Shown here: piece by piece, positions 1 through 64,000 of the stretch
How positions within the stretch are numbered: position 1 is the stretch's first letter
How the letters are laid out: every line of letters begins with the position of its first letter
Origin: Saccharopolyspora sp. SCSIO 74807
GTDB taxonomy: Bacteria; Actinomycetota; Actinomycetes; Mycobacteriales; Pseudonocardiaceae
NCBI RefSeq assembly: GCF_037023755.1
Contig: NZ_CP146100.1
Location: 3,813,501-3,877,500, forward strand
Direction of reading: 5' to 3'
Length of the DNA: 64,000 nucleotides
Translations under genes and position numbers: made by a program
The notes under the pieces: generated by a model
The model's database searches: none
The model's input: only the letters and a program-made list of their open reading frames with translations
Told to the model about the DNA's origin: nothing

Positions 1-1
1 C

Positions 2-313
2 ACCGGCTCGGTCAGCACCAACGTGCGGCTGCTGCTGCGGCTCGGCGTGATCTCCAAGACGACCAGGCAGGGCCGCGAGGCGGCGCTCTACCGCGTGGAG
101 GAGGACCGCTGGCCGGAGCTGGTGCGCCACCGGATGCAGCGGGTCACCGGGCTGGAGGAGCTCACCGCCGCCGGGCTGCGGATGTTCAGCGGGCAGGGCG
201 AGCGGGCGCGGCGGCTGCGCACCGTGCACGAGTTCTACCAGTGGCTCGCCGGGGAAATGCCGCAGCTGTGGCAGCGCTGGGAACGCGAACAGCCCCGCAA
301 ACTGCGCTACTGA
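2..313 (+). CDS. GbsR/MarR-type transcriptional regulator, C-terminal part (5' end outside window)
   Basis: The reading frame is open from base 2, so the gene begins before the window. The visible 103 residues start in the recognition-helix region of a winged helix (TGSVSTNVRLLLRLGVI), followed by the wing and a helical C-terminal part rich in Arg and Trp. This layout resembles GbsR/MarR-like actinobacterial regulators that bind DNA as dimers. The ligand and target genes cannot be told from the fragment. It points toward the minus-strand heme A synthase gene, so the two are convergent. The family call rests on the helix pattern and could equally be another MarR-like subfamily. Confidence 0.6.
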   Translation, partial: TGSVSTNVRLLLRLGVISKTTRQGREAALYRVEEDRWPELVRHRMQRVTGLEELTAAGLRMFSGQGERARRLRTVHEFYQWLAGEMPQLWQRWEREQPRKLRY

Positions 314-390
314 CCGCCGATCGAATCGATGCTCCTGCGTCGCGCAAATCCATTCGGAGCAACGGTCGTTCACCGACGCGCGGAGCGGGC

Positions 391-1344
391 TCAGGCCGGG
401 ACGGGCTCGGCCTCGGGCGCCGGAGCCTCGGGGACCCGCCCGCGGTACCGCGATTCGCTCCACAGCAGCGCCGTGATCGCGATGACCAGCGTCGCGCCGA
501 GGACGTGCAGCACGACCATCGCCTCCGGCACGCCCAAGTAGTACTGCGCCGAACCAACCGCGCCCTGCGCCAGCACCAGCACGCAGGCCGCGATGTAGCA
601 GCGCAGCACGCCCTTGGTGGGCCGCGCGCTGCGCAGCCAAACGCCGAACACGGCCAGCACGCACACGTACGCCATCACCAGCAGCCCGTGCACCTGCACC
701 AACGTCACCACCGGCAGCACCAACCGCGGAGTCTCGGCGTCCCCGGCGTGCGGGCCCGCGGCGGTCACCATCGTTCCGGCGAACAGCATCGCGGCCGTGA
801 TCACGGTCAGCGCCACCAGCAGGCCGCGCATCCGGCCGGGTAGCACCGGAGTCGCGGGCTCGTCGCCCTCACCGGCGGCCTTGAACAGGTACGCGGCCAG
901 CCAGATCAGCACCGCCGAGGCCATGAAGTGGATCGACACGCTCCACCAGCTCAGGTCCACCAGCACCGTGATGCCGCCGATCACCGCCTGCGCGACCACG
1001 CCCACCGGCATGATCAGCGCGAGCTTGATCAGCCGCGGGCGGCGCGGCCGCACCCGCCAGGCGGCCAGCAGGCAGGCCAGCGCCACGAACCCGACCAAGC
1101 CGGTCAGCGTGCGGTTGCCGAACTCGATCACCTGGTGCAGCGCGGCGACCTCCGGGTGCTCGATCGGCACCATGCTGCCGGGGAAGCACTGCGGCCACGT
1201 GGGGCAGCCGAGGCCGGAGCCGGTCACCCGCACCACCGACCCGGTCACCGAGATCAACGCCTGGGTGACGAGCACGGCCAGCGCCAGTGCGCGCACCACG
1301 CGGTGACTTGGATTCAGGACCCTGGCCAGTTTCGACGTCGGCAC
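391..1344 (-). CDS. ctaA: Heme A synthase, COX15/CtaA family
   Basis: 317-residue multi-span membrane protein that oxidises a methyl group of heme O to give heme A for aa3-type cytochrome oxidase. The N-terminal half has the family signature: a GSVVRVTGSGLGCPTWPQC segment with a conserved cysteine pair, then EFGNRTLTG. Conserved histidines recur in helix contexts (HQVIEFGNR, IHFMAS, QVHGLLV, LHVLGA), as expected for heme ligands. About eight hydrophobic segments are visible. The C-terminus is a short Pro/Glu tail. I chose GTG at 1344, just before the first membrane segment, because an upstream extension of this frame is only the antisense of the neighbouring gene. The same gene neighbourhood occurs beside suf genes in other actinobacteria. 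Confidence 0.88.
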   Translation of the reverse strand: MPTSKLARVLNPSHRVVRALALAVLVTQALISVTGSVVRVTGSGLGCPTWPQCFPGSMVPIEHPEVAALHQVIEFGNRTLTGLVGFVALACLLAAWRVRPRRPRLIKLALIMPVGVVAQAVIGGITVLVDLSWWSVSIHFMASAVLIWLAAYLFKAAGEGDEPATPVLPGRMRGLLVALTVITAAMLFAGTMVTAAGPHAGDAETPRLVLPVVTLVQVHGLLVMAYVCVLAVFGVWLRSARPTKGVLRCYIAACVLVLAQGAVGSAQYYLGVPEAMVVLHVLGATLVIAITALLWSESRYRGRVPEAPAPEAEPVPA

Positions 1345-1478
1345 GGCCCGATCGTAGGCGCTGCCCTGGAACGCACCGCCGAGAGGTACCCGGCCGCGGG
1401 CGGCCGTCGTCTTGAGAACGGCGGAGCCGATCGCAGCGTCCAGCGGAGCGACCGGCACCCGCCGCGAACCTTCCGCAG

Positions 1479-2366
1479 TCAGTCGCGGTGGCCTGCCGCG
1501 AAGGCGTGTCCGGGGAAGGCGCCCGCTCGTGCGACCTGCTTGCTCAACGACTTGCCGAGCGCGACGAGCCGTTCGGTGCCCTCGGCGCCCAGGTGCGCCC
1601 ACGGCGCCGCCGCCAGCTCGTCGGTGTGCTGCTCGACCTTCTCCCGCAGCTGCTTGCCCGCGTCGGTGAGCTCGTTGCCCGCGTCGAGCAGCCCCTGCGC
1701 GCGCAGCACGTCCTGCGCGTCGCCCCACTGCGCGTCCGACCAGCCGCGGCTGGCCTTGGCGAACTGCTCGGAAAGCCCTTCGCCGCTGGTGATCTGCAGG
1801 ATCAGCGCGTGCAGCCCGGACAGCCCTGCCGACTGCAGCGCGATCAGGTGCCCGTCGCCGCGGTACTCGCGCAGCAGGCTGACCGCGTGCCAGAGCGCGA
1901 CGTGCGGCTGCTCCGGCCAGTCCAGGTCGGCGTGCGCGGCGTAGAGCGGGCGGGCTTCCGGCTTGCACGCCTCGGTGGCGCGGCGGGCGAGTTCGGCGGC
2001 CTCGGCGACTTCTTCCGAGCGGATCTGGTCTTCGCCCAGCAGTCGCCGCAGCGTGCTGTCCGCGGCGCCGAAGCGGGCGGCGACCACGTCCGAGGGCTGC
2101 ACGACCGACCACGCCTGCGGGATCGACTCGGCGACCAGCTCGGGGTTGAAGTTGTAGAACGTCGCGGCGACCACGCCTGCGCCGACCGCGCCCATCGGGG
2201 CCGCGCGGCCCGCGAAGTAGCGCGCCGTGCGGGATTGCAGGCCCAGCTCGGTGAACGCCGCGTCGGCGTCGGGGGAGAAGTAGATGTTGGCGTGCAGCGG
2301 CTCCAGTGCGCGGTGGCACCGCCGGGCCGACTCGGCGTTCGCGGAGGCGTTTCGCGGCTCAGTCAT
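1479..2366 (-). CDS. SCO6745-family helix-turn-helix-like protein
   Basis: 295 residues, mostly helical and soluble. It matches the actinobacterial SCO6745 group (also called SalK/HTH_67 proteins): N-terminal helices with LEPLHANIYFSPDA, a central GRAAPMGAVGAGVVAATFYNF segment, and a C-terminal region that looks like a degenerate MarR winged helix (ITSGEGLSEQFAKAS, DAGNELTDAGKQL). The molecular role is not established. The gene lies between an ABC exporter and ctaA on the same strand, with a 35-bp gap to the exporter permease downstream of MptB. It could be a regulator or a stress-related accessory protein; I cannot decide from sequence. Confidence 0.7.
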   Translation of the reverse strand: MTEPRNASANAESARRCHRALEPLHANIYFSPDADAAFTELGLQSRTARYFAGRAAPMGAVGAGVVAATFYNFNPELVAESIPQAWSVVQPSDVVAARFGAADSTLRRLLGEDQIRSEEVAEAAELARRATEACKPEARPLYAAHADLDWPEQPHVALWHAVSLLREYRGDGHLIALQSAGLSGLHALILQITSGEGLSEQFAKASRGWSDAQWGDAQDVLRAQGLLDAGNELTDAGKQLREKVEQHTDELAAAPWAHLGAEGTERLVALGKSLSKQVARAGAFPGHAFAAGHRD

Positions 2367-2401
2367 GCCGCCACCCTACTTCGCGGTAACAGAGCGGCGG
2401 A

Positions 2402-3238
2402 TCAGGTCAGACGCGTCGTGCGGACCGCCAGCGCCCCGGCGGCCGCGCCCCAAAGCAGCAACACCACAACCGGCTGCCAACCCGGCAGCGCGGCGTGCTC
2501 GACGGTCCGTTCCAGTGCCGCGGCCAGCGCGCCGGACGGCAGCAGACCCGCGATCGCCCCGACCGGCCCCGGCAGGTCGCCCGCAGGCAGCGCCAGCCCG
2601 CCCGCCAGCAGCAGCACGAACCAGATCGCGTTGGCCAGCGCCAGCACGATCTCGGCCCGGAACGCGCCACCGACCAGCACGCCCGCGGCGCCGAACGCGA
2701 TCGTGCCCAGCACCAGCAGCGGAATCCCGCCGATCAGGCCCAGCAGGTGCGGCGTCCAGCCGAGGCACACCGCCGTGATCCCGAGCAGCACCGCCTGCAA
2801 CGCCACCACCAGCAGCGTCGCCAGCACCCGGCCGGAGATCAGCGTCCAGCGCGGCAACGCGGTCGCCGAAAGCCGCTTGAGCACCCCGTAGCGGCGGTCG
2901 AAGCCCAGCGCGATCGCCTGCCCGGTGAACGCGGTCGACATCACCGCCAGCGCCAGCACCCGCGGTGCGACGGAGTCCACCCGCGGTTCCGGCACGGTGC
3001 CGATGTGCAGCGTGCTCAGTCCGATCAGCAGCGCCATCGGGATGATCAGGGTCAGCAGCGCCTGCTCGCCGTGGCGCACGATCAGCAGCGCCTCGACGCG
3101 GGTGTGCGCGGCCAGCATCCGCAGCGCCCGGCCCCTGCCCGGCGCCGGGGTGAAGGTGCCCGCCGGGAAGCGCTCACCGGGCCGCGGCGCGTCCGCGGCT
3201 GTGTTCGACGCCGTCTCCGCAGGCGCGTTTCGGCTCAC
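2402..3238 (-). CDS. ABC-2 type transporter permease
   Basis: 278 residues with a cytoplasmic N-terminal stretch of about 45 residues and then six hydrophobic segments, the usual layout of DrrB-like ABC-2 permeases. The segment FDRRYGVLKRLSATALPRW between the second and third helices is typical of this family. GTG at 3238 overlaps the TGA of the upstream ATPase gene (GTGA), so the two are translationally coupled and form one exporter. The substrate is unknown; homologues are annotated as daunorubicin-type or antibiotic exporters, but in this syntenic position (beside MptB and ctaA) the transporter is a conserved chromosomal one rather than part of a resistance cassette. Confidence 0.85.
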   Translation of the reverse strand: MSRNAPAETASNTAADAPRPGERFPAGTFTPAPGRGRALRMLAAHTRVEALLIVRHGEQALLTLIIPMALLIGLSTLHIGTVPEPRVDSVAPRVLALAVMSTAFTGQAIALGFDRRYGVLKRLSATALPRWTLISGRVLATLLVVALQAVLLGITAVCLGWTPHLLGLIGGIPLLVLGTIAFGAAGVLVGGAFRAEIVLALANAIWFVLLLAGGLALPAGDLPGPVGAIAGLLPSGALAAALERTVEHAALPGWQPVVVLLLWGAAAGALAVRTTRLT

Positions 3239-4302
3239 GAGCGCAACTCCCGTCCGGTCAGGTCGAGGAACACGTCCTCCAGGCTCCGCTTGCTGACCCG
3301 CAGCTCGTTGGCCAGCACCCCGTGCCGGGCGCACCAGGACGTCACGGTGGAGACCACCTGCGGGTCGATGCAGCCGCGCACCACGTACTGCCCGGAGCGG
3401 ACCTCGGTGGCCTCGTAGTCCTCCGGCAGCGCCGCCAGCAGCAGGTCCAGGTCCAGCGCCGTTTCGGAGCGGAACCACAGCTCCTGCCTGCCCTGCGGAT
3501 CGGCGGTCAGCTCCGCCGCGGTGCCGTCGGCGACGGCGCGGCCGTGATCGACGATCACGACGCGGTCGGCCAGCGCTTCGGCCTCGTCCATCAGGTGCGT
3601 GGTCAGCAGCACCCCCACGCCGTCGCGGCGCAACGCCGCCACCAGGTCCCACACGAGCCTGCGGGCCTGCGGGTCCAGCCCGGCGGTCGGTTCGTCCAGG
3701 AACACCAGCTCCGGGCGCCCGACCAGGGCGCAGGCCAGCGACAACCGCTGCTGCTGACCGCCGGAGAGCCGCTTGTACGGGGTTCGCCCCGCCGCGGCGA
3801 GCCCGAGCGTGTCCAGCAACCAGTCCGGATCGATCGGGTCGGCGGCGCAGGAGGCGATCAGCCGGAGCATCTCCGCGGCGCGCACGCCCGGGTAGGCGCC
3901 GCCGCCCTGCGGCATCACGCCGATCCGCGGCCGCAACCGCTCGCCCTGGGCGGCGGGGTCCATGCCCAGCACGCGCACGGTCCCGCCGTCCGGGCGCTGG
4001 AAGCCTTCGCAGATCTCGACCGTGGTGGTCTTGCCCGCACCGTTCGGGCCGAGCAGTGCGAGCACGCTGCCGCGCGCCATGCACAGGTCCAGCCCGGCCA
4101 CGGCCACGGTGTCGCCGAAGCTCTTGGTCAGCCCCCGCACCTCCAGCGCCGGGGAGTGCTGCGGCGCGCCCTCGGACGCCTCCTGATCCCCCGGGCCGTC
4201 CTGGGCCGCCCCGTCTCGGACCGCCCCGTCTCGGACCGCGTCGTCCTGGACCGCGCCGTTCGGCACTGGGCGGCCGGTTGGGGTGCTCGCGGCTTCGTTC
4301 AC
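3235..4302 (-). CDS. ABC-2 type transporter ATP-binding protein
   Basis: 355 residues. An N-terminal charged tail of about 50 residues is followed by a single nucleotide-binding domain with Walker A (LLGPNGAGKTTT), signature LSGGQQQRLSLA, Walker B (LVFLDEPTAGLD) and switch H (LLTTHLMDEA), and a DrrA-like C-terminal domain ending SKRSLEDVFLDLTGREL. It powers the permease encoded immediately downstream. GTG at 4302 was chosen; an upstream GGAGG is only two bases away, so the start may be slightly off. The N-terminal tail contains an in-frame 15-nt tandem repeat and is probably disordered. Confidence 0.85.
   Translation of the reverse strand: MNEAASTPTGRPVPNGAVQDDAVRDGAVRDGAAQDGPGDQEASEGAPQHSPALEVRGLTKSFGDTVAVAGLDLCMARGSVLALLGPNGAGKTTTVEICEGFQRPDGGTVRVLGMDPAAQGERLRPRIGVMPQGGGAYPGVRAAEMLRLIASCAADPIDPDWLLDTLGLAAAGRTPYKRLSGGQQQRLSLACALVGRPELVFLDEPTAGLDPQARRLVWDLVAALRRDGVGVLLTTHLMDEAEALADRVVIVDHGRAVADGTAAELTADPQGRQELWFRSETALDLDLLLAALPEDYEATEVRSGQYVVRGCIDPQVVSTVTSWCARHGVLANELRVSKRSLEDVFLDLTGRELRS
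4206..4265 (-). repeat. Four tandem 15-nt units in the ABC ATPase N-terminal tail
   Basis: Units at 4206, 4221, 4236 and 4251. The first two are identical (ccgccccgtctcgga on the plus strand); the third and fourth are diverged copies. They encode repeated five-residue blocks of the type DGAVR/DGAAQ in the ABC ATPase tail. Length is a multiple of three, so copy-number change would keep the frame. Confidence 0.8.
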
Positions 4303-4313
4303 GACCTCCAAGC

Positions 4314-6167
4314 CTATGACGTGACCGGGCGCGCACCCCTCCGGGTCGGTAGCAGCCGCGGCACCTTCCCGCGCATGAACCACAGCAGCACGGCGAACGC
4401 GATCAACGAGGCGATCACGGCGAGCGGGATCTGGTACGCACGCAGCACATAAGCCGTACCGGTCGGCGCCACCAGCAGCGCCACCACCGCGCAGATCGCC
4501 GCCGCGGTGATCCGGAACCGGGTGTTGTTCGTGGACAACGCCAGCGGGATCACCATCCACAGCAGGTACCAGGGGTGCAGCACCGGCCCGAACACCGCCA
4601 GCGTGCCCAGCGTGATGCCCAGCGCGGTCAGCGGCTCGACGCGGCCCTTGAACGACAGCCACAGCAGCCGCAGGCACACGACCCCGGTCACCGCGTAGCC
4701 GATCAGCTTCGTGATGACCAGCATCGAGTCGGTGTGGTTGCCCAGCCCCAGCAGCATCCCGAGGCCACCGCCGGTCATGCCGAACGCGGTCATCGGTGCC
4801 AGCCACGTCTTGATCCGGTTCGGCACGTCGAAGGTGTCGATCCAGCCCAGGCCCCAGCCGCTGGCGACCGTGATCACCGCCATGGTGGCCAGGAACACCG
4901 CCAGCAGGCCGGCGGCGACGATCACCAGGTCGCGGAACCGCCCGCCGCGCCTGCGGGCGACGTAGACGCCGAAGAACCCGAGCGCGATGAATCCGGGCGG
5001 TTTGATCGCGCCGCCGATGGTCAGCAGCACCGCGGTCGCGGCCACGCCCAGCGGGCGGCGCCAGCGCAGCCCCAGTTCGATCGCGGCGAACATGATCCCG
5101 ACCAGCAGCGCCTCGTTGTGCGCACCGCTGATCACGTGGAACAGCGTGATCGGGTTGGCCGCCGAGAGCCACAGCGCGGCCACCGGATGCACCCCGCAGC
5201 GCACCGCCAGCCGCGGGATCGCCCAGATCGCCAGCATCAGCCCGGCGATCATGACCGCGCGCCACAGCAGCACGCCGAACACCACGTCGGTCCCGATCAC
5301 CCGGGCGAGGTGCTGGCCGACCATGAGGAACAGCGGGCCGTACGGCGAAGGCGTGTCGCGCCAGATGTTCGGCACGTTGGCGACCAGCGGGTGCTCCACG
5401 CCCAGCGCCGCGGAAGGCCCGAGCGTGTAAGGGTTCACGCCGCTGGCGGCCACCGCGTTCTGCCCGAGGTAGGTGTACATGTCGGTGCTGAACAGCGGCG
5501 GCGCGATCGCCAGCGGCAGGCCCCACATCACGACCGTGCGGTCCAGCTGGGTGCGGGTGATCATGCGCGCCCGGCCGGGCCAGGACAGCTTGCCCAGCCA
5601 CAGCCACGCGGTGACGATCATGAGCATCCCGAGCCACGCGCAGGCCATCGCCACCGTCGGGATCCGAGCGGGCAGGCCGAGCAGGCGCACTCCGATGAGC
5701 GGGTTGTTCACCGGCGCGGCGCCCGCCCCGACGGCGCCGAAGGCGAGCACCAGCGAGCCTGCGGTGCCGAAGCGGCGCACCAGGTCGAGCTGCCTGCGTT
5801 CCGGCGCGGCCAGCGGCTCCGGATCGCCGTCGCTGCCTTCGGTGCCGTCGTGCCCGGTGCCCGCTCGCTGGTCGCGGCCAGGATCTTCCTCGCGGCCGGA
5901 GTCCTTCTCGGAGCCGGCGTCTTCCCCGCGGCCGGAGCCCTGCTGTCGCCGCGAGGCTTCGGTGGCGCCGTGCCGTTCCGGGTCGCCGAACTGCTCGTCC
6001 ACCGACTCACCCTGCGCCGAGCCGTCGCCGTGCGCCTCCGCCCGCCGGTCGGCCCGCGGGTTCTCCGGGTCGCCGGTGCGCGCGCCTTCCGGGCGCCGGG
6101 CCGTCTGCTGGTCGGTGCCGGTGGCCGGGTCCGCGGCCCCGGCACCGTTGGTATCGCCTGCCGCCAC
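4314..6167 (-). CDS. mptB: Polyprenol-phosphomannose-dependent alpha-1,6-mannosyltransferase, MptB family
   Basis: 617 residues. Residues 1 to about 140 are a hydrophilic Gly/Glu/Asp/Arg-rich extension with low complexity. The rest is a polytopic membrane protein with about 12-13 hydrophobic segments. The loop FSTDMYTYLGQNAVAASGVNPYT follows the second visible helix and carries the acidic catalytic-type residue of GT-C glycosyltransferases. TPSPYGPLF and SGAHNEALL are typical MptB segments. In mycobacteria and corynebacteria MptB builds the lipomannan alpha-1,6-mannan core from polyprenyl-phosphate-mannose outside the membrane. GTG at 6167 was chosen; GTG at 6221 is an alternative with no better ribosome site. 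It is divergent from sufR, as in mycobacteria. Confidence 0.85.
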   Translation of the reverse strand: MAAGDTNGAGAADPATGTDQQTARRPEGARTGDPENPRADRRAEAHGDGSAQGESVDEQFGDPERHGATEASRRQQGSGRGEDAGSEKDSGREEDPGRDQRAGTGHDGTEGSDGDPEPLAAPERRQLDLVRRFGTAGSLVLAFGAVGAGAAPVNNPLIGVRLLGLPARIPTVAMACAWLGMLMIVTAWLWLGKLSWPGRARMITRTQLDRTVVMWGLPLAIAPPLFSTDMYTYLGQNAVAASGVNPYTLGPSAALGVEHPLVANVPNIWRDTPSPYGPLFLMVGQHLARVIGTDVVFGVLLWRAVMIAGLMLAIWAIPRLAVRCGVHPVAALWLSAANPITLFHVISGAHNEALLVGIMFAAIELGLRWRRPLGVAATAVLLTIGGAIKPPGFIALGFFGVYVARRRGGRFRDLVIVAAGLLAVFLATMAVITVASGWGLGWIDTFDVPNRIKTWLAPMTAFGMTGGGLGMLLGLGNHTDSMLVITKLIGYAVTGVVCLRLLWLSFKGRVEPLTALGITLGTLAVFGPVLHPWYLLWMVIPLALSTNNTRFRITAAAICAVVALLVAPTGTAYVLRAYQIPLAVIASLIAFAVLLWFMRGKVPRLLPTRRGARPVTS

Positions 6168-6415
6168 GACGCCTGAGCTTAGAGGTTGCGCTGGTCGCGG
6201 CTGTCGAGGCTCGGTTTTCACCGGGCCGTGCGCCCCGCGGCGTCGTGCGTGCGGCTCAACCGATTCCGCCGGGTGCCGGACCGGTGCCGAAGCGCAACGG
6301 CTGGGAAGCCGAACGCGGGATGCTCGCTGCGGTGGCGACCACGCAGCGCAGCCGCGGGCAGGAGTGAGCCGAATCACCTGCCGGGGCTGGCTCTGGCGTG
6401 GCTGGACGAAATAGG

Positions 6416-6432
6416 TAACATCAGTGTTGTGA
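6416..6432 (+). promoter_or_regulatory. Possible sufR promoter -10 and overlapping dyad operator
   Basis: TAACAT at 6416-6421 sits seven bases before the sufR GTG at 6429, so transcription would begin at or next to the start codon and give a leaderless mRNA. Overlapping it, AACATCAGTGTT (6417-6428) has AACA/TGTT dyad arms. A SufR-type repressor usually represses its own operon, so an operator over the -10 is expected. No good -35 is visible. This is inference from position and symmetry. Confidence 0.4.
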
Positions 6433-7292
6433 AAAACGCCGGAACGCCTTCCCAGGCTGTGGCGCCGAACTCCGGGCAGTCCGCTCAGGGCGCCACCGCC
6501 CCGGGTGCGGCCGCGCAGTCCGGAGACGGCGGCACCCGGCACTCGGTCGCCCGCCTCCTGCTGGAGCGGGGGCCGATCACCGCGGCTGCGGTGGCCGAAG
6601 CGCTCGGGATCAGCGCCGTCGCGGTGCGCAGGCACCTCGACGCACTGGTCGCCGAGGGCGAGGCTTACACCAGGGAGTCCTCGGCACGGCAACGCCGCGG
6701 CCGGGGCAGGCCCGCCAAGCTGTACCTGCTGACCGAGGTCGGCAGGGCCAGGTTCGGGCACGCCTACGACGACCTGGCCGTGGCGGCGTTGCGGTTCATC
6801 GCCGAATCGGACGGTGAGCAGGCGGTGCGGTCGTTCGCCGAACAGCGGATCGCCGCACTCGTCGAACACCACCGGGAGGCGCTGGCCGCCGCCCGGACTC
6901 CGGCCGAGCGGGCCGAGGTCCTTGCCGGTGCACTGACTCGCGAGGGCTACGCTGCCTCGACGCGCAGCGTCGCCTCCGGTGAGCAGCTCTGCCAGCACCA
7001 CTGCCCGGTGGCGCACGTCGCTGCGGACTTCCCGCAGTTGTGCGAGGCCGAGACGGCGGCGTTCGCCGAAGTCCTCGGCACCCACGTGCAGCGGTTGGCC
7101 ACCATCGCCAACGGCGATGCGGCATGCACGACGCACGTACCGCTCACGCGGAACGCGCGAACGACCGGGACCGGTGCGGAGACCGACGAGGTCGCCCCCG
7201 GACCGGCCACAACCGACCAAGCACCCACGGCCGGTCGGCGACCGGCGGGGGAGCAGACCGCCCCGATTCCTGACGGAGGGGAGTCCGTATGA
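6429..7292 (+). CDS. sufR: Fe-S cluster-sensing repressor SufR
   Basis: 287 residues. After a low-complexity N-terminal 35 residues comes a winged helix (about 37-105: [24 protein letters not shown], then the basic wing [11 protein letters not shown]). The C-terminal half has the SufR cysteine set: Cys188 and Cys192 in LCQHHCP, Cys205 in QLCEAE and a later Cys233. Three of these are expected to bind a [4Fe-4S] cluster. SufR represses the suf operon when cluster-loaded and releases it under iron or oxidative stress. GTG at 6429 was chosen because the preceding residues are not conserved-looking and a -10 box sits just upstream. The stop overlaps the sufB ATG (ATGA). Confidence 0.92.
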
Positions 7293-8749
7293 CTGCCGCT
7301 GCCGAGCAGCGCACACCCACCACGGTGTCGAACACTGGCCAGCTCAGCCAAGAAGAGACCCTCGCCACCCTGGGCAACTACGAATACGGCTGGGCCGACT
7401 CCGACGCCGCCGGTGAGTCCGCCCGCCGCGGGCTCAACGAGGACGTCGTCCGGGAGATCTCGGCCAAGAAGGACGAGCCCGAGTGGATGCTCGAAGCGCG
7501 GCTCAAGGCGCTGCGGCTGTTCGAGCGCAAGCCGATGCCGAACTGGGGCGCCGATCTGTCCGGCATCGACTTCGAGCAGATCAAGTACTTCGTGCGTTCC
7601 ACCGAGGAGCAGGCCCAGACCTGGGAGGACCTGCCCGAGGACATCAAGAACACCTACGACAAGCTGGGCATCCCGGAAGCGGAGAAGCAGCGGCTGGTCG
7701 CCGGTGTCGCCGCGCAGTACGAGTCCGAGGTGGTCTACCACAAGATCCGCGAGGACCTGGAGGAGAAGGGCGTCCAGTTCCTGGACACCGACACCGCCCT
7801 GCGCGAGCACCCGGAGATCTTCAAGGAGTACTTCGGCTCGGTCATCCCGGCCGGGGACAACAAGTTCTCCGCGCTGAACACCGCGGTGTGGTCCGGCGGC
7901 TCGTTCATCTACGTGCCGAAGGGCGTGCACGTGGACATCCCGCTGCAGGCCTACTTCCGGATCAACACCGAGAACATGGGCCAGTTCGAGCGGACGCTGA
8001 TCGTGGTCGACGAGGGTGCCTACGTGCACTACGTCGAGGGCTGCACCGCGCCGATCTACTCCAGCGACTCGCTGCACTCGGCGGTCGTGGAGATCGTGGT
8101 CAAGAAGAACGCGCGCTGCCGCTACACCACGATCCAGAACTGGTCGAACAACGTCTACAACCTGGTCACCAAGCGGGCCAAGGCCGAAGAGGGCGCGACC
8201 ATGGAGTGGGTCGACGGCAACCTCGGCTCCAAGGTGACCATGAAGTACCCGTCGGTGTTCCTGATGGGCGAGCACGCCAAGGGCGAGGTGCTCTCGGTGG
8301 CCTTCGCCGGTGAGAGCCAGCACCAGGACGCGGGCGCGAAGATGGAGCACATGGCTCCGCACACGTCCTCGTCGATCGTGTCCAAGTCGATCGCCAGGGG
8401 CGGCGGCCGCACTTCCTACCGGGGTCTGGTGAAGGTCGCCAAGCGCGCCAACCACTCCTCGTCCAACGTCAAGTGCGACGCGTTGCTGGTGGACACCATC
8501 AGCCGCTCCGACACGTACCCCTACGTCGACGTGCGCGTCGACGACGTGTCCATGGGCCACGAGGCCACCGTCTCCAAGGTCAGCGACGACCAGCTGTTCT
8601 ACCTGATGCAGCGCGGGCTGACCGAGGACGAGGCGATGGCGATGATCGTGCGCGGCTTCGTCGAGCCGATCGCGCGCGAGCTGCCGATGGAATACGCGCT
8701 GGAACTGAACCGCCTGATCGAGCTGCAGATGGAAGGGGCCGTCGGCTGA
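7289..8749 (+). CDS. sufB: Fe-S cluster assembly scaffold SufB
   Basis: 486 residues, the usual SufB size. It forms the SufBC2D scaffold on which clusters are built from SufS-derived sulfur. Family blocks present include the N-terminal [12 protein letters not shown], the beta-helix core with [35 protein letters not shown] with its conserved Cys, and the C-terminal [21 protein letters not shown]. No intein is present, unlike the M. tuberculosis SufB. Translation is coupled at both ends: ATG overlaps the sufR stop and its TGA overlaps the sufD ATG. Confidence 0.96.
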
Positions 8750-9939
8750 TGACGAGCACCACCAGTACCGACGACGCCCAGCACGGCCTGAGCGAGCACT
8801 CCCACGGGGGGACTGTGATCCCGCAGTCCTCCCGCGGGCAGCGGTTCACCTCCTACGACGTCGATGCCTTCGAGGTTCCCGGCGGCCGCGAGGAGGACTG
8901 GCGGTTCACGCCGGTCAAGCGGCTCAAGGGGCTGCACGACGGCACCGCCGAGGCCACCGGCGAGATCGGTGTCGAGGTCGAGGCCGGCTCCGAGGTCACC
9001 GTGGAGACCGTTGGCCGCGACGACGAGCGCATCGGCAAGGGCGGCGTGCCCGCCGACCGGATCGCCGCGCAGGCGTGGAGCTCGTTCGAGCAGGCCACGG
9101 TCGTCACCGTGCCCAAGGAGGTGCGCCCGGAAGGCCCGGTCAGCATCGTCGTGCACGGCCCCGGCGTCGGGCGGACGGCCTACGGGCACATCCAGATCCG
9201 CGCCGAGCGGTTCGCCGACGCCGTCGTGGTGGTCGACTACCGCGGCTCCGGTGTGCTGGGCGAGAACATCGAGTTCGTCGTGGACGACTCCGCGCGGCTG
9301 TCGATCGTGTCCGTGCACGACTGGGCCGACGACGCCACCCAGGTCAGCTCCGAGCACGCCTACCTGGGCCGGGACGCGGTGTTCCGGCACCTGGCGGTGA
9401 CCCTCGGCGGCGACCTGGTGCGGGTGAACACCACCGTGACCTACGGCGACAAGGGCGGCGACGCCGAGCTGCTGGGGCTGTACTTCGCCGACGAGGGCCA
9501 GCACCTGGAGCACCGGATGCTGGTCGACCACGCCGAGGCGAACTGCCGCAGCAACGTGCTCTACAAGGGCGCGCTGCAGGGCGATTCCGCGCACACGGTG
9601 TGGATCGGTGACGTGCTGATCCGCGCGGCGGCCGAAGCCACCGAGACCTTCGAGCTGAACCGGAACCTGGTGCTGACCGAGGGCGCCCGCGCCGACTCGG
9701 TGCCGAACCTGGAGATCGAGACCGGGGAGATCGAAGGCGCCGGGCACGCCAGCGCCATCGGCCGGTTCGACGACGAGCAGCTGTTCTACCTGCAGTCCCG
9801 CGGCATCCCGGAGGACCAGGCCCGCAGGCTCGTGGTGCGCGGCTTCTTCGGCGAGATCCTGCAGAAGATCACCGTGCCGGAGGTCCGCGAGCGGCTGGAG
9901 GCCGCGATCGAGGCCGAGCTGGCCGTCGTCGGCGCCTGA
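8749..9939 (+). CDS. sufD: Fe-S cluster assembly protein SufD
   Basis: 396 residues, paralogue of SufB and partner in the SufBC2D complex. It has the EEDWRFTPVKRLKGL N-terminal block, the right-handed beta-helix core, and the C-terminal GQFDDEQLFYL-like segment (IGRFDDEQLFYLQSRGIPEDQA) that contacts SufC. Start ATG at 8749 overlaps the sufB stop (TGATG). The N-terminal 30 residues are hydrophilic and probably flexible. A 48-bp gap with an AGGAG ribosome site separates it from sufC. Confidence 0.95.
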   Translation: MTSTTSTDDAQHGLSEHSHGGTVIPQSSRGQRFTSYDVDAFEVPGGREEDWRFTPVKRLKGLHDGTAEATGEIGVEVEAGSEVTVETVGRDDERIGKGGVPADRIAAQAWSSFEQATVVTVPKEVRPEGPVSIVVHGPGVGRTAYGHIQIRAERFADAVVVVDYRGSGVLGENIEFVVDDSARLSIVSVHDWADDATQVSSEHAYLGRDAVFRHLAVTLGGDLVRVNTTVTYGDKGGDAELLGLYFADEGQHLEHRMLVDHAEANCRSNVLYKGALQGDSAHTVWIGDVLIRAAAEATETFELNRNLVLTEGARADSVPNLEIETGEIEGAGHASAIGRFDDEQLFYLQSRGIPEDQARRLVVRGFFGEILQKITVPEVRERLEAAIEAELAVVGA

Positions 9940-9987
9940 GCGCCACCCCTACTCGACTTTCCTCACACACCAGGAGAACAACGCACA

Positions 9988-12047
<2,060 letters not shown>

Positions 12048-12062
12048 ACTGAAGGACGTGTG

Positions 12063-12524
12063 ATGCAGCTCGAGCAGATGTACCAGGAGATCATCCTGGA
12101 CCACTACCGCAACCCGCACCGCACTGGCCTGCGAGACCCGTTCGACGCGGAGTCCTTCCAGGTCAACCCGGTCTGCGGGGACGAGGTGACGCTGCGGGTG
12201 CGGTTGACCGGCAGCGGCCCCGACGCGATCATCGAGGACGTCTCCTATGACGGGCAGGGCTGTTCGATCAGCCAGGCTTCCACGTCGGTGCTCACCGACC
12301 TGGTGGTCGGCAAGCCGGTCAAGGAGGCGATGGGCAAGGAGACCGCGTTCAGCGAGCTCATGCAGGGCCGCGGGCAGGTCGAGCCCGACGAGGACGTCCT
12401 GGAGGACGGCATCGCGTTCGCCGGGGTGGCCAAGTACCCGGCGCGCGTGAAGTGCGCGTTGCTCGGGTGGATGGCTTTCAAGGACGCCGTGTCGCGCGTC
12501 GTCGACGAGGTGGGAGCGTCATGA
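12063..12524 (+). CDS. sufU: SufU sulfur-transfer protein
   Basis: 153 residues. The zinc ligands of SufU are present: Cys38 and Asp40 in NPVCGDEV, Cys67 in GQGCSISQAS and the third Cys in ARVKCALLGW. SufU accepts the persulfide from SufS by a zinc-exchange mechanism and passes sulfur to SufBCD. ATG at 12063 is chosen over the in-frame GTG at 12060 because GAAGGA (12051-12056) is then six bases from the start. Its stop overlaps the next ATG. Confidence 0.95.
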   Translation: MQLEQMYQEIILDHYRNPHRTGLRDPFDAESFQVNPVCGDEVTLRVRLTGSGPDAIIEDVSYDGQGCSISQASTSVLTDLVVGKPVKEAMGKETAFSELMQGRGQVEPDEDVLEDGIAFAGVAKYPARVKCALLGWMAFKDAVSRVVDEVGAS

Positions 12525-12976
12525 CCGACCAAACCCAGGTGCAGGACAAGGAAACGGCTGAAGCCGACGTGCAGCGCGGCGCTGCCTCCGATGGCGCCGA
12601 CGTGCAGCGCGGCGCGGAAGGCATGCCGGAGACCCCGGCGCCTGCCGCGGAACTCGCCGCGGTGGAAGACGTCGAAGAGGCGCTGCGCGATGTGGTGGAC
12701 CCCGAGCTGGGCATCAACATCGTCGACCTCGGCCTGCTCTACGGCGTGACCGTCGAGCAGGACAACAGCGCCACGCTGGACATGACCCTGACTTCCGCGG
12801 CCTGCCCGCTGACCGACGTGATCGAGGAGCAGGCCCGTTCCGCGCTCACCGGCGGCCCCGGTGGCGGTGTGGTCAACGACTTCCGCATCAACTGGGTGTG
12901 GATGCCGCCGTGGGGACCGGAAAAGATCACCGAAGAGGGGCGCGAGCAGCTCCGCGCCCTCGGCTTCACGGTCTGA
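12521..12976 (+). CDS. sufT: SufT-like MIP18/DUF59 Fe-S maturation protein
   Basis: 151 residues. The first 50 residues are hydrophilic and contain a repeated ADVQRGA block. The rest is a DUF59 domain: EEALRDVVDPELGINIVDLGLLYGV, then LTSAACPLTDVIEEQ with the conserved cysteine, and a C-terminal WMPPWGPEKITEEGREQL. Family members help deliver clusters to target proteins. It is the last gene of the suf operon, overlapping sufU by 4 bp and followed by a strong terminator. Confidence 0.9.
   Translation: MTDQTQVQDKETAEADVQRGAASDGADVQRGAEGMPETPAPAAELAAVEDVEEALRDVVDPELGINIVDLGLLYGVTVEQDNSATLDMTLTSAACPLTDVIEEQARSALTGGPGGGVVNDFRINWVWMPPWGPEKITEEGREQLRALGFTV
12563..12615 (+). repeat. Direct repeat of 20 nt inside sufT
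   Basis: gccgacgtgcagcgcggcgc occurs exactly at 12563-12582 and 12596-12615, 33 nt apart, so the frame is kept. Both copies encode ADVQRGA in the variable N-terminal tail of SufT, outside the conserved domain. Confidence 0.9.
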
Positions 12977-12997
12977 GCGGCCGATACTCCGTGCGCG

Positions 12998-13030
12998 ACG
13001 GCCCCGGCAGCACCTCGCTGCCGGGGCCGT
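12998..13030 (+). terminator. Intrinsic terminator of the suf operon
   Basis: Perfect 14-bp stem acggccccggcagc / gctgccggggccgt with a 5-nt loop (acctc), 22 bp after the sufT stop. The following tract is TTCGTCG, so there is no long U-run, which is common in high-GC actinomycetes. It lies between the convergent suf operon and the EAL-GGDEF gene and may act in both directions. Confidence 0.85.
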
Positions 13031-13055
13031 TCGTCGTGTGCGGGCGGTGCCTCAT

Positions 13056-15248
13056 TCAGGGGCCCTGCACGCGAGGTGAGTCGGTCGGCTGCGGTGGCAT
13101 CGCCTCCGGATCCTGCGTCGGAAAGCCCGGCGGTGCGGAGTGCGGTCCGGCGCTGTCGGCCGGTGGCTGCGGCGCTGGGCGCACGTTCGGCGGCTGAGCA
13201 GCGGGCACGGCGTTCGACGGCACGTGCTGCGGCGCCCGCGGATTCCCGCCCGGTTGCGGCTGCGGTACGTGCGGATTCCCGCCCGGCGCGGACGGTGGAC
13301 GAGCGGGCCCGTCCGGCATGGAGGACTGCGGCCCCGGCTTCGCGGCGGGCGGTGCGCTGGACGGCTGCGGACGATCCGCGTGGTTCGCAGCGCCGGGAGC
13401 ACCGCGCGTGCCGTCCGGCGCAGCGGCTCGACCCGCATCGTTCCCGGCCGCGTTCGCAACGGCGTCCTGCGCGTTGCGGGCGGTTTGCTGGACGGCTTCG
13501 CGCTCGGCGTCCGGGCGCTGCGCCGGGCTTCGCCCGCCCGGGCCCTGCGCAGCGCCCTTGCCGCGCAGCACGTCCACGTGCTGCGACCCGGGCCGGGACA
13601 TCACCCAGCTCGAGCCGCTCAGCGCCTTGGCCTCCCGCTTGAGCGGGGCCAGCAGCCGGGACACCTCGTCGTAGCTGGTCACCGTGCTCTGCGTGCACAC
13701 CAGCGTGGCCAGCGAGAGGCTCACCGGCACGCCACCGGCGTCCCGCTCGGGATCCAGCAGCAGCTCGGCGAGCGGCACGAGGTCGTCGAGATCGGCGACC
13801 AGCAGGAAGTCGTCGCCACCGACGTGACCCACCCGAACCGAAGGCATCGAGGTGGACGCGTCGGTGAGCCCGCGCCCGATCGCGCGGATCAGGTCATCGC
13901 CCGCGGAGAACCCGACGGTGTCGTTGACCGTCTTGAACCCGTCGATGTCCAGCCAGCTCACCCCGAACACCTCACCGGCGGCGATCCGCCGGGTCACGTC
14001 GCGGGCGATGGCGTCGCTGCCGGGCAGCCGGGTCAGCGGGTTGAGCGCGGCGGCCTCCTCCACCTTCAGGTCCGCCATACCGCGGATGAGGTGCCCGGCG
14101 CGCACCGCGCCGAGGCAGCGCCCCGACTCGTCGACGACGATCGCGTCGTCGTACATGCGGTACTGATCGGAGCGGGTGACCAGGCTCAACGCTTCCATCG
14201 CGGTGGTCGCGGTGGTGACCACGCGGGGTTCGTCGGCCAGCCGGGACGCGGGCCGCTTGGCGTGCAGCGCGTGCCCGTAAGGGCCGGTGACCGCGAGCAG
14301 GAAGCGGTTGCGGTCGATGGTGAACTGCGGCCGGTTGTGCTCGTCGACCAGCACCACGCCGCTGATCTCCGAGTGGTCGGCCAGCACCCCGCGGACCGTG
14401 TCGGCGGTGGCGTCCACCGAAAGCAGCGTGGCAGGCGACAGGAACTCGGTGACTCGCGGGCCGGCGGCCAGGGTGTTGCGCGGCTGCCCGGTCGGGTCGG
14501 TGACCTCGGCGGCCACCCCGGGCACCGTGATCGTCGTCGGGGGCCGCCGTGCGGGCGGGGCGAGCAGGTTGCCCTGCACCAGCCGCACTCCGTTGCGCCG
14601 CAGCACGCTGAGCTGCCGGTCGTTCTCGACGCCTTCGGCGATCAGGTCGGAACCGGTCGCCTCGCACAGGTGCCGAACCGACTCCAGCACCGCCTGCCGC
14701 GGCTGCGAGTCCGGCAGGTCGTCGAGCACGCCCCGGTCCAGCTTCACCGTGCCCGGGTCCATGTCGGCGATCAGGGTCAGCGGGACGTCGCCCTGGCCGA
14801 CCCCGTCCATCGCGATCTGGAAGCCTTCCGCGCGCAGCGACCGCACCCCGTGCAGCAGCTGTTCGGGGTCGAGCCGGGCGAACGGCGGGCCGATCTCCAA
14901 GGTGATCTCGTGTTCCCGGCGGCCCACTTCCCGCAGCCGTTCGCGGAGCTCGTCCAGCCGGGACAGGTCGTGCGTGACCGTGCCGCCGAACAGGTTCAGG
15001 TGCAGCGGCAGCAGCGTCTCGTGCTCGGCCGCCGCGCCCAGCGCCGAGCAGGCCAGCGCCACGTCCAGCTCGGTGAGCTTGCGCTCGCGCGCGGCCTCCC
15101 GGAACAGATCATGCACGTTTCCGGCGGTGGGCCGGGCGAGCGCTTCCACCGCCACGATCCCACCGGTCTTGACGTTGATCATGGGCTGGAACGCGAAGCG
15201 CACTCCGTTCGCCAGCGCGAGCACGCCGTCGATGTTGCCTGCACTCAT
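13056..15248 (-). CDS. EAL-CBS-GGDEF cyclic-di-GMP protein with Pro-rich tail
   Basis: 730 residues with no membrane segment. Residues about 15-240 form an EAL domain (VEALARP; LHLNLFG; LEIGPPF; VKLDR; IAEGVEN). The usual DDFGTG loop reads DGVGQG, losing one acidic residue, so phosphodiesterase activity may be weak or absent. Residues about 265-400 look like a CBS pair. Residues about 405-560 are a GGDEF domain with an intact catalytic signature (HVGGDDFLLV) and no RxxD inhibitory site just before it. The last 150 residues are Pro/Gln/Ala-rich and probably disordered. Domain order is the reverse of the common GGDEF-EAL layout. It is convergent with the suf operon. Confidence 0.85.
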   Translation of the reverse strand: MSAGNIDGVLALANGVRFAFQPMINVKTGGIVAVEALARPTAGNVHDLFREAARERKLTELDVALACSALGAAAEHETLLPLHLNLFGGTVTHDLSRLDELRERLREVGRREHEITLEIGPPFARLDPEQLLHGVRSLRAEGFQIAMDGVGQGDVPLTLIADMDPGTVKLDRGVLDDLPDSQPRQAVLESVRHLCEATGSDLIAEGVENDRQLSVLRRNGVRLVQGNLLAPPARRPPTTITVPGVAAEVTDPTGQPRNTLAAGPRVTEFLSPATLLSVDATADTVRGVLADHSEISGVVLVDEHNRPQFTIDRNRFLLAVTGPYGHALHAKRPASRLADEPRVVTTATTAMEALSLVTRSDQYRMYDDAIVVDESGRCLGAVRAGHLIRGMADLKVEEAAALNPLTRLPGSDAIARDVTRRIAAGEVFGVSWLDIDGFKTVNDTVGFSAGDDLIRAIGRGLTDASTSMPSVRVGHVGGDDFLLVADLDDLVPLAELLLDPERDAGGVPVSLSLATLVCTQSTVTSYDEVSRLLAPLKREAKALSGSSWVMSRPGSQHVDVLRGKGAAQGPGGRSPAQRPDAEREAVQQTARNAQDAVANAAGNDAGRAAAPDGTRGAPGAANHADRPQPSSAPPAAKPGPQSSMPDGPARPPSAPGGNPHVPQPQPGGNPRAPQHVPSNAVPAAQPPNVRPAPQPPADSAGPHSAPPGFPTQDPEAMPPQPTDSPRVQGP

Positions 15249-15507
15249 GGTGCTCCATCGAGCGGATTCACGACCTGTTCACCGACATCTCAGCTGCTCC
15301 TCGTCCGAGGGCGACAGGGTTGCCGCAGCACAACCTAGCGCGACTCGCACGCCACCAGCACCCATCCCGCGCCGCCGCTGTGGGCACCAACACAGCAGCG
15401 CAGGACCGTTCGCCGGTTGCACCGGACCGCGTTGCCGAGCGGTTCCCGCAGGTAGTCGCCCTGCTGCGGGCGGTGTAAACGTGTACCGCAGATCGGCGCA
15501 GCGCGGG

Positions 15508-16719
15508 TCAGCTTCCGCCGAAGCCGTGCTGAGCGTCGCCCCAGCCCGGGCCGAAGCCGCCCGCGATCAGCCGCCGCCGGATCGGCCAGGGCGCCCGCCG
15601 GAACAGCGCGCTCATCGTCGCGACCGTGCCCGCCGGGTCGTGGTCGGCGGCCAGGAACGCCGCTTGCTGCTGCTCGTCCAGGGAGAAGAAGACTTCGAAG
15701 AACTCCGGTACCAGCTCGGGCGGGAACTGCAGCAGCGAGCGCAGCGCGCGCCTGCGCAATGCGTGCGTGGCCGCGGCGCGCGGGGGCCACAGGACCGACC
15801 AGGCCGCTTTGGCAGCGGCGGCGGATCCGGCGGGCAGTCCGGCGCTGAGCGCAGCGGCGACCCACGGGGCGTGCCGCAGCGCGCTGGCGACGCTGAACCC
15901 GCTCGCCGGGTGCACCAGCCCGCCGGACGCGCCGAACGACACCACGCGGCCGGGCCGGGGCAGCGGGTCGTCGACGGGGAAGCGGACCCGCTCCTCGGGT
16001 GCGTTGCCGGGCGCGGTGATGCCCGCCGCCTCCAGCCGCCCGTGCAGGCGCTTGCGCAGCAGGGTCAGCGGCAGCGCGGGCCGCCGGGCCAGCGAGGTCT
16101 CTTCCAGCAGCACTTGGTCGTCGCCGAGGCGGACGCAGTACAGGAAGGTCGGCCAGCCGCCCTTGGTGTCGGGCGCGGCGCGCCAGTCCATGAACACTCC
16201 GGCCCCCGGTGGGCACAGTGGTTCCGCCGCTGCCGCGTCGAGCACCACCCCCACCGCGGTCTGCTGCGCGGGAGTCCGTGCCGGACGCCCGCCGGACAGC
16301 ACCCGCGCGGCACCGCTGGCATCGACGACGGTGGCCGCGGCCAGCCGCCTGCCGTCCTTGAGCCGCACCGTCGAACCGGTCGGACCGTGCTCGGCGGCCA
16401 CCACCCGGCCGGTGACCTCCTCGACGTCGGAACGCCACAGGTGCTTCCACAGCGCCGTGTTGTCCAGCACGGCGTATGCCCGGTCGAGCTCGTGCTCGGT
16501 CGTGCCGATCGCGCGCATCACCGGGGTGACCGCGGCCAGCGCGGAACGCGGCACCGAGGTGGGAAGTTCGTCCAGCCAGGAGCCGTAGGTGTGCGGCCAG
16601 ACGTTGCGCGGCGCCGGTGCCACCACGCTCACGTCGAGGCCGGTGTCGCTGCACGCCGCGGCGACTGCCCGGCCCGCCGGGCCGGCCCCCACGATGAGCA
16701 CGTCCACCACGTCGAGCAT
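15508..16719 (-). CDS. Lycopene cyclase family flavoprotein
   Basis: 403 residues with an N-terminal Rossmann dinucleotide site (VDVLIVGAGPAGRAVAAAC) and the lycopene-cyclase-specific HTYGSWLDEL block, then MDWRAAP and ETSLARRP, and FGASGGLVHPASGFSVASAL near the substrate pocket. The closest family is the CrtL/CrtY-type asymmetric lycopene beta-cyclases, which make beta-ionone rings on carotenoids. No other carotenoid genes lie nearby, so the pathway genes must be elsewhere. The 259-bp gap to the EAL-GGDEF gene (15249-15507) holds no gene I can support. Confidence 0.85.
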   Translation of the reverse strand: MLDVVDVLIVGAGPAGRAVAAACSDTGLDVSVVAPAPRNVWPHTYGSWLDELPTSVPRSALAAVTPVMRAIGTTEHELDRAYAVLDNTALWKHLWRSDVEEVTGRVVAAEHGPTGSTVRLKDGRRLAAATVVDASGAARVLSGGRPARTPAQQTAVGVVLDAAAAEPLCPPGAGVFMDWRAAPDTKGGWPTFLYCVRLGDDQVLLEETSLARRPALPLTLLRKRLHGRLEAAGITAPGNAPEERVRFPVDDPLPRPGRVVSFGASGGLVHPASGFSVASALRHAPWVAAALSAGLPAGSAAAAKAAWSVLWPPRAAATHALRRRALRSLLQFPPELVPEFFEVFFSLDEQQQAAFLAADHDPAGTVATMSALFRRAPWPIRRRLIAGGFGPGWGDAQHGFGGS

Positions 16720-16841
16720 CAGATCACGACGGGCGCGGTTCCCGCCGTCCGGCCGCCGACGGCTCGCCGAGCTGTTCGCGGACGCCGCTGGAGCCGGTCC
16801 GCGGCAGCTCGGCCTGCGACCGGACAGCTAGCGTGCGGGGC

Positions 16842-18413
16842 ATGGACACCGACAGCCCAGTCGAACGCACCACCCGTCGCAGCGACCGCACCGGTCCGGT
16901 CCGGCCTTCGCCGGACCTGGCGGCCAGCCCGTTCCGCGCGGACCGCGACCGGGTGTCGAGCTCGGCGTTCTTCTCGCGGCTGGGCGGGGTCACCCAGGTG
17001 ATCAGCCCCAGCGGGTCCGGTCTGCTGCTGCACAACCGGCTCACCCACAGCCTGAAGGTGGCGCAGGTGGCGCGGGCGATCGGCGAGCGGCTGCTGGCCG
17101 ACTCGACGGCGGGCGCGGTGCTGGACAAGCTCGGCGGCTGCGACCTGGACGTGGTCGAGGCCGCCGGGCTCGGCCACGATCTCGGGCACCCGCCGTTCGG
17201 GCACCTCGGTGAGCGGGTGCTGGACCGGCTGGCACGGCAGCGGTTCGGGCTGCGCGACGGGTTCGAGGGCAACGCGCAGTCGTTCCGGATCGTCAGCGCG
17301 ATCGACGTGCGCGGCGACCCGGAGCGCTCCGGGGACGGGCTGGACCTGACCGCAGCGGTCCGCGCCGCGCTGCTGAAGTACCCGTGGACGCGGTTGCACC
17401 GCCCGTCGCCGCACCCGCGCGAGCTGCGCGTGCCGCCGCGCGGTGCCTCGGAACCGGACGACGCGCCCGGTACTGGTTCGGCGAAGTTCTCCTGCTACAT
17501 CACCGAGCTCGACGACATGCGGGAGTCCCGCGCGGCGTTCCGCGGCAGGCTGGAGAGCTGGCAGCAGACGGTGGAAGCCTCGGTGATGGACACCGCCGAC
17601 GACATCGCCTACGCCATCCACGACCTGGAGGACTTCCACCGCGTCGGAATCCTGCAGCACACCACGGTTTCGCACGAGCTCACCGAGTGGCTCGGGCACG
17701 CCGTGGAGCTGGCCGGGCGCACCGACGGCGAGCTGGCCGCCGCCGAGCACCGGCCGGGCCGGTCGTTGGAGCTGCTGCGCCGCCGGTTGCACGCCAAGGA
17801 CTCGTGGATCGCCTCCGACGACGCCTTCGTGCACGCGGTGAAGAAGGTCGTCTCGGACCTGGTGACGAAGCTGCTGCAAGTGCCGTTCGACCGTTCCCAG
17901 CAGGCCGAGCAGGCGGTGGCGGCGTTCTCCGGCGAGTGGACCCGGCGGCTGGTCGACGGCGTGCGGCTGGAGGAGACCCCGACGGTGCGCTCCGGGCACG
18001 TCGCGCTGGCCACCGAGCAGTGGCACGAGGTGCAGGTGCTGAAGTTCGTGCACCGCCGGTTCGTGCTGCAGCGCCCCGACCTGGCGCTGCACCAGCGCGG
18101 CCAGGACCGGCTGGTGAGCAAGCTGGTGGAGGCGCTGGACTCGTGGCTGATCGACCGCAGCGAGGAGGCCAGGCTGCCGCACCGGCTGCGCGACCTGTTC
18201 GAGCGGGCGAGCGCGGAGTTCCAGGCGGTCCGCGCCGAGGACCCGGCCGCGCTCGGCGGCGAGCCGATCGGCGCGCAAGACCTGGAGCGCTGGGCGCGGG
18301 GCCGGGCGGTGATCGACTTCGTCGCTTCGCTCACCGACGACCAGGCCGCCGCGCTCTTGGAGGCGTTGTCCGGACGGACCACTCAACTGTGGTCCGACAC
18401 GTTCGTGCTGTGA
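16842..18413 (+). CDS. dgt: Deoxyguanosinetriphosphate triphosphohydrolase (dGTPase-like HD protein)
   Basis: 523 residues. HD-domain metal ligands are visible in order: His in LLHNRLTHSLKVAQVA, HD in AAGLGHDLGHPPFGHLGE, and Asp in DTADDIAYAIHDLEDFH. The protein hydrolyses dNTPs to nucleosides and triphosphate and so tunes the dNTP pool. ATG at 16842 is preceded by TAGCGT at 16829-16834, a plausible -10 that would give a very short or absent 5' UTR. It is divergent from the lycopene cyclase gene and ends at a perfect 12-bp hairpin. Confidence 0.92.
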   Translation: MDTDSPVERTTRRSDRTGPVRPSPDLAASPFRADRDRVSSSAFFSRLGGVTQVISPSGSGLLLHNRLTHSLKVAQVARAIGERLLADSTAGAVLDKLGGCDLDVVEAAGLGHDLGHPPFGHLGERVLDRLARQRFGLRDGFEGNAQSFRIVSAIDVRGDPERSGDGLDLTAAVRAALLKYPWTRLHRPSPHPRELRVPPRGASEPDDAPGTGSAKFSCYITELDDMRESRAAFRGRLESWQQTVEASVMDTADDIAYAIHDLEDFHRVGILQHTTVSHELTEWLGHAVELAGRTDGELAAAEHRPGRSLELLRRRLHAKDSWIASDDAFVHAVKKVVSDLVTKLLQVPFDRSQQAEQAVAAFSGEWTRRLVDGVRLEETPTVRSGHVALATEQWHEVQVLKFVHRRFVLQRPDLALHQRGQDRLVSKLVEALDSWLIDRSEEARLPHRLRDLFERASAEFQAVRAEDPAALGGEPIGAQDLERWARGRAVIDFVASLTDDQAAALLEALSGRTTQLWSDTFVL

Positions 18414-18418
18414 GCGGC

Positions 18419-18452
18419 GGGCGCCGCGGCCGCATGAACAGCCGCGGCGCCC
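18419..18452 (+). terminator. Bidirectional terminator between dgt and the MHS transporter
   Basis: Perfect 12-bp stem gggcgccgcggc / gccgcggcgccc with a 10-nt loop, six bases after the dgt stop. It sits between two convergent genes. No U-run follows on the plus strand. Confidence 0.75.
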
Positions 18453-18528
18453 ACGGGGTAGCACTTCTGCCAGCAGCGGAGCCGCTGAGGTTCCGGCACG
18501 CAAACCCTTCGGAAAAGGTCCGATTCGC

Positions 18529-19869
18529 TCACACCGCGGTTCGAGTGGTCCCGGACTCCGACAGACCCTTCCGGTAGGTCTCGGCCAGCAGGTAGCTGGA
18601 GCCGAACGAGATCGCGCACAGCACCACGACGTAACCGGCGATCGCCATCGACGAGCCGGTCCAGCCGTACAGCGCCGTGCAGATCATCGGCGCCAGGCCG
18701 CCGCCGAGGATGGCCGCGAGCTGATAGCTCAACGACGCACCGCTGTAGCGGAACCGGGTGCTGAACAGCTCCGAGTAGAACGCCGACTGCGGCCCGTACA
18801 CCGCGGTCCGGCACGCCTGCACCACGATCCCGCCGAGCAGGAACAGCACGATCGACCGGCTGTCCACCAGCAGGAAGTACGGCACCGCGAACACCGCGAG
18901 CCCGGCCATCCCGGCCAGCGACATGCCGCGCCGCCCGATCCGGTCGGACAGCAGCCCGAAGGCCAGCATCAGCGGAATGTCCAGGAAGCTCAGCAGCGCG
19001 TTCGCGTTCAGGATCGACGTGCGCTCGTAGTCGAGCGACGTGGTGGCGTAGCTGACGACCCAGGTGGTGCCGACGTAGAAGGTCGCGTTCGTGGCCAGGA
19101 ACGAACCCGCGGCGAGCGCGACGGTCCGCGGGTGCTCGCGCAGCACGTCGAGCACGGGTGTGCGGGTGTGCTGCGCCTGCTCGCGGGCGGCCTCCTGGAA
19201 CACCGGGCTCTCACTGATCTTGAGCCGGATGAGCAGGCCGAGCCCGATCAGCAGCGCGCTGCACAGGAACGGGATGCGCCAGCCCCACGCCACGAACTGC
19301 GCGTCGGTCAGGTTCGCGGAAAGCACCGAGAAGGTGAGGTTGCCCAGCAGCAGGCCCGCGGGCACCCCGATCTGCGGCCAGCTGCCGTAGAAGCCGCGCC
19401 GGTTCTGCGGTGCGTGCTCCACCGCCATCAGCGCCGCACCGCCCCATTCGCCGCCGACGCCGAGGCCCTGCGCGAACCGCAGCGCGGTCAGCAGCAGCGG
19501 CGCCCACACGCCGATCGAGTCGTAGCCGGGCAGCGCTCCGATCAGCACCGTGGCCACGCCCATCAGCAGCAGCGAGGTGACCAGCACGGGTTTGCGCCCG
19601 CGCCGATCGCCGAAGTGCGCGAACAGCACTCCGCCCAGCGGCCGGGCGACGAATCCGATGGCGAAGGTCGCGAACGATGCGATGGTGCCGACCATCGGGG
19701 CGAACTCGGGGAAGAACAGCTCGTTGAACACCAGCGCGGCGGCGGTGCCGTAGATGAAGAAGTCGAACCATTCGATCGTCGTGCCGATGAGGCTGGCGAA
19801 CGCCACCCTGCGGGCGTTGCCCGGGCCGGTGCCGCTGGGGGAACCAGCGTTGCTCGGGGGAACAGCCAT
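18529..19869 (-). CDS. MFS transporter, metabolite:H+ symporter (MHS) family
   Basis: 446 residues with 12 hydrophobic segments. MHS hallmarks are GTTIEWFDFFIYGTAAAL in the first helix, ARPLGGVLFAHFGDRRGRKPVL (the loop 2-3 signature) and RFAQGLGVGGEWGGAALM. ShiA, ProP and KgtP relatives import organic acids or osmolytes with protons; the substrate here is not predictable. No catabolic genes adjoin it. The 153-bp gap upstream separates it from the divergent acVLRF1 gene. Confidence 0.88.
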   Translation of the reverse strand: MAVPPSNAGSPSGTGPGNARRVAFASLIGTTIEWFDFFIYGTAAALVFNELFFPEFAPMVGTIASFATFAIGFVARPLGGVLFAHFGDRRGRKPVLVTSLLLMGVATVLIGALPGYDSIGVWAPLLLTALRFAQGLGVGGEWGGAALMAVEHAPQNRRGFYGSWPQIGVPAGLLLGNLTFSVLSANLTDAQFVAWGWRIPFLCSALLIGLGLLIRLKISESPVFQEAAREQAQHTRTPVLDVLREHPRTVALAAGSFLATNATFYVGTTWVVSYATTSLDYERTSILNANALLSFLDIPLMLAFGLLSDRIGRRGMSLAGMAGLAVFAVPYFLLVDSRSIVLFLLGGIVVQACRTAVYGPQSAFYSELFSTRFRYSGASLSYQLAAILGGGLAPMICTALYGWTGSSMAIAGYVVVLCAISFGSSYLLAETYRKGLSESGTTRTAV

Positions 19870-20022
19870 CGCGAACGCACCCTTCGGATGTGTGGTCCAA
19901 ATAACTAACGCTGTAAGGTTCGCAGCACGCTAATCACCGGCCGCCACGCCGACAAGGGGCGAATCGAAAAATCCAGGCACCGGCGGCGGATCCGGTGCGG
20001 CCGGTCGTGCTGGGATGGGCTG

Positions 20023-20697
20023 ATGCGAGGCAGGCAATTGTCCGGAGGCGGCCGCGCGGTGCGGATCGCTCCCGACCGCCTGGCGGGCTGGTTCGAGCGG
20101 TTCGCCGACGGGCACGGTGGCGCGCTGCGCACCGTTCTCGGCCCGCGCCGCGTCGAAGTGGCCGCCGCCGACGGCGCCACGGCCGCGGTGACCGTCCCGT
20201 TCGGCGAGCTGGCCGGACCGCACGGCGAGCAATCCGGCCTGGCGGTGTCAGCGCTGGTCGAGCACGTGTCGCGGACGCGCCGGGTCGGGCTGGTGCTGGT
20301 GCGCCTGGGCGCGCACAGCGTGGGCATCGCCCGTGGCGGCGTGATCGAGGTTTCCTCGACCGATCGGCACCTGGTGCACGGCCGGAACAAGGCGGGCGGG
20401 CAGTCGCAGCAACGATTCGCGCGCCGCCGCGAGGGCCAGGCGCGCCGTTCCCTGGAGTCCGCCGCCGACGACGCCGCACGGGTGCTGCTGCCGGAACGCG
20501 AGCGGCTCGACGCCGTGATCCTCGGCGGGGACGGCAAGGCGTTGGACGCGCTGCGCGCGGATCCGCGGCTGCGCGAGCTGCTCGCCGCGGCCGAACCCGG
20601 CGTGCTCGACGTCGCCGAGCCGCGCCGTTCGGTGCTCGACGATGCGGCGGTCCGCGCGATCTCGGTGGAGGTCGAGATCCACGATCCGGCTCCCTGA
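20023..20697 (+). CDS. acVLRF1-type peptidyl-tRNA hydrolase / release factor (Vms1-like)
   Basis: 224 residues. The N-terminal beta-rich part is followed by a GRNKAGGQSQQRFARR block (residues 120-135), the hallmark of actinobacterial Vms1/ANKZF1-like release factors. The Gly-Gly-x-x-Gln-type loop is thought to place a water or glutamine at the peptidyl-tRNA ester. Family members free nascent chains from stalled large ribosomal subunits. The gene precedes a leader-ORF-controlled ABC-F ATPase on the same strand, which suggests a shared translation-rescue role. ATG at 20023 was chosen; the first 12 residues are poorly conserved-looking. Confidence 0.85.
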   Translation: MRGRQLSGGGRAVRIAPDRLAGWFERFADGHGGALRTVLGPRRVEVAAADGATAAVTVPFGELAGPHGEQSGLAVSALVEHVSRTRRVGLVLVRLGAHSVGIARGGVIEVSSTDRHLVHGRNKAGGQSQQRFARRREGQARRSLESAADDAARVLLPERERLDAVILGGDGKALDALRADPRLRELLAAAEPGVLDVAEPRRSVLDDAAVRAISVEVEIHDPAP

Positions 20698-20758
20698 TCT
20701 ACCCCGCGGCCCTGGCCTGCCGGGCCCGCCCGGTGACGCTCAGTGCCGGAGTGCACGC

Positions 20759-20785
20759 CTGACCCGGTAGTCCGGCCGTTACACT
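20759..20785 (+). promoter_or_regulatory. Candidate promoter of the ABC-F leader transcript
   Basis: TACACT at 20780-20785 is a good -10; CTGACC at 20759-20764 is a possible -35 with a short 15-bp spacer. The -10 would start transcription around 20792-20793, exactly at the GTG of the leader ORF, which implies a leaderless transcript. Confidence 0.5.
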
Positions 20786-20792
20786 GGTCGAC

Positions 20793-20879
20793 GTGGTGAG
20801 CAAGCACGCGATCCCGCGGCACGCCGTGCGACGGCGATCCCACCCGCGGGAGTACTGCCTGATGGTGTCCGCCGACTAG
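20793..20879 (+). CDS. Leader peptide (28 codons) upstream of the ABC-F gene
   Basis: Too short for standard calling. Open frame GTG GTG AGC ... TAG gives a 28-residue basic peptide beginning VVSKHAIPRHAVRRR and ending CLMVSAD. GTG at 20796 would give 27 residues. The coding region folds on itself: CCCGCGG (20813-20819) pairs with CCGCGGG (20844-20850), and GCCGT/ACGGC (20823-20835) forms a hairpin inside. The stop codon is 15 bp before an intrinsic terminator, and the ABC-F gene follows. This is the layout of ribosome-mediated attenuation: stalling in the leader would change folding and let transcription continue. Protein production is an inference. Confidence 0.6.
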   Translation: MVSKHAIPRHAVRRRSHPREYCLMVSAD

Positions 20880-20893
20880 CGGCGCCCCTTCCA

Positions 20894-20929
20894 GCCCATC
20901 GGCCCGGTCGTACCGGCGATGGGCGTTTT
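20894..20929 (+). terminator. Intrinsic terminator/attenuator before the ABC-F gene
   Basis: GCCCATCG (20894-20901) pairs with CGATGGGC (20917-20924); the stem continues with CCGG/CCGG after a 2-nt bulge and a TCGTA loop. It is followed by GTTTTCG, a short U-run (20926-20929). The hairpin ends about 38 bp before the ABC-F start, so it would stop most readthrough unless the upstream leader refolds. Confidence 0.75.
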
Positions 20930-20966
20930 CGCGATCTCGCTCGACCACTAGCCTCCGGAGTTTTCG

Positions 20967-22595
20967 TTGATCTCTGCCACTTCCCTGGAACTGCGCGCTG
21001 GTTCGCGCATCCTGCTGTCCGGTGCGAACCTGCGCGTCCAGCCCGGCGACCGCATCGGCCTGGTCGGTCGCAACGGTGCGGGCAAGACCACGACGCTGCG
21101 CGTGCTCGCGGGCGAGGGCGATCCCTACGCCGGTGAGCTGGTGCGCAGCGGCGAAACGGGTTACCTGCCGCAGGACCCGCGGGAAGGCGACCTCTCGGTC
21201 GCGGCCAAGGACCGGGTGCTCTCCGCGCGCGGCCTGGACCGGATCCTGCGCGACATGGAGAAGGCGCAGACCGCGATGGCCGAGCTCGCCGACGACCGGC
21301 AGCGGGACAAGGCCATCGACCGCTACGGCAAGCTCGAGGAGCGCTTCGCCGCGCGCGGCGGGTACGGCGCCGAGAGCGAAGCGGGCCGGATCTGCTCGAA
21401 CCTGGGGCTGCCGGACCGGGTGCTGACCCAGCCGCTGAGCACGCTCTCCGGTGGCCAGCGCCGCCGGGTCGAGCTGGCCCGGATCCTGTTCGCCGCCGCG
21501 GAGGCGGGCCCCGGTGGCGGTTCGGCGACGACGCTGCTGCTGGACGAGCCGACCAACCACCTCGACGCGGACTCGATCAACTGGCTGCGCGAGTTCCTCC
21601 GCAACCACGACGGCGGCCTCGTCGTGATCAGCCACGACGTCGAGCTGCTCGGCGACGTGGTGAACAAGGTGTGGTTCCTGGACGCGGTCCGCGGCGAGGC
21701 CGACGTCTACAACATGGACTGGAAGCGCTATCAGGAAGCGCGCGCCGCCGACGAGAAGCGCCGCCGCCGGGAACGCGCCAACGCCGAGAAGAAGGCGTCC
21801 ACGCTCATGGCGCAGGCCGACAAGATGCGCGCCAAGGCCACCAAGGCCGTCGCCGCGCAGAACATGGCCCGCCGCGCCGAGAAGATGGTCAACGACCTGG
21901 AAGAGGAACAGGCCGACGACAAGGTCGCCAAGATCCGCTTCCCGGAACCGGCCTCCTGCGGCAAGACGCCGCTGACCGCCCGCGGGCTGTCGAAGTCCTA
22001 CGGCTCGCTGGAGATCTTCACCGGCGTCGATCTCGCCGTCGACCGCGGCTCCCGGGTCGTGGTGCTCGGGCTCAACGGCGCGGGCAAGACCACGTTGCTG
22101 CGGCTGCTCGGCCACATGGAGGAGTCCGACGCCGGCGAGATGGTGCCCGGCCACGGGCTGCGCGTCGGCTACTACGCGCAGGAGCACGAAACCCTCGACC
22201 ACGACGCGACCGTGTGGGAGAACATCCGCAGCGCGGCCCCGGACACCCCGGAGCAGCAGCTGCGCACGCTGCTCGGCGCGTTCCTGTTCCGCGGTGAACA
22301 GCTCCAGCAGCCCGCGGGCACGCTCTCCGGCGGGGAGAAGACCCGGCTGGCGCTGGCCGGGCTCGTCTCCAGCGCGGCGAACGTGCTGCTGCTCGACGAG
22401 CCGACGAACAACCTGGACCCGGCCAGTCGCGAGCAGGTGCTCGACGCGTTGCGCAGTTTCACCGGAGCGGTGGTCCTGGTGACGCACGATCCCGGCGCGG
22501 TCGAAGCGCTCGAGCCGGAACGGGTGATCCTGTTGCCCGACGGGACTGAGGACCACTGGTCCGAGGACTACATGGAGCTAGTGCAACTCGCCTGA
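20967..22595 (+). CDS. ABC-F family ribosome-associated ATPase
   Basis: 542 residues with two nucleotide-binding domains and no membrane segments. Domain 1: Walker A GRNGAGKTTTLR, signature LSGGQRRRVELARIL, Walker B LLLDEPTNHLDAD. A charged interdomain linker (about 250-310, Lys/Arg/Glu-rich) follows. Domain 2: GLNGAGKTTLLRLLG, LSGGEKTRLALAGL, LLLDEPTNNLDP. ABC-F proteins bind the ribosomal E site and relieve stalling or drug block. TTG at 20967 has CCGGAG six bases upstream. The set ABC-F, small HTH, enoyl-CoA hydratase resembles M. tuberculosis Rv1473, Rv1473A and echA12. Regulation by the upstream leader and terminator is likely. Confidence 0.93.
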   Translation: MISATSLELRAGSRILLSGANLRVQPGDRIGLVGRNGAGKTTTLRVLAGEGDPYAGELVRSGETGYLPQDPREGDLSVAAKDRVLSARGLDRILRDMEKAQTAMAELADDRQRDKAIDRYGKLEERFAARGGYGAESEAGRICSNLGLPDRVLTQPLSTLSGGQRRRVELARILFAAAEAGPGGGSATTLLLDEPTNHLDADSINWLREFLRNHDGGLVVISHDVELLGDVVNKVWFLDAVRGEADVYNMDWKRYQEARAADEKRRRRERANAEKKASTLMAQADKMRAKATKAVAAQNMARRAEKMVNDLEEEQADDKVAKIRFPEPASCGKTPLTARGLSKSYGSLEIFTGVDLAVDRGSRVVVLGLNGAGKTTLLRLLGHMEESDAGEMVPGHGLRVGYYAQEHETLDHDATVWENIRSAAPDTPEQQLRTLLGAFLFRGEQLQQPAGTLSGGEKTRLALAGLVSSAANVLLLDEPTNNLDPASREQVLDALRSFTGAVVLVTHDPGAVEALEPERVILLPDGTEDHWSEDYMELVQLA

Positions 22596-22924
22596 CGAGT
22601 GGTTTTTCCCACCCTGGGCCGTACGCGGCGTGACGACCGCTGCTCCGGTGGCGCGAACACCCGTTACGACCAATCATGCCCGGCTCGGCGCATCGAAACG
22701 CCCTGACCTGCGAAGAACTCCGGCGGCTAGGCGGCTCACCGCCGGATGTCGCGGCTGAGTTAGTCCGAACAGGTGAGCGCATTCCGGTGATCGCCGTGGG
22801 CTGATCTCGACCGTTGGGCGATCTTTTTGCATGATCGCCTGGCGTTTACGGCCGTCCTGTTCGATCATTGCGACGACAGGGGTCGCGAGCGGCCCGACCT
22901 GTTCGGAGGGAAGGCGGGGACACT
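22596..22924 (+). other. 329-bp intergenic region with two inverted repeats
   Basis: No supportable gene. It contains TCCGGCGG/CCGCCGGA (22719-22726 and 22739-22746, 12-nt loop) and GGCGATC/GATCGCC (22817-22823 and 22833-22839) around a T-rich 9-nt spacer. The first could terminate ABC-F transcription; the second, about 85 bp before the small HTH gene, looks more like an operator. Confidence 0.6.
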
Positions 22925-23134
22925 GTGGCTGACCTGAAGAAGGGTGCGCGAATCACCGGAAGCGCACGGGACAAGCTTGCCAGTGACCTTAAGAAGAAGT
23001 ACGAGAAGGGAGCCAGCATCCGCGCCCTGGCTGAGGCGACCGGCCGGTCCTACGGGTTCGTGCACCGGGTGCTCAGCGAATCGGGCGTGCAACTGCGCGG
23101 CCGCGGGGGTGCGACGCGTTCGAAGAAGAAGTGA
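22925..23134 (+). CDS. Small helix-turn-helix protein (Rv1473A-like)
   Basis: 69 residues, very basic. KYEKGASIRALAEATGRSYGFVHRVLSE is a clear helix-turn-helix; the ends are Lys/Arg-rich (ADLKKGARITG at the start, RGRGGATRSKKK at the end). Such small proteins are widespread in actinobacteria and probably bind DNA, but their targets are unknown to me. GTG at 22925 was chosen because GGAGGGAAGGCGGGG lies just upstream; the open frame continues further 5' without any sign of conservation. Its place after ABC-F mirrors the M. tuberculosis order. Confidence 0.82.
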   Translation: MADLKKGARITGSARDKLASDLKKKYEKGASIRALAEATGRSYGFVHRVLSESGVQLRGRGGATRSKKK

Positions 23135-23215
23135 GGCAGCGGGCATGATCGGTTCGTTGCGGTTCCTTTCCGGCCGGCGGGTACCGTTCGGTTCCGCCCG
23201 GTCGACGCAGAACTG

Positions 23216-24037
23216 ATGGAGGCCCGTTTGCAGCAGTCGAGGATGGACGCCGACCTCCTGGACCGTGGCGGTGTGGGGCTCACGGTTCAGGGGCGGCGCG
23301 CCACCATCACGCTCGACCGCCCGGACAAGCTCAATGCGCAGACTCCGTTGACGTGGGCGGCGCTGCGCGAGATCGGCCAGTCCCTCGACCCGGGAGTGCG
23401 GGTCGTCGTGGTGCGCGCGCGGGGGCGCGCGTTCTCCGCCGGGCTGGACCGCAGGTTGTTCGGGTCCGAGGACGTGGACGGGGCGCCCGGCCTGATCGGA
23501 CTGGGGCAGCGCCCCACCGAAGAGGCCGACGCCGAGATCGCCGGGTTCCAGCAGGGCTTCAGCTGGCTGCGGGAACCCGACCGGGTGACGATCGCGGCCG
23601 TGCAAGGCCACGCCATCGGCGCCGGGTTCCAGCTCGCGCTGGCCTGCGACCTGCGGGTGCTCACCGAGGACGCGCGGTTGCGGATGGCCGAGACCGGGTT
23701 GGGCCTGGTGCCGGATCTGGGTGGGACGTTGCCGCTGGTGCGCGCGATCGGTTACGCCCGCGCGGTCGAGATCTGTGCGGCCGGCCGGGAGGTTGGTGCC
23801 GAGGAAGCCCTGCGGATGGGCTTGGCGAACTCGGTGGTGCCCGTCGAAGGGCTGGACGCCGCGGTCGATCAGCTCGCCGAGGCGGTCAGCACCCCGCCGG
23901 AAGGCGCGGTGCGCGAGACGCTGGCCTTGCTGGCGCAGGCCGACGAGGCGGTGGACCCGGAGCAGCAGCTCGCCGCGGAGCGGGCGGCGCAGATCCGGCG
24001 GATCACGGAGCTGGCAGGCGCGCTCGAAGCGAACTGA
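23216..24037 (+). CDS. Enoyl-CoA hydratase/isomerase family protein
   Basis: 273 residues of the crotonase fold. Oxyanion-hole segments are RAFSAGLDRRLFG and HAIGAGFQLALACDLR; the catalytic region reads ETGLGLVPDLGGTLPL, with Asp in the PDLGGT position as in some isomerases. The reaction (hydration or double-bond shift of an acyl-CoA) cannot be fixed from motifs. By synteny it corresponds to EchA12-type proteins. ATG at 23216 follows a GGTTCC-rich leader without a strong ribosome site; an internal ATG at 23243 is a possible alternative start. A strong hairpin follows the stop. Confidence 0.85.
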   Translation: MEARLQQSRMDADLLDRGGVGLTVQGRRATITLDRPDKLNAQTPLTWAALREIGQSLDPGVRVVVVRARGRAFSAGLDRRLFGSEDVDGAPGLIGLGQRPTEEADAEIAGFQQGFSWLREPDRVTIAAVQGHAIGAGFQLALACDLRVLTEDARLRMAETGLGLVPDLGGTLPLVRAIGYARAVEICAAGREVGAEEALRMGLANSVVPVEGLDAAVDQLAEAVSTPPEGAVRETLALLAQADEAVDPEQQLAAERAAQIRRITELAGALEAN

Positions 24038-24049
24038 GCGAATCGCCCG

Positions 24050-24081
24050 GACCGGGCTCGACCTTCGGGTCGGGCCCGGTC
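24050..24081 (+). terminator. Bidirectional terminator between the crotonase and SIS genes
   Basis: gaccgggctcgacc / ggtcgggcccggtc, a 14-bp stem with one G-U pair and a TTCG tetraloop, followed by TTTCG. It lies between convergent stops at 24037 and 24107. Confidence 0.85.
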
Positions 24082-24106
24082 TTTCGTGCCCGGGTCGGGA
24101 GGCACA

Positions 24107-24856
24107 TCAGGTCAGGCCGGGGACGCGGGCGCCGTAGTGGCGCAGGTTCGCGGCGTTGGCGTCGTCGCCGCCGACGGTGTTCGCGCTGCGCCACACCGGC
24201 AGCTCGAGTCCGGCGCGCTGCGCGGAGTCGTGCAGCCGGACCAGCAGCAGGTTCCACAGGTAGGCGTTCGCCAGCGAGGACAGCGGCGCGGTGACCGGGT
24301 CTCGGGGCGGGTAGCTGGCGTCTCCACCGGGGGTTCGGGTGTCCAGCACGATGTGCGCTTGCTCGGCCAGGGTGGTGCCCGCCCGCTTGGGGGCGTCGGC
24401 GCTCGCGGCCGGGGAAGTCACCGCGATGACGGTGGATCCCGTGCCCGCCGCGGTCACGGCCAGTTCCACCGGGTACGGGTTGACGCCCGAGTTGGAGAAG
24501 ACCACCAAGGCGTCCTGGCCGCCGCGGAACTCCGCGTCGGCGAGCACGGTTGCGGCCAGGCCGCTGGTGCGCTCGGTGCCGGTGGAAGCCACGGCGCCGT
24601 GCAGCGGGAGCAGGTCGGGGCGGTAGAGCGGGCGCACGGCCGCCAGTCCGCCTGCGCGGTAGAAGGACTCCATGACTCCGGCCAGCGAGTGCCCGGCCCC
24701 GGCGGTGCACACCAGGCCGTCCGCGCGCAGGCAGGTCAGCAGCGCGTCCGCGGCTTCGGCGAGCGCGGTGGCGTTGTGCGCACCGACTCCGCGCAGGTGC
24801 TCGAGGGTGGCTTCGGCGTGCGGCGGCGCGGGCTGGCTGCCGAGAACTCCGGACAT
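24107..24856 (-). CDS. SIS-domain protein, sugar-isomerase type
   Basis: 249 residues forming one SIS domain. Sugar-phosphate binding segments are GAGHSLAGVMESFYRAGG near residue 60 and VVFSNSGVNPYPVELA near residue 130. The end, WRSANTVGGDDANAANLRHYGARVPGLT, matches UPF0309/sugar isomerase domain proteins that act in amino-sugar or sugar-phosphate metabolism. ATG at 24856 has GAGGAGC at normal spacing. It is divergent from a TetR-type regulator 214 bp away, which may control it. Confidence 0.82.
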   Translation of the reverse strand: MSGVLGSQPAPPHAEATLEHLRGVGAHNATALAEAADALLTCLRADGLVCTAGAGHSLAGVMESFYRAGGLAAVRPLYRPDLLPLHGAVASTGTERTSGLAATVLADAEFRGGQDALVVFSNSGVNPYPVELAVTAAGTGSTVIAVTSPAASADAPKRAGTTLAEQAHIVLDTRTPGGDASYPPRDPVTAPLSSLANAYLWNLLLVRLHDSAQRAGLELPVWRSANTVGGDDANAANLRHYGARVPGLT

Positions 24857-25070
24857 GGGCACTGCTCCTCGGGTCGATGGCGCGAACACCGCTGGTCTAT
24901 ACCTGTTCGGCGGTGCGCGGCAAGCACGTCGATTCCGCGCCGCTCGGCGTGCTGATCGCGCGGGTGTGATCAACGCGGGTCTACAATGATCGCTTCGAGG
25001 GGCCGGACGTGCCGATTCGCGAACCGGTCGGCGTCCGACAAGGTCAACGGGACAGATCAGCAGGGGTCGC

Positions 25071-25694
25071 ATGTCGCAGCGCAGCAATCGCCGCGCCGTG
25101 CTCGCCGACGCAGCAGTCGAGGTGTTGGCGCGCGAAGGGGGGCGCGGGCTCACGCACCGGGCCATCGACCGGGAGGCCGGGTTCCCGGAGGGGACCACGA
25201 AGAACTACCACGCCACCCGGGAAGCCCTGTTCGCCGCGATCGGCCGCCGGGTCGCCGACCAGCAGACCGCGGCCATGCGCCGGTTGCGCGAGCAGTTGCC
25301 CGACGGGGTCGCGCAGGGCGACGTCACCGCGCTGTACCTGGCGATGCTGCAGCGGATGGTGACCACGGCCCGGTCCCAATTCCTCGCGCTGTTCGAGCTG
25401 CACCTGGAAGGGGTGCGCAATCCGCAGGTCCGCTCGGCGCTGGGGGAGATCACGCTGGCCGGGGTGGATTCGGCGGTGCACCTGCACGCAGCGGTCGGCG
25501 AGCCGATCCCGGCGCGCGGCGCGGGTTTGCTCGACGCCGGGATGCTGGGCGTGGCGATGACGATGCTGAGCCTGCCGGACGACGTGGTGGGCCGGATCGG
25601 CTTCGACGACCCGGACGCGCTCGGGCGGTCGCTGCTGGACATGGCCGCGGACGCGGAGCCGGCGGAAGGGTTGTTGCGCGGGCAGGCGAGCTGA
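25071..25694 (+). CDS. TetR family transcriptional regulator
   Basis: 207 residues. The N-terminal HTH reads RRAVLADAAVEVLAREGGRGLTHRAIDREAGFPEGTTKNYHATREALFAAI, with the TetR-type turn and recognition helix. The C-terminal helical part is the ligand-binding and dimer domain and gives no clue to the ligand. It is divergent from the SIS gene; TetR proteins often control the adjacent divergent gene, so the 24857-25070 interval is the first place to look for its operator. Confidence 0.85.
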   Translation: MSQRSNRRAVLADAAVEVLAREGGRGLTHRAIDREAGFPEGTTKNYHATREALFAAIGRRVADQQTAAMRRLREQLPDGVAQGDVTALYLAMLQRMVTTARSQFLALFELHLEGVRNPQVRSALGEITLAGVDSAVHLHAAVGEPIPARGAGLLDAGMLGVAMTMLSLPDDVVGRIGFDDPDALGRSLLDMAADAEPAEGLLRGQAS

Positions 25695-25962
25695 GCGCTG
25701 CGCGGTTCGGGTGAAATGCGCGCTCGGTGCTGCCCCCGCGCCGCGTTGCGCTGCTGACCGAAAACCTGCCCGCTGCCGCGCGTCAGCTGCGTTTCCGCCG
25801 CACACATCGGCTCGGGGGCCGCGCTGCGCGACCGCAAGATCACGCGAGGTAGTGTCCGTTGCGCGGTAGGCGCCGTACGTCGTGAACCGGCGGGTTGGCA
25901 TCATTGGCCGACGGCGTTTCCAGGCGAGTACAGCTATCGACTGCGTGGGGTGCAACGAAGGC

Positions 25963-26676
25963 ATGTCGAATCCGCCGCTGCAAGACGGCCCGGTCGATCC
26001 GCTGGCGGTGGTGTTCGCCCGCCTCGCCGACGTTCCGCTGGACGTGCTGGACAAGCTGATCGAGTCCACCAACGCGGTCTACGGCGACCTCAACAAGGTC
26101 CACGGTCACGCCTACTGGGGCGACCTGGTGCTGCACCAGGGCGCGGCGATCAAGGCGTTGCGCGAGGCGAGGGAATGCCTGGACGCACTGCGTTCCGAGG
26201 CGGTGGGCGCGCGGAATTCCGAGCTCGGCGTCTCGGTGGCGACGGCGGTGGTCGACGGCGAGCGGCACTACGCGCACACCTCCGAGGACAAGGCCGGGCT
26301 GGTGGAGAAGGTGCTGCGGCCGGGCACCGCGGGCCGCGCCAGCCACCTCTACGTCTGGGACCGCCCCTACGAGAGCGACGACATCCCGGGGCCGTACCAG
26401 AGCGTGCGGGTCGTGACCGACGGCGAAGCCGAGGTCGGGGTGGTCAACTACACCGAGGAATCCGAGGACGGCGAGCTCACGTCCTGGCACACCCGCAACC
26501 CGGAACCGTTCGCCGAGCCGCCGAAGCTGCGCTTCGACGTGGGCAGCGCGCTGCTGTTCCCGCGCGATTCGGTGCTGGCATTCCGGGAGCTGCGCGCGGG
26601 CCTTCTGGAGTACGTCGCGGACGGTTCCCGGCCGGAGGCGCTGCAATGGCAGCAAGCCCGGTGGGGCGAGACGTGA
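25963..26676 (+). CDS. Imm1-like (polymorphic-toxin immunity type) protein
   Basis: 237 residues, acidic and soluble. The N-terminal 85 residues are helical (ADVPLDVLDKLIESTNAVYGDL...). From about 95 the pattern fits Imm1 immunity proteins: a beta-rich core with VATAVVDGERHYAHTSEDK, VVNYTEESEDGEL, then a helix before the closing YVADGSRPEALQWQQ, which resembles the family's end motif (GxRPxxVxWQ). No cognate toxin gene is visible, so this is an orphan. ATG at 25963 is preceded by GAAGG. The 268-bp gap upstream holds no gene I can support. The family call is moderate. Confidence 0.5.
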   Translation: MSNPPLQDGPVDPLAVVFARLADVPLDVLDKLIESTNAVYGDLNKVHGHAYWGDLVLHQGAAIKALREARECLDALRSEAVGARNSELGVSVATAVVDGERHYAHTSEDKAGLVEKVLRPGTAGRASHLYVWDRPYESDDIPGPYQSVRVVTDGEAEVGVVNYTEESEDGELTSWHTRNPEPFAEPPKLRFDVGSALLFPRDSVLAFRELRAGLLEYVADGSRPEALQWQQARWGET

Positions 26677-26821
26677 TCGCAGGTCACGGGATTGCCGGAC
26701 GGGTTCGGTAACTGTTCGGTACACATTGGGTTAGCCATTCGGCGCAAGCTCTTGTGAACTATTGACGAGAAGCCGCCGAGGATGGTTCTTTTTTCTCACT
26801 TCGGGAGAAGAGGAGGTCCTC

Positions 26822-28612
26822 GTGGCTCGAAGAATCGTGGTTCTGCTGGCCGTGCTGGCCGGTTTCGCCGTTCCGGCGGCGGCAGGCGCGCAACCGGCGG
26901 ATGCGCCCGCCCGCGCGGCGACGTTGCGGGTCGGAACGGCGCAGCAGATCGACTCGCTGAACCCGTTCCTGGGCTACTCGCTGGCGTCGACCGACCTGTT
27001 CCGGTTGATCTACCCGACGCTGACCACGTACGACCCGCGGGACTTCGCGCCGGAACCGGAGCTGGCGGAGTCGTGGTCGACCTCCCCGGACAAGCTGACC
27101 TGGACCTTCAAGATCCGCCCAGGGGTGCGCTGGACCGACGGGCTGCCGGTGACCGCGCGCGACGCCGCCTACACCTACGACCGGATGATGCGGGACCCCA
27201 CGGCGGCCACCGCGAACGGCAACTTCGTGGAGAACTTCCAGTCGGTGTCCGCGCCGGACGACGGCACGCTGGTGATCCGCACCAAGACCCCGCAGACGAC
27301 GATGCTGGCCATCGACGCGCCGATCGTGCCCGCGCACGTGTGGTCGAAGATCCCCGACCTGACCTCCTACCCGAACGACCGGATGCCGGTGGTCGGGTCG
27401 GGTCCGTTCCAGCTCACCGAGTACGAGCCGGAGCGCTACGCCGCGCTGCGGGCCAATCCGGACTTCTGGCGCGGCCCGGCGAAGATCGGCGAGCTGCGGT
27501 TCGTGCAGTTCAAGAACACCGACGCCGCGGTGCAGGCGCTGCGCAAGGGCGAGATCGACGTCGCGCAGCAGCTCACTCCCACGCAGTTCGAAGCGCTGGC
27601 CGGGCAGCGCGACATCCAGCAGGTCAAGGGCCAGGGGCGCCGGTTCTCCGAGATGCTGATCAACCCGGGTGCCACCAACAGCGAAGGGCAGCCGATCGGC
27701 AGCGGGCATCCGGCGCTGACCGACGTGCGGGTGCGCCGCGCTGTCGACAAGGCAATCGACAAGCCGAAGCTGATCGAAAGGGTGCTCAACGGATACGGCC
27801 AGGTCGGTGGCGGGTACCTGCCGCCGATCTTCGACGACTACCACTGGAAGCCGCCGCGGCCGCGCGGGTTCGACCCGGCCGCGGCGAACCGGGAGCTGGA
27901 CGCCGCAGGCTACCTGCGCGGGCCGGACGGAATCCGCCGCACGCCGCAGGGCGAGCCGCTGAACTTCGAGTTCATGCTGCACGCGAGCACCTCGGCGGAT
28001 GCGCAGGTGGGCGAGTTCGTCAAGCAGTGGCTGGCCGACATCGGCATCGCGGTGCAGCTGGATCCGGTCTCGGACAACCAGGTCAACGACCGCACCACCG
28101 GGGGTGACTTCGACCTGGCGATGTCCGGCTGGTCGGCGAACCCGGACCCGGACTACGTGCTGCGGCTGCAGACCTGCGGATCCCGGCCCAGCCCGGACGG
28201 CGGTGGCACGCCGGACTCGTTCCTGTGCGACCCGGTCTACGACGACCTCTACGCCCGCCAGCTCGGCGAGTTCGACCCGGCCAAGCGCATCGACCTGGTC
28301 AAGCAGGCGCAGCGGCGGTTCTACGACCAGGCGAGCGCATCGGTGCTGTACTACCAGAACTCGCTGGAGGCGTACCGCTCCGACCGCTTCAGCGGGTTCA
28401 CCACCCAGCCCGCGAACGGGGGCGTGATCACCGGGCAGCAGGGCTACTGGGGCTACTACGGCGCCCAGCCGACGCCGAAGGCCGAGCACGCCTCGGATCC
28501 CCCGGACTACGGGCGGATCGGGCTGGTGCTGCTCGGGATCGTGGTCGTCGGCGGAGTGGTGATCCTGCTGGTGGCGCGCCACCGGCGGGCCACCATGGAC
28601 GAACGGGAGTGA
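26822..28612 (+). CDS. Extracellular solute-binding protein, family 5 (peptide ABC importer)
   Basis: 596 residues. Signal peptide at 1-30 (ARRIVVLLAVLAGFAVPAAAG) with an AxA-type cleavage site and no lipobox cysteine. The body is an SBP_bac_5 domain (LNPFLGY, LAESWSTSPDKLTWTFKIRPGVRWTDG, RAVDKAIDKPKLIERVLNGYG). Near the C-terminus a hydrophobic segment (LVLLGIVVVGGVVILLV, about 563-580) followed by basic residues looks like a membrane anchor, which would replace lipidation. GTG at 26822 has GGAGG at good spacing. First gene of a four-gene importer operon; 4 bp to the next gene. Confidence 0.9.
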   Translation: MARRIVVLLAVLAGFAVPAAAGAQPADAPARAATLRVGTAQQIDSLNPFLGYSLASTDLFRLIYPTLTTYDPRDFAPEPELAESWSTSPDKLTWTFKIRPGVRWTDGLPVTARDAAYTYDRMMRDPTAATANGNFVENFQSVSAPDDGTLVIRTKTPQTTMLAIDAPIVPAHVWSKIPDLTSYPNDRMPVVGSGPFQLTEYEPERYAALRANPDFWRGPAKIGELRFVQFKNTDAAVQALRKGEIDVAQQLTPTQFEALAGQRDIQQVKGQGRRFSEMLINPGATNSEGQPIGSGHPALTDVRVRRAVDKAIDKPKLIERVLNGYGQVGGGYLPPIFDDYHWKPPRPRGFDPAAANRELDAAGYLRGPDGIRRTPQGEPLNFEFMLHASTSADAQVGEFVKQWLADIGIAVQLDPVSDNQVNDRTTGGDFDLAMSGWSANPDPDYVLRLQTCGSRPSPDGGGTPDSFLCDPVYDDLYARQLGEFDPAKRIDLVKQAQRRFYDQASASVLYYQNSLEAYRSDRFSGFTTQPANGGVITGQQGYWGYYGAQPTPKAEHASDPPDYGRIGLVLLGIVVVGGVVILLVARHRRATMDERE

Positions 28613-28616
28613 CGCG

Positions 28617-29675
28617 ATGGCCGATCCGGTGACGCAGCACCAACCACGCCCGGCCGAGGAACCGGCGACCGAGGACGCCGCGACCGGCTCCGGCGGCTGG
28701 CTGCGCTACGCCGCGGGCAAGCTCGGTGGCGGGCTGCTGAGCCTGTTCCTGGTGGCAGTGCTCGGGTTCTTCCTGTTCCGGGTGATGCCCGGTGATCCGG
28801 TGCGCACGATGACCCGCGGCGCGGCGGTCTCCGGCGAGCAGATCCAGCAGTTGCGGCACCGCTTCGGGCTGGATCAGCCGCTGTGGAAGCAGTTCCTGGA
28901 CTTCCTCGGCGCGCTGCTGCGCGGTGACCTGGGCACCTCCTACACCTACAGCCGCCCGGTGGCCGACCTCATCGCGGAGCGGTTCTGGCCGACGGTGCTG
29001 CTGGTCGGCACCGCGACGGTGCTGGCGGTGGTGCTCGGGCTGTGGATGGGCACGCGGGCGGCGTGGCGCCAGGGCGGGAAGTTCGACAAGATCTCGACCT
29101 CGGTGGCGTTGACGTTCTGGTCGGTGCCGACGTTCTGGTTCGGGCTGATCGTGCTGATGGTCTTCGGCGTCGGGGTCGGGCCGATTCCCGGGCTGTTCCC
29201 GGTCGGCGGGATCAACTCGCCGGACACGCCGCCGGAGCTGCCCGCGCAGGTGCTGGACGTGGCGCGGCACCTGGTGCTGCCCGCGTCGACGATGGTCGCG
29301 GTGGTCTACGCGCAATACCTGATGGTGATGCGGTCCTCGCTGCTGGAGGAAATGGGCGCGGATTACCTGACCACCGCGCGCGCGAAGGGCCTGCGCGAAG
29401 ACCTGGTGCGGCGCAGGCACGCGGTGCCGAACGCGATGCTGCCGACGGTGACGCTGATCTTCCTGCACCTGGGCCTGGTCGTGGGCGGGGCGATCACCGT
29501 GGAGACGGTGTTCTCGTGGCCCGGGCTCGGCCTGCTGACCTACGAGGCGCTGAAGGTGCCGGATCTGCCGTTGCTGCAAGGCACATTCATCGTGCTGGCG
29601 GGGAGTGTGATCGTGATGAACGTGGTGGCGGACCTGCTATACCGGGTCCTGGACCCGCGGGTGCGTGCCTCGTGA
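28617..29675 (+). CDS. Peptide ABC transporter permease, DppB/OppB type
   Basis: 352 residues. After a hydrophilic N-terminus of about 35 residues come six membrane segments with VMPGDPVRTMTRG in the first periplasmic loop and the permease EAA-type loop DYLTTARAKGLREDLVRRRHAVPNAMLP, which contacts the ATPase. GLDQPLWKQFLDFLGALLRGDLGTSY is the usual DppB signature. Four base pairs after the binding protein gene; its TGA overlaps the next GTG. Confidence 0.92.
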   Translation: MADPVTQHQPRPAEEPATEDAATGSGGWLRYAAGKLGGGLLSLFLVAVLGFFLFRVMPGDPVRTMTRGAAVSGEQIQQLRHRFGLDQPLWKQFLDFLGALLRGDLGTSYTYSRPVADLIAERFWPTVLLVGTATVLAVVLGLWMGTRAAWRQGGKFDKISTSVALTFWSVPTFWFGLIVLMVFGVGVGPIPGLFPVGGINSPDTPPELPAQVLDVARHLVLPASTMVAVVYAQYLMVMRSSLLEEMGADYLTTARAKGLREDLVRRRHAVPNAMLPTVTLIFLHLGLVVGGAITVETVFSWPGLGLLTYEALKVPDLPLLQGTFIVLAGSVIVMNVVADLLYRVLDPRVRAS

Positions 29676-30622
29676 CGGCGCCGCAACCCACGGGGCAGCA
29701 ACCGACGGGGCAGCAACCGACGGGCCGGCAACCCACGGCAGGGCAGCTGTTGCGGGCGCGGCGGCGCGCGTCCGCGGCCGAGTCGTGGCGGGTGTTCCGG
29801 CAGGACCGCGGCGGGGTGGCCGGGCTGGTCCTGCTGGTGGCGATCACCGCGCTGGCGTTGCTGGCACCGGTGCTGACCGACCAGTCCGGATTGGACGTGA
29901 CCAGCGCGACCGGTGATTCGCTGCAGGCGCCGAACGCGGATTTCTGGCTCGGCACCGATGAATCCGGCCGCTCGGTACTGCTGCTGACGTGGTGGGGCGC
30001 GCGGGTGTCGCTGGTGGTGGGCCTGGCCGCGGCGGTGCTGTCGGTGGTGATCGGCACGATCGTCGGCGTGCTGTCCGCGCACTTCAGCGGGTGGACCGAG
30101 ACGGTGCTGATGCGGATCACCGACTTCTTCCTGGTGCTGCCCGCGCTGGTGCTGGCCATCGCGCTGTCCACAGTGCTGGAACGCGGGCTCGGCACGATCG
30201 TGCTGGCGATCGGGGTGACCTCGTGGCCGACCACGGCGCGGCTGGTGCGCGCGCAGACGCTGACCGTCGAAGCCCGGCCCTACATCGAGCGGGCGCAGGT
30301 GCTCGGCGGCGGGCACGCGCACGTGATCCGCAAGCACGTGCTGCCCGCCGTGCTGCCGCTGGTGTTCGCGAACACCACGTTGTCGGTGGCCAGCGCGATC
30401 ATCATGGAGTCCACGCTGGCGTTCCTCGGGCTCGGCGATCCGAGCCGCGCCTCGTGGGGCTCGATGCTCAAGTCTGCGATGGACACCGGTGCGGTCACCG
30501 GCGGCGCGTGGTGGTACCTGCTGCCGCCCGGGATCGGGATCGTGCTGGTGGTGCTGAGTTTCACGCTGTGCGGAAGGGCGATGGAGACGGTGTTCAACCC
30601 GAGGTTGCGGGGGCAGCGATGA
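29672..30622 (+). CDS. Peptide ABC transporter permease, DppC/OppC type
   Basis: 316 residues. The N-terminal 25 residues are a QPTGQ repeat encoded by a 15-nt tandem repeat. Then FRQDRGGVAGLVLL, the DppC-type first helix, LGTDESGRSVLLLTWWGARVSL, and the ATPase-contact loop ARPYIERAQVLGGGHAHVIRKHVLPAVLP. It forms the translocation pore with the preceding permease. GTG at 29672 overlaps the previous stop, and its own stop overlaps the ATG of the ATPase gene. Confidence 0.92.
   Translation: MTAPQPTGQQPTGQQPTGRQPTAGQLLRARRRASAAESWRVFRQDRGGVAGLVLLVAITALALLAPVLTDQSGLDVTSATGDSLQAPNADFWLGTDESGRSVLLLTWWGARVSLVVGLAAAVLSVVIGTIVGVLSAHFSGWTETVLMRITDFFLVLPALVLAIALSTVLERGLGTIVLAIGVTSWPTTARLVRAQTLTVEARPYIERAQVLGGGHAHVIRKHVLPAVLPLVFANTTLSVASAIIMESTLAFLGLGDPSRASWGSMLKSAMDTGAVTGGAWWYLLPPGIGIVLVVLSFTLCGRAMETVFNPRLRGQR
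29684..29743 (+). repeat. Four tandem 15-nt units in the DppC-type gene
   Basis: Units start at 29684, 29699, 29714 and 29729 (caacccacggggcag, caaccgacggggcag, caaccgacgggccgg, caacccacggcaggg). They are in frame and encode QPTGQ-type blocks at the cytoplasmic N-terminus of the permease. Confidence 0.9.
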
Positions 30623-32214
30623 GCCCGATCCTGGAGCTGCGCGGAGTGTCGATCACCTACCGCGGCGCGGCATCCCCGGCCGTGCGGGACGTGGACCTGA
30701 GCCTGGAACCGGGCGACACGCTCGGCCTGGCCGGGGAGTCCGGGTGCGGCAAGACGACGCTGGCCATGTCGGTGCTGCGGCTGCTGCCGCGCTCGGCTGA
30801 GGTGGGCGGTGCGCGGCTGCTCGAGGGGCAGGACGTGCGCGGCATGTCGTTCGGGCGGATGCGCGCCGTGCGGTGGTCCACGGCGTCGGTGGTGTTCCAG
30901 GGCGCGATGCACGCGCTGAACCCGGTGCAGACGATCGGCGCGCAGATCGCCGAGCCGATGCGGTTGCACGAGACCGTCTCCGGCGATCCGCGGGCGCGGG
31001 TGGTCGAGCTGCTGGAGGCGGTGGAGCTGCCCGCCGAGCGCGCAGACGCCTACCCGCACGAGCTCTCCGGCGGTCAGAAGCAGCGCGTGATGATCGCGAT
31101 GGCGCTGGCCTGCGATCCGCGGTTGATCATCGCCGACGAGCCGACGACCGCGCTGGACGTGGTGGTGCAGGCGCAGGTGCTGGAACTGCTGGGCAGGCTG
31201 GTCGCCGAGCGCGGCATCGCGCTGCTGGTGATCAGCCACGACCTGTCGGTGCTGTCGTCGAGCTGCGCCCGGATCGCGGTGATGTACCAGGGCGAGGTCG
31301 TCGAGCACGGCCCGTCCCACCGGCTCATGGCCGCTCCGGAACACCCGCACAGCCGCGCGTTGGCGGAGGCGTTCCCGACCGTGGGCGATCCCGGGTTCCG
31401 GCTGGTGCAGCCGGGCGAGCCGGGTCGTGCGCTGCTGTCGGCCGAGGGGGTGTCGGTGACGTTCCCGGCGCGTTCGGGCCCGCCGGTGCGCGCGGTTCGC
31501 GAAGTGGATCTGCAGGTGGGGGAGCAGGAGATCGTGGCGCTGGTCGGCCAGTCCGGTTCCGGCAAGACCACGCTGGCCAGGACGCTGCTCGGGTTGCAGC
31601 CGCCGACCGCGGGCGAGGTGCGCTTCGACGGCGCACCGCTGCCGAGTTCGTCGGCCGGGCTGCGGGAGTACCGGCGGCTGGTGCAGCTGGTGCTGCAAGA
31701 CCCGACCGGTGCGCTCAACCCGCGCAACACCGTCTACGAGCTGGTGGCCGAAGGGCTGCGGATCCACGGTGCCGCCGCCGACGAATCGGCGAAGGTCGTG
31801 GCCGCGTTGGAGGCGGCCGAGCTGCGGCCCGCCGAGGACTTCCTGTCGCGCTTCCCGCACGAGCTCTCCGGCGGCCAGCGGCAGCGGGTGGTGATCGCCG
31901 GTGCGCTGGTGCTGGACCCGAAGGCGCTGGTGGCCGACGAACCGGTGGCCTCGCTGGACGCCACCGTCCGCGGCGAGATCCTCGCGCTGCTGCTGCGGCT
32001 GCGCGAAACCCGCGGTCTGTCCACTTTGGTCATCACGCACGATCTGGGGCTGGCCTGGAACATCGCCGACCGGGTGGCGGTGATGTACCGCGGCGAGATC
32101 GTCGAACTCGGGCCGGTCGAACAGGTGCTGCTCGAACCGCAGCACGACTACACCAGGACGCTGCTGGCCGCGGTGCCTTCGCTGGCGGGCCGCGGCGAAC
32201 CGGCCGCGGAGTGA
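30619..32214 (+). CDS. Fused peptide ABC transporter ATPases (DppD-DppF)
   Basis: 531 residues with two complete nucleotide-binding domains in one chain. Domain 1: GESGCGKTTLAMSVL, LSGGQKQRVMIAMAL, LIIADEPTTALD. Domain 2 from about 270: GQSGSGKTTLARTLL, LSGGQRQRVVIAGAL, ALVADEPVASLD. Each has its own H-loop (ISHDLSVL, ITHDLGLA). Short C-terminal oligopeptide-transporter tails follow each domain (PEHPHSRALAEAFP; PQHDYTRTLLAAVP). Most peptide importers use two separate ATPases; the fusion is common in actinobacteria. Last gene of the importer operon. Confidence 0.93.
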   Translation: MSPILELRGVSITYRGAASPAVRDVDLSLEPGDTLGLAGESGCGKTTLAMSVLRLLPRSAEVGGARLLEGQDVRGMSFGRMRAVRWSTASVVFQGAMHALNPVQTIGAQIAEPMRLHETVSGDPRARVVELLEAVELPAERADAYPHELSGGQKQRVMIAMALACDPRLIIADEPTTALDVVVQAQVLELLGRLVAERGIALLVISHDLSVLSSSCARIAVMYQGEVVEHGPSHRLMAAPEHPHSRALAEAFPTVGDPGFRLVQPGEPGRALLSAEGVSVTFPARSGPPVRAVREVDLQVGEQEIVALVGQSGSGKTTLARTLLGLQPPTAGEVRFDGAPLPSSSAGLREYRRLVQLVLQDPTGALNPRNTVYELVAEGLRIHGAAADESAKVVAALEAAELRPAEDFLSRFPHELSGGQRQRVVIAGALVLDPKALVADEPVASLDATVRGEILALLLRLRETRGLSTLVITHDLGLAWNIADRVAVMYRGEIVELGPVEQVLLEPQHDYTRTLLAAVPSLAGRGEPAAE

Positions 32215-32305
32215 GCGAACCGGTGGCCGCGGCGATCGACGCGAACGGGACCGGCAGCTGGGGCACCCTGGCCGAGTAGGAACTTCGCACCGGTGAGGAG
32301 CCGTC

Positions 32306-32632
32306 ATGGCCACCAGCACGATCGACCCGGACGCCGCGATCACCACGCTGATCAACGTCTTCCACGTCCAACCGGACAAGCAGCAGGAACTCGTGTCGCT
32401 GCTGAACGAGGCGACCGAAGCGGTGATGCGGCACCGCGACGGGTTCGTCTCGGCGAACATCCACGCCAGCCGGGACGGGCACACCGTGGTCAACTACGCG
32501 CAATGGCGCGACGAAGCCGCCTTCCGCGCGATGCTCGCCGACCCGGCCGCGCAGGAGCACATGTCCTCGGCCACGGCGCTGGCGACCTCCGATCCGAAGC
32601 TGTACACGGTCGCGGCGACGCATCACGCGTGA
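32306..32632 (+). CDS. Antibiotic biosynthesis monooxygenase (ABM) domain protein
   Basis: 108 residues, a single ferredoxin-like ABM domain: ITTLINVFHVQPDKQQELVSLLNEATEAVMRHRDG then SANIHASRDGHTVVNYAQW. Such small dimeric proteins include cofactor-free quinol monooxygenases and many of unknown role. GAGGAGC precedes ATG 32306. It ends one base before the convergent kinase-like gene. No biosynthetic genes adjoin it, so a role in antibiotic synthesis should not be assumed. Confidence 0.85.
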   Translation: MATSTIDPDAAITTLINVFHVQPDKQQELVSLLNEATEAVMRHRDGFVSANIHASRDGHTVVNYAQWRDEAAFRAMLADPAAQEHMSSATALATSDPKLYTVAATHHA

Positions 32633-32633
32633 T

Positions 32634-33257
32634 TCAGCCGAACCTGTCGACCACCGCGGGATGGCCCGGACGGTCCACGCGGACGACGTGGTCGGCGAGT
32701 CGTTCGGGCGCGACTTCGGCGCTGTAGCGGTCGAACGCGGGCAGCGTCCAGTGCTCGGACTCGGCGAGGTGGCGTTGCAGCGACCGCCCCGGCAGCCACA
32801 GGTGCACGGTCAGCTCGAACGGCAATCCGGCGCCGAGCAGCAGCGGCCCGTCCACGAGCAGCACGCCGTGCTCCGGTAGCCGGACCCGGTCGAGCCTGGG
32901 GGAACGGTCGGTCGTCACGTCCCACAGCGCGGGCAGCACCAGTCCGGAGCCGCCGCTGGCGAGCGGATCGAGCGCTTCGCGGCGCAGCCCGCCGAAGTCG
33001 AACCAGCTCTCGTAGAACGAATCCGGATCGTCGCGCCCGTGCTCCAGCCGCAGCGACGCCGCGCGCACGTAGCGCCAGGTGCTCACCCGCACGACCTCCC
33101 GGCCGCGCACCCGCAGCGGTTCGACCAGACCGTCGGCGAACTCCGCGGTGCCGACGGCGCCGTCGACGGCCACCCGGGGCCGCGGCGCGCGCACCTCGGC
33201 GATGGTCTCGGCGAGTTCATCGGCCAGCTTTTCCGGTGTGATCGCTCGGACCCGCAT
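32634..33257 (-). CDS. Uridine-kinase-like protein lacking a P-loop
   Basis: 207 residues. The order of elements follows uridine kinase/P-loop NTPases: VAVDGAVGTAEFADGLVEPLR where the Walker A should be, VVRVSTWRYVR, DSFYESWFDFGGLRREAL, and VLLVDGPLLLGAGL. The P-loop glycine-lysine-serine core is absent (GAVGTAEF instead of GxxGxGKT/S), so ATP binding in the usual way is doubtful. Related actinobacterial proteins annotated as uridine kinase may share this loss. Role unknown. ATG at 33257 was chosen. Confidence 0.65.
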   Translation of the reverse strand: MRVRAITPEKLADELAETIAEVRAPRPRVAVDGAVGTAEFADGLVEPLRVRGREVVRVSTWRYVRAASLRLEHGRDDPDSFYESWFDFGGLRREALDPLASGGSGLVLPALWDVTTDRSPRLDRVRLPEHGVLLVDGPLLLGAGLPFELTVHLWLPGRSLQRHLAESEHWTLPAFDRYSAEVAPERLADHVVRVDRPGHPAVVDRFG

Positions 33258-33301
33258 GTCCCCGTTCTATCCGGAACTGCCGGCCGACCCGGCCATGGGT
33301 G

Positions 33302-34234
33302 TCAGCGCAGCGCCGGTTGCAGGACGCTGAGCCGCTGCGCGGACGTGTCCAGTTCCGCGGCCACTCCCAGCGGCATGGTCCGCTGCGCCGCGCAGTGGCC
33401 GAAGCCGAGCTCGCCGAGCACCGGGATGCCCAGGTCGCCGAGGAGGTTCCGGAGCACGTCCCGCACGTCTTCCTGCGGCCCGCAGCCGCTCCACGAGCCG
33501 AGCGCGACACCGCTGGCGCGGTCGAACCAGCCCGCGCGCAGCAGCTGGGTCAGCGCGCGGTCCAGCCGGTACGGGTCCTCGCCGACGTCTTCGAGCAGCG
33601 CGATCCCGCGCTCCGGCGGCGGGGCGGTGTCCGGTGCGCCGAGCGCGGCCGCGGCCAGTGCCAGGTTGCCGCCGTAGGTGATGCCGCGCGCCCGCCCCGG
33701 CACCAGTGCCTCCGCACCGCGGCGAGTGATGATCGTGACCGACTCGGGGGCGAACAGGGTGCGCCGGAAGTGCTCGCGCGCCGCGCCGTCCTCCACGAAC
33801 GCCGCGGTGCCGATCATCGGGCCGAACACCGTGGCCAAGTCGAGCTTGTTGCCGAACGCGCCGTGCAGCGCGGTCACGTCGCTCGAGCCGGCGAACACCT
33901 TGTGCCCCGCGTTGCTCATCGCGGTCCAGTCCAGGTGGTCCAGCAACCGCATGCTGCCGTAGCCGCCGCGGGCGCACACGACGCCCGCGACGTCCGGGTC
34001 GCACCACGCCTGTTGCAGATCGGCGGCCCGGTCGGCGTCGGTTCCGGCGAGGTAGCCCAGCCGCGGATGCCGTTCGCGGACGTGTTTGCCGGGCACCACT
34101 CGCAGATCCCAGCTGCGCAGCAGATCGATCCCGGCCTCGAGCAGGTCGGCGGGCACCGGTCCGGCGGGGGCGACCACGGCGACGGTGTCCCCGGCGCGCA
34201 GCCGCGGGGGACGGCGTCGTTCGCGGGTGCTCAA
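33302..34234 (-). CDS. LD-carboxypeptidase, peptidase family S66
   Basis: 310 residues. The N-terminal LRAGDTVAVVAPAGPVP is the S66 start. The nucleophile is the Ser in VCARGGYGSMRLLDHLDW, the Glu is in ALLEDVGEDPYRLDRAL, and the His in ELGFGHCAA. These enzymes cut the L,D-bond at the end of tetrapeptide stems during murein recycling; MccF-type members instead inactivate aminoacyl-adenylate antibiotics. The former is the default here. TTG at 34234 is the only good start in frame near the domain boundary; GGAG lies nine bases upstream. The 256-bp region to the next gene holds nothing I can support. Confidence 0.85.
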   Translation of the reverse strand: MSTRERRRPPRLRAGDTVAVVAPAGPVPADLLEAGIDLLRSWDLRVVPGKHVRERHPRLGYLAGTDADRAADLQQAWCDPDVAGVVCARGGYGSMRLLDHLDWTAMSNAGHKVFAGSSDVTALHGAFGNKLDLATVFGPMIGTAAFVEDGAAREHFRRTLFAPESVTIITRRGAEALVPGRARGITYGGNLALAAAALGAPDTAPPPERGIALLEDVGEDPYRLDRALTQLLRAGWFDRASGVALGSWSGCGPQEDVRDVLRNLLGDLGIPVLGELGFGHCAAQRTMPLGVAAELDTSAQRLSVLQPALR

Positions 34235-34490
34235 TGCGGCGCTCCATGAGGGGGAGAAGTTCCGGACTCCGGGGGCGAGGTGAGCGTAGCGGTCCGCAAC
34301 GCCCGGGCGAGCAGCCCGGCAGCGGCGTGTTCGCGTTCGGCGAACTCGCGGCTCTGCCGTTCCGCGGCCGCCCGCAGCGCCGTTGCGAGCCCGGCTTCGC
34401 GGCAGGTGAACCCTGCTGAGGAGGCGTCCGGCCGGATACGGGGGACGGCTGCGCGCGCCCGACCGCGGGTGGCTTAGTGTCGAAGGTGCC

Positions 34491-35057
34491 ATGGCTCGTG
34501 TCATCCACGTCTTCCGCCAGCCCGACCGGTTCGTCGCAGGGACCGTCGGGGAACCAGGCGAGCGCACCTTCTACCTGCAGGCGTCCGAGGACGTCCGCAC
34601 GGTCAGCGTGCAGCTGGAGAAGCAGCAGGTCACCGTGCTCGCCGAACGCATCGGTGCGCTGCTGGAGGAGGTGCAGCGCCGGTTCGACGCGGAGCTGCCC
34701 GCCGACGCCCCGGACGACCTCGTCGACTCGGACCCGCTGGCGGTGCCGGTGGAGGAGGAGTTCCGGGTCGGCACGATGGGACTCGGCTGGGACGCCGAGA
34801 CCGAAGCCGTCGTGGTGGAGCTGCTCGCGGTCACCGAGGAGGAGATCGACGAGTCCGTGGTGCTCGACGACACCGAGGAGGGCCCGGACGCGGTCCGCGT
34901 GTTCCTCAGCCCGGCGCGCGCCCGCGCGTTCGCCGACCGCGCCGAGCGGGTGATCAACGCGGGCCGCAAGCCGTGCCCGCTGTGCAACGAGCCGCTGGAC
35001 CCGGAAGGCCACATCTGCCCGCGGCAGAACGGCTACCGCCGGTCGGAAGAGGACTAG
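34491..35057 (+). CDS. DUF3090 family protein
   Basis: 188 residues. The N-terminus MARVIHVFRQPDRFVAGTVG and YLQASEDVRTVSVQLEKQQV are diagnostic of DUF3090. The C-terminus has a zinc-ribbon-like cysteine pair set (CPLCNEPLDPEGHICPR). Function unknown. In mycobacteria and streptomycetes it sits with the SCO1664-type gene next to mshC of mycothiol synthesis. GAAGGTG precedes ATG 34491. Seven bases to the next gene. Confidence 0.9.
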   Translation: MARVIHVFRQPDRFVAGTVGEPGERTFYLQASEDVRTVSVQLEKQQVTVLAERIGALLEEVQRRFDAELPADAPDDLVDSDPLAVPVEEEFRVGTMGLGWDAETEAVVVELLAVTEEEIDESVVLDDTEEGPDAVRVFLSPARARAFADRAERVINAGRKPCPLCNEPLDPEGHICPRQNGYRRSEED

Positions 35058-35063
35058 CGGCTC

Positions 35064-35858
35064 GTGCATCCCGCCGATCCGGCCGCCCGCGAGGTCCTGG
35101 CGCAGGGCCGCATCGAGGTCGAGGGGCGGCTCGTGGAAGCCTCGAACGCCACGCTGCTGTGCTCGGTCGAGCACGACGGCGCGGCGGCCGAATGCGTCTA
35201 CAAGCCGGTGCGCGGGGAACGTCCGTTATGGGACTTCCCGGACGGCACGCTGGCCGGTCGGGAAGTCGCCTCCTACCTGGTGTCCGAAGCGCTGGGCTGG
35301 CACCTGGTCCCGCCGACGCTGCTGCGCGAGGGCCCGTTCGGGCCGGGGATGGTGCAGCTGTGGGTGGACACCGAGGAGGACTCGGAGCTGGTCGACCTGG
35401 CCGAACCGGCGGACGTCCCGGAAGGCTGGCGGGCGGTGCTGCAGGCGCAGGACAACCACGGTGATCCGGTGGTGCTGGCGCACGCCGACCACGCGGCGCT
35501 GCGCCGGCTCGCGGTGCTCGACGTCGTGATCAACAACGCGGACCGCAAGGGCGGGCACATCCTGCACGCGCCCGACGGCGACGTTTTCGGCATCGATCAC
35601 GGCGTGAGCCTGAACGCGGAGAACAAGCTGCGCACGGTGTTGTGGGGCTGGATCGGCAAACCGCTGCCCGCGGAGGCGACCGAGGCGCTGGGCCGCTTCC
35701 GGGCGCTGATGGAGGGCGAGCTGGCCGCCGACCTGGCCGAGCACATCACGCCCAAGGAAGTCCAGGCGATCAACGAGCGGGTGCAGGCCCTGCTCGGCGA
35801 GGGCGTTTTCCCGGCGCCTTCCGGGGAGTGGCCCGCGATTCCCTGGCCGCCGTTCTGA
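35064..35858 (+). CDS. SCO1664-family PI3/4-kinase-like protein
   Basis: 264 residues. The fold resembles a PI3K/HipA-type kinase: CVYKPVRGERPLWDFPDGTLAGREVASYLVSEALG carries the ATP-binding Lys, DVVINNADRKGGHIL the catalytic-loop Asp/Asn, and GIDHGVSLN the metal-binding Asp. The substrate is unknown. It is paired with DUF3090 (7-bp gap), as in other actinobacteria, but the expected mshC neighbour is not the next gene here. GTG at 35064. Confidence 0.85.
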   Translation: MHPADPAAREVLAQGRIEVEGRLVEASNATLLCSVEHDGAAAECVYKPVRGERPLWDFPDGTLAGREVASYLVSEALGWHLVPPTLLREGPFGPGMVQLWVDTEEDSELVDLAEPADVPEGWRAVLQAQDNHGDPVVLAHADHAALRRLAVLDVVINNADRKGGHILHAPDGDVFGIDHGVSLNAENKLRTVLWGWIGKPLPAEATEALGRFRALMEGELAADLAEHITPKEVQAINERVQALLGEGVFPAPSGEWPAIPWPPF

Positions 35859-35996
35859 GCGTTGGTTTTCCCGCTCGTTCTCCCAGGAAACGGCTGAGGC
35901 CGCTGCGCGTGGAGCCACTCCACAGCAACGGTTGAACCCGGAGCAGCCCGCGAAAATCAGGTGCGCGCTGCGTGCTCGGAACGTCACCATGCGCAC

Positions 35997-36842
35997 GTGG
36001 AACAAGATCTCGACCTGGCCCGGGACCCGCATCCGCTGCGCGGCCGCGCGGCGCTGGTGACCGGCGCGAGCCGCAGGCAGGGCATCGGTTTCGCGATCGC
36101 CCGCAGGCTCGCGGCCTGGGGCGGGAGCGTTTTCCTGCACCACCACCGGCCGCACGATATCGAGCAGCCGTGGGGCGCCGACGACGCCGACGAGGTCCGC
36201 GCCGGGGTCTCCCGGCACCTGGTCGGCGACGCCCGGGTCGCGGACGCGCCGGGCGATCTCGTCGAACCCGGCGAGCCGGAGCGGCTGGTGCAGCGCGCGG
36301 TCGCCGAGTTCGGGCACCTCGACGTGCTGGTCTGCAACCACGCCCGCAGCGGTTCGGACGGCGCCCTGGGGGAGTTGGACGCCGAGGTGCTGGACGGGCA
36401 CTGGGCGGTCAACACCCGCTCGTCGATCCTGCTCGCGCAAGCCTTCGCTGCCCACCACGACGGCCGTCCCGGCGGGCGGGTCGTGTTCCTGACCTCCGGC
36501 CAGCAGCTCGGCCCGATGCCGGGCGAGGTCGCCTACGCCGCGGCGAAAGGTGCGCTCGCGGAGATCACCCTCACCCTGTCCGACCAGCTCGCCGACTCCG
36601 GTATCACGGTGAACACGGTCAATCCCGGCCCGGTGCAGACCGGGTACCTGGGCGAGCGGGACTGGCACGTGGTCGCACCGATGTTCCCGTTCGGCCGCTA
36701 CGGCGAACCGGACGATCCCGCACGCCTGATCGCGTGGCTGAGCACCGACGAAGCCCGCTGGATCACCGGCCAGGTGATCAACACCGAGGGCGGTTTCGCG
36801 CGCTGGCGCACGCGCGGGGAGATCCCGCGCACCGACCGGTGA
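35997..36842 (+). CDS. Short-chain dehydrogenase/reductase (SDR)
   Basis: 281 residues. NAD(P)-binding motif ALVTGASRRQGIGFAIARRLA (a TGxxxxxGIG form), NHARSGSDG in place of the usual NNAG, and the catalytic Tyr-x-x-x-Lys in VAYAAAKGALAEI. NPGPVQTGYLGE follows. Substrate unknown. Start is uncertain: GTG 35997 is chosen; GTG 35961 would add 12 residues; neither has a clear ribosome site. It is convergent with the beta-lactamase-fold gene, with only 8 bp between stops. Confidence 0.85.
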   Translation: MEQDLDLARDPHPLRGRAALVTGASRRQGIGFAIARRLAAWGGSVFLHHHRPHDIEQPWGADDADEVRAGVSRHLVGDARVADAPGDLVEPGEPERLVQRAVAEFGHLDVLVCNHARSGSDGALGELDAEVLDGHWAVNTRSSILLAQAFAAHHDGRPGGRVVFLTSGQQLGPMPGEVAYAAAKGALAEITLTLSDQLADSGITVNTVNPGPVQTGYLGERDWHVVAPMFPFGRYGEPDDPARLIAWLSTDEARWITGQVINTEGGFARWRTRGEIPRTDR

Positions 36843-36850
36843 ACCGGATT

Positions 36851-38080
36851 TCAGTCCACCAGCGCCTGGTAGACCATCTGGTGCAGCTGCGAGCGGATCG
36901 GGTGCGTGCTGGAGGGCACCAGCTGGGTCAGGAACACGACGGTGAGCTCCTCGGCCGGATCCACCCAGAACGCGGTGCTGGCCAGCCCGCCCCAGGACAG
37001 CTCGCCGGGGCTGGCGACCACGCGCGAGGGGACCGGGTCCTCGACCACCGCGAAGCCCAGGCCGAAACCCTTGCCCGCGTTGCTGACCTCGGAGAACGAG
37101 CCGTGCGCCAGCTGGTCGAGGTGCGCCCCGCCGGGCAGGTGGTTGCGCGCCATGAACCGCACGGTGCGGTCGCCGAGCAGCCGCACCCCGTCCAGCTGCC
37201 CGCGGCCGAGCAGCATCCCGGTGAACCGGTGGTAGTCGTGCGCCGAGGACACCAGGCCGCCACCGCCGGACAGCGCCTTCGGCGGGGTCTCCGGCACCGA
37301 CGGGCGCTTCGGCCGCACCGCCTTGCCGTTCGAGTCGGCGACGTAGAGCGAAGCGAGCCGGTCCAGCGACTCCGGCGGCACCGCGAAACCGGTGTCGGTC
37401 ATGCCCAGCGGCTCGAAGATGCGGGTGCGGAAGAACTCGTCCAGGCCCATGCCGGAGGCCACCTCCACCACCCGGCCGAGCACGTCGGTGGACACCGAGT
37501 AGTTCCACGAGCTGCCCGGGTCGAACAGCAGCGGCATCCCCGCGTACACGTCGCAGACGCCCTCGAGGTCCAGGTCGGCGGGGGTGCCCAGCTCGAAGCC
37601 CTGTTGCCGGTAGATCTCGTCGGTCGGGTGCAGCCGGTGGAACCCGTAGGTCAGCCCGGAGGTGTGCGTGAGCAGGTGCCAGATCCGCATCGGCTCGATG
37701 GCCGGCCGGGTCTGCGCTTCCCGTGCGGGGCCGCCGGTGTAGACCCGCAGGTCGGCGAACGACGGGATGAAGTCGCTGACCGGGTCGGTGAGCTCGAACG
37801 CCCCTTCCTCGTAGAGCATCATCGCCGCCACCGAGGTGATCGGCTTCGTCATCGAGTAGATCCGGAACAGCGTGTCGTCGCGCACCGGGTCCTCGGACTC
37901 CAGGTTCCGCAGGCCGCAGGTGCTCGAGTGCGCGATCTTGCCGCCGCGCGCGATCAGGACCTGCCAGCCCGCGAGCCTGCCGTCGTCGACGTAGCGGGCG
38001 AAGTGCCGGTCGAGCCGCTGCAGTCGTTGCGGGTCGAAGCCTGCTCCGGCGGGGTCGATCTCGAACTGCGACTGACTCAC
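36851..38080 (-). CDS. Beta-lactamase-fold serine hydrolase (class C/esterase type)
   Basis: 409 residues, no signal peptide, so probably cytoplasmic. The nucleophile motif is SMTK (Ser76, Lys79), the second is YSV near residue 194 (Tyr of YxN/YxS), and HGSFSEVSNAGKGFGLGF is the C-terminal region. Such proteins are more often esterases or peptidases than antibiotic-resistance lactamases. The third motif (KTG/HxG) appears only as WGGLAST. ATG at 38080 with GGAGGAC upstream. Confidence 0.85.
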   Translation of the reverse strand: MSQSQFEIDPAGAGFDPQRLQRLDRHFARYVDDGRLAGWQVLIARGGKIAHSSTCGLRNLESEDPVRDDTLFRIYSMTKPITSVAAMMLYEEGAFELTDPVSDFIPSFADLRVYTGGPAREAQTRPAIEPMRIWHLLTHTSGLTYGFHRLHPTDEIYRQQGFELGTPADLDLEGVCDVYAGMPLLFDPGSSWNYSVSTDVLGRVVEVASGMGLDEFFRTRIFEPLGMTDTGFAVPPESLDRLASLYVADSNGKAVRPKRPSVPETPPKALSGGGGLVSSAHDYHRFTGMLLGRGQLDGVRLLGDRTVRFMARNHLPGGAHLDQLAHGSFSEVSNAGKGFGLGFAVVEDPVPSRVVASPGELSWGGLASTAFWVDPAEELTVVFLTQLVPSSTHPIRSQLHQMVYQALVD

Positions 38081-38283
38081 GGCGTCCTCCTTCGCGACCT
38101 GGCTGGTTCGTTTCTACGCGCAGGCGCGGGCCGGTCGCCATGCCGAGTGGTGATCGTCGCGGGCGGCCTCGGCCGACCGGAGCTGCTTGAGTAGGAGATC
38201 CCGCAGCGAGGCACTGAGGTTCCGCTAAGCGACCACCTACGCAAACCCCTGAACAACAGGCTCTGGGGAGTAGCGTCGGACGG

Positions 38284-39687
38284 GTGACGAATCTCCAGAC
38301 TCCACCCACCGGACTGCCCCGTACGGCTGGAGAGCTGCGTGCGGGCGGGTACCTGCCGTGCAGCGTGAAGGCCGAGGTGCGCCGGAACCTGCTCAGCGCG
38401 CTGCGTTCCGGCGACCGGCTGTGGCCGGGCATCGTCGGCTTCGACCGCACCGTGCTGCCGCAGCTGGAGCGCGCTCTGATCGCCGGACACGACGTGGTGC
38501 TGCTCGGCGAACGCGGCCAGGGCAAGACGCGGCTGCTGCGCGGGCTGACCGAACTGCTCGACGAGTGGACCCCGGTGCTGCCCGGGTCCGAACTGGACGA
38601 ACACCCGCTGGAACCGATCACCCCGGCTTCGATCCGCCGCGCCGCCGAACAGGGCGACGAGCTGCCCGTCGAGTGGCGGCACCGCAGCGAGCGCTACGTG
38701 GAGAAGCTGGCCACTCCGGACACCGCGGTCGGCGACCTGGTCGGCGACGTGGATCCGGTGAAGGTCGCCGAGGGCCGCTCGCTGGGCGATCCGGAGACCA
38801 TCCACTTCGGACTCGTGCCGCGCGCGCACCGCGGGATCGTGACCATCAACGAGCTGCCCGACCTGGCCGAGCGGATCCAGGTGGCGCTGCTGAACGTGAT
38901 GGAGGAGCGCGACATCCAGATCCGCGGCTACAGCCTGCGGCTGCCGCTGGACGTGCTGCTGGTGGCCACCGCGAACCCGGAGGACTACACCAACCGCGGC
39001 CGGATCATCACGCCGCTCAAGGACCGCTTCGGCGCGGAGATCCGCACGCACTACCCGCTGGAACTCGAAGGAGAGATCTCGCTGATCCGGCAGGAGGCGC
39101 TGCTGGAGGCCGAGGTCGGTGACCACCTGCTGGAGGTGCTGGCCCGGTTCGTGGGGCACCTGCGGGAGTCCTCCGCGGTGGATCAGCGTTCCGGGGTCTC
39201 GGCCCGGTTCGCGATCGCCGCGGCCGAGACGGTGTCCGCGGCCGCGGTGCACCGCGCCGCGCTGACCGGGGAGGAACCGGCGGTGGCGCGGCCGGTGGAC
39301 CTGGACGCGGTGCCCGCGGTGCTGCGCGGCAAGCTGGAGTTCGAGGCGGGTGAGGAAGGCCGGGAGGACGAGGTCCTCGGCTACCTGCTGCGCCGTTCGG
39401 TCGCCGACACCGCGCGCGGCCTGTTCGCCGGGCTGGACCTGCGTTCGCTGGTCGAAGCGGTGACCGGTGGGCACCAGGTCGCCACCGGCGAGCGCATCAG
39501 CGGCGGCGACGTGCTCACCGCGCTGCCGGAGCTGCCGGTGCTGCAGCAGGTCGCCGAACGGCTCGGCGTGCGCGCGGACGACTCGTCCGGGCGCATCGCC
39601 AGCGCGGTCGAGCTGGCGCTGGAATCGCTGTACCTGAACAAGAAGCTGGCCAAGGACTTCGACGAAGATCGGTCGGTGTACGGCTGA
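38284..39687 (+). CDS. AAA+ ATPase, magnesium-chelatase/MoxR-like
   Basis: 467 residues. Walker A is LLGERGQGKTRLLRGL, Walker B-like IVTINELPDL, then VMEERDIQIRGYSLRLPLDVLLVATANPEDYTNRGRIITPLKDRF, the MgChl I/MoxR sensor region. It is coupled to a VWA protein by a 1-bp TGATG overlap, the usual pairing in which the ATPase remodels a substrate through the VWA partner. Target unknown. GTG at 38284 has no ribosome site; TAGCGT about 13 bp upstream suggests a leaderless mRNA. Confidence 0.88.
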   Translation: MTNLQTPPTGLPRTAGELRAGGYLPCSVKAEVRRNLLSALRSGDRLWPGIVGFDRTVLPQLERALIAGHDVVLLGERGQGKTRLLRGLTELLDEWTPVLPGSELDEHPLEPITPASIRRAAEQGDELPVEWRHRSERYVEKLATPDTAVGDLVGDVDPVKVAEGRSLGDPETIHFGLVPRAHRGIVTINELPDLAERIQVALLNVMEERDIQIRGYSLRLPLDVLLVATANPEDYTNRGRIITPLKDRFGAEIRTHYPLELEGEISLIRQEALLEAEVGDHLLEVLARFVGHLRESSAVDQRSGVSARFAIAAAETVSAAAVHRAALTGEEPAVARPVDLDAVPAVLRGKLEFEAGEEGREDEVLGYLLRRSVADTARGLFAGLDLRSLVEAVTGGHQVATGERISGGDVLTALPELPVLQQVAERLGVRADDSSGRIASAVELALESLYLNKKLAKDFDEDRSVYG

Positions 39688-41648
39688 TGACTCCGAGGCC
39701 GCGCCGCTACCGCTACGGAGCATGGCACGGCGGCTCCGATCCGCTGGAGCCGCCGGTGGACCTGCGCGAGGCGCTGGACCAGATCGGGCGCGACGTGATG
39801 GAGGGCGCGTCGCCGCGGTCGGCGCTGGAAGAGATGCTGCGCACCGGCACGCGCGAAACGTCCGGTCTGGACGAACTGACCCGCAGGCTGTGGCAGCGCC
39901 GCTCGGAGCTGCAGCGCAGGCACAACCTGGACGGCACCTTGCAGGAGGTGCGCAGGCTGCTGGACCGCGCGGTGGCGCAGGAGCGGGAGTCGCTGGTGGC
40001 CGAGGAAGGCGACGACGCCCGGTTCCGCGAGTTGCAGCTGGACGCGTTGCCGCCGGACGCGGCCGGTTCGGTGCAGGAGCTGTCGAACTACGACTGGCGA
40101 TCCCAGGACGCGCGGGAAACCTTCGAGGAGATCCAGCGGATGCTGGGTTCGGAATTCCTCGAGCAGCGCTTCAAGGGCATGAAGGAAGCGCTGCAGGACA
40201 CCACCCCGGAGGACGTCGAGCGGGTGCGCAAGATGCTCGACGACCTCTCCGAGCTGCTGGCCGCGCACGCCCGCGGCGATGCCGACGTGCCGCGGCGGTT
40301 CGACGAGTTCATGGCCGAGCACGGCGAGTTCTTCCCGGAGAATCCGCGCAACGTCGACGAGCTGATCGATGCGCTCGCCGCCCGTTCCGCGGCGGCGCAG
40401 CGGATGCTGAACTCGATGAGCGAGCAGCAGCGCGCCGAACTGTCGCAGCTGTCGCAACAGGCGTTCGGCGATCCGCGCATCGGCGAGGCGCTGAACCGGA
40501 TGGATCAGCAGTTGCAGTCGCTGCGTCCCGGCGAGGACTGGTCCGGCCGGGGGCGGTTCCGCGGTGATCAGCCGATGGGGCTGGCTGAGGCCACCGAGGC
40601 GATGGCCGAGCTGGGTGAGCTGGAGCAGCTCGCCCAGCAGCTCGGCCAGTCCTACCCGGGCGCGAGCCTGCAGGACATCGACCTGGAGGCGCTGGAACGC
40701 CAGCTCGGCGAGCAGGCCGTGGTGGACGCGCAGCGGCTCTCCGAGATCGAGCGGCAGCTGCGGCAGCAGGGCCTGCTGCAGCGTGCTCCGGACGGCAACC
40801 TGCAGCTGAGCCCGCGCGCGATGCGCAGGCTCGGGGAAACCGCGTTGCAGTCGGTGATCTCGCAGCTGCGCAGCCGCCAGGGCGAACGCGACACCGACCG
40901 GGCGGGCGCGGCAGGGGAACTCACCGGCACGACCCGGCCGTGGTCCTACGGCGACACGGAACCGTGGGACGCCGGCCGGACGGTGCGCAATTCGGTGCTG
41001 CGCCGCGCCGCCGAGGGCCCGCGGTCGCCATTGCTCCAGGTGGATGACCTGGAGGTCGCCGAGACCGAGCAGCGTTCCCGCGCGGCCGTGGCGTTGTGCG
41101 TGGACACCTCGTGGTCGATGGTGCAGGACGGCCGGTGGGTGCCGATGAAGCGCACCGCGTTGGCGCTGAACCACCTGGTCGCCACCCGCTACCGCTCGGA
41201 TGCCCTGCAACTGGTCACCTTCGGCCGCTATGCGTCCACTGTGGACGATCGGGAGCTGGCGGCGCTGGAAGGCACCTGGGAGCAGGGGACGAATCTGCAC
41301 CACGCGCTGCTGCTGGCGGGCAGGCACGTGCGGCGGAACTCCGACGCGCAGCCGGTGGTCCTGGTGGTCACCGACGGCGAACCCACCGCTCACCTGGAGA
41401 CCGACGGCGAAGCGGTGTTCCAGTACCCGCCCACGCCGCGCACCCTCGGCGTCACGTTGTCCGAAGTGGACTCGCTGCACCGGCTGGGCGCGACGCTGAG
41501 CGTGTTCATGCTCGGCGAGGACCCGCGCCTGGAGCGGTTCGTGAACATCGTCGCCCGCCGCGGCGGCGGCCGGGTCGTGGCACCGACCGCGGACGGCCTC
41601 GGTGCGGCCGTGGTCGGCGACTACCTGCGCACCAAGCGGCGGTGCTGA
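39687..41648 (+). CDS. VWA-domain protein partner of the AAA+ ATPase
   Basis: 653 residues. The first 450 are helical and rich in Gln/Glu/Arg (repeated AEQLGQ-like and RRQ helices). The C-terminal 200 are a von Willebrand A domain with an intact MIDAS: VALCVDTSWSMVQDG (DxSxS), the Thr in WEQGTNLHHAL and the Asp in VVTDGEPTAHLET. It probably recognises the substrate of the upstream ATPase. Ends at a short hairpin shared with the convergent peroxidase gene. Confidence 0.88.
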   Translation: MTPRPRRYRYGAWHGGSDPLEPPVDLREALDQIGRDVMEGASPRSALEEMLRTGTRETSGLDELTRRLWQRRSELQRRHNLDGTLQEVRRLLDRAVAQERESLVAEEGDDARFRELQLDALPPDAAGSVQELSNYDWRSQDARETFEEIQRMLGSEFLEQRFKGMKEALQDTTPEDVERVRKMLDDLSELLAAHARGDADVPRRFDEFMAEHGEFFPENPRNVDELIDALAARSAAAQRMLNSMSEQQRAELSQLSQQAFGDPRIGEALNRMDQQLQSLRPGEDWSGRGRFRGDQPMGLAEATEAMAELGELEQLAQQLGQSYPGASLQDIDLEALERQLGEQAVVDAQRLSEIERQLRQQGLLQRAPDGNLQLSPRAMRRLGETALQSVISQLRSRQGERDTDRAGAAGELTGTTRPWSYGDTEPWDAGRTVRNSVLRRAAEGPRSPLLQVDDLEVAETEQRSRAAVALCVDTSWSMVQDGRWVPMKRTALALNHLVATRYRSDALQLVTFGRYASTVDDRELAALEGTWEQGTNLHHALLLAGRHVRRNSDAQPVVLVVTDGEPTAHLETDGEAVFQYPPTPRTLGVTLSEVDSLHRLGATLSVFMLGEDPRLERFVNIVARRGGGRVVAPTADGLGAAVVGDYLRTKRRC

Positions 41649-41687
41649 CCGCCCACTGCGGACGGCGCCGGTCCGGAGGGCGGGTCA
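41646..41687 (+). terminator. Possible terminator between convergent VWA and peroxidase genes
   Basis: TGACCGCCC (41646-41654) pairs with GGGCGGGTCA (41678-41687) with one bulged base, around an inner GGAC/GTCC. The stem includes both stop codons. Imperfect, so confidence is low. Confidence 0.4.
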
Positions 41688-42173
41688 GCGGGGAAGGACG
41701 CGCTCGATGGCGGCGCGCACCTCGGGCGAATCGGGTTCGACGGTCGGTGCGAAGCGGGCGGCGACAACGTCGTCCGGGGTGACGAGGAACTTCTCGAAGT
41801 TCCACCGGATGTCGCCGCGGTATCCGTCCGCGTCGGGCGCCTCGACGAGGCCGTCGTAGAGCGGGTGCCTGCCCTGGCCGTTGACCTCGACCTTTTCGGT
41901 CATCGGGAACGTCACGTCGAAACGGGTCGAGCAGAACTCGGCGATCTCCACCGGATCACCGGGCTCCTGCCCGTAGAACTGGTTGCACGGGACGCCGAGG
42001 ACGGTGAACCCCCGCGTGCGGTAGTCGCGGTGCAGCCGCTCCAGCGCGGTGTATTGGCCGGTCAGTCCGCACTCCGAGGCCACGTTGACGATCAGCATGG
42101 CCGTTCCCGCGTATTCGCGCAGTCGAATCCGGGTGCCCGCCAGCGAGTTGATCGGCACCTCCCGCACGGCCAT
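41685..42173 (-). CDS. Glutathione peroxidase family (thiol peroxidase)
   Basis: 162 residues. Peroxidatic Cys35 in NVASECGLTGQY (Cys type, not Sec), the resolving-region Cys in GVPCNQFYGQEPGD with the conserved Gln, and Trp in WNFEKFLV. Actinobacteria lack glutathione, so thioredoxin or mycothiol systems are likely reductants. ATG 42173 has AAAGGAG upstream; the longer open frame to 42437 is not conserved-looking. It is the gene just before the NRPS cluster and need not belong to it. Confidence 0.9.
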   Translation of the reverse strand: MAVREVPINSLAGTRIRLREYAGTAMLIVNVASECGLTGQYTALERLHRDYRTRGFTVLGVPCNQFYGQEPGDPVEIAEFCSTRFDVTFPMTEKVEVNGQGRHPLYDGLVEAPDADGYRGDIRWNFEKFLVTPDDVVAARFAPTVEPDSPEVRAAIERVLPR

Positions 42174-42588
42174 GCGCTGCTCCTTTCGAACACCCGAAAG
42201 CGGACGATTCCCCCATTCGGCGGGAACGCCGAGCCTCCGGGTACCGACGCGAATTCTTCTGCGGTTGCGATCGTACGGGCCGCGCGCCCCGCATCGTTCC
42301 TTTCCCGGGGACTTCCCGGTGAGAATCGAGGCGTGGGGCGGCCCGCTTCCGTCTCGCCGGCGAGACAGGTCCGGACGCGCGCCATGCGCGTCGAATAGCA
42401 GGCGCAGCCGAGGTCCGGTACCTCCTTTCGTCGACATCGCGAGCAGGGCTTCGCCGATGTGCGGGTGCCGGTGTGACCGGCAACGGGCCGGGCGCGTCCA
42501 CTCGATCGGACCTTGTGCCGGTAGGCCGGCTTGTTAAGCTCCGCTTGCACTGCCTGCAGAGGTTTGAGCCGTTTCTTGGGGGACGCGC
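42174..42588 (+). other. 415-bp divergent intergenic region before the LmbU-type regulator
   Basis: No supportable gene. It separates the peroxidase from the NRPS-cluster regulator and holds a perfect palindrome at 42351-42366 and the GGGGGA ribosome site before TTG 42589. I see no strong -10/-35 pair close to the regulator start; CTTGTTAAGCTCC near 42527-42541 is the most AT-rich stretch and could hold a -10. Confidence 0.55.
42351..42366 (+). promoter_or_regulatory. Perfect 16-bp palindrome with CGCCGGCG core, candidate LmbU-type operator
   Basis: gtctcgccggcgagac is identical to its reverse complement. It lies about 220 bp before the start of the LmbU-family gene, in the divergent region. 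As I recall, the lincomycin regulator LmbU recognises a palindrome with the core CGCCGGCG, which is present here; that recollection should be verified. Autoregulation or control of the plus arm is the simplest reading. Confidence 0.55.
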
Positions 42589-43200
42589 TTGAGTATTCCG
42601 ACAGTCGGCACATACTGTGCGGACGCAACGGGACAAAACAACTTGATGCCGATTCATCCCGCGGTGGTGGCGGATTCCAGCGGATTGCAGATCGTCGAAC
42701 CGGTAACGCTGGAGGATTGGCGTGCTATCGGTGAGACCCTGGCAACGGTATCAAGTGCGTCGGCTTGGTGGATCGGCGATTGGTTGGTGTACGGGCAGGA
42801 CGCCTACCCCGATCGCTACAAGCGGGCGATCGACCGGACGATGCTGGATTACCAGACGTTGCGGAACTATTCCTGGGTGGCGCGCAAGTTCGCGCCGTCC
42901 CGGCGGCGGAAGTCGCTGAGCTTCCAGCACCACGTCGAGGTGGCCGGGCTGCGGCCGGAGGAGCAGGACCACTGGCTCGAACTGTCCGAGAAGTTCAAGT
43001 GGTCCAAGAACGCGCTGCGGAAGCAGATCAAAAACAGCTCGGAGCGTGCGGCCGGGGAATGCGCGGATTCGTCGTTCAACGTGCAGCTCGAACTGAACCA
43101 GAACCGGGTGCAGAGCTGGGAGAGCGCGGCGCAGCGCAGCAATCGCAGTCTGCAGAGCTGGATCGTGAGCACGCTGGACGCCGCGGCCGACAACGGGTGA
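42589..43200 (+). CDS. LmbU-family cluster-situated transcriptional regulator
   Basis: 203 residues. The central part VTLEDWRAIGETLATV, WWIGDWLVYGQDAYPDRY, LDYQTLRNYSWVARKF and LSFQHHVEVAGL is the LmbU/NovE signature, with the YPDRY/DYQTLRNYSWVA segment forming a helix-turn-helix. These regulators activate antibiotic clusters in actinomycetes. TTG at 42589 has GGGGGA five bases upstream; an in-frame ATG around codon 20 (LMPIHP) is an alternative. It is the first gene of the plus arm of the NRPS cluster and is preceded by a perfect palindrome. Confidence 0.88.
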   Translation: MSIPTVGTYCADATGQNNLMPIHPAVVADSSGLQIVEPVTLEDWRAIGETLATVSSASAWWIGDWLVYGQDAYPDRYKRAIDRTMLDYQTLRNYSWVARKFAPSRRRKSLSFQHHVEVAGLRPEEQDHWLELSEKFKWSKNALRKQIKNSSERAAGECADSSFNVQLELNQNRVQSWESAAQRSNRSLQSWIVSTLDAAADNG

Positions 43201-43228
43201 TCGGCGCCGGGATCACGGGCGCGCGAGG

Positions 43229-43256
43229 CGGCCGGAAAGCTGGGGAGTTCCGGCCG
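43229..43256 (+). terminator. Hairpin after the LmbU-type gene (terminator or operator)
   Basis: cggccggaa (43229-43237) and ttccggccg (43248-43256) form a perfect 9-bp stem with a 10-nt loop, 28 bp after the regulator stop and 137 bp before the P450 start. No U-run follows, so it may be a terminator or a regulatory dyad for the P450-PhyH operon. Confidence 0.4.
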
Positions 43257-43393
43257 GCCAGGTGGATGTCCGGCAGAAGGGACCGCTGCTGAACGGCGGT
43301 TCCCGGACCGTTTCCCGGCAAAGTCGATGCTGTGCGGCGGATCCGGGGCGGTGGTTCCGGTTCCGCCTGGTGTGCCGAAAAGGAGAACAGGTC

Positions 43394-44614
43394 ATGACTT
43401 CCGCTCGCGAAGAAGTGGACGAGGAAAACGACGACATCGAGCCGTATCCGTTCGGTCCGGCTCGTCGGCTCGAACTGCACCCGCGGTTCGCCGAGCTGCG
43501 CGCGACCAAGCCGGTCGCCGAGGTGCGCCTGCCGTACGGCGGCCGGGCCTGGTTGCTCACCAGGTACGCGGACATCAAAACGGCGATGAACGATCCCAGA
43601 TTCCGGCGGACGACCCCGGAGGACCCCGACGTTCCGCGCACGACGGAGGATTACCCCGCGAGCCGCGAATCGCTGCTGACCGCGCCACCGCAGGAGCACA
43701 TGCGGCTGCGGCGACTGGTCATGAAGGCGTTCACCCACCGCGAGATCGAGAAGCTGCGCGAGCAGGCGCAGGTCATCGTCGACGGACTGATCGACGACAT
43801 GGTCGAGCGCGGTTCTCCTGCGGATCTCGGCGAGGCGATCGCGTGGCAGCTCCCGATCAGGATCATCTGCAAGATCCTGGGCGGCGACGTGGCGGACAAG
43901 GACCGGTTCGCGAAGTGGGCCGTGCAGGTCCAGGGGTCGCAAGGGCGCGAGCAGATGGAGCAGGGCCACGCCGAGCTGAACGCGCACCTCGCGCAGCTCG
44001 TCGCGGCGCGTCGCGCGGCCCCGGCCGACGACCTGCTCAGCTCGCTGGTGCTGGCGCGGGACGAAGGCGATCGGCTCACCGAGGAGGAGCTGATCTCCAC
44101 CGGGATGGTGCTGCTGGTCGGCGGCTTCGAGACCTCGGCCAACCAGATCTGCAACTCGGTCTACACCTTGCTGGAGCGGCCGGAGCTGTGGAACCGGCTC
44201 GTCGAATCCCCGGAGTACGTGCCGAATGCGGTGGAGGAACTGCTGCGCTTCCTGCCGCTGGTGCAGGAGACGACGTTCCCGGTCGTCGCCGGTGCGGACA
44301 TCGAGCTCAGCGGTGTCCTGATCAAGGAGGGCGACGCGGTCATCTCCTTCCCGTACGCGGGCAACCGCGATCCCGAGGTGTTCGACCGCCCGGAGGAGAT
44401 CGACCTGACCCGCTCGGAGAACCCGCACCTGACCTTCAGCCACGGCGTGCACCACTGCCTGGGTGCGGCGCTGGCGCGGATGGAGATCCAGGTCGTGCTC
44501 GATCTGCTGGTGCGCCGGTTGCCCCGGTTGCGGCTGGCGATCCCGGCCGAGGACGTGGAGTGGCGGTCGGACCTGCTGCTGCGGACGATCCGGCGGCTTC
44601 CGGTGGCCTGGTGA
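43394..44614 (+). CDS. Cytochrome P450
   Basis: 406 residues, typical soluble bacterial P450. Heme motif FSHGVHHCLGAALARME with Cys355; ExxR in VEELLRFLP; I-helix LLVGGFETSANQI, where Glu replaces the usual Asp before Thr. AAAAGGAG lies before ATG 43394. First of four tailoring genes in the plus arm of the NRPS cluster. Likely hydroxylates the peptide or a carrier-bound amino acid; no electron-transfer gene is adjacent. Confidence 0.93.
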   Translation: MTSAREEVDEENDDIEPYPFGPARRLELHPRFAELRATKPVAEVRLPYGGRAWLLTRYADIKTAMNDPRFRRTTPEDPDVPRTTEDYPASRESLLTAPPQEHMRLRRLVMKAFTHREIEKLREQAQVIVDGLIDDMVERGSPADLGEAIAWQLPIRIICKILGGDVADKDRFAKWAVQVQGSQGREQMEQGHAELNAHLAQLVAARRAAPADDLLSSLVLARDEGDRLTEEELISTGMVLLVGGFETSANQICNSVYTLLERPELWNRLVESPEYVPNAVEELLRFLPLVQETTFPVVAGADIELSGVLIKEGDAVISFPYAGNRDPEVFDRPEEIDLTRSENPHLTFSHGVHHCLGAALARMEIQVVLDLLVRRLPRLRLAIPAEDVEWRSDLLLRTIRRLPVAW

Positions 44615-44694
44615 GCGCGCGGCGGATCGTTCGCCGTCAAGAGGTCGTCATGCGGGCGGTGCGAGCCGCCGGGGAATTTCGCTGAGGAGGAGCC

Positions 44695-45588
44695 GTGCGT
44701 TGTGGTGTGCTGATCCTGCCGGAACAACGCTGGTCGCGAGCCGCGCAGCGGTGGCGGGCAGCCGAGGAGATGGGCTTCGACTCCGCCTGGACCTATGACC
44801 ACCTGTGGTGGGATCCGCTGCGGGACGGGGCGTGGTTCTCGGCGTTCCCGGTGCTGACGGCCGCGGCCGCCGTGACCAGCCGCATCCGCCTCGGCACGCT
44901 GGTGACCTCGCCGAGTTTCCGGCACCCGGTCACCACCGCCAAGGACGTGGTGACCGTGGACGACATCTCGGGCGGACGGTTCACGCTGGGCATCGGCGCG
45001 GGAGCGGAGAATTCCGGGGACGCGGCGGCGCTGGGGACGCAGGTGCAGCGCCGGGAGCGCTTCGAGCGGTTCGAGGAATTCGTCGACCTGTCCGACGAAC
45101 TGCTGCGCAACGATGTGACGAACTACCGGGGGAAGTTCTACTCGGCGGTGGACGTGCGCATGACCCCGGGTTGCAGGCAGCTGCCGCGAGTGCCGATCGC
45201 GGTCGCCGCGGCCGGTCGGCGGGGCATCGAGCTGGCGGCGCGGCGCGGGGACGCGTACGTGAGCTTGGGACCGCCGGACCTCTCCGGCAAGTACACCCCC
45301 GACGACGTGCGGGAAATCGTCGGGCAGCAGCTCGGCGAGCTGTCCCGGGCGTGCGAGCGCGCGGGCACCGACTTCGCCGGGATGGACAAGATCTACGCGA
45401 CCACGGGCTACACCGGCGACTTCCTCGATTCGCCGGAGAAGTTCTTGCGCACGGCGGAGTCGTACGCGGCGGCGGGGGTGACCGAACTCGTGGTGCATTG
45501 GCCGCGCGAGTCCGGCGTCTACGCCGCTGATTTCGCCACCTTCGAGAAGATCGCCGAGGAGGCGCTGCCGCGGATTCGGCGGCTGTGA
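44695..45588 (+). CDS. LLM-class flavin/F420-dependent oxidoreductase
   Basis: 297 residues of the luciferase-like TIM barrel. MGFDSAWTYDHLWW near the start, RIRLGTLVTSPSFRHPV, and DISGGRFTLGIGAGAE are typical F420/FMN LLM segments. Cofactor is not certain from sequence. GTG 44695 follows GAGGAG. It overlaps the next frame only if the VOC gene starts early (45585). Within the cluster it may reduce or oxidise a building block. Confidence 0.88.
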   Translation: MRCGVLILPEQRWSRAAQRWRAAEEMGFDSAWTYDHLWWDPLRDGAWFSAFPVLTAAAAVTSRIRLGTLVTSPSFRHPVTTAKDVVTVDDISGGRFTLGIGAGAENSGDAAALGTQVQRRERFERFEEFVDLSDELLRNDVTNYRGKFYSAVDVRMTPGCRQLPRVPIAVAAAGRRGIELAARRGDAYVSLGPPDLSGKYTPDDVREIVGQQLGELSRACERAGTDFAGMDKIYATTGYTGDFLDSPEKFLRTAESYAAAGVTELVVHWPRESGVYAADFATFEKIAEEALPRIRRL

Positions 45589-45626
45589 TCCCGGCGTCCG
45601 CAATTCCGACGCCGAAAGGTGCGAGA

Positions 45627-46073
45627 ATGGAAACACCGTTCCGACGGCTGCACCACATCTGCATCGTGGTGCGCGACATCGAGCGCGCCGTGCGCTTCTA
45701 CGAATCCGTGGGAATCGGTCCGTGGCAGGACTACCCGCCGCTGTCGCAGTACACGTTCGATCCGCCGGACCACGACGGGCTGCTGAACCTCAAGTACAAG
45801 TTCGTCGGCTTGGGCGACATGCAGTTGCAGATGGTCGAGCCCGGCGAGGGCGACTCCCCGCAGCGGCGGTTCCTGGAGGAGCGCGGTGAAGGGGTCTTCC
45901 ACCTCGGGTTCCTGGTCGACGACGTGGCCGCGGCCACGGATTCGGCCGGACAGCTCGGGTTGCCGCCCTGGCTGACCGGACGACGCGAGGACTCGAGCGG
46001 TTTCACCTTCTTCGAGACCGCGGAAAGCGCCGGCGTGCACCTGGAGATCAGGCAGAGCCCGCGCGGCAAGTAG
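45627..46073 (+). CDS. VOC-superfamily (glyoxalase/epimerase-like) protein
   Basis: 148 residues with the paired beta-alpha-beta-beta-beta units of VOC proteins: HHICIVVRDIERAVRFYESVGIGPW and later FHLGFLVDDVAAATDSAGQLG. Metal-ligand positions are His near the start (LHHICIV), Gln/Glu in MQLQMVEP, His in VFHLGF and Glu in VHLEIRQ, as in methylmalonyl-CoA epimerase and glyoxalase-like enzymes. ATG 45627 has AAAGGTG upstream and is preferred to GTG 45585. Role in the pathway unknown. Confidence 0.85.
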   Translation: METPFRRLHHICIVVRDIERAVRFYESVGIGPWQDYPPLSQYTFDPPDHDGLLNLKYKFVGLGDMQLQMVEPGEGDSPQRRFLEERGEGVFHLGFLVDDVAAATDSAGQLGLPPWLTGRREDSSGFTFFETAESAGVHLEIRQSPRGK

Positions 46074-46094
46074 CAACAACGACGGAAGGTTGGC

Positions 46095-46925
46095 ATGACC
46101 ACGTCCAGGCACGAAGTCAGCTACGAGATCAACAACCGGCTGCACGACTACCCGCGCCACGACATCGATGTGCACGCTTCGCAGGAGGAGATGGACCGGT
46201 TCGTCGAGGACGGCTACGTGCTCCGGCGGGGGTTCATCCCGCCGGAATGGGTGCGGGAGTTCGGCGCCGCCGTCGACGCGCTGGCGGAGCAGGAAAAGGA
46301 CGCGGCCGGCGCCGAGGTGCTGGAGCGCAACGGCCTGTACTTCCGCCGGCTGCTGGACAAGGACGCGTCGTTCCACAAGCTGATCACCTACGATCCCGCG
46401 TTGTCCGTGGCGCGGGCCCTGCTGGGGCCGCGCGTCTCGTTCAGCATGGACTGCCGCTACGCATTGGCCGGGGTCGCGGACGCGGGCGTGCCGTGGCACA
46501 TGCACTTGTGCGTCATCCCGGAGCCGCTCCCGCCGTTCTTCTGCTTCCCGCACAGCGTGCACGGGCTGATCTACCTGGACGAGATCGACGAGTCCGAAGG
46601 ACCGCTGTGCGTCATCCCCGGCAGCCACAAGACGCCGCGGATGGAACTGGACGGCACCTACGAGCCGCATCCGGAGGAGGACCGGATCAAGTTCGCCCCG
46701 GGCGACGCCGTCCTGATGCACGGGAACCTGTGGCACCGCACGGTGCCGACCGCTCCCGGCTGCGGGCAGCGCAGACTCCTGCTGTTCTCCTACGCACCGG
46801 CGTGGCTGCGCAACGAGGTGGCCCTCGGGGTGCCGCCCGAGGGCGCGTTGACGGACAAGCTGCGCCATTCCGATGACCCGCAGCTCGCAGAGCTGGTGGA
46901 CGGCAGCAGCGTCTACACGTTGTGA
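46095..46925 (+). CDS. PhyH-type Fe(II)/2-oxoglutarate oxygenase with HxH motif
   Basis: 276 residues of the phytanoyl-CoA dioxygenase fold. GYVLRRGFIPPEWV at the N-terminus, FCFPHSVHGLIYLDEIDESEGPLCVIPGSH in the middle, the distal His214 in NLWHRTV and Arg227 for 2-oxoglutarate in GQRRLLLFSY. The first iron motif, normally HxD, reads WHMHL (His135, His137), so the acidic ligand is missing. It may use another ligand or be changed in chemistry. Last gene of the plus arm; likely acts on an amino acid or on the peptide. Confidence 0.85.
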   Translation: MTTSRHEVSYEINNRLHDYPRHDIDVHASQEEMDRFVEDGYVLRRGFIPPEWVREFGAAVDALAEQEKDAAGAEVLERNGLYFRRLLDKDASFHKLITYDPALSVARALLGPRVSFSMDCRYALAGVADAGVPWHMHLCVIPEPLPPFFCFPHSVHGLIYLDEIDESEGPLCVIPGSHKTPRMELDGTYEPHPEEDRIKFAPGDAVLMHGNLWHRTVPTAPGCGQRRLLLFSYAPAWLRNEVALGVPPEGALTDKLRHSDDPQLAELVDGSSVYTL

Positions 46926-46963
46926 ACCCCGCGCCCGGCTCGTCCGGGCCGACCGCGCAGAAC

Positions 46964-46996
46964 GGCCCGGTCATCGCGGATCGCGGTGACCGGGCC
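46964..46996 (+). terminator. Bidirectional terminator between the two arms of the NRPS cluster
   Basis: ggcccggtcatcgcg / cgcggtgaccgggcc, a 15-bp stem with one G-U pair and a 3-nt loop, followed by TTCG. It lies between the PhyH stop (46925) and the acyltransferase stop (47011), which are convergent. Confidence 0.85.
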
Positions 46997-47010
46997 TTCG
47001 CACGCCGCGC

Positions 47011-48180
47011 TCAGCCCGGCACCGCGTCGGTGCGCGGCAGCCGCTTCCTCGGCGCGCCGAAGCGGCGCACCAGCGGCTTCTCGACGCAGGTGAACAGCAG
47101 CCACGCGAATGCCAGGCAGATCAGGAAGGACGCGACGATCAGCCCGATCGCGACCGGAGCGGCCCAGCCACCGGGGGTGTTCAACGCGAGCCTGCCGAAG
47201 GTGAGCACCAGGAAGTGCACCATGTACAGCGCGAACGACAGCTCGCCCAGGCGGAGCATGAGCCTGCCGCGGAACGGGCTGGGCGCCGCCCGCAGATCCG
47301 CGGTCGCGGCCGCGCCGATCAGCAGCGCCAGCGGTGCCGCGACCGGGGCCATGATGCCGTACACGTTGGGCAGCAGGACCACTTGCACGATCATGCTGAC
47401 GACCAGCAGTGCGAAGGCGGCCGCCAGGCTGATCGGAATCCAGCGGCCCGCGCGCACGATCCGCGCCACGAGGATGCCCAGCGCGAATTCGAGCAACCGG
47501 GTGGGCGGGAAGAGGTAGATCGACCACCACTGCGACGCGGATGCCGGCAGGCCCGGGTAAGTGGGGGTGTCGGGCAGCACCGCCAGCACGATGAACGGAA
47601 GTGCGGCGATCACCAGCAGCAATCCGGTGGTCGAGCACCACAGCCGGTGCTCCGGGATCCGCTTGAGCAGGCCGAGCAGCCACGGGAACAGCAGGTAGAA
47701 GAACAGCTCGCAGCACAGCGACCAGCTGGGCTGGTTGATCGCGGTTAGCAGCACCGGGTCCGGTGCCCACACGTTCAGCAGGAAGAGGTTCGGCACCACC
47801 TGCATCGCGGTGAACGCCGTTCCGGACAGCACCGCGAGCGCGATCCCGGCGAGCCAGGTGACCAGGTGGTTGGGGTAGATCTTCACCAGCCGCCGCCGCC
47901 AGAACGCGAGCACGCCGTCGTCGCCGGTGGCCGACCAGGTGAGCACGAAGCCGCTGAGCACGAAGAAGAAGCCGACCCCGGTGAAGGCTCCGCCGATGCC
48001 GATCCGCTGGAGCACGGCGTTCGTGCCCGGGTCCGCGAAGAAGCTCTGGTAGAAGGCGTGGTGCACGAACACGAGGAACGCCGCCACGAAGCGCATTCCG
48101 GTCAGCGACGGGAGCCGGGCGAATCCGGTGCCGCCCGCTTCCGCGGCCGCTGCGGTGGTGGTCGGAGGTGTGCGGTTCAT
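47011..48180 (-). CDS. Membrane acyltransferase, acyltransferase-3/OafA family
   Basis: 389 residues with about ten hydrophobic segments. The N-terminal RLPSLTGMRFVAAFLVFVHHAFYQ has the family His and Arg, and LSGFVLTWS and YPNHLVTWL follow. These enzymes acetylate or acylate sugars, lipids or peptide side chains at the membrane. Its ATG at 48180 overlaps the TGA of the NRPS gene (ATGA), so it belongs to the NRPS operon and may acylate the product. A self-protection role is also possible. Confidence 0.88.
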   Translation of the reverse strand: MNRTPPTTTAAAAEAGGTGFARLPSLTGMRFVAAFLVFVHHAFYQSFFADPGTNAVLQRIGIGGAFTGVGFFFVLSGFVLTWSATGDDGVLAFWRRRLVKIYPNHLVTWLAGIALAVLSGTAFTAMQVVPNLFLLNVWAPDPVLLTAINQPSWSLCCELFFYLLFPWLLGLLKRIPEHRLWCSTTGLLLVIAALPFIVLAVLPDTPTYPGLPASASQWWSIYLFPPTRLLEFALGILVARIVRAGRWIPISLAAAFALLVVSMIVQVVLLPNVYGIMAPVAAPLALLIGAAATADLRAAPSPFRGRLMLRLGELSFALYMVHFLVLTFGRLALNTPGGWAAPVAIGLIVASFLICLAFAWLLFTCVEKPLVRRFGAPRKRLPRTDAVPG

Positions 48181-51100
48181 TTGCCGAGCAGCTCCCGCCG
48201 TTCGTCGTCTCCCAGGATGTCGATCCGACCGAGGCGCACCTGCGGGTCGCGCGCGACCGCTTCGAGGACCCGGACGAGCCGCTGCACCAGGCGCTGCACG
48301 CTGGAACGCTCGAACAGGTCGGCGTTGTACTCCACGGTTCCGCTCAGCCCCTCCGGATCGGTGTCGCCGGAACCTCCGAGGAACTCGAAGGCGAGGTCGA
48401 AACGGGAGCGGCCGATGTGCACGGGACGCCGCGCGGGCGTGGTCCCGGCCAGTCGCGGCTGCTCGGAGGTGGTGTCGTCCAGCTCCAGGAGGATCTGGAA
48501 CAGCGGGTGCCTGGCCGGATGCCGCGGCGGGTTCAGCGCGCTCACCAGCCGACCGAACGGCATGTCCTGGTGCGCGAACGCCTCGAGGTCGTCGTCCCGC
48601 ACGCGGTCCAGCAGTTCCGCGAACGCGGGATTGCCCGAGGTGTCGCCGCGCAGGACGAGCGTGTTCGCGAAGAAGCCAACGGTGTCTTCCAGCGCCGCAC
48701 CGTCACGCCCGGCGACCACCGTCCCGACCGGGACGTCGGTTCCGACGCCGAGCCTGGTCAGCAGCGCGATCAGCGCGGCGTGCAGCACCATGAACGTCGT
48801 GGCGCGGTGCTCGGTGGCGATCTCGCGGATCCGGCTGCGGGTCTCGGCGCCGACCTCGATGGTGACGATGCCGCCGCGGTGGCTGGGAATCGCGGGACGG
48901 TCCCGGTCGGTGGGCAGTTCGAGCTGTTCGGGCAGACCGCGCGATTTCCCGGTCCACCAGGCCGTGCGGCGGGCCAGCACGCTGTCCGAAGAGGACTCGG
49001 CGCCGAGGAACTCCCGCTGCCAGACGGCGAAATCGCCGTATTGCACCGGAAGTGGCGACCATTCCGGTGGCCGCCCCGCTGCGCGCGCCGCGTAAGCGGT
49101 GGCCAGATCGCGCACGAGCGGGCCGAAGGACCACCCGTCGGACGCGATGTGGTGCGTCACCAGCAGCAGCACCTGCTCATCGGTGCCGGTGGAGTACACG
49201 GCGGCTCGGAACGGGGGATCGTTGACCAGGTCGAATTCCTCGGCGGCCGCGGCGCTGAGCAGCGCGTCGAGTTCGTCCGGTGCGCAGTGCACGAGTTCCG
49301 GGACGGGGGCCGCCGCCTCCGCGTCCAGAACGACTTGCCGCGGCACGCCGTCGTCGTCCGGGAAAACGGTGCGCAAGCTTTCGTGCCGCTGCACGACGTC
49401 GCGCAGCGCCTCCGCGAGAACGGGAACCCGCAGTTCGCCGGACAACTCCAGCGCGTGCGGCAGGTTGTAGAGCGCGCTGCTGCCGTCCAGGCGGCTCAGG
49501 AACCACAGCTGTTCCTGATTGGCGGAGAGCGGAACCCGATCCGGTCGCGGGCCCACGGGCAGCGGCGGCCGGTGTTCCCCTGCGGAGGTGTCGAGTTCCC
49601 GGGCGAGCTCGGCCACGGTCCGCTGCTCGAACAGCAGCCCCATGTCCAGTCGTGCGCCGAGATCGCTGCGCACCCGGTTGACGATGCGCACCGCGGCCAG
49701 CGAGTGACCTCCGAGGGACAGGAAGTCGTCGTCGGTGCCGACGGCGGAGACCCGCAGCGTCTCGGCGAAGATGCGGCACAGCGCGCTCTCGCGCGAATCG
49801 CGGGCAGCGGCCCGGCCGGATCGGAATTCCGGTTCCGGCAGCGCACGCCGATCGAGCTTGCCGCTGGCGGTGACCGGAAAGCTCTCGAGCGCTACCACCA
49901 CGTCCGGGACCACCTGCGCGGGCAGGGTCGCGCGAGCGTGCTCGCGGACGTCGTCGGTGTCCACTTCGGACTCGGCCAGCACGTAGCCGACGAGCCGATC
50001 CCCGTGCTCGGCCGCCGTCGCCCGGCCGACCGCCGGGTGCCGTTCCAGCACCGCGGCGATCTCGCCGATCTCGATGCGCACTCCGCGGATCTCGAGCTGG
50101 TCGTCGAGGCGTCCCAGGTGCTCCAGGGCACCGTCCGGCCGCTGGCGGACGAGATCACCGGTCCGGTACATGCGGGAACCCGGCGGCCCGCCGATTTCGG
50201 CGACGAAGCGCTCCGCCGTCAGCGCTGCCCGTCCGCGGTAACCGCGCGCCAATCCGCTTCCGGCGATGTACAGCTCACCGGTCTCCCCGGGCCGGACCGG
50301 GTGCAGTCGCTGATCCAGCACGTGCGTCCGGGTGCCGCTGATGGGCGTGCCGATGGGGGCGTCCGCACCGCTGCATTCCGACCACAGGCTGTCGCCGCTG
50401 ATTTCGGAGGCGCCGTAGAGGTTGATCAGCCGTGCTCCCGGGAACGTCTCCGCGAACGCCGCGGCGAGCGCGGGCGTGAGCTGCTCACCGCTGCTGATCC
50501 AGAACCGGCACGGGTCCAGGGATGCCACCTCCGGGTGCCGGACGAGCTCGTTCAACGCGCTCGGCACCGCGGTCAGCCGTTCGATCCCGTGCTGCCGGAC
50601 CCGTTCGGGCAGTTCGACCAGCGAGGTCTCCTCCGCGATCACCAGCGTGCCGCCGGTGACGAGCGTGCCGAGGATTTCGGTGGTGCCGTCGATGAAGCCG
50701 AGCGAGGTCTTGCCCAAGACCGCTCTTCCCCGCTGCTCGGGGAATTCCGCCGCGAACCACAGCAGCCTGTTCACCAGGCCCTCGTGCAGCCCGGTGACAC
50801 CTTTCGGCGCACCGGTGGAGCCGGACGTGTAGACGACGTAGGCGGGGTGCCCGGGTAGCAGCGGAGCGGTCCGGTCGGTATCAGCGGGATTCGTGCGCGG
50901 GTACCCGCCGGTGGCCGAAGGATCGACGACGGGTACCGAGACCTCGGGTGGCGGGGTGGCGCGATCGCACACGACGAGGCTCGGTGCGGCGTCGGTGATC
51001 ACGTAGCGGTTCCGCTCGGGCGGGTTTTCCGGATCCACCGGCAGGTACGCCGCGCCCGCCTTGAGCACGCCGAGCATCGCCACGACCGTTCCGGCTCCGC

Positions 51101-51299
51101 GCGGCAGCGCGAGCGCCACCACGTCGTCGGGCCCGACACCGCGCTCGATCAGCAGATGCGCGAAGCGGTTGGCGCGTTCGTTCAGCTCCGCGTACGACAA
51201 CCGCGCCGCGGCGGAGATCACGGCGACGGCCTGCGGTGTGGTCGCCGCCTGCCGCTCGAACAGGATCGGCGTCGGCTCGCCGTCCGCGCGTTCGGTCAC
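48177..51299 (-). CDS. Nonribosomal peptide synthetase, A-T-C
   Basis: 1040 residues. Residues about 15-510 form an adenylation domain ([37 protein letters not shown]). A T domain follows with Ser531 in LGGHSLAAV. A C domain follows with intact HHIASDG near 716. In place of the usual FDxSxxE, A4 reads FIDGTTE, so the carboxylate-binding Asp235 is Ile. My reading of the 10-residue code is I-D-T-T-I-S-L-G-D-K. The C domain ends the protein, so its acceptor must come from another protein, most simply the A-T start of the 51751-56799 NRPS. No E or TE domain. GTG 51299 has GAGGAGC upstream. Confidence 0.93.
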   Translation of the reverse strand: MTERADGEPTPILFERQAATTPQAVAVISAAARLSYAELNERANRFAHLLIERGVGPDDVVALALPRGAGTVVAMLGVLKAGAAYLPVDPENPPERNRYVITDAAPSLVVCDRATPPPEVSVPVVDPSATGGYPRTNPADTDRTAPLLPGHPAYVVYTSGSTGAPKGVTGLHEGLVNRLLWFAAEFPEQRGRAVLGKTSLGFIDGTTEILGTLVTGGTLVIAEETSLVELPERVRQHGIERLTAVPSALNELVRHPEVASLDPCRFWISSGEQLTPALAAAFAETFPGARLINLYGASEISGDSLWSECSGADAPIGTPISGTRTHVLDQRLHPVRPGETGELYIAGSGLARGYRGRAALTAERFVAEIGGPPGSRMYRTGDLVRQRPDGALEHLGRLDDQLEIRGVRIEIGEIAAVLERHPAVGRATAAEHGDRLVGYVLAESEVDTDDVREHARATLPAQVVPDVVVALESFPVTASGKLDRRALPEPEFRSGRAAARDSRESALCRIFAETLRVSAVGTDDDFLSLGGHSLAAVRIVNRVRSDLGARLDMGLLFEQRTVAELARELDTSAGEHRPPLPVGPRPDRVPLSANQEQLWFLSRLDGSSALYNLPHALELSGELRVPVLAEALRDVVQRHESLRTVFPDDDGVPRQVVLDAEAAAPVPELVHCAPDELDALLSAAAAEEFDLVNDPPFRAAVYSTGTDEQVLLLVTHHIASDGWSFGPLVRDLATAYAARAAGRPPEWSPLPVQYGDFAVWQREFLGAESSSDSVLARRTAWWTGKSRGLPEQLELPTDRDRPAIPSHRGGIVTIEVGAETRSRIREIATEHRATTFMVLHAALIALLTRLGVGTDVPVGTVVAGRDGAALEDTVGFFANTLVLRGDTSGNPAFAELLDRVRDDDLEAFAHQDMPFGRLVSALNPPRHPARHPLFQILLELDDTTSEQPRLAGTTPARRPVHIGRSRFDLAFEFLGGSGDTDPEGLSGTVEYNADLFERSSVQRLVQRLVRVLEAVARDPQVRLGRIDILGDDERRELLGK

Positions 51300-51328
51300 T
51301 GTCGCTCCTCGCTGCTCGCCTGGTGGGT

Positions 51329-51718
51329 TCACTCCGCGCGGTAAGCGTCGGCTTCGACCTCGATGAGCAGCTCCGGCAGTACCAGCCGCTCGACCTGGAC
51401 GATCGTGCTCGCCGGTAGCACGTCGGCGAAGAACTCCCGGTGCACGGCCCCGATCCGGTCGAAGTGGGCCATGTCGGTGGCGAACAGCCGGGTCCGGACG
51501 ACGTCCGCCGTCGAGGCGCCCGCCTGGCGCAGGGTCTCGGCGATGCGGCCGAGGGCTTCCCGCGTCTGCGCGGTGATGTCCGATCCGCCCACCGGTCCGT
51601 CGGGGCCTGCCGCGGTGCTGCCCGCGACCGAGATCCACGGCCCGACCCGCACCGCGCGGGAATAGCCGAAGCGGTCCTCGAGAGCGCTGCCACCGGAGAC
51701 GCGCTGGTAGGTCGTCAT
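51329..51718 (-). CDS. RidA-family enamine/imine deaminase
   Basis: 129 residues, one RidA domain: VGPWISVAGSTAAGPDG, TREALGRIAETLRQAGASTADVVRTRLFATDM, and PASTIVQVERLVLPELLIEVEADA, in which the conserved Arg before the last strand is present (VERL). RidA proteins hydrolyse reactive enamines and imines. Between two NRPS genes, it may clear a dehydro-amino-acid or imine intermediate. GGGAAG lies before ATG 51718; 29 bp to the next NRPS. Confidence 0.88.
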   Translation of the reverse strand: MTTYQRVSGGSALEDRFGYSRAVRVGPWISVAGSTAAGPDGPVGGSDITAQTREALGRIAETLRQAGASTADVVRTRLFATDMAHFDRIGAVHREFFADVLPASTIVQVERLVLPELLIEVEADAYRAE

Positions 51719-51750
51719 GGAGGGTCTTCCCTTCTGCTGGTGACCGATGG

Positions 51751-54700
51751 TCAGGAGTCGTTCGGGTCCGGGGCCGTTTCGCTGCGGACGGCTTCCTCGG
51801 GCATCGCGGCGACCGCGGCGACGACGGCTTCCTCTACCGCGTCGGCGAGTGCCGCGATGGTGCGGTGCTCGAAGAGGGTGCGGGTGGGCAGGTCGATGGC
51901 GAAGGCGTCCCGGATGCGGGAGGTGATCTGGGTGACCAGCAGGGAATGGCCGCCGAGTTCGAAGAAGTCGTCGTGGACGCCGATGTCGTCCAGCCCGAGA
52001 ACGCCGCACCAGAGCTGGGCGAGGATCTCCTCGTGGCTGCTGCGGGGCGGGGTGTACTCGCTGGACAACTCGGGCCTGCGCAGGACCGGTTCGGGCAGTG
52101 CGGCCCGGTCGACCTTGCCGTTGCGGGTCAGCGGGAGGGCCTGCAGCAGCTGCAGCGTCGCCGGGACCATGTAGTCGGACAGCTTGCTGCGCAGGAACTT
52201 GCGCACGTCGTCGGCGGTGGTGCTGGACCCGGCGGCGGGTACGGCGTAGCCGGCGAGCACCGTTTGCCCGCCCGCCGCTTCCACGACCTTCACCGCGGCC
52301 GCCCCGACCCCTGGAGCCGCGGTCAGCGCGGCCTCGACCTCGCCGGGTTCGACGCGGTAGCCGCGGATCTTGACCTGGTCGTCGGTGCGGCCGATGAAGT
52401 CCAAGGTGCCGTCCGGTTGCCAGCGCGCTCGGTCGCCGGTGCGGTACATGCGGGTGCCGGGGGCATCGGCGTAGGGGTCGGCGACGAAGCGTTCGGCGGT
52501 CAGGTCCGGTCTGGCCACGTAACCGCGCGCCAGCGCCGGGCTGGACACGTACAGCTCGCCGGGAACCCCGATGGGAGCGGGGTTCAGGAAGTCGTCCAGC
52601 ACGTACGCGGAGACGTTCGAGACCGGCCGTCCGATCGACGGCAGCTCCGGCCACTGCGCCGAATCACCGGAGAGCACGGTCGCGGAGACCTTGTAGGTTT
52701 CGCACGAGCCGTACTGGTTCTCGACCACGGCGTCCGGGCCGAGCGCGGAGACGAAGTCGCGGACCGCGCCGGACAACCGCAGCGCCTCGCCCGCCATGAT
52801 CATCTCGTCCAGCACGAGCGGCTGGCGGTCCGCGCTGCCCGGCCGGTGCGCCAGCGCCAGTTCCTCCAGCTGGGCAGGCGGCAGGTAGGCGCGCTGCACG
52901 CCGTTGTCCGCGAGCACCCGCAGCACCCGGTCGGCATCGCCCCGTTCCTCCTCGGTCGGCACGACCAGAGTGCCGCCTCCGATCACGGTCACGAAGAATT
53001 CCTGCAACGACACGTCGAAACCGGTCGTGGCCAATTGCGCGCACACCCGGGGGCGCGGGTCGAGCGCGAGTTGCCAGCCGACGAAATGCTCGATGGTGCG
53101 CGCGGTGAGCGTGATGCCTTTGGGCTCTCCGGTGGATCCGGAGGTGTAGACGATGTAGGCGCTGGTGTGCGGGTGGTGGGTGCGTGGGGGTGGTGTGGTG
53201 GGTTGGTCGGTGGGTGCGTTGGTGGTGGTGTGAATCGTGGTGGTGGGCGGCGTGAGCTGTTCGATTCGTTGCTGGTGCGCGGGGTGCGTGAGCACGAGCG
53301 GGGGGTTGGTTTGGTGGAGGATGTGGTGGAGCCGGTCGTCGGGCTGGTGCGGGTCGAGGGGGAGGTAGGTGGTTTTGGTTTTGAGGGTGGCCAGCAGGAG
53401 GGTGAACAGTTCGGGCCCGGGTGCGGTGCAGATGCCGATGGGGGTTTCGGGCCGGGTGCTGTGCTGCTTGAGGTGGTGGGCCCATTGGTTGGCGGCTCGG
53501 TCGAGTTCGGCGTAGGTGAGCTGGGTGGTGCCGGTGCGCAGCGCGATGGCGTCGGGTGTCGCCGCCACCTGGTGCTCGACCATGCTCGCGAGATCCCGCC
53601 CGACGGGTAGCTCGAACCCGTTCTGCCGGTTGAACGCGGCCAGCAGGGTGTGCCGTTGCTCGGTGCCGAGCATCGGAATCCGCGACAACCGGCACTCGGG
53701 GTCTTCGGCGATGTGGTTCAGCACGTTGCGGAAGTGCTCGAGGAAGCGCCGCGCGGTGGACTCGTCGAACAGGTCGACGCTGAATCCGAGGAACCCGCGC
53801 ATTTCGTCCGGATATTCGTCGACCAGCAATTCCAGGTCGAAGCGCGTGCTGGCGGGCTCGGTCGCCACCTGTTCGACGGCGAGTTCCGCCGGGGCCTCGA
53901 ATTCCAGCGAGTTGTCGAACACGAAGCACACCTGGAACAGGGGGTTGCGCGCCAGATCGCGAACGGGGGCGAGGTCCTCGACGATCCGCTCGAACGGCAC
54001 GTCGTCGTTGCTGAAGGCGCCCAGCGCGCTGGTCCGGACCCGGGCCAGCACCTCGGTGAACGCCGGGTCGCCCGACCAGGAGACCCGCAACGGGATCGTG
54101 TTGACCAGGAAGCCGATCAATCCTTCGAGCTCGGGCCGGGAGCGGCCGGCCACCGGCGATCCGGTGACGATGTCCGTGCTCGCCGCGTTGCGCGCCAGGA
54201 CCACGTCGAGCGCGGCCTGCAGCACCATGAACATCGTGGCGCTGTGCTGCCGGGCGACGTCGCGGAGCCGGTGCGTCAGCTCCCGGTCGAAGCTGAAGTG
54301 CACCCGCTGGCCGCGACCGGTCAGCGCCGCCGGCCGGTCGTGATCGGTCGGCAGCTCGAGCGCGAAATCGGCGCCGTCCAGCTCCTCGCGCCAGAACCGC
54401 AGTTGCTGCTGGGCCTGCTCGCCCTCCAGCCAACGCCGCTGCCAGTCGGCGTAGTCGGCGTAATCCACCGGCAGCTGCGGGAGCCGGGGCTGCGCGCCGG
54501 CGCGGAACGCCTCGTACGCGGCGGTGAACTCCTGCCACAGCACCCGCATCGACCAGCCGTCCACCGCGATGTGGTGGAAATTGATCATCAGCAGGTGGTC
54601 GTCGGTGCGCACGCGGAACAGCCGTGCCCGCAGCAGCGGGCCGGTGCCGAGGTCGAAGCCCGCGGCCGCGTCCTGCTCGACGAACCGCTTCGCGGCGGCC

Positions 54701-56799
54701 TCGGCTTCTGCCGGGCTCAGGTGGGACAGGTCCGCGACCGGGACCGGCAGCTCTCCGGCGGGTCGCGGGTGCTGCCGGGGACTGCCGTGCTCGTCGCGGA
54801 ACGTCGCGCGCAATGCGTCGTGCCGGTGCCAGATCAGCTCCAGCGCCCGGGTCAGCGCGGTGGTGTCCAGGGCGCCGGTGATGTGCCAGAGGTTCTCCAC
54901 GGCGTACATCGGGGTTCCGGGCGTGAGCTGCTCGATCAGCCAGATGCGCTGCTGCGCGAACGACAGGTCGGGTTCCTCGCCGCGGCGGCGGGGAATCGGC
55001 GGGAGTTCGTCGCGCGACGCGGAGTCGACCAGCGGGCTCAGCGCCGCGACGGTGCGGTGCTCGAACAGGGTGCGGGTGGGCAGGTCGACGGCGAACGCGG
55101 TCCGGATGCGGGAGATGACCTGGGTGACCAGCAGGGAGTGGCCGCCTAGTTCGAAGAAGTCGTCGTGGATGCCGATGTCGTCCAGGCCGAGCACGGTGCA
55201 CCAGATGTGGCAGAGGATCTGTTCGTGGCTGGTGCGCGCGGGTTCGTACTCGCTGGACAGCTCCGGGCGGGACAGCTCCGGCGCAGGCAGCGCCCGCCGG
55301 TCCACCTTCCCGTTCCGGTTCAGCGGCATGTCCTCGACAACGGTCATGGCGGCCGGGATCATGTGGTCCGGCAGCTTCTCCGCGAGGAATTCCCGGATCC
55401 GCCGCACGGACGGCGCCGGGGCGGACAGCGCGACGTATCCGGACAGGACCTCCACCCCGCCGGTGCCCTCGACGACCGTCACGGCCGCTGATGCCACACC
55501 GGGGCACGCGGCCAAGGTCGCCTCCACCTCGCCGAGTTCGACGCGGTAGCCGCGGATCTTGACCTGGTCGTCGGTGCGGCCGAGGAATTCGAGCGCGCCG
55601 TCGGCCCGGCGGCGCGCTCGGTCGCCGGTCCGGTACATGCGGGTGCCGGGAACGGCGGCGTAGGGGTCGGCGACGAAGCGTTCGGCGGTCAGGTCCGCTC
55701 TGGCCACGTAACCGCGCGCCAGACCTGGCCCGGCTACGTAGATCTCGCCGGGCACTCCGGCCGGAACCGGGTTCAAGAACTCGTCGAGGACGTAGACCGG
55801 CACGTTCGTGATGGCGCGGCCGATCGACGGCGCCTCCGGCCAGTGCTCCCGCTGCCCGGACAGCAGCGCGGCGGTCGCCTCGTGCGTTTCCGAGGGACCG
55901 TACTGGTTCTCCAGCACCGCGCCGGGGGCGAGCGAGTGCACGAACTCGCGCACCGCGCCGGTGAGCCGCAGCGCATCCCCGGATACCAGGACCTCGCTCA
56001 GCGCGAGCTCGACCGGCCGCCGCCACCAGGCGTACGCGAGCTGGGTCAGCAACGCGGGGCCCAGGTAGAGCCGCTCCACCTGCTGTTCGGCCAGCAGCCG
56101 CAGCAGCGCGTCGGGGTCCTGCCGCTGCTGCTCATCGGCCACCACGAGGGTTCCTCCGCTGAGCCAGGTCACGAAGATCTCCAGCAGGGACACGTCGAAC
56201 CCGATCGAGGAGAGCTGCGCGCCGGTTCGCCGTCCCCCGCCCCGGCCGAGCTGGAATTCGGCCGGATTCCGAATGGTGGCTTCGGTGAGCGTGATGCCTT
56301 TTGGCCGTCCGGTGGATCCGGAGGTGTAGACGATGTAGGTGCTGGTGTGCGGGTGGCGGGTGCGGGGCGGTTTCGTGGATTCGTGCGCGGGCGGGTCGGT
56401 GCGGGTTTGGATGGTGGTGCCGGACGGGGCGAGTGCGCGGATTCGTCGGTAGTGGGTCGGATCGGTGAGTACGAGCGGGGGGTTTGTCTGGTGGAGGATG
56501 TGGTGGATTCGCTCGTCGGGTTGGTGCGGGTCGACGGGGAGGTAGGTGGTGTTGGTCTTGAGGGTGGCGAGCAGGAGGGCGAACAGCTGGGCGTCGGGGC
56601 TCGCGCAGATGGCGATGGGGTTTTCGGGCTGAGCGTGGTGATTGAGGTGGTGCGCCCACCGGTTGGCGGTGCGGTCGAGTTGGGCGTAGGTGAGTCGGGT
56701 GGTGCTGGTGCGGAGCGCGACGGCGTCGGGCGTCGCCGCCACCTGACGCTCCACGAGATCGACCAGCTGTTCCGCTTCCGCGGGAAAAGACATGCTCAC
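51751..56799 (-). CDS. Nonribosomal peptide synthetase, A-T-C-A-T
   Basis: 1682 residues. Order: A1 (about 10-515; [15 protein letters not shown]), T1 (Ser near 553 in LGGHSLLVTQ), C (HHIAVDG near 743), A2 (about 1065-1585; FDVSLQE), T2 (Ser near 1616). No TE and no E domain. My code readings are D-V-L-Y-L-S-Q-E-A-K for A1 and D-V-Q-Y-I-A-Q-K-V-K for A2; I do not recognise either substrate. Both have NQYG in the A5 region. The N-terminal subdomains of A1 and A2 are unusually alike and C/A-rich in the coding strand, which suggests local duplication or conversion. Start GTG 56799 (ATG 56793 is an alternative). Confidence 0.93.
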   Translation of the reverse strand: MSMSFPAEAEQLVDLVERQVAATPDAVALRTSTTRLTYAQLDRTANRWAHHLNHHAQPENPIAICASPDAQLFALLLATLKTNTTYLPVDPHQPDERIHHILHQTNPPLVLTDPTHYRRIRALAPSGTTIQTRTDPPAHESTKPPRTRHPHTSTYIVYTSGSTGRPKGITLTEATIRNPAEFQLGRGGGRRTGAQLSSIGFDVSLLEIFVTWLSGGTLVVADEQQRQDPDALLRLLAEQQVERLYLGPALLTQLAYAWWRRPVELALSEVLVSGDALRLTGAVREFVHSLAPGAVLENQYGPSETHEATAALLSGQREHWPEAPSIGRAITNVPVYVLDEFLNPVPAGVPGEIYVAGPGLARGYVARADLTAERFVADPYAAVPGTRMYRTGDRARRRADGALEFLGRTDDQVKIRGYRVELGEVEATLAACPGVASAAVTVVEGTGGVEVLSGYVALSAPAPSVRRIREFLAEKLPDHMIPAAMTVVEDMPLNRNGKVDRRALPAPELSRPELSSEYEPARTSHEQILCHIWCTVLGLDDIGIHDDFFELGGHSLLVTQVISRIRTAFAVDLPTRTLFEHRTVAALSPLVDSASRDELPPIPRRRGEEPDLSFAQQRIWLIEQLTPGTPMYAVENLWHITGALDTTALTRALELIWHRHDALRATFRDEHGSPRQHPRPAGELPVPVADLSHLSPAEAEAAAKRFVEQDAAAGFDLGTGPLLRARLFRVRTDDHLLMINFHHIAVDGWSMRVLWQEFTAAYEAFRAGAQPRLPQLPVDYADYADWQRRWLEGEQAQQQLRFWREELDGADFALELPTDHDRPAALTGRGQRVHFSFDRELTHRLRDVARQHSATMFMVLQAALDVVLARNAASTDIVTGSPVAGRSRPELEGLIGFLVNTIPLRVSWSGDPAFTEVLARVRTSALGAFSNDDVPFERIVEDLAPVRDLARNPLFQVCFVFDNSLEFEAPAELAVEQVATEPASTRFDLELLVDEYPDEMRGFLGFSVDLFDESTARRFLEHFRNVLNHIAEDPECRLSRIPMLGTEQRHTLLAAFNRQNGFELPVGRDLASMVEHQVAATPDAIALRTGTTQLTYAELDRAANQWAHHLKQHSTRPETPIGICTAPGPELFTLLLATLKTKTTYLPLDPHQPDDRLHHILHQTNPPLVLTHPAHQQRIEQLTPPTTTIHTTTNAPTDQPTTPPPRTHHPHTSAYIVYTSGSTGEPKGITLTARTIEHFVGWQLALDPRPRVCAQLATTGFDVSLQEFFVTVIGGGTLVVPTEEERGDADRVLRVLADNGVQRAYLPPAQLEELALAHRPGSADRQPLVLDEMIMAGEALRLSGAVRDFVSALGPDAVVENQYGSCETYKVSATVLSGDSAQWPELPSIGRPVSNVSAYVLDDFLNPAPIGVPGELYVSSPALARGYVARPDLTAERFVADPYADAPGTRMYRTGDRARWQPDGTLDFIGRTDDQVKIRGYRVEPGEVEAALTAAPGVGAAAVKVVEAAGGQTVLAGYAVPAAGSSTTADDVRKFLRSKLSDYMVPATLQLLQALPLTRNGKVDRAALPEPVLRRPELSSEYTPPRSSHEEILAQLWCGVLGLDDIGVHDDFFELGGHSLLVTQITSRIRDAFAIDLPTRTLFEHRTIAALADAVEEAVVAAVAAMPEEAVRSETAPDPNDS
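53159..53530 (-). repeat. A2 copy of a composition-biased adenylation subdomain stretch
   Basis: This coding stretch (HPHTSAYIVYTSGSTG back to AVALRTG-like start of A2) is paired with 56289-56735 in A1. Shared blocks include PDAVALRT/PDAIALRT, LLLATLKT, TTYLP, HILHQTNPPLVLT and the RTxHPHTS segment. The strand is unusually G-poor compared with the rest of the gene. Confidence 0.6.
56289..56735 (-). repeat. A1 copy of the composition-biased adenylation subdomain stretch
   Basis: Homologous partner of 53159-53530 in the same NRPS gene. Nucleotide blocks such as gaggatgtggtgga and ggtaggtggt (plus strand) recur in both. Both copies end at the core A3 motif, after which the two adenylation domains diverge strongly. 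Confidence 0.6.
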
Positions 56800-56827
56800 C
56801 TGCTCTCCGATCGGACCGACGGGCCGC

Positions 56828-57049
56828 TCATTCCGCCGCGGCGGAGTCGTCCATGGCGTTGATCAGGCTCTTCGGGCGCTGATCGGTCCAGTGCTCGCTG
56901 ACGTAGGCCAGGCAGGTTTCGCGGGACGCCTCGGAATGCGCCACGGACCAGCCCTCGGGAACGTCCGCGAACGCCGGCCACAGCGAGTGCTGGCCCTCGT
57001 CGTTGGTCAGCACGAAGAACGTGCCGTCCGGGTCGTCGAACGGATTCAT
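56828..57049 (-). CDS. MbtH-like protein
   Basis: 73 residues. The MbtH fold signature is complete: NPFDDPDGTFFVLTNDEGQHSLWP, then VPEGWSVAHSEASRETCLAYVSEHWTDQRP, with the conserved Trp residues. MbtH-like proteins bind adenylation domains and support their folding and activity. It lies between two NRPS genes. ATG 57049 has AAAGGA at good spacing. It may serve any of the five visible A domains. Confidence 0.95.
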   Translation of the reverse strand: MNPFDDPDGTFFVLTNDEGQHSLWPAFADVPEGWSVAHSEASRETCLAYVSEHWTDQRPKSLINAMDDSAAAE

Positions 57050-57100
57050 CCGTATTCCTTTCCGGTGTTTCCGGGGATCGGTGTTCTTTTGCTCGCGGGA

Positions 57101-60100
57101 TCAGCGGGACGGGCGCCGAACGAGCGCGTCCAGCGCCGGACCGATTTCGGCGAGGTGCTCGGGGTGCATGATGTGCAGGTGCTCGCAGTCGATCTCGTGG
57201 CATTCGATGCGCCCGGTGACGAACGGTTTCCAGTCCGCTGAGCTCCAGCCGAACGCGCGCTGGTCGCGCATCGCGGCGAAGAAGGTCATGTCGCCGTCGA
57301 ACGGAACGGGTTCGAAGTCGCGGGCGATTTCGGCGTTGGCCAGCATCACCCGGTGCACCGCGCGTTGCTCGTCCTCGTCGAATTCGAACCCGACACCGGA
57401 CTGGTCCCGCAGCACGCCCGCGATGTCCGAGTTCTGCCGCAGCAGCTCCAGATCGACCCGGGCGGTGAGCTCCGGCGGGTAGCAGTCCAGCATCGCCAGC
57501 ACCGCGACGTCCTGCCCGTCCTGCCGCAGCCTCGCCGCCATCTGATGTGCGAGCAGACCGCCGAACGACCAGCCCACCAGGTGGTACGGCCCCTCCGGTT
57601 GCACCGAGCGGATCCGGCGGAGGTAATGCGAGACCAGCTCGGCGAGACCCGGGACCTCGCCGTCGGCGGCCGCTTCGGCGGACAACGCGGGATGCTGCAG
57701 GCCGTAGACCGGCACGTCCGGGCCGAGATGCCGCAGCAGGCCGGCGTAGCGCCAGCTCACCCCGGCGGCCGGGTGCACGCAGAACAGCGGTGCCCGGGTA
57801 CCGGTCGAGCGCAGCGGGAGGAGGGTGCGCAGCCCTTGGCGAGCGCCCGGCCGGTCGATGCGCTCGGACAGCTCGGCGACGGTGGGGGCCGCGAACACCT
57901 CCCGGACCGGCACCGCGACGCCCAGCGTCTCGCGGATCCGGTTGCGCAGGCGAGTGATCAGCAGCGAGTGGCCGCCGAGTTCGAAGAAGCCGTCGTCGAT
58001 ACCGACCTCGCCCAGCCCGAGGACTTCGGCGAACAGGCCGCACAACACCTCTTCCCGCGTGGTGCGCGGTCTCCGGCCGCTCGCCCGGGCAGCAGCGGCC
58101 GGGGCGGGCAGCGCCGCGCTGTCGATCTTGCCGTTGCGGGTCAGCGGCAGCGTGCTCAGCGCGGTGCAGGTCGACGGCACCATGTGCGCCGGGAGGCGGG
58201 CGGCGGCGAACGCCCGCAGCTGTTCCGGCGCGGGGGCCGCGCCGCTCGTCGCGACGACGTAGGCGTGCAGCCGCCGGTCGTGCCCGGCGTCGGTGTCCGC
58301 GCGCACCACTGCCCGCGCGACTTCGGGGTGCGCTGCCAGGACGGCTTCGACCTCGCCCGGCTCCACGCGGAACCCGCGCACCTTGATCTGGGCGTCCGCG
58401 CGGCCGAGGTATTCCAGCGTGCCGCTGCCGGTGCGGCGCATCAGGTCGCCGGTGCGGTACATGCGCGTCCCGGGCGGGCCGAAGGGGCAGGCGACGAAGC
58501 TCCCGGCGGTCAATCCGGGCTGGTCGCGGTAGCCGCGGGCGAGCCGGGCTCCGGCCACGTACGCCTCGCCGACGACCCCGAGCGGCACCGGTTCCAGCCG
58601 TTCGTCGAGCAGGTACACCGCCCCTTCGGGGATCGGGTCTCCGATGGCGCGCGGGCGCGCGTCCACGGATTGCGCGGTCAGCTCCTGCCAGGTCACGTGC
58701 ACGGTCGTCTCGGTGATGCCGTACATGTTCACCAGCCGTGGCCGTGCGGTTCCGGTCCAGGACAACCACTCCCGGACCGTTCCCGCGTCCAACGCCTCAC
58801 CGCCGAACACGACGCAGCGCAACGCGGGCAGCGCGTCCGCGGCTCGGTCGCGAACGGCCGCCGTCAGCTGCGCGAACGCCGAAGGCGTCTGGTTGAGCAC
58901 CGTGACCCCGCGCTGCTCGAGCAGGTCGGCGAACTCCTCGGGGGAGCGGGCGACTTCCCGGGGCACCACGACCACGCGCGCTCCGTGCAGCAGTGGCGCC
59001 CAGATCTCCCAGACGGAGAAGTCGAACGCGATCGAGTGGAACCAGCTCCACACGTCGTCGGGGCGGAAACCGATCCCGGTGTCGGCTGCGGCCAGCAGGC
59101 TGAGCACGTTGCGATGGCTGACGACCACGCCTTTCGGTCGTCCCGTCGAGCCGGAGGTGTGCAGCAGGTAGGCCGCCGAGTCCGGAAGCGGCCGGGCAGC
59201 GGGCGCGTTCCCGGTGCCCGCCCGCTCCAGCTGTTGCACCGAGGTGTGCGGGACCCCGAGACCGGGGTCCGCAGCGCTGATCACCAGCACGGGGGCGACA
59301 TCGGCGATCAACGACCGGATCCGCTCGGCCGGGTGCTCCGGATCCACCGGCACGTAAGCCGCCCCGGCCTTGAGCACCGCCAGCAGCGAGACGATGAGAT
59401 CGGTCCCGCGCGGGAGCACGAGCGCCACGTACCGGTCCGGGCCCGCTCCGCGCTCGCGCAGCGCGGAGGCCATCGCGCTCGATCGTTCGTCCAGTCGCCG
59501 GTAGGTCAGCGCGCCCTCCGCGGAGTCCACCGCGATCGCGTTCGGTGCTCGGCGCGCTCGCTCCTCGAACACCGCCGGGATCGAGTTCTCCGGCACGGCG
59601 ACCGCGCCCGGCACGGCGACCGCGGCGGCGCGTTCGGCCGGTTCGAGCAGGTCCACCTGGGACGGCCGGAGATCGGGGTCGCGGGCGGCGGCCCGCAACA
59701 GCCGCTCGAAACGGCTCGCGATCCGCTCCGCGGTGTCCGGATCGAACAGCTCGCGGCTGTACTCCAGCCCGCCGCGCAGCTCGCCGCCGGGGCCCCGCCG
59801 GGACAGCGCGAAGGTCAGGTCGAATCGCGACGTGCCGGTCGGCACCGGCTCGGCCTCGACTTCCAGCCCCGGAAAGCCCGGCGGTTCCGCGGCGCCTTCC
59901 TCGAACGCGAGCGCCACTTGGAACAGCGGGTGCCGGGCCATGGACCGGTCCGGGTTGAGCGCCTCCACCAACCGCTCGAACGGCACGTCCTGGTGGTCGA
60001 AGGCTTCGAGGTCGGTCGCCCGGATCCGTTCGAGCAGCTCCCGGAAAGTCGGGTCCCCGCCGGTGTCGGCGCGCAGCACCAGGGTGTTCACGAACAGTCC

Positions 60101-63100
60101 GACCAGGTCGTCGAGCGCGCTGTCGGCGCGCCCGGCCACCGGTGTGCCGATCGGCACGTCCGTTCCGGCACCGAGCCTGGTCAGCAGCGCGGCCGCGCAG
60201 GTGTGCAGGAACATGAACAGGCTCGCGTTCGCGGCGTGCGCGAGCCGTTCCAGCTCGTCCACGACCGCGGTCTCGACGGTGAAGTGCACCGTGCCGCCCC
60301 GGTGCTGCGCGACCGCCGGGCGCGGCCGGTCGGCTCCGAGTTCGAGTTCCGGCGCGAGACCGGCGAGCCGTTCGGTCCAGTAGGCGAGTTCGCGGGCGAG
60401 CACGGATTCGGGATCGTCCTCGGAGCCCAGCATTTCGCGCTGCCACAGCGCGTAATCCGCGTACTGCACCGGCAACGGCTCCACCTCCGGTGCGGCACCG
60501 CGGGCTCGTGCCCGGTAAGCGCGCACGAGATCCCGGGTCAGCGGATGCACCGACCAGCCATCGCCCGCGATGTGGTGCAGCACGATCAGCAGGACCGACT
60601 CGTGCGGCCCGAGCTGGAACAGCGTCGCGCGGATCGGCGGCTCGGCGATCAGGTCGAAGCCCTCTCCCGCCGCCGCGGCGAGTTCGCCGGGCAGCGCGGC
60701 CTCGGTGACCGGCCGTACCCGCACCGGCGCCTGCGCGTGCGGCTGCACCAGCTGCACCGGCTCCCCGTCCTGCTCCGGGAACACGGTGCGCAGGCTTTCG
60801 TGCCGGGCCACCACGTCGGCGAACGCGGCGCGCAGCGCCGCGAGATCCAGCGCTCCGGTGAGCCGCAGCGCCGCGCCCATGTGGTACGTGGCCGAGGGGC
60901 CTTCGAGCTGGTGGATGAACCACAACCGGCGTTGGGCGTACGACGTGGGCAGCGGCCGGGGACGGTGCCGGGGCAGCAACCGGGGGCGCGAGCCACCCGC
61001 GTCGGCGACTGCGGAGGCGAGGCCCGCCACCGTGGGATTGTCGAACACCGCTCGCGCGGTCAAGTTGATGTCCAGTTCCGCGGCGACGCGGCTCACCAGC
61101 CGGGTGGCCAGCAGCGAATGCCCGCCGAGTGCGAAGAAGCTGTCCTCGACGCCGACCTCGGCCAGCCCGAGCACCTCGGCGAACACCGTGCACAGCGCGG
61201 ACTCGGTGGTGGTGCGCGGCCGTTGCGCCCGCGTCGTGCGCGCTTGCGGAGCGGGAAGCGCGGCCGTGTCGACCTTCCCGTTGGGGTTCAGCGGGAGATC
61301 ATCGAGCACCACGATGGCAGCGGGCACCAGGTAATCGGGCAGCACGGCGGCCAGGTCCGCCCGCAGCCTGGGGATCGAGATCCCGCCCCGGGACCCCAGG
61401 GGAGTGTTCGCGTGTGCGGACGGGTCGGCCGACGGTCGCCGGGCGGGTCTGTGCGTGCCGGTCAGCGCGGTGGTGCGAGTGCGGTCCGCGAAGATGACAT
61501 CGATCTTCTCGGGGCCGGTCCCGGACCAGCTCGCGACCACCGCGTAGCCGGCCGCGGCGCCCACTTCGCCGAACCATTCGAGTCCCGGGGCGGTGCGCGC
61601 TGGTGCCACCTCGCCGGTGGACAGCGTCGCGGCGCGGGCCAGGTCGGCGGCAAGCCGCGCGTTGGGCACGCCGCTGACCCGGATCACCTCGGGAGCGTCG
61701 GCGAGCAGGCCGCGCAGCCAGGATTCCGCCTCGTCGTGCGGAATTCCGCCGTCCGGCCACTCGTGCTCCGGCGCGTCGTCCGCGCGCGTCACCGCGGTAG
61801 GCCGGGTGTGCAGGACGACGTCGTAGCGGTAGCGGGTCATCTCGTTGTCGTGCCGGCCGCCGCGCAGCCGCACGTCGACTCCGGCCAGGCCCTCGGACTC
61901 CTCCAGCAGCGCGAAGAAGTCGGGGGAGATGACGAGTTCTTCCTCGGCGGAGATCGCCTGCTCCACCTGCTCCGGGGTGGTGCCCGGATCCTCGCCCGCC
62001 GCTGCTCGCGCCACCCTGGTCGCCGCGTGGAACAGCGGAAGCAGGTCGCGGTTGCGCACGTCGCCGAGGTGGACGCAGCCGCCGGGAGCGGTCAGCCGCA
62101 GCGCGGCGCGGATCACTTCGAGCAGGTAGGCGGCGCTCGGGAAGTACTGCACCACGGAGTTGATGACGACCGCGTCGAAGTACCGCTCGGGCAGCCCACC
62201 GGTGTCGTGCGCGGGCTGATGGCGCAGCTCGACCGCGCCGGCGAGCTCGGGGGCGGCGCGCACCCGAGCTCGCAGCCGCTGCAACGCGGTGGCGGAAACC
62301 TCGGTCGCCCAGTAGGACTCGCAGTGCTGGGCGACCTCGGCGAGGATCAGGCCGGTTCCGGCGCCGATCTCGAGCACCCGCCGGGGTTGCCGTCCGAGGA
62401 CGTGCCGGACCGTGCGGTCGACCCACTCGCGCATTTCCGGGCGGGGGATGGGGCGGCGGGTGTAGCTGCTCTGCCACACGCCGAACTCGTCTTCGGGATC
62501 GTCGGTGTCCGACGCCGCAGCGGCGTCCGGGCCCGCGCCGCGCTGCGGGCCGGTCGCGTACGCGGAGTCGAAGACCTCGGCCCACTCCGCGACCTGGCGG
62601 TCGGTGCCGGCCCGTCCCGCGCGCACTTGCGCAGCCGGGGTCACGTACGCCACGAGTCCCTGCCCGCCCGGTGCGTCGGCACGGGGTACGACCGCGGCGC
62701 GACCCACCGATCCGTGCTCCACCAAGGCCGACTCCAGCTCGCCGGGCTCGATCCGGAAGCCCCGCAGCTTGAGCTGCTGATCGTTGCGCCCCAGGTATTC
62801 GAGCCGCCCGTCCGGGTTCCACCGGACCAGGTCCCCGGTGCGGTACATGCGTGCACCGCGCGGCCCGAACGGGCAGGCCACGAAGCGCTCCGCGGTCAGT
62901 TCCGGCTGTCCGCGGTACCCGCGGCCGAGGCCTTCGCCCGCGATGTGGAGCTCGCCGGTCGCGCCGACCGGGACCGGCCGCAGGAACCGGTCGAGCACGT
63001 AGACCTCGGTGTTGCGCACCGGTGCGCCGATGGTCGGCGCGGGGTCGGCGCGGTCCAGCTCGACACCGGTGGAGTAGATCGTGGTCTCGCTCGGGCCGTA

Positions 63101-64000
63101 GAAGTCGAACACCGCGCGGCCCCGCTCGCACATGCTGCGCGCGAGGTGGGCGGGCAACGCCTCCCCGGCGGTGATCATCCGCAGGCCGGTGAGCGAATCC
63201 GGGGAAGCCTCCAGCAGGGCGTCCCACAGGGAAGGGGTGGCCTGCATGGTCGTGGGCACGTCCGACTCCGCCAGCGCCGCCAGCCGCAACGGTTCCCGCG
63301 CCGTGCCGCGGGGAACCAGGTCCAGGGTGGCGCCGCAGATCAGCGGCAGGAAGATGTCCACCGCCGCGACGTCGAACGCCACCGTGGTCGCGGCGAGGAA
63401 CCGGTCGCCCGGTGCCATCGGGAGCCGCTCGCGCACCAGCGCCAGCAGGTTGCCGAACCCGGCCCGGGTGATCATCACGCCCTTCGGCCGGCCGGTGGAC
63501 CCGGAGGTGTAGATCACGTTGGCCAGCGAGTCGCGTGCGAGCGGCTCCGGCACGGTTTCCGCGGGGCGATCGGTGCCCGGGCGGTCGGCGATGTCCCGCT
63601 GCGTAGCAGGGTCGTCGAGGACGATCAGCGGCGTGGCCTCGTTCCGCCGGAGCGCGGCGGCGGTCTCGGCGGTCCCGACCGCGAGCACCGGCCGGGTCGC
63701 GTCGAGCATGAGCGCCAGCCGGTCGGCGGGTTGGTCGACGTCCAGCGGCAGGTACGCGGCGCCCGATTTGAGCACCGCGAGCATGGCCACGACCACGTCG
63801 GCGGATCGCGGTACCGCCAGCGCGACGACCTCGTCGGCCCCCGCGCCGCGCTCGATGAGCAGGTCGGCCAGGCGGTTCGCGCGCGCGTTCAGCTCGGCGT
63901 AGTCGAGCTGCTCCGTGCCGCAGCGCACGGCGGGCAGCTCCGGTCGCCGCGCGGCGATCGCGGCGAACTCGGCGAGCAGGTCGGCCGTCGGCGTGGCCCG
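57101..64000 (-). CDS. Nonribosomal peptide synthetase, A-MT-T-C-A-T-TE visible (start outside window)
   Basis: 2300 codons visible; the frame is open to base 64000, so a C domain or more may precede. From the visible start: A1 ([13 protein letters not shown] near 167; FDVAAVD), an embedded methyltransferase ([11 protein letters not shown] near 545; NSVVQYFPS) between A8 and A9, the place of N-methyltransferases, T1 (Ser near 963), C (HHIAGDG near 1143), A2 ([11 protein letters not shown] near 1618; FDFSVWE), T2 (near 2008) and TE (GWSFGG near 2145, catalytic His in [12 protein letters not shown]). My A2 code reading, D-F-W-N-V-G-M-V-H-K, is one residue from the standard threonine code. A1 reads D-V-V-Q-I-A-F-I-Y-K, not assigned. 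This chain-releasing protein is encoded first. Confidence 0.95.

Follow-up and report, generated by a model that had tools for sequence, protein, structure and literature searches.

The window analysed here, a 64,000-nucleotide stretch from Saccharopolyspora sp. SCSIO 74807, carries on its forward strand, which also holds the leader features described below, an ORF (20967-22595, TTG start at 20967) for an ATPase of 542 aa. The product is an ABC-F protein: among solved structures YheS (5e-78) and PoxtA (2e-71) came out on top, and NF000355 (ribosomal protection-like ABC-F), at 357.4 bits, was the best NCBIfam match although it lies under the cut-off of 380. Matches at E <= 1e-150 were found in 99 of 100 relatives, with per-genome best identities of 67-92%; the named record of top identity was from Saccharopolyspora rosea (88% over the protein, the window's own genome possibly having been left out). 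The gene is presumably the orthologue of Rv1473, and it is because of this presumed orthology that we file its product as a resistance protein. A gene for an acVLRF1-family peptidyl-tRNA hydrolase lies directly upstream (20023-20697). This rescue factor often adjoins the ABC-F gene in the window's family: a match was present in the upstream flank at 5/5 genus loci and 43/72 other scan-positive family loci, and at 0/29 in the Streptomycetaceae set defined below. Downstream lie a gene for a small HTH_58 protein (22925-23134) and an enoyl-CoA hydratase-like gene at 23216, an order that is presumably also found around Rv1473.

The leader of the ABC-F gene extends from 20780 to 20966. It begins with a -10 box, TACACT (20780-20785), read from the sequence, which predicts that the transcript begins at 20793 or an adjacent nucleotide. 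An upstream ORF (uORF, 20793-20879) opens with GTG (20793-20795), which lies 7 nt downstream of the -10 box, and runs for 28 codons to a TAG stop at 20877-20879; its translation is VVSKHAIPRHAVRRRSHPREYCLMVSAD. A hairpin that we call P2 follows at 20894-20924, made of GCCCATCG (20894-20901), GC, CCGGT, CGT, ACCGG and CGATGGGC (20917-20924) in this order, i.e. 13 bp with a 2-nt bulge, and then a G and a short tract of four T's (20926-20929). The ABC-F Shine-Dalgarno (SD) sequence GGAG lies at 20957-20960. Two further segments form a computed helix, P1: its 5′ strand GTGGTGAGC (20793-20801) is made of uORF codons 1-3, and its 3′ strand GCTCGACCAC (20939-20948), in which a single G is bulged, stops 18 nt short of the ABC-F start. 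The initial annotation had described a -10 box at 20780, a 28-codon ORF to 20879, a hairpin with T's and the TTG start, and each of them reads as claimed. This anatomy is right, and the leader is a real, conserved and regulatory-looking feature.

Streptomyces transcripts start 7-8 bp after the -10 box (PMC7157823), and from the spacing in the window we infer a transcript that starts at the start codon of a translated uORF, as is characteristic of a leaderless mRNA. A strict sigma-70 and terminator scan of 20600-21100 returned no promoter-like and no terminator-like site and reported no -35 box; thus neither signal is strong. The fold of 20793-20940 was unremarkable (z -0.47), and Rfam gave no match in the window at gathering scores and none up to E = 1 in 20700-21000.

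Conservation of the leaderless uORF

To follow the uORF in relatives, the 210 nt before ABC-F were scanned for short ORFs whose start codon lies 5-9 nt downstream of a TANNNT box. A leaderless uORF was present in 78 of 102 upstream regions, against a mean of 4.5 and a maximum of 8 in 20 dinucleotide-shuffled sets and 1/102 in reverse complements. The positive regions comprised 55/60 loci of the window's family, 20/39 loci from the order's remaining families and 3/3 paralogues; in a named-contig set, 64 of the 78 regions of at least 210 nt were positive. A scan of the whole window on both strands matched at 10 of 11,582 pseudo-starts, every one served by the -10 box at 20780, and a coarser sampling of pseudo-starts gave 0/906. 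A comparison of leader ORFs upstream of orthologous ABC-F genes had been suggested by the initial annotation, for which loss of the ORF in close relatives would have spoken against its reading; the uORF is kept in 5/5 species of the genus and in a second strain. A degenerate pattern for the end of the leader peptide matched its own genome at one site, the window leader, and the uORF stretch TGYYTNATG was absent from the upstream regions of other species that were examined.

The uORF usually has 3-8 codons in relatives and 26-28 in the window's genus. Outside the genus, 51 of 67 distinct family leaders encode 5 or 6 residues (e.g. MVVRLE, MVVLLD, MVRTE). The Streptomycetaceae set consists of 30 leaders (loci within L132-L182) with a uORF peptide beginning MA, 29 of them from Streptomyces, Kitasatospora or Actinacidiphila and one from an Actinomycetales MAG (L142); here 26/29 uORFs have 7 codons, while the other groups (34 leaders) have 3-7. 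Genus uORFs have in common an N-terminal MVSK and a C-terminal VSAD. Between two of them (L003 and L005) we found dN 0.056 and dS 0.336, and third codon positions account for 7 of the 9 differences. On few sites, this is the pattern expected of a coding sequence. Part of the N-terminal conservation may nevertheless act at the RNA level, since these codons are a strand of P1.

The uORF peptide is not a conserved stalling sequence, given the 5 or 6 residues in most family leaders outside the genus. A penultimate Ala, Ser or Thr would suit phenicols and oxazolidinones, Ala being a known context for arrest by both, and Ala-Asp ends all 6 genus uORFs. As a general rule, stalling through the penultimate residue was rejected: Leu is the commonest residue there in the rest of the family (30/67). 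The C-terminal residue is Asp or Glu in 56 of these 67 leaders. Codon 2 encodes Ala in 29/29 named Streptomycetaceae loci between L132 and L182, and its middle base is unpaired in the folds, which hints at a constraint on the peptide in that group.

The uORF could also be a by-product of a transcript start at the GTG, control being exerted at the promoter in the manner of WhiB7/WblC. An AA[A/T] element about 16-26 nt upstream of the -10 box is present in 66/72 other family members, and GAAAWY-N3-TKGM, the WblC promoter motif (PMC7157823), in 11/72; moreover, a title cited by PMC9159947 terms Rv1473 WhiB7-regulated. Both elements are found in 0/6 genus sequences, however, and where present the upstream box, although it resembles the WblC box, sits 8 bp from the -10 box, one helical turn too close for a -35 element that lies 16-19 bp away in WblC promoters (PMC7157823). 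The window leader thus does not appear to carry a promoter of the WblC/WhiB7 regulon. Promoter control would explain neither the coding pattern nor the helices described below, and we regard it as very improbable. A promoter consensus of about GAAAACCGGTGGAC-N8-CGTACACT was otherwise noted upstream of the uORF in L007-L058, L060, L063 and L104-L127. We favour a role for the uORF itself, as part of an attenuator.

Hairpin P2 and the terminator

The initial annotation had read P2 as an intrinsic terminator and the leader as a transcription attenuator: P2 and its T-tract would end transcription unless a ribosome stalled on the uORF, though no obvious antiterminator pairing was noted there. As a candidate antiterminator, drawn by eye in the present analysis, CTGATGG (20859-20865) could pair with CCATCGG (20896-20902). 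Transcription attenuation is the mode of control described for Streptomyces lmrC and are5sc in the passages cited below, and a 13-bp hairpin with four T's is in keeping with it.

The fold of 20880-20936 reached -24.5 kcal/mol with a z-score of only -1.25, and 25 of 200 shuffles were as good. Covariation was examined in 15 of 52 family leaders, hand-chosen for one regular architecture, so that the result describes this subset: 94.1% of cells pair, 7/9 pairs show double changes and 0/500 shuffles reach any of five measures. RNAalifold on a free alignment of the 52 family leaders returned an energy of 0 and no structure because uORF and spacer lengths vary, and swap tests were for this reason used for P1. 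The T-tract is found in 4/5 genus species (missing in L005), in 5/72 other family leaders, in 7/10 leaders of MLRCEG type (Micromonosporaceae and similar), in 2/30 of the Streptomycetaceae set and in 0/3 paralogues; L185, a second strain of the window's species, was counted under ‘other’ in this tally. On these comparisons, the P2 hairpin appears to be conserved and the T-tract is not.

We then placed a ribosome at different uORF positions in equilibrium computations, which ignore kinetics. In the window, the terminator hairpin kept a probability of 0.96-0.97 at every position tried. In three sister species (L003, L004 and L006) a ribosome at codons 7-9 or 12 lowered its probability from about 0.7 to values of 0.02-0.5, so that control by termination is conceivable there, and in L005 it varied between 0.45 and 1.00. 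Of the earlier proposal, the leaderless uORF before ABC-F thus stands, being conserved and showing a coding pattern, but the terminator as the switch is poorly supported: it was unmoved by ribosome position in the window, the T-tract is rare outside the genus, MLRCEG-type leaders apart, and the strict scan was empty. Transcription attenuation as the main mode of control is in our opinion unlikely. An attenuator that acts on translation of ABC-F accords better with P1, the 3′ strand of which lies downstream of the terminator and therefore points to translation.

Pairing of the uORF 5′ end with the ABC-F start region

In the window, P1 strands paired with a mean probability of 1.00, and CTCGACCAC of the 3′ strand was found in 5/5 genus species. 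Both strands are invariant within the genus, so no covariation of P1 is to be seen there. We searched the last 60 nt before ABC-F in 72 distinct family leaders (genus included) for the complement of the leader's own 5′ end, and compared the result with 5,000 trials in which 5′ ends were exchanged among species; leaders were treated without correction for relatedness in this and the other P1 tests. For the first 5 nt, a perfect complement was present in 40/72 leaders, against a mean of 23.7 and a maximum of 34 after swapping. For 6 nt the count was 18 against 13.2 (p 0.04) and for 7 nt 9 against 5.7 (p 0.07). The contrast was weaker when G-U pairs were allowed, the three tallies being 67/72 (mean 59.9, max 66), 48 (38.8, max 50) and 23 (16.0, max 28).

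Individual hexamers behaved differently. GATCAC, the complement of GTGATC, was present in 2/7 own leaders and 1/65 others; CTCCAC (for GTGGAG) in 1/1 and 2/71; and CCCCAT (for ATGGGG) in 1/2 and 0/70. GACCAC (for GTGGTC; 13/30 own, 15/42 others) and GTCCAC (for GTGGAC; 1/5 own, 7/67 others) were not enriched in their own leaders, hence not every hexamer pair is specific. Computed pairing of the first 8 nt with positions -45 to -13 averaged 0.39 against 0.23 for shuffled letters (37/72 leaders above control, p 0.004), with a P1 probability above 0.5 in 30/72 family leaders only. Separately, TG[T/C]CC occurs in the last 60 nt before ABC-F in 75 of 136 distinct leaders, the mean of 200 base shuffles being 34.1 and their maximum 46.

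The design is clearest in Streptomycetaceae, where the four folded leaders (L148, L158, L167 and L174) form one long hairpin with the uORF as 5′ strand: CCGU at the GTG of ABC-F is bound by AUGG, and GGAG of the SD by CUCC of the uORF. The uORF itself is here the anti-SD strand. Alignment of 17 Streptomycetaceae leaders of similar length showed 93.0% of cells pairing and a covariation of 0.192 against 0.127 (0/500 shuffles), with 5 double-change pairs against 2.0 (7/500 shuffles). Column 6 with column 91, for instance, is A-U in 10 leaders, C-G in 5 and U-A in 1; in the same alignment no double change was seen in the columns of the Streptomyces SD helix. Nine of the 10 Streptomycetaceae ABC-F genes with an ATG start, in leaders down to 41 nt, have the complement of the first 6-8 nt of the uORF (e.g. 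CAGCCAT) over the start, the exception being L159. Three Kitasatospora leaders of 41 nt (L133, L140 and L141) illustrate this, their uORF and ABC-F start contexts being reverse complements, AUGGCUG and CAGCCAU. The recurrent element is a helix that connects the uORF with the ribosome-binding site of ABC-F or with the sequence a little ahead of it.

These compact leaders also bear on a further explanation, in which the uORF mainly delivers ribosomes, ABC-F being translated by reinitiation or translational coupling and P1 being incidental or limiting uORF loading. In three further species (L015, L024 and L106) the stop of a leaderless uORF overlaps the ABC-F start codon, a possible case of coupling, and the uORF stop lies just 14 nt before the start in the three Kitasatospora leaders. 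In the window, on the other hand, 87 nt with a strong hairpin part the uORF stop from the ABC-F start, and ABC-F has its own SD. Since this explanation also leaves the covarying helices without a reason, we consider it rather improbable.

Regarding the helix as a lock, we blocked the first 18 nt of the leader to imitate a ribosome at the uORF start and calculated how readily the ABC-F binding site opens, taking this site to run from 16 nt before the gene to 6 nt inside it and using shuffled uORF letters as control. Masking opened the site in the Streptomycetaceae set (21 distinct leaders, stop-to-start 41-109 nt) by 4.76 against 1.34 kcal/mol (20/21 above control, p 5e-6), and in 15 leaders of other families by 3.69 against 0.68 (14/15, p 1e-4). 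The order's other families supplied 20 scan-positive loci, of which three (L077, L080 and L083) went to the MLRCEG group and two (L087 and L091) were left out, giving these 15; masking did not extend to the positives from still other families among the named contigs, for example L129, L145, L160 and L183. MLRCEG-type leaders responded weakly (0.52 against -0.30; 8/10, p 0.03). A second ABC-F paralogue of 58-62% identity (L101, L102 and L103) has its own 7-codon leaderless uORF (M-x-x-x-R-I-S/Y), the codons of which pair with the SD region; masking freed about 10.8 kcal/mol against 2.9 in controls (3/3). Outside the window's family, these computations thus support a lock that acts directly on the SD region.

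Inside the family, by contrast, masking did not open this site (0.77 against 0.49; 28/67 above control, p 0.88), and in the genus it was slightly closed (-2.23 against -0.65; 0/3). Widening the site to 22 nt upstream gave 5.0 against 1.4 in the genus (4/4) and 5.8 against 0.6 in the window, and in the rest of the family 45/67 leaders were above control (p 2.7e-5), or 47/67 at 26 nt; these definitions were picked after P1 had been seen, and the values largely restate P1. The effect of masking in the window's family therefore depends on the room that an initiating ribosome needs.

A model for the leader and its relation to known systems

We propose that 20780-20966 is a 5′ leader in which the leaderless uORF attenuates ABC-F by means of P1 and a ribosome on the uORF brings relief, and we give this reading a probability of about 0.55. 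Translation would most likely be the main target of such an attenuator, and in the genus termination may contribute as well. The message would start at the uORF GTG, and a 70S ribosome would load directly on its 5′ end. With the 5′ end free, the computed partner of the first nine nt is 20939-20948, a segment shortly before the ABC-F SD, and P1, with P2 enclosed, would hinder ribosome entry at the ABC-F start. A ribosome held on the uORF, as by drugs of the peptidyl-transferase centre acting at the first codons, would prevent P1 and allow ABC-F to be translated; drug sensing and the direction of control in the genus are what we infer here. In other actinomycetes, Streptomycetaceae and several other families, computation supports pairing of the uORF over the ABC-F SD/start region itself, whereas in the window's family the helix would lie mostly just upstream of it. 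In the genus the uORF would have grown to its present length, and the T-tract of P2 may add some premature termination.

More generally, one ABC-F lineage of actinomycetes may use a leaderless mini-ORF as both sensor and lock, with its coding strand serving as the strand that pairs against the ribosome-binding site. It would detect, whatever the peptide, that a ribosome is kept at the 5′ end on the first codons, and the helix would have slid from the SD and start codon, which it covers in Streptomycetaceae, to a place a little upstream in most members of the window's family. For this generalization we would put the chances a little short of even. If true, a uORF would require no ribosome-binding site of its own and no stalling peptide in order to attenuate, the 5′ end itself being the sensor. 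An SD-scoring uORF finder such as uORF4u might then rank leaderless uORFs low. Conservation of the leaderless uORF across several families also makes a specific and cheap test possible.

Attenuation of transcription and translation dependent on uORFs, with start-codon arrest on tiny uORFs, is reported for ABC-F genes in passages of PMC12421871, PMC10201436 and PMC8546547, and the literature covered also included PMC13236596 and PMC10219788; section 7 of PMC12421871 describes drug-induced arrest on the start codon of such uORFs upstream of ABC-F genes. The regulatory reading of the window uORF is supported by this, as ribosome-sensing uORFs are, in these passages, an established device before ABC-F genes. 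We found no account of a leaderless uORF controlling the present ABC-F lineage in searches of the open-licence PMC literature, which leaves out most subscription papers and all preprints.

OcrA/Rv1473 and MAB_2736c are probably of the same lineage as the window gene. They are linked to linezolid and chloramphenicol tolerance in passages of PMC9159947 and PMC13041422, which describe no uORF for these mycobacterial genes; proteins of the Rv1473/OcrA type are reported there to blunt both drugs. The whiB7/wblC uORF is likewise an actinobacterial uORF that reports ribosome inhibition and controls resistance, but it controls a transcription factor and is described as transcription attenuation (passages of PMC12421871 and PMC13236596). 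In mycobacteria, leaderless polycysteine uORFs serve as attenuators (Canestrari 2020, as cited in PMC13236596) and resemble the window leader in being leaderless short ORFs that act in cis on the gene downstream; there, however, cysteine is sensed through Cys codons and the genes are metabolic.

Among actinobacterial ABC-F genes with uORFs, Streptomyces are5sc, tiaA and lmrC are close to the window system, with start-codon arrest by lincosamides, streptogramin A and pleuromutilins and, for are5sc and tiaA, the uORFs MLV, MRS and MVGDDDISG (passages of PMC12421871 and PMC8546547). Unlike the window leader, they are described there with longer leaders (194 and 232 bp), uORFs with ribosome-binding sites and terminator/antiterminator models. 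They are placed in the ARE5 subfamily. Finally, cplR of Clostridioides difficile and vmlR, vmlR2 and lsaA share with the present system a very short uORF before a resistance ABC-F gene, and are described in passages of PMC10201436 as combining SD-masking translation attenuation with transcription attenuation. The window leader differs from this group in its leaderless uORF, uORF4u, the tool of that paper, looking for an SD upstream of the uORF, and in the window's family the strand of the helix is the uORF's own 5′ end.
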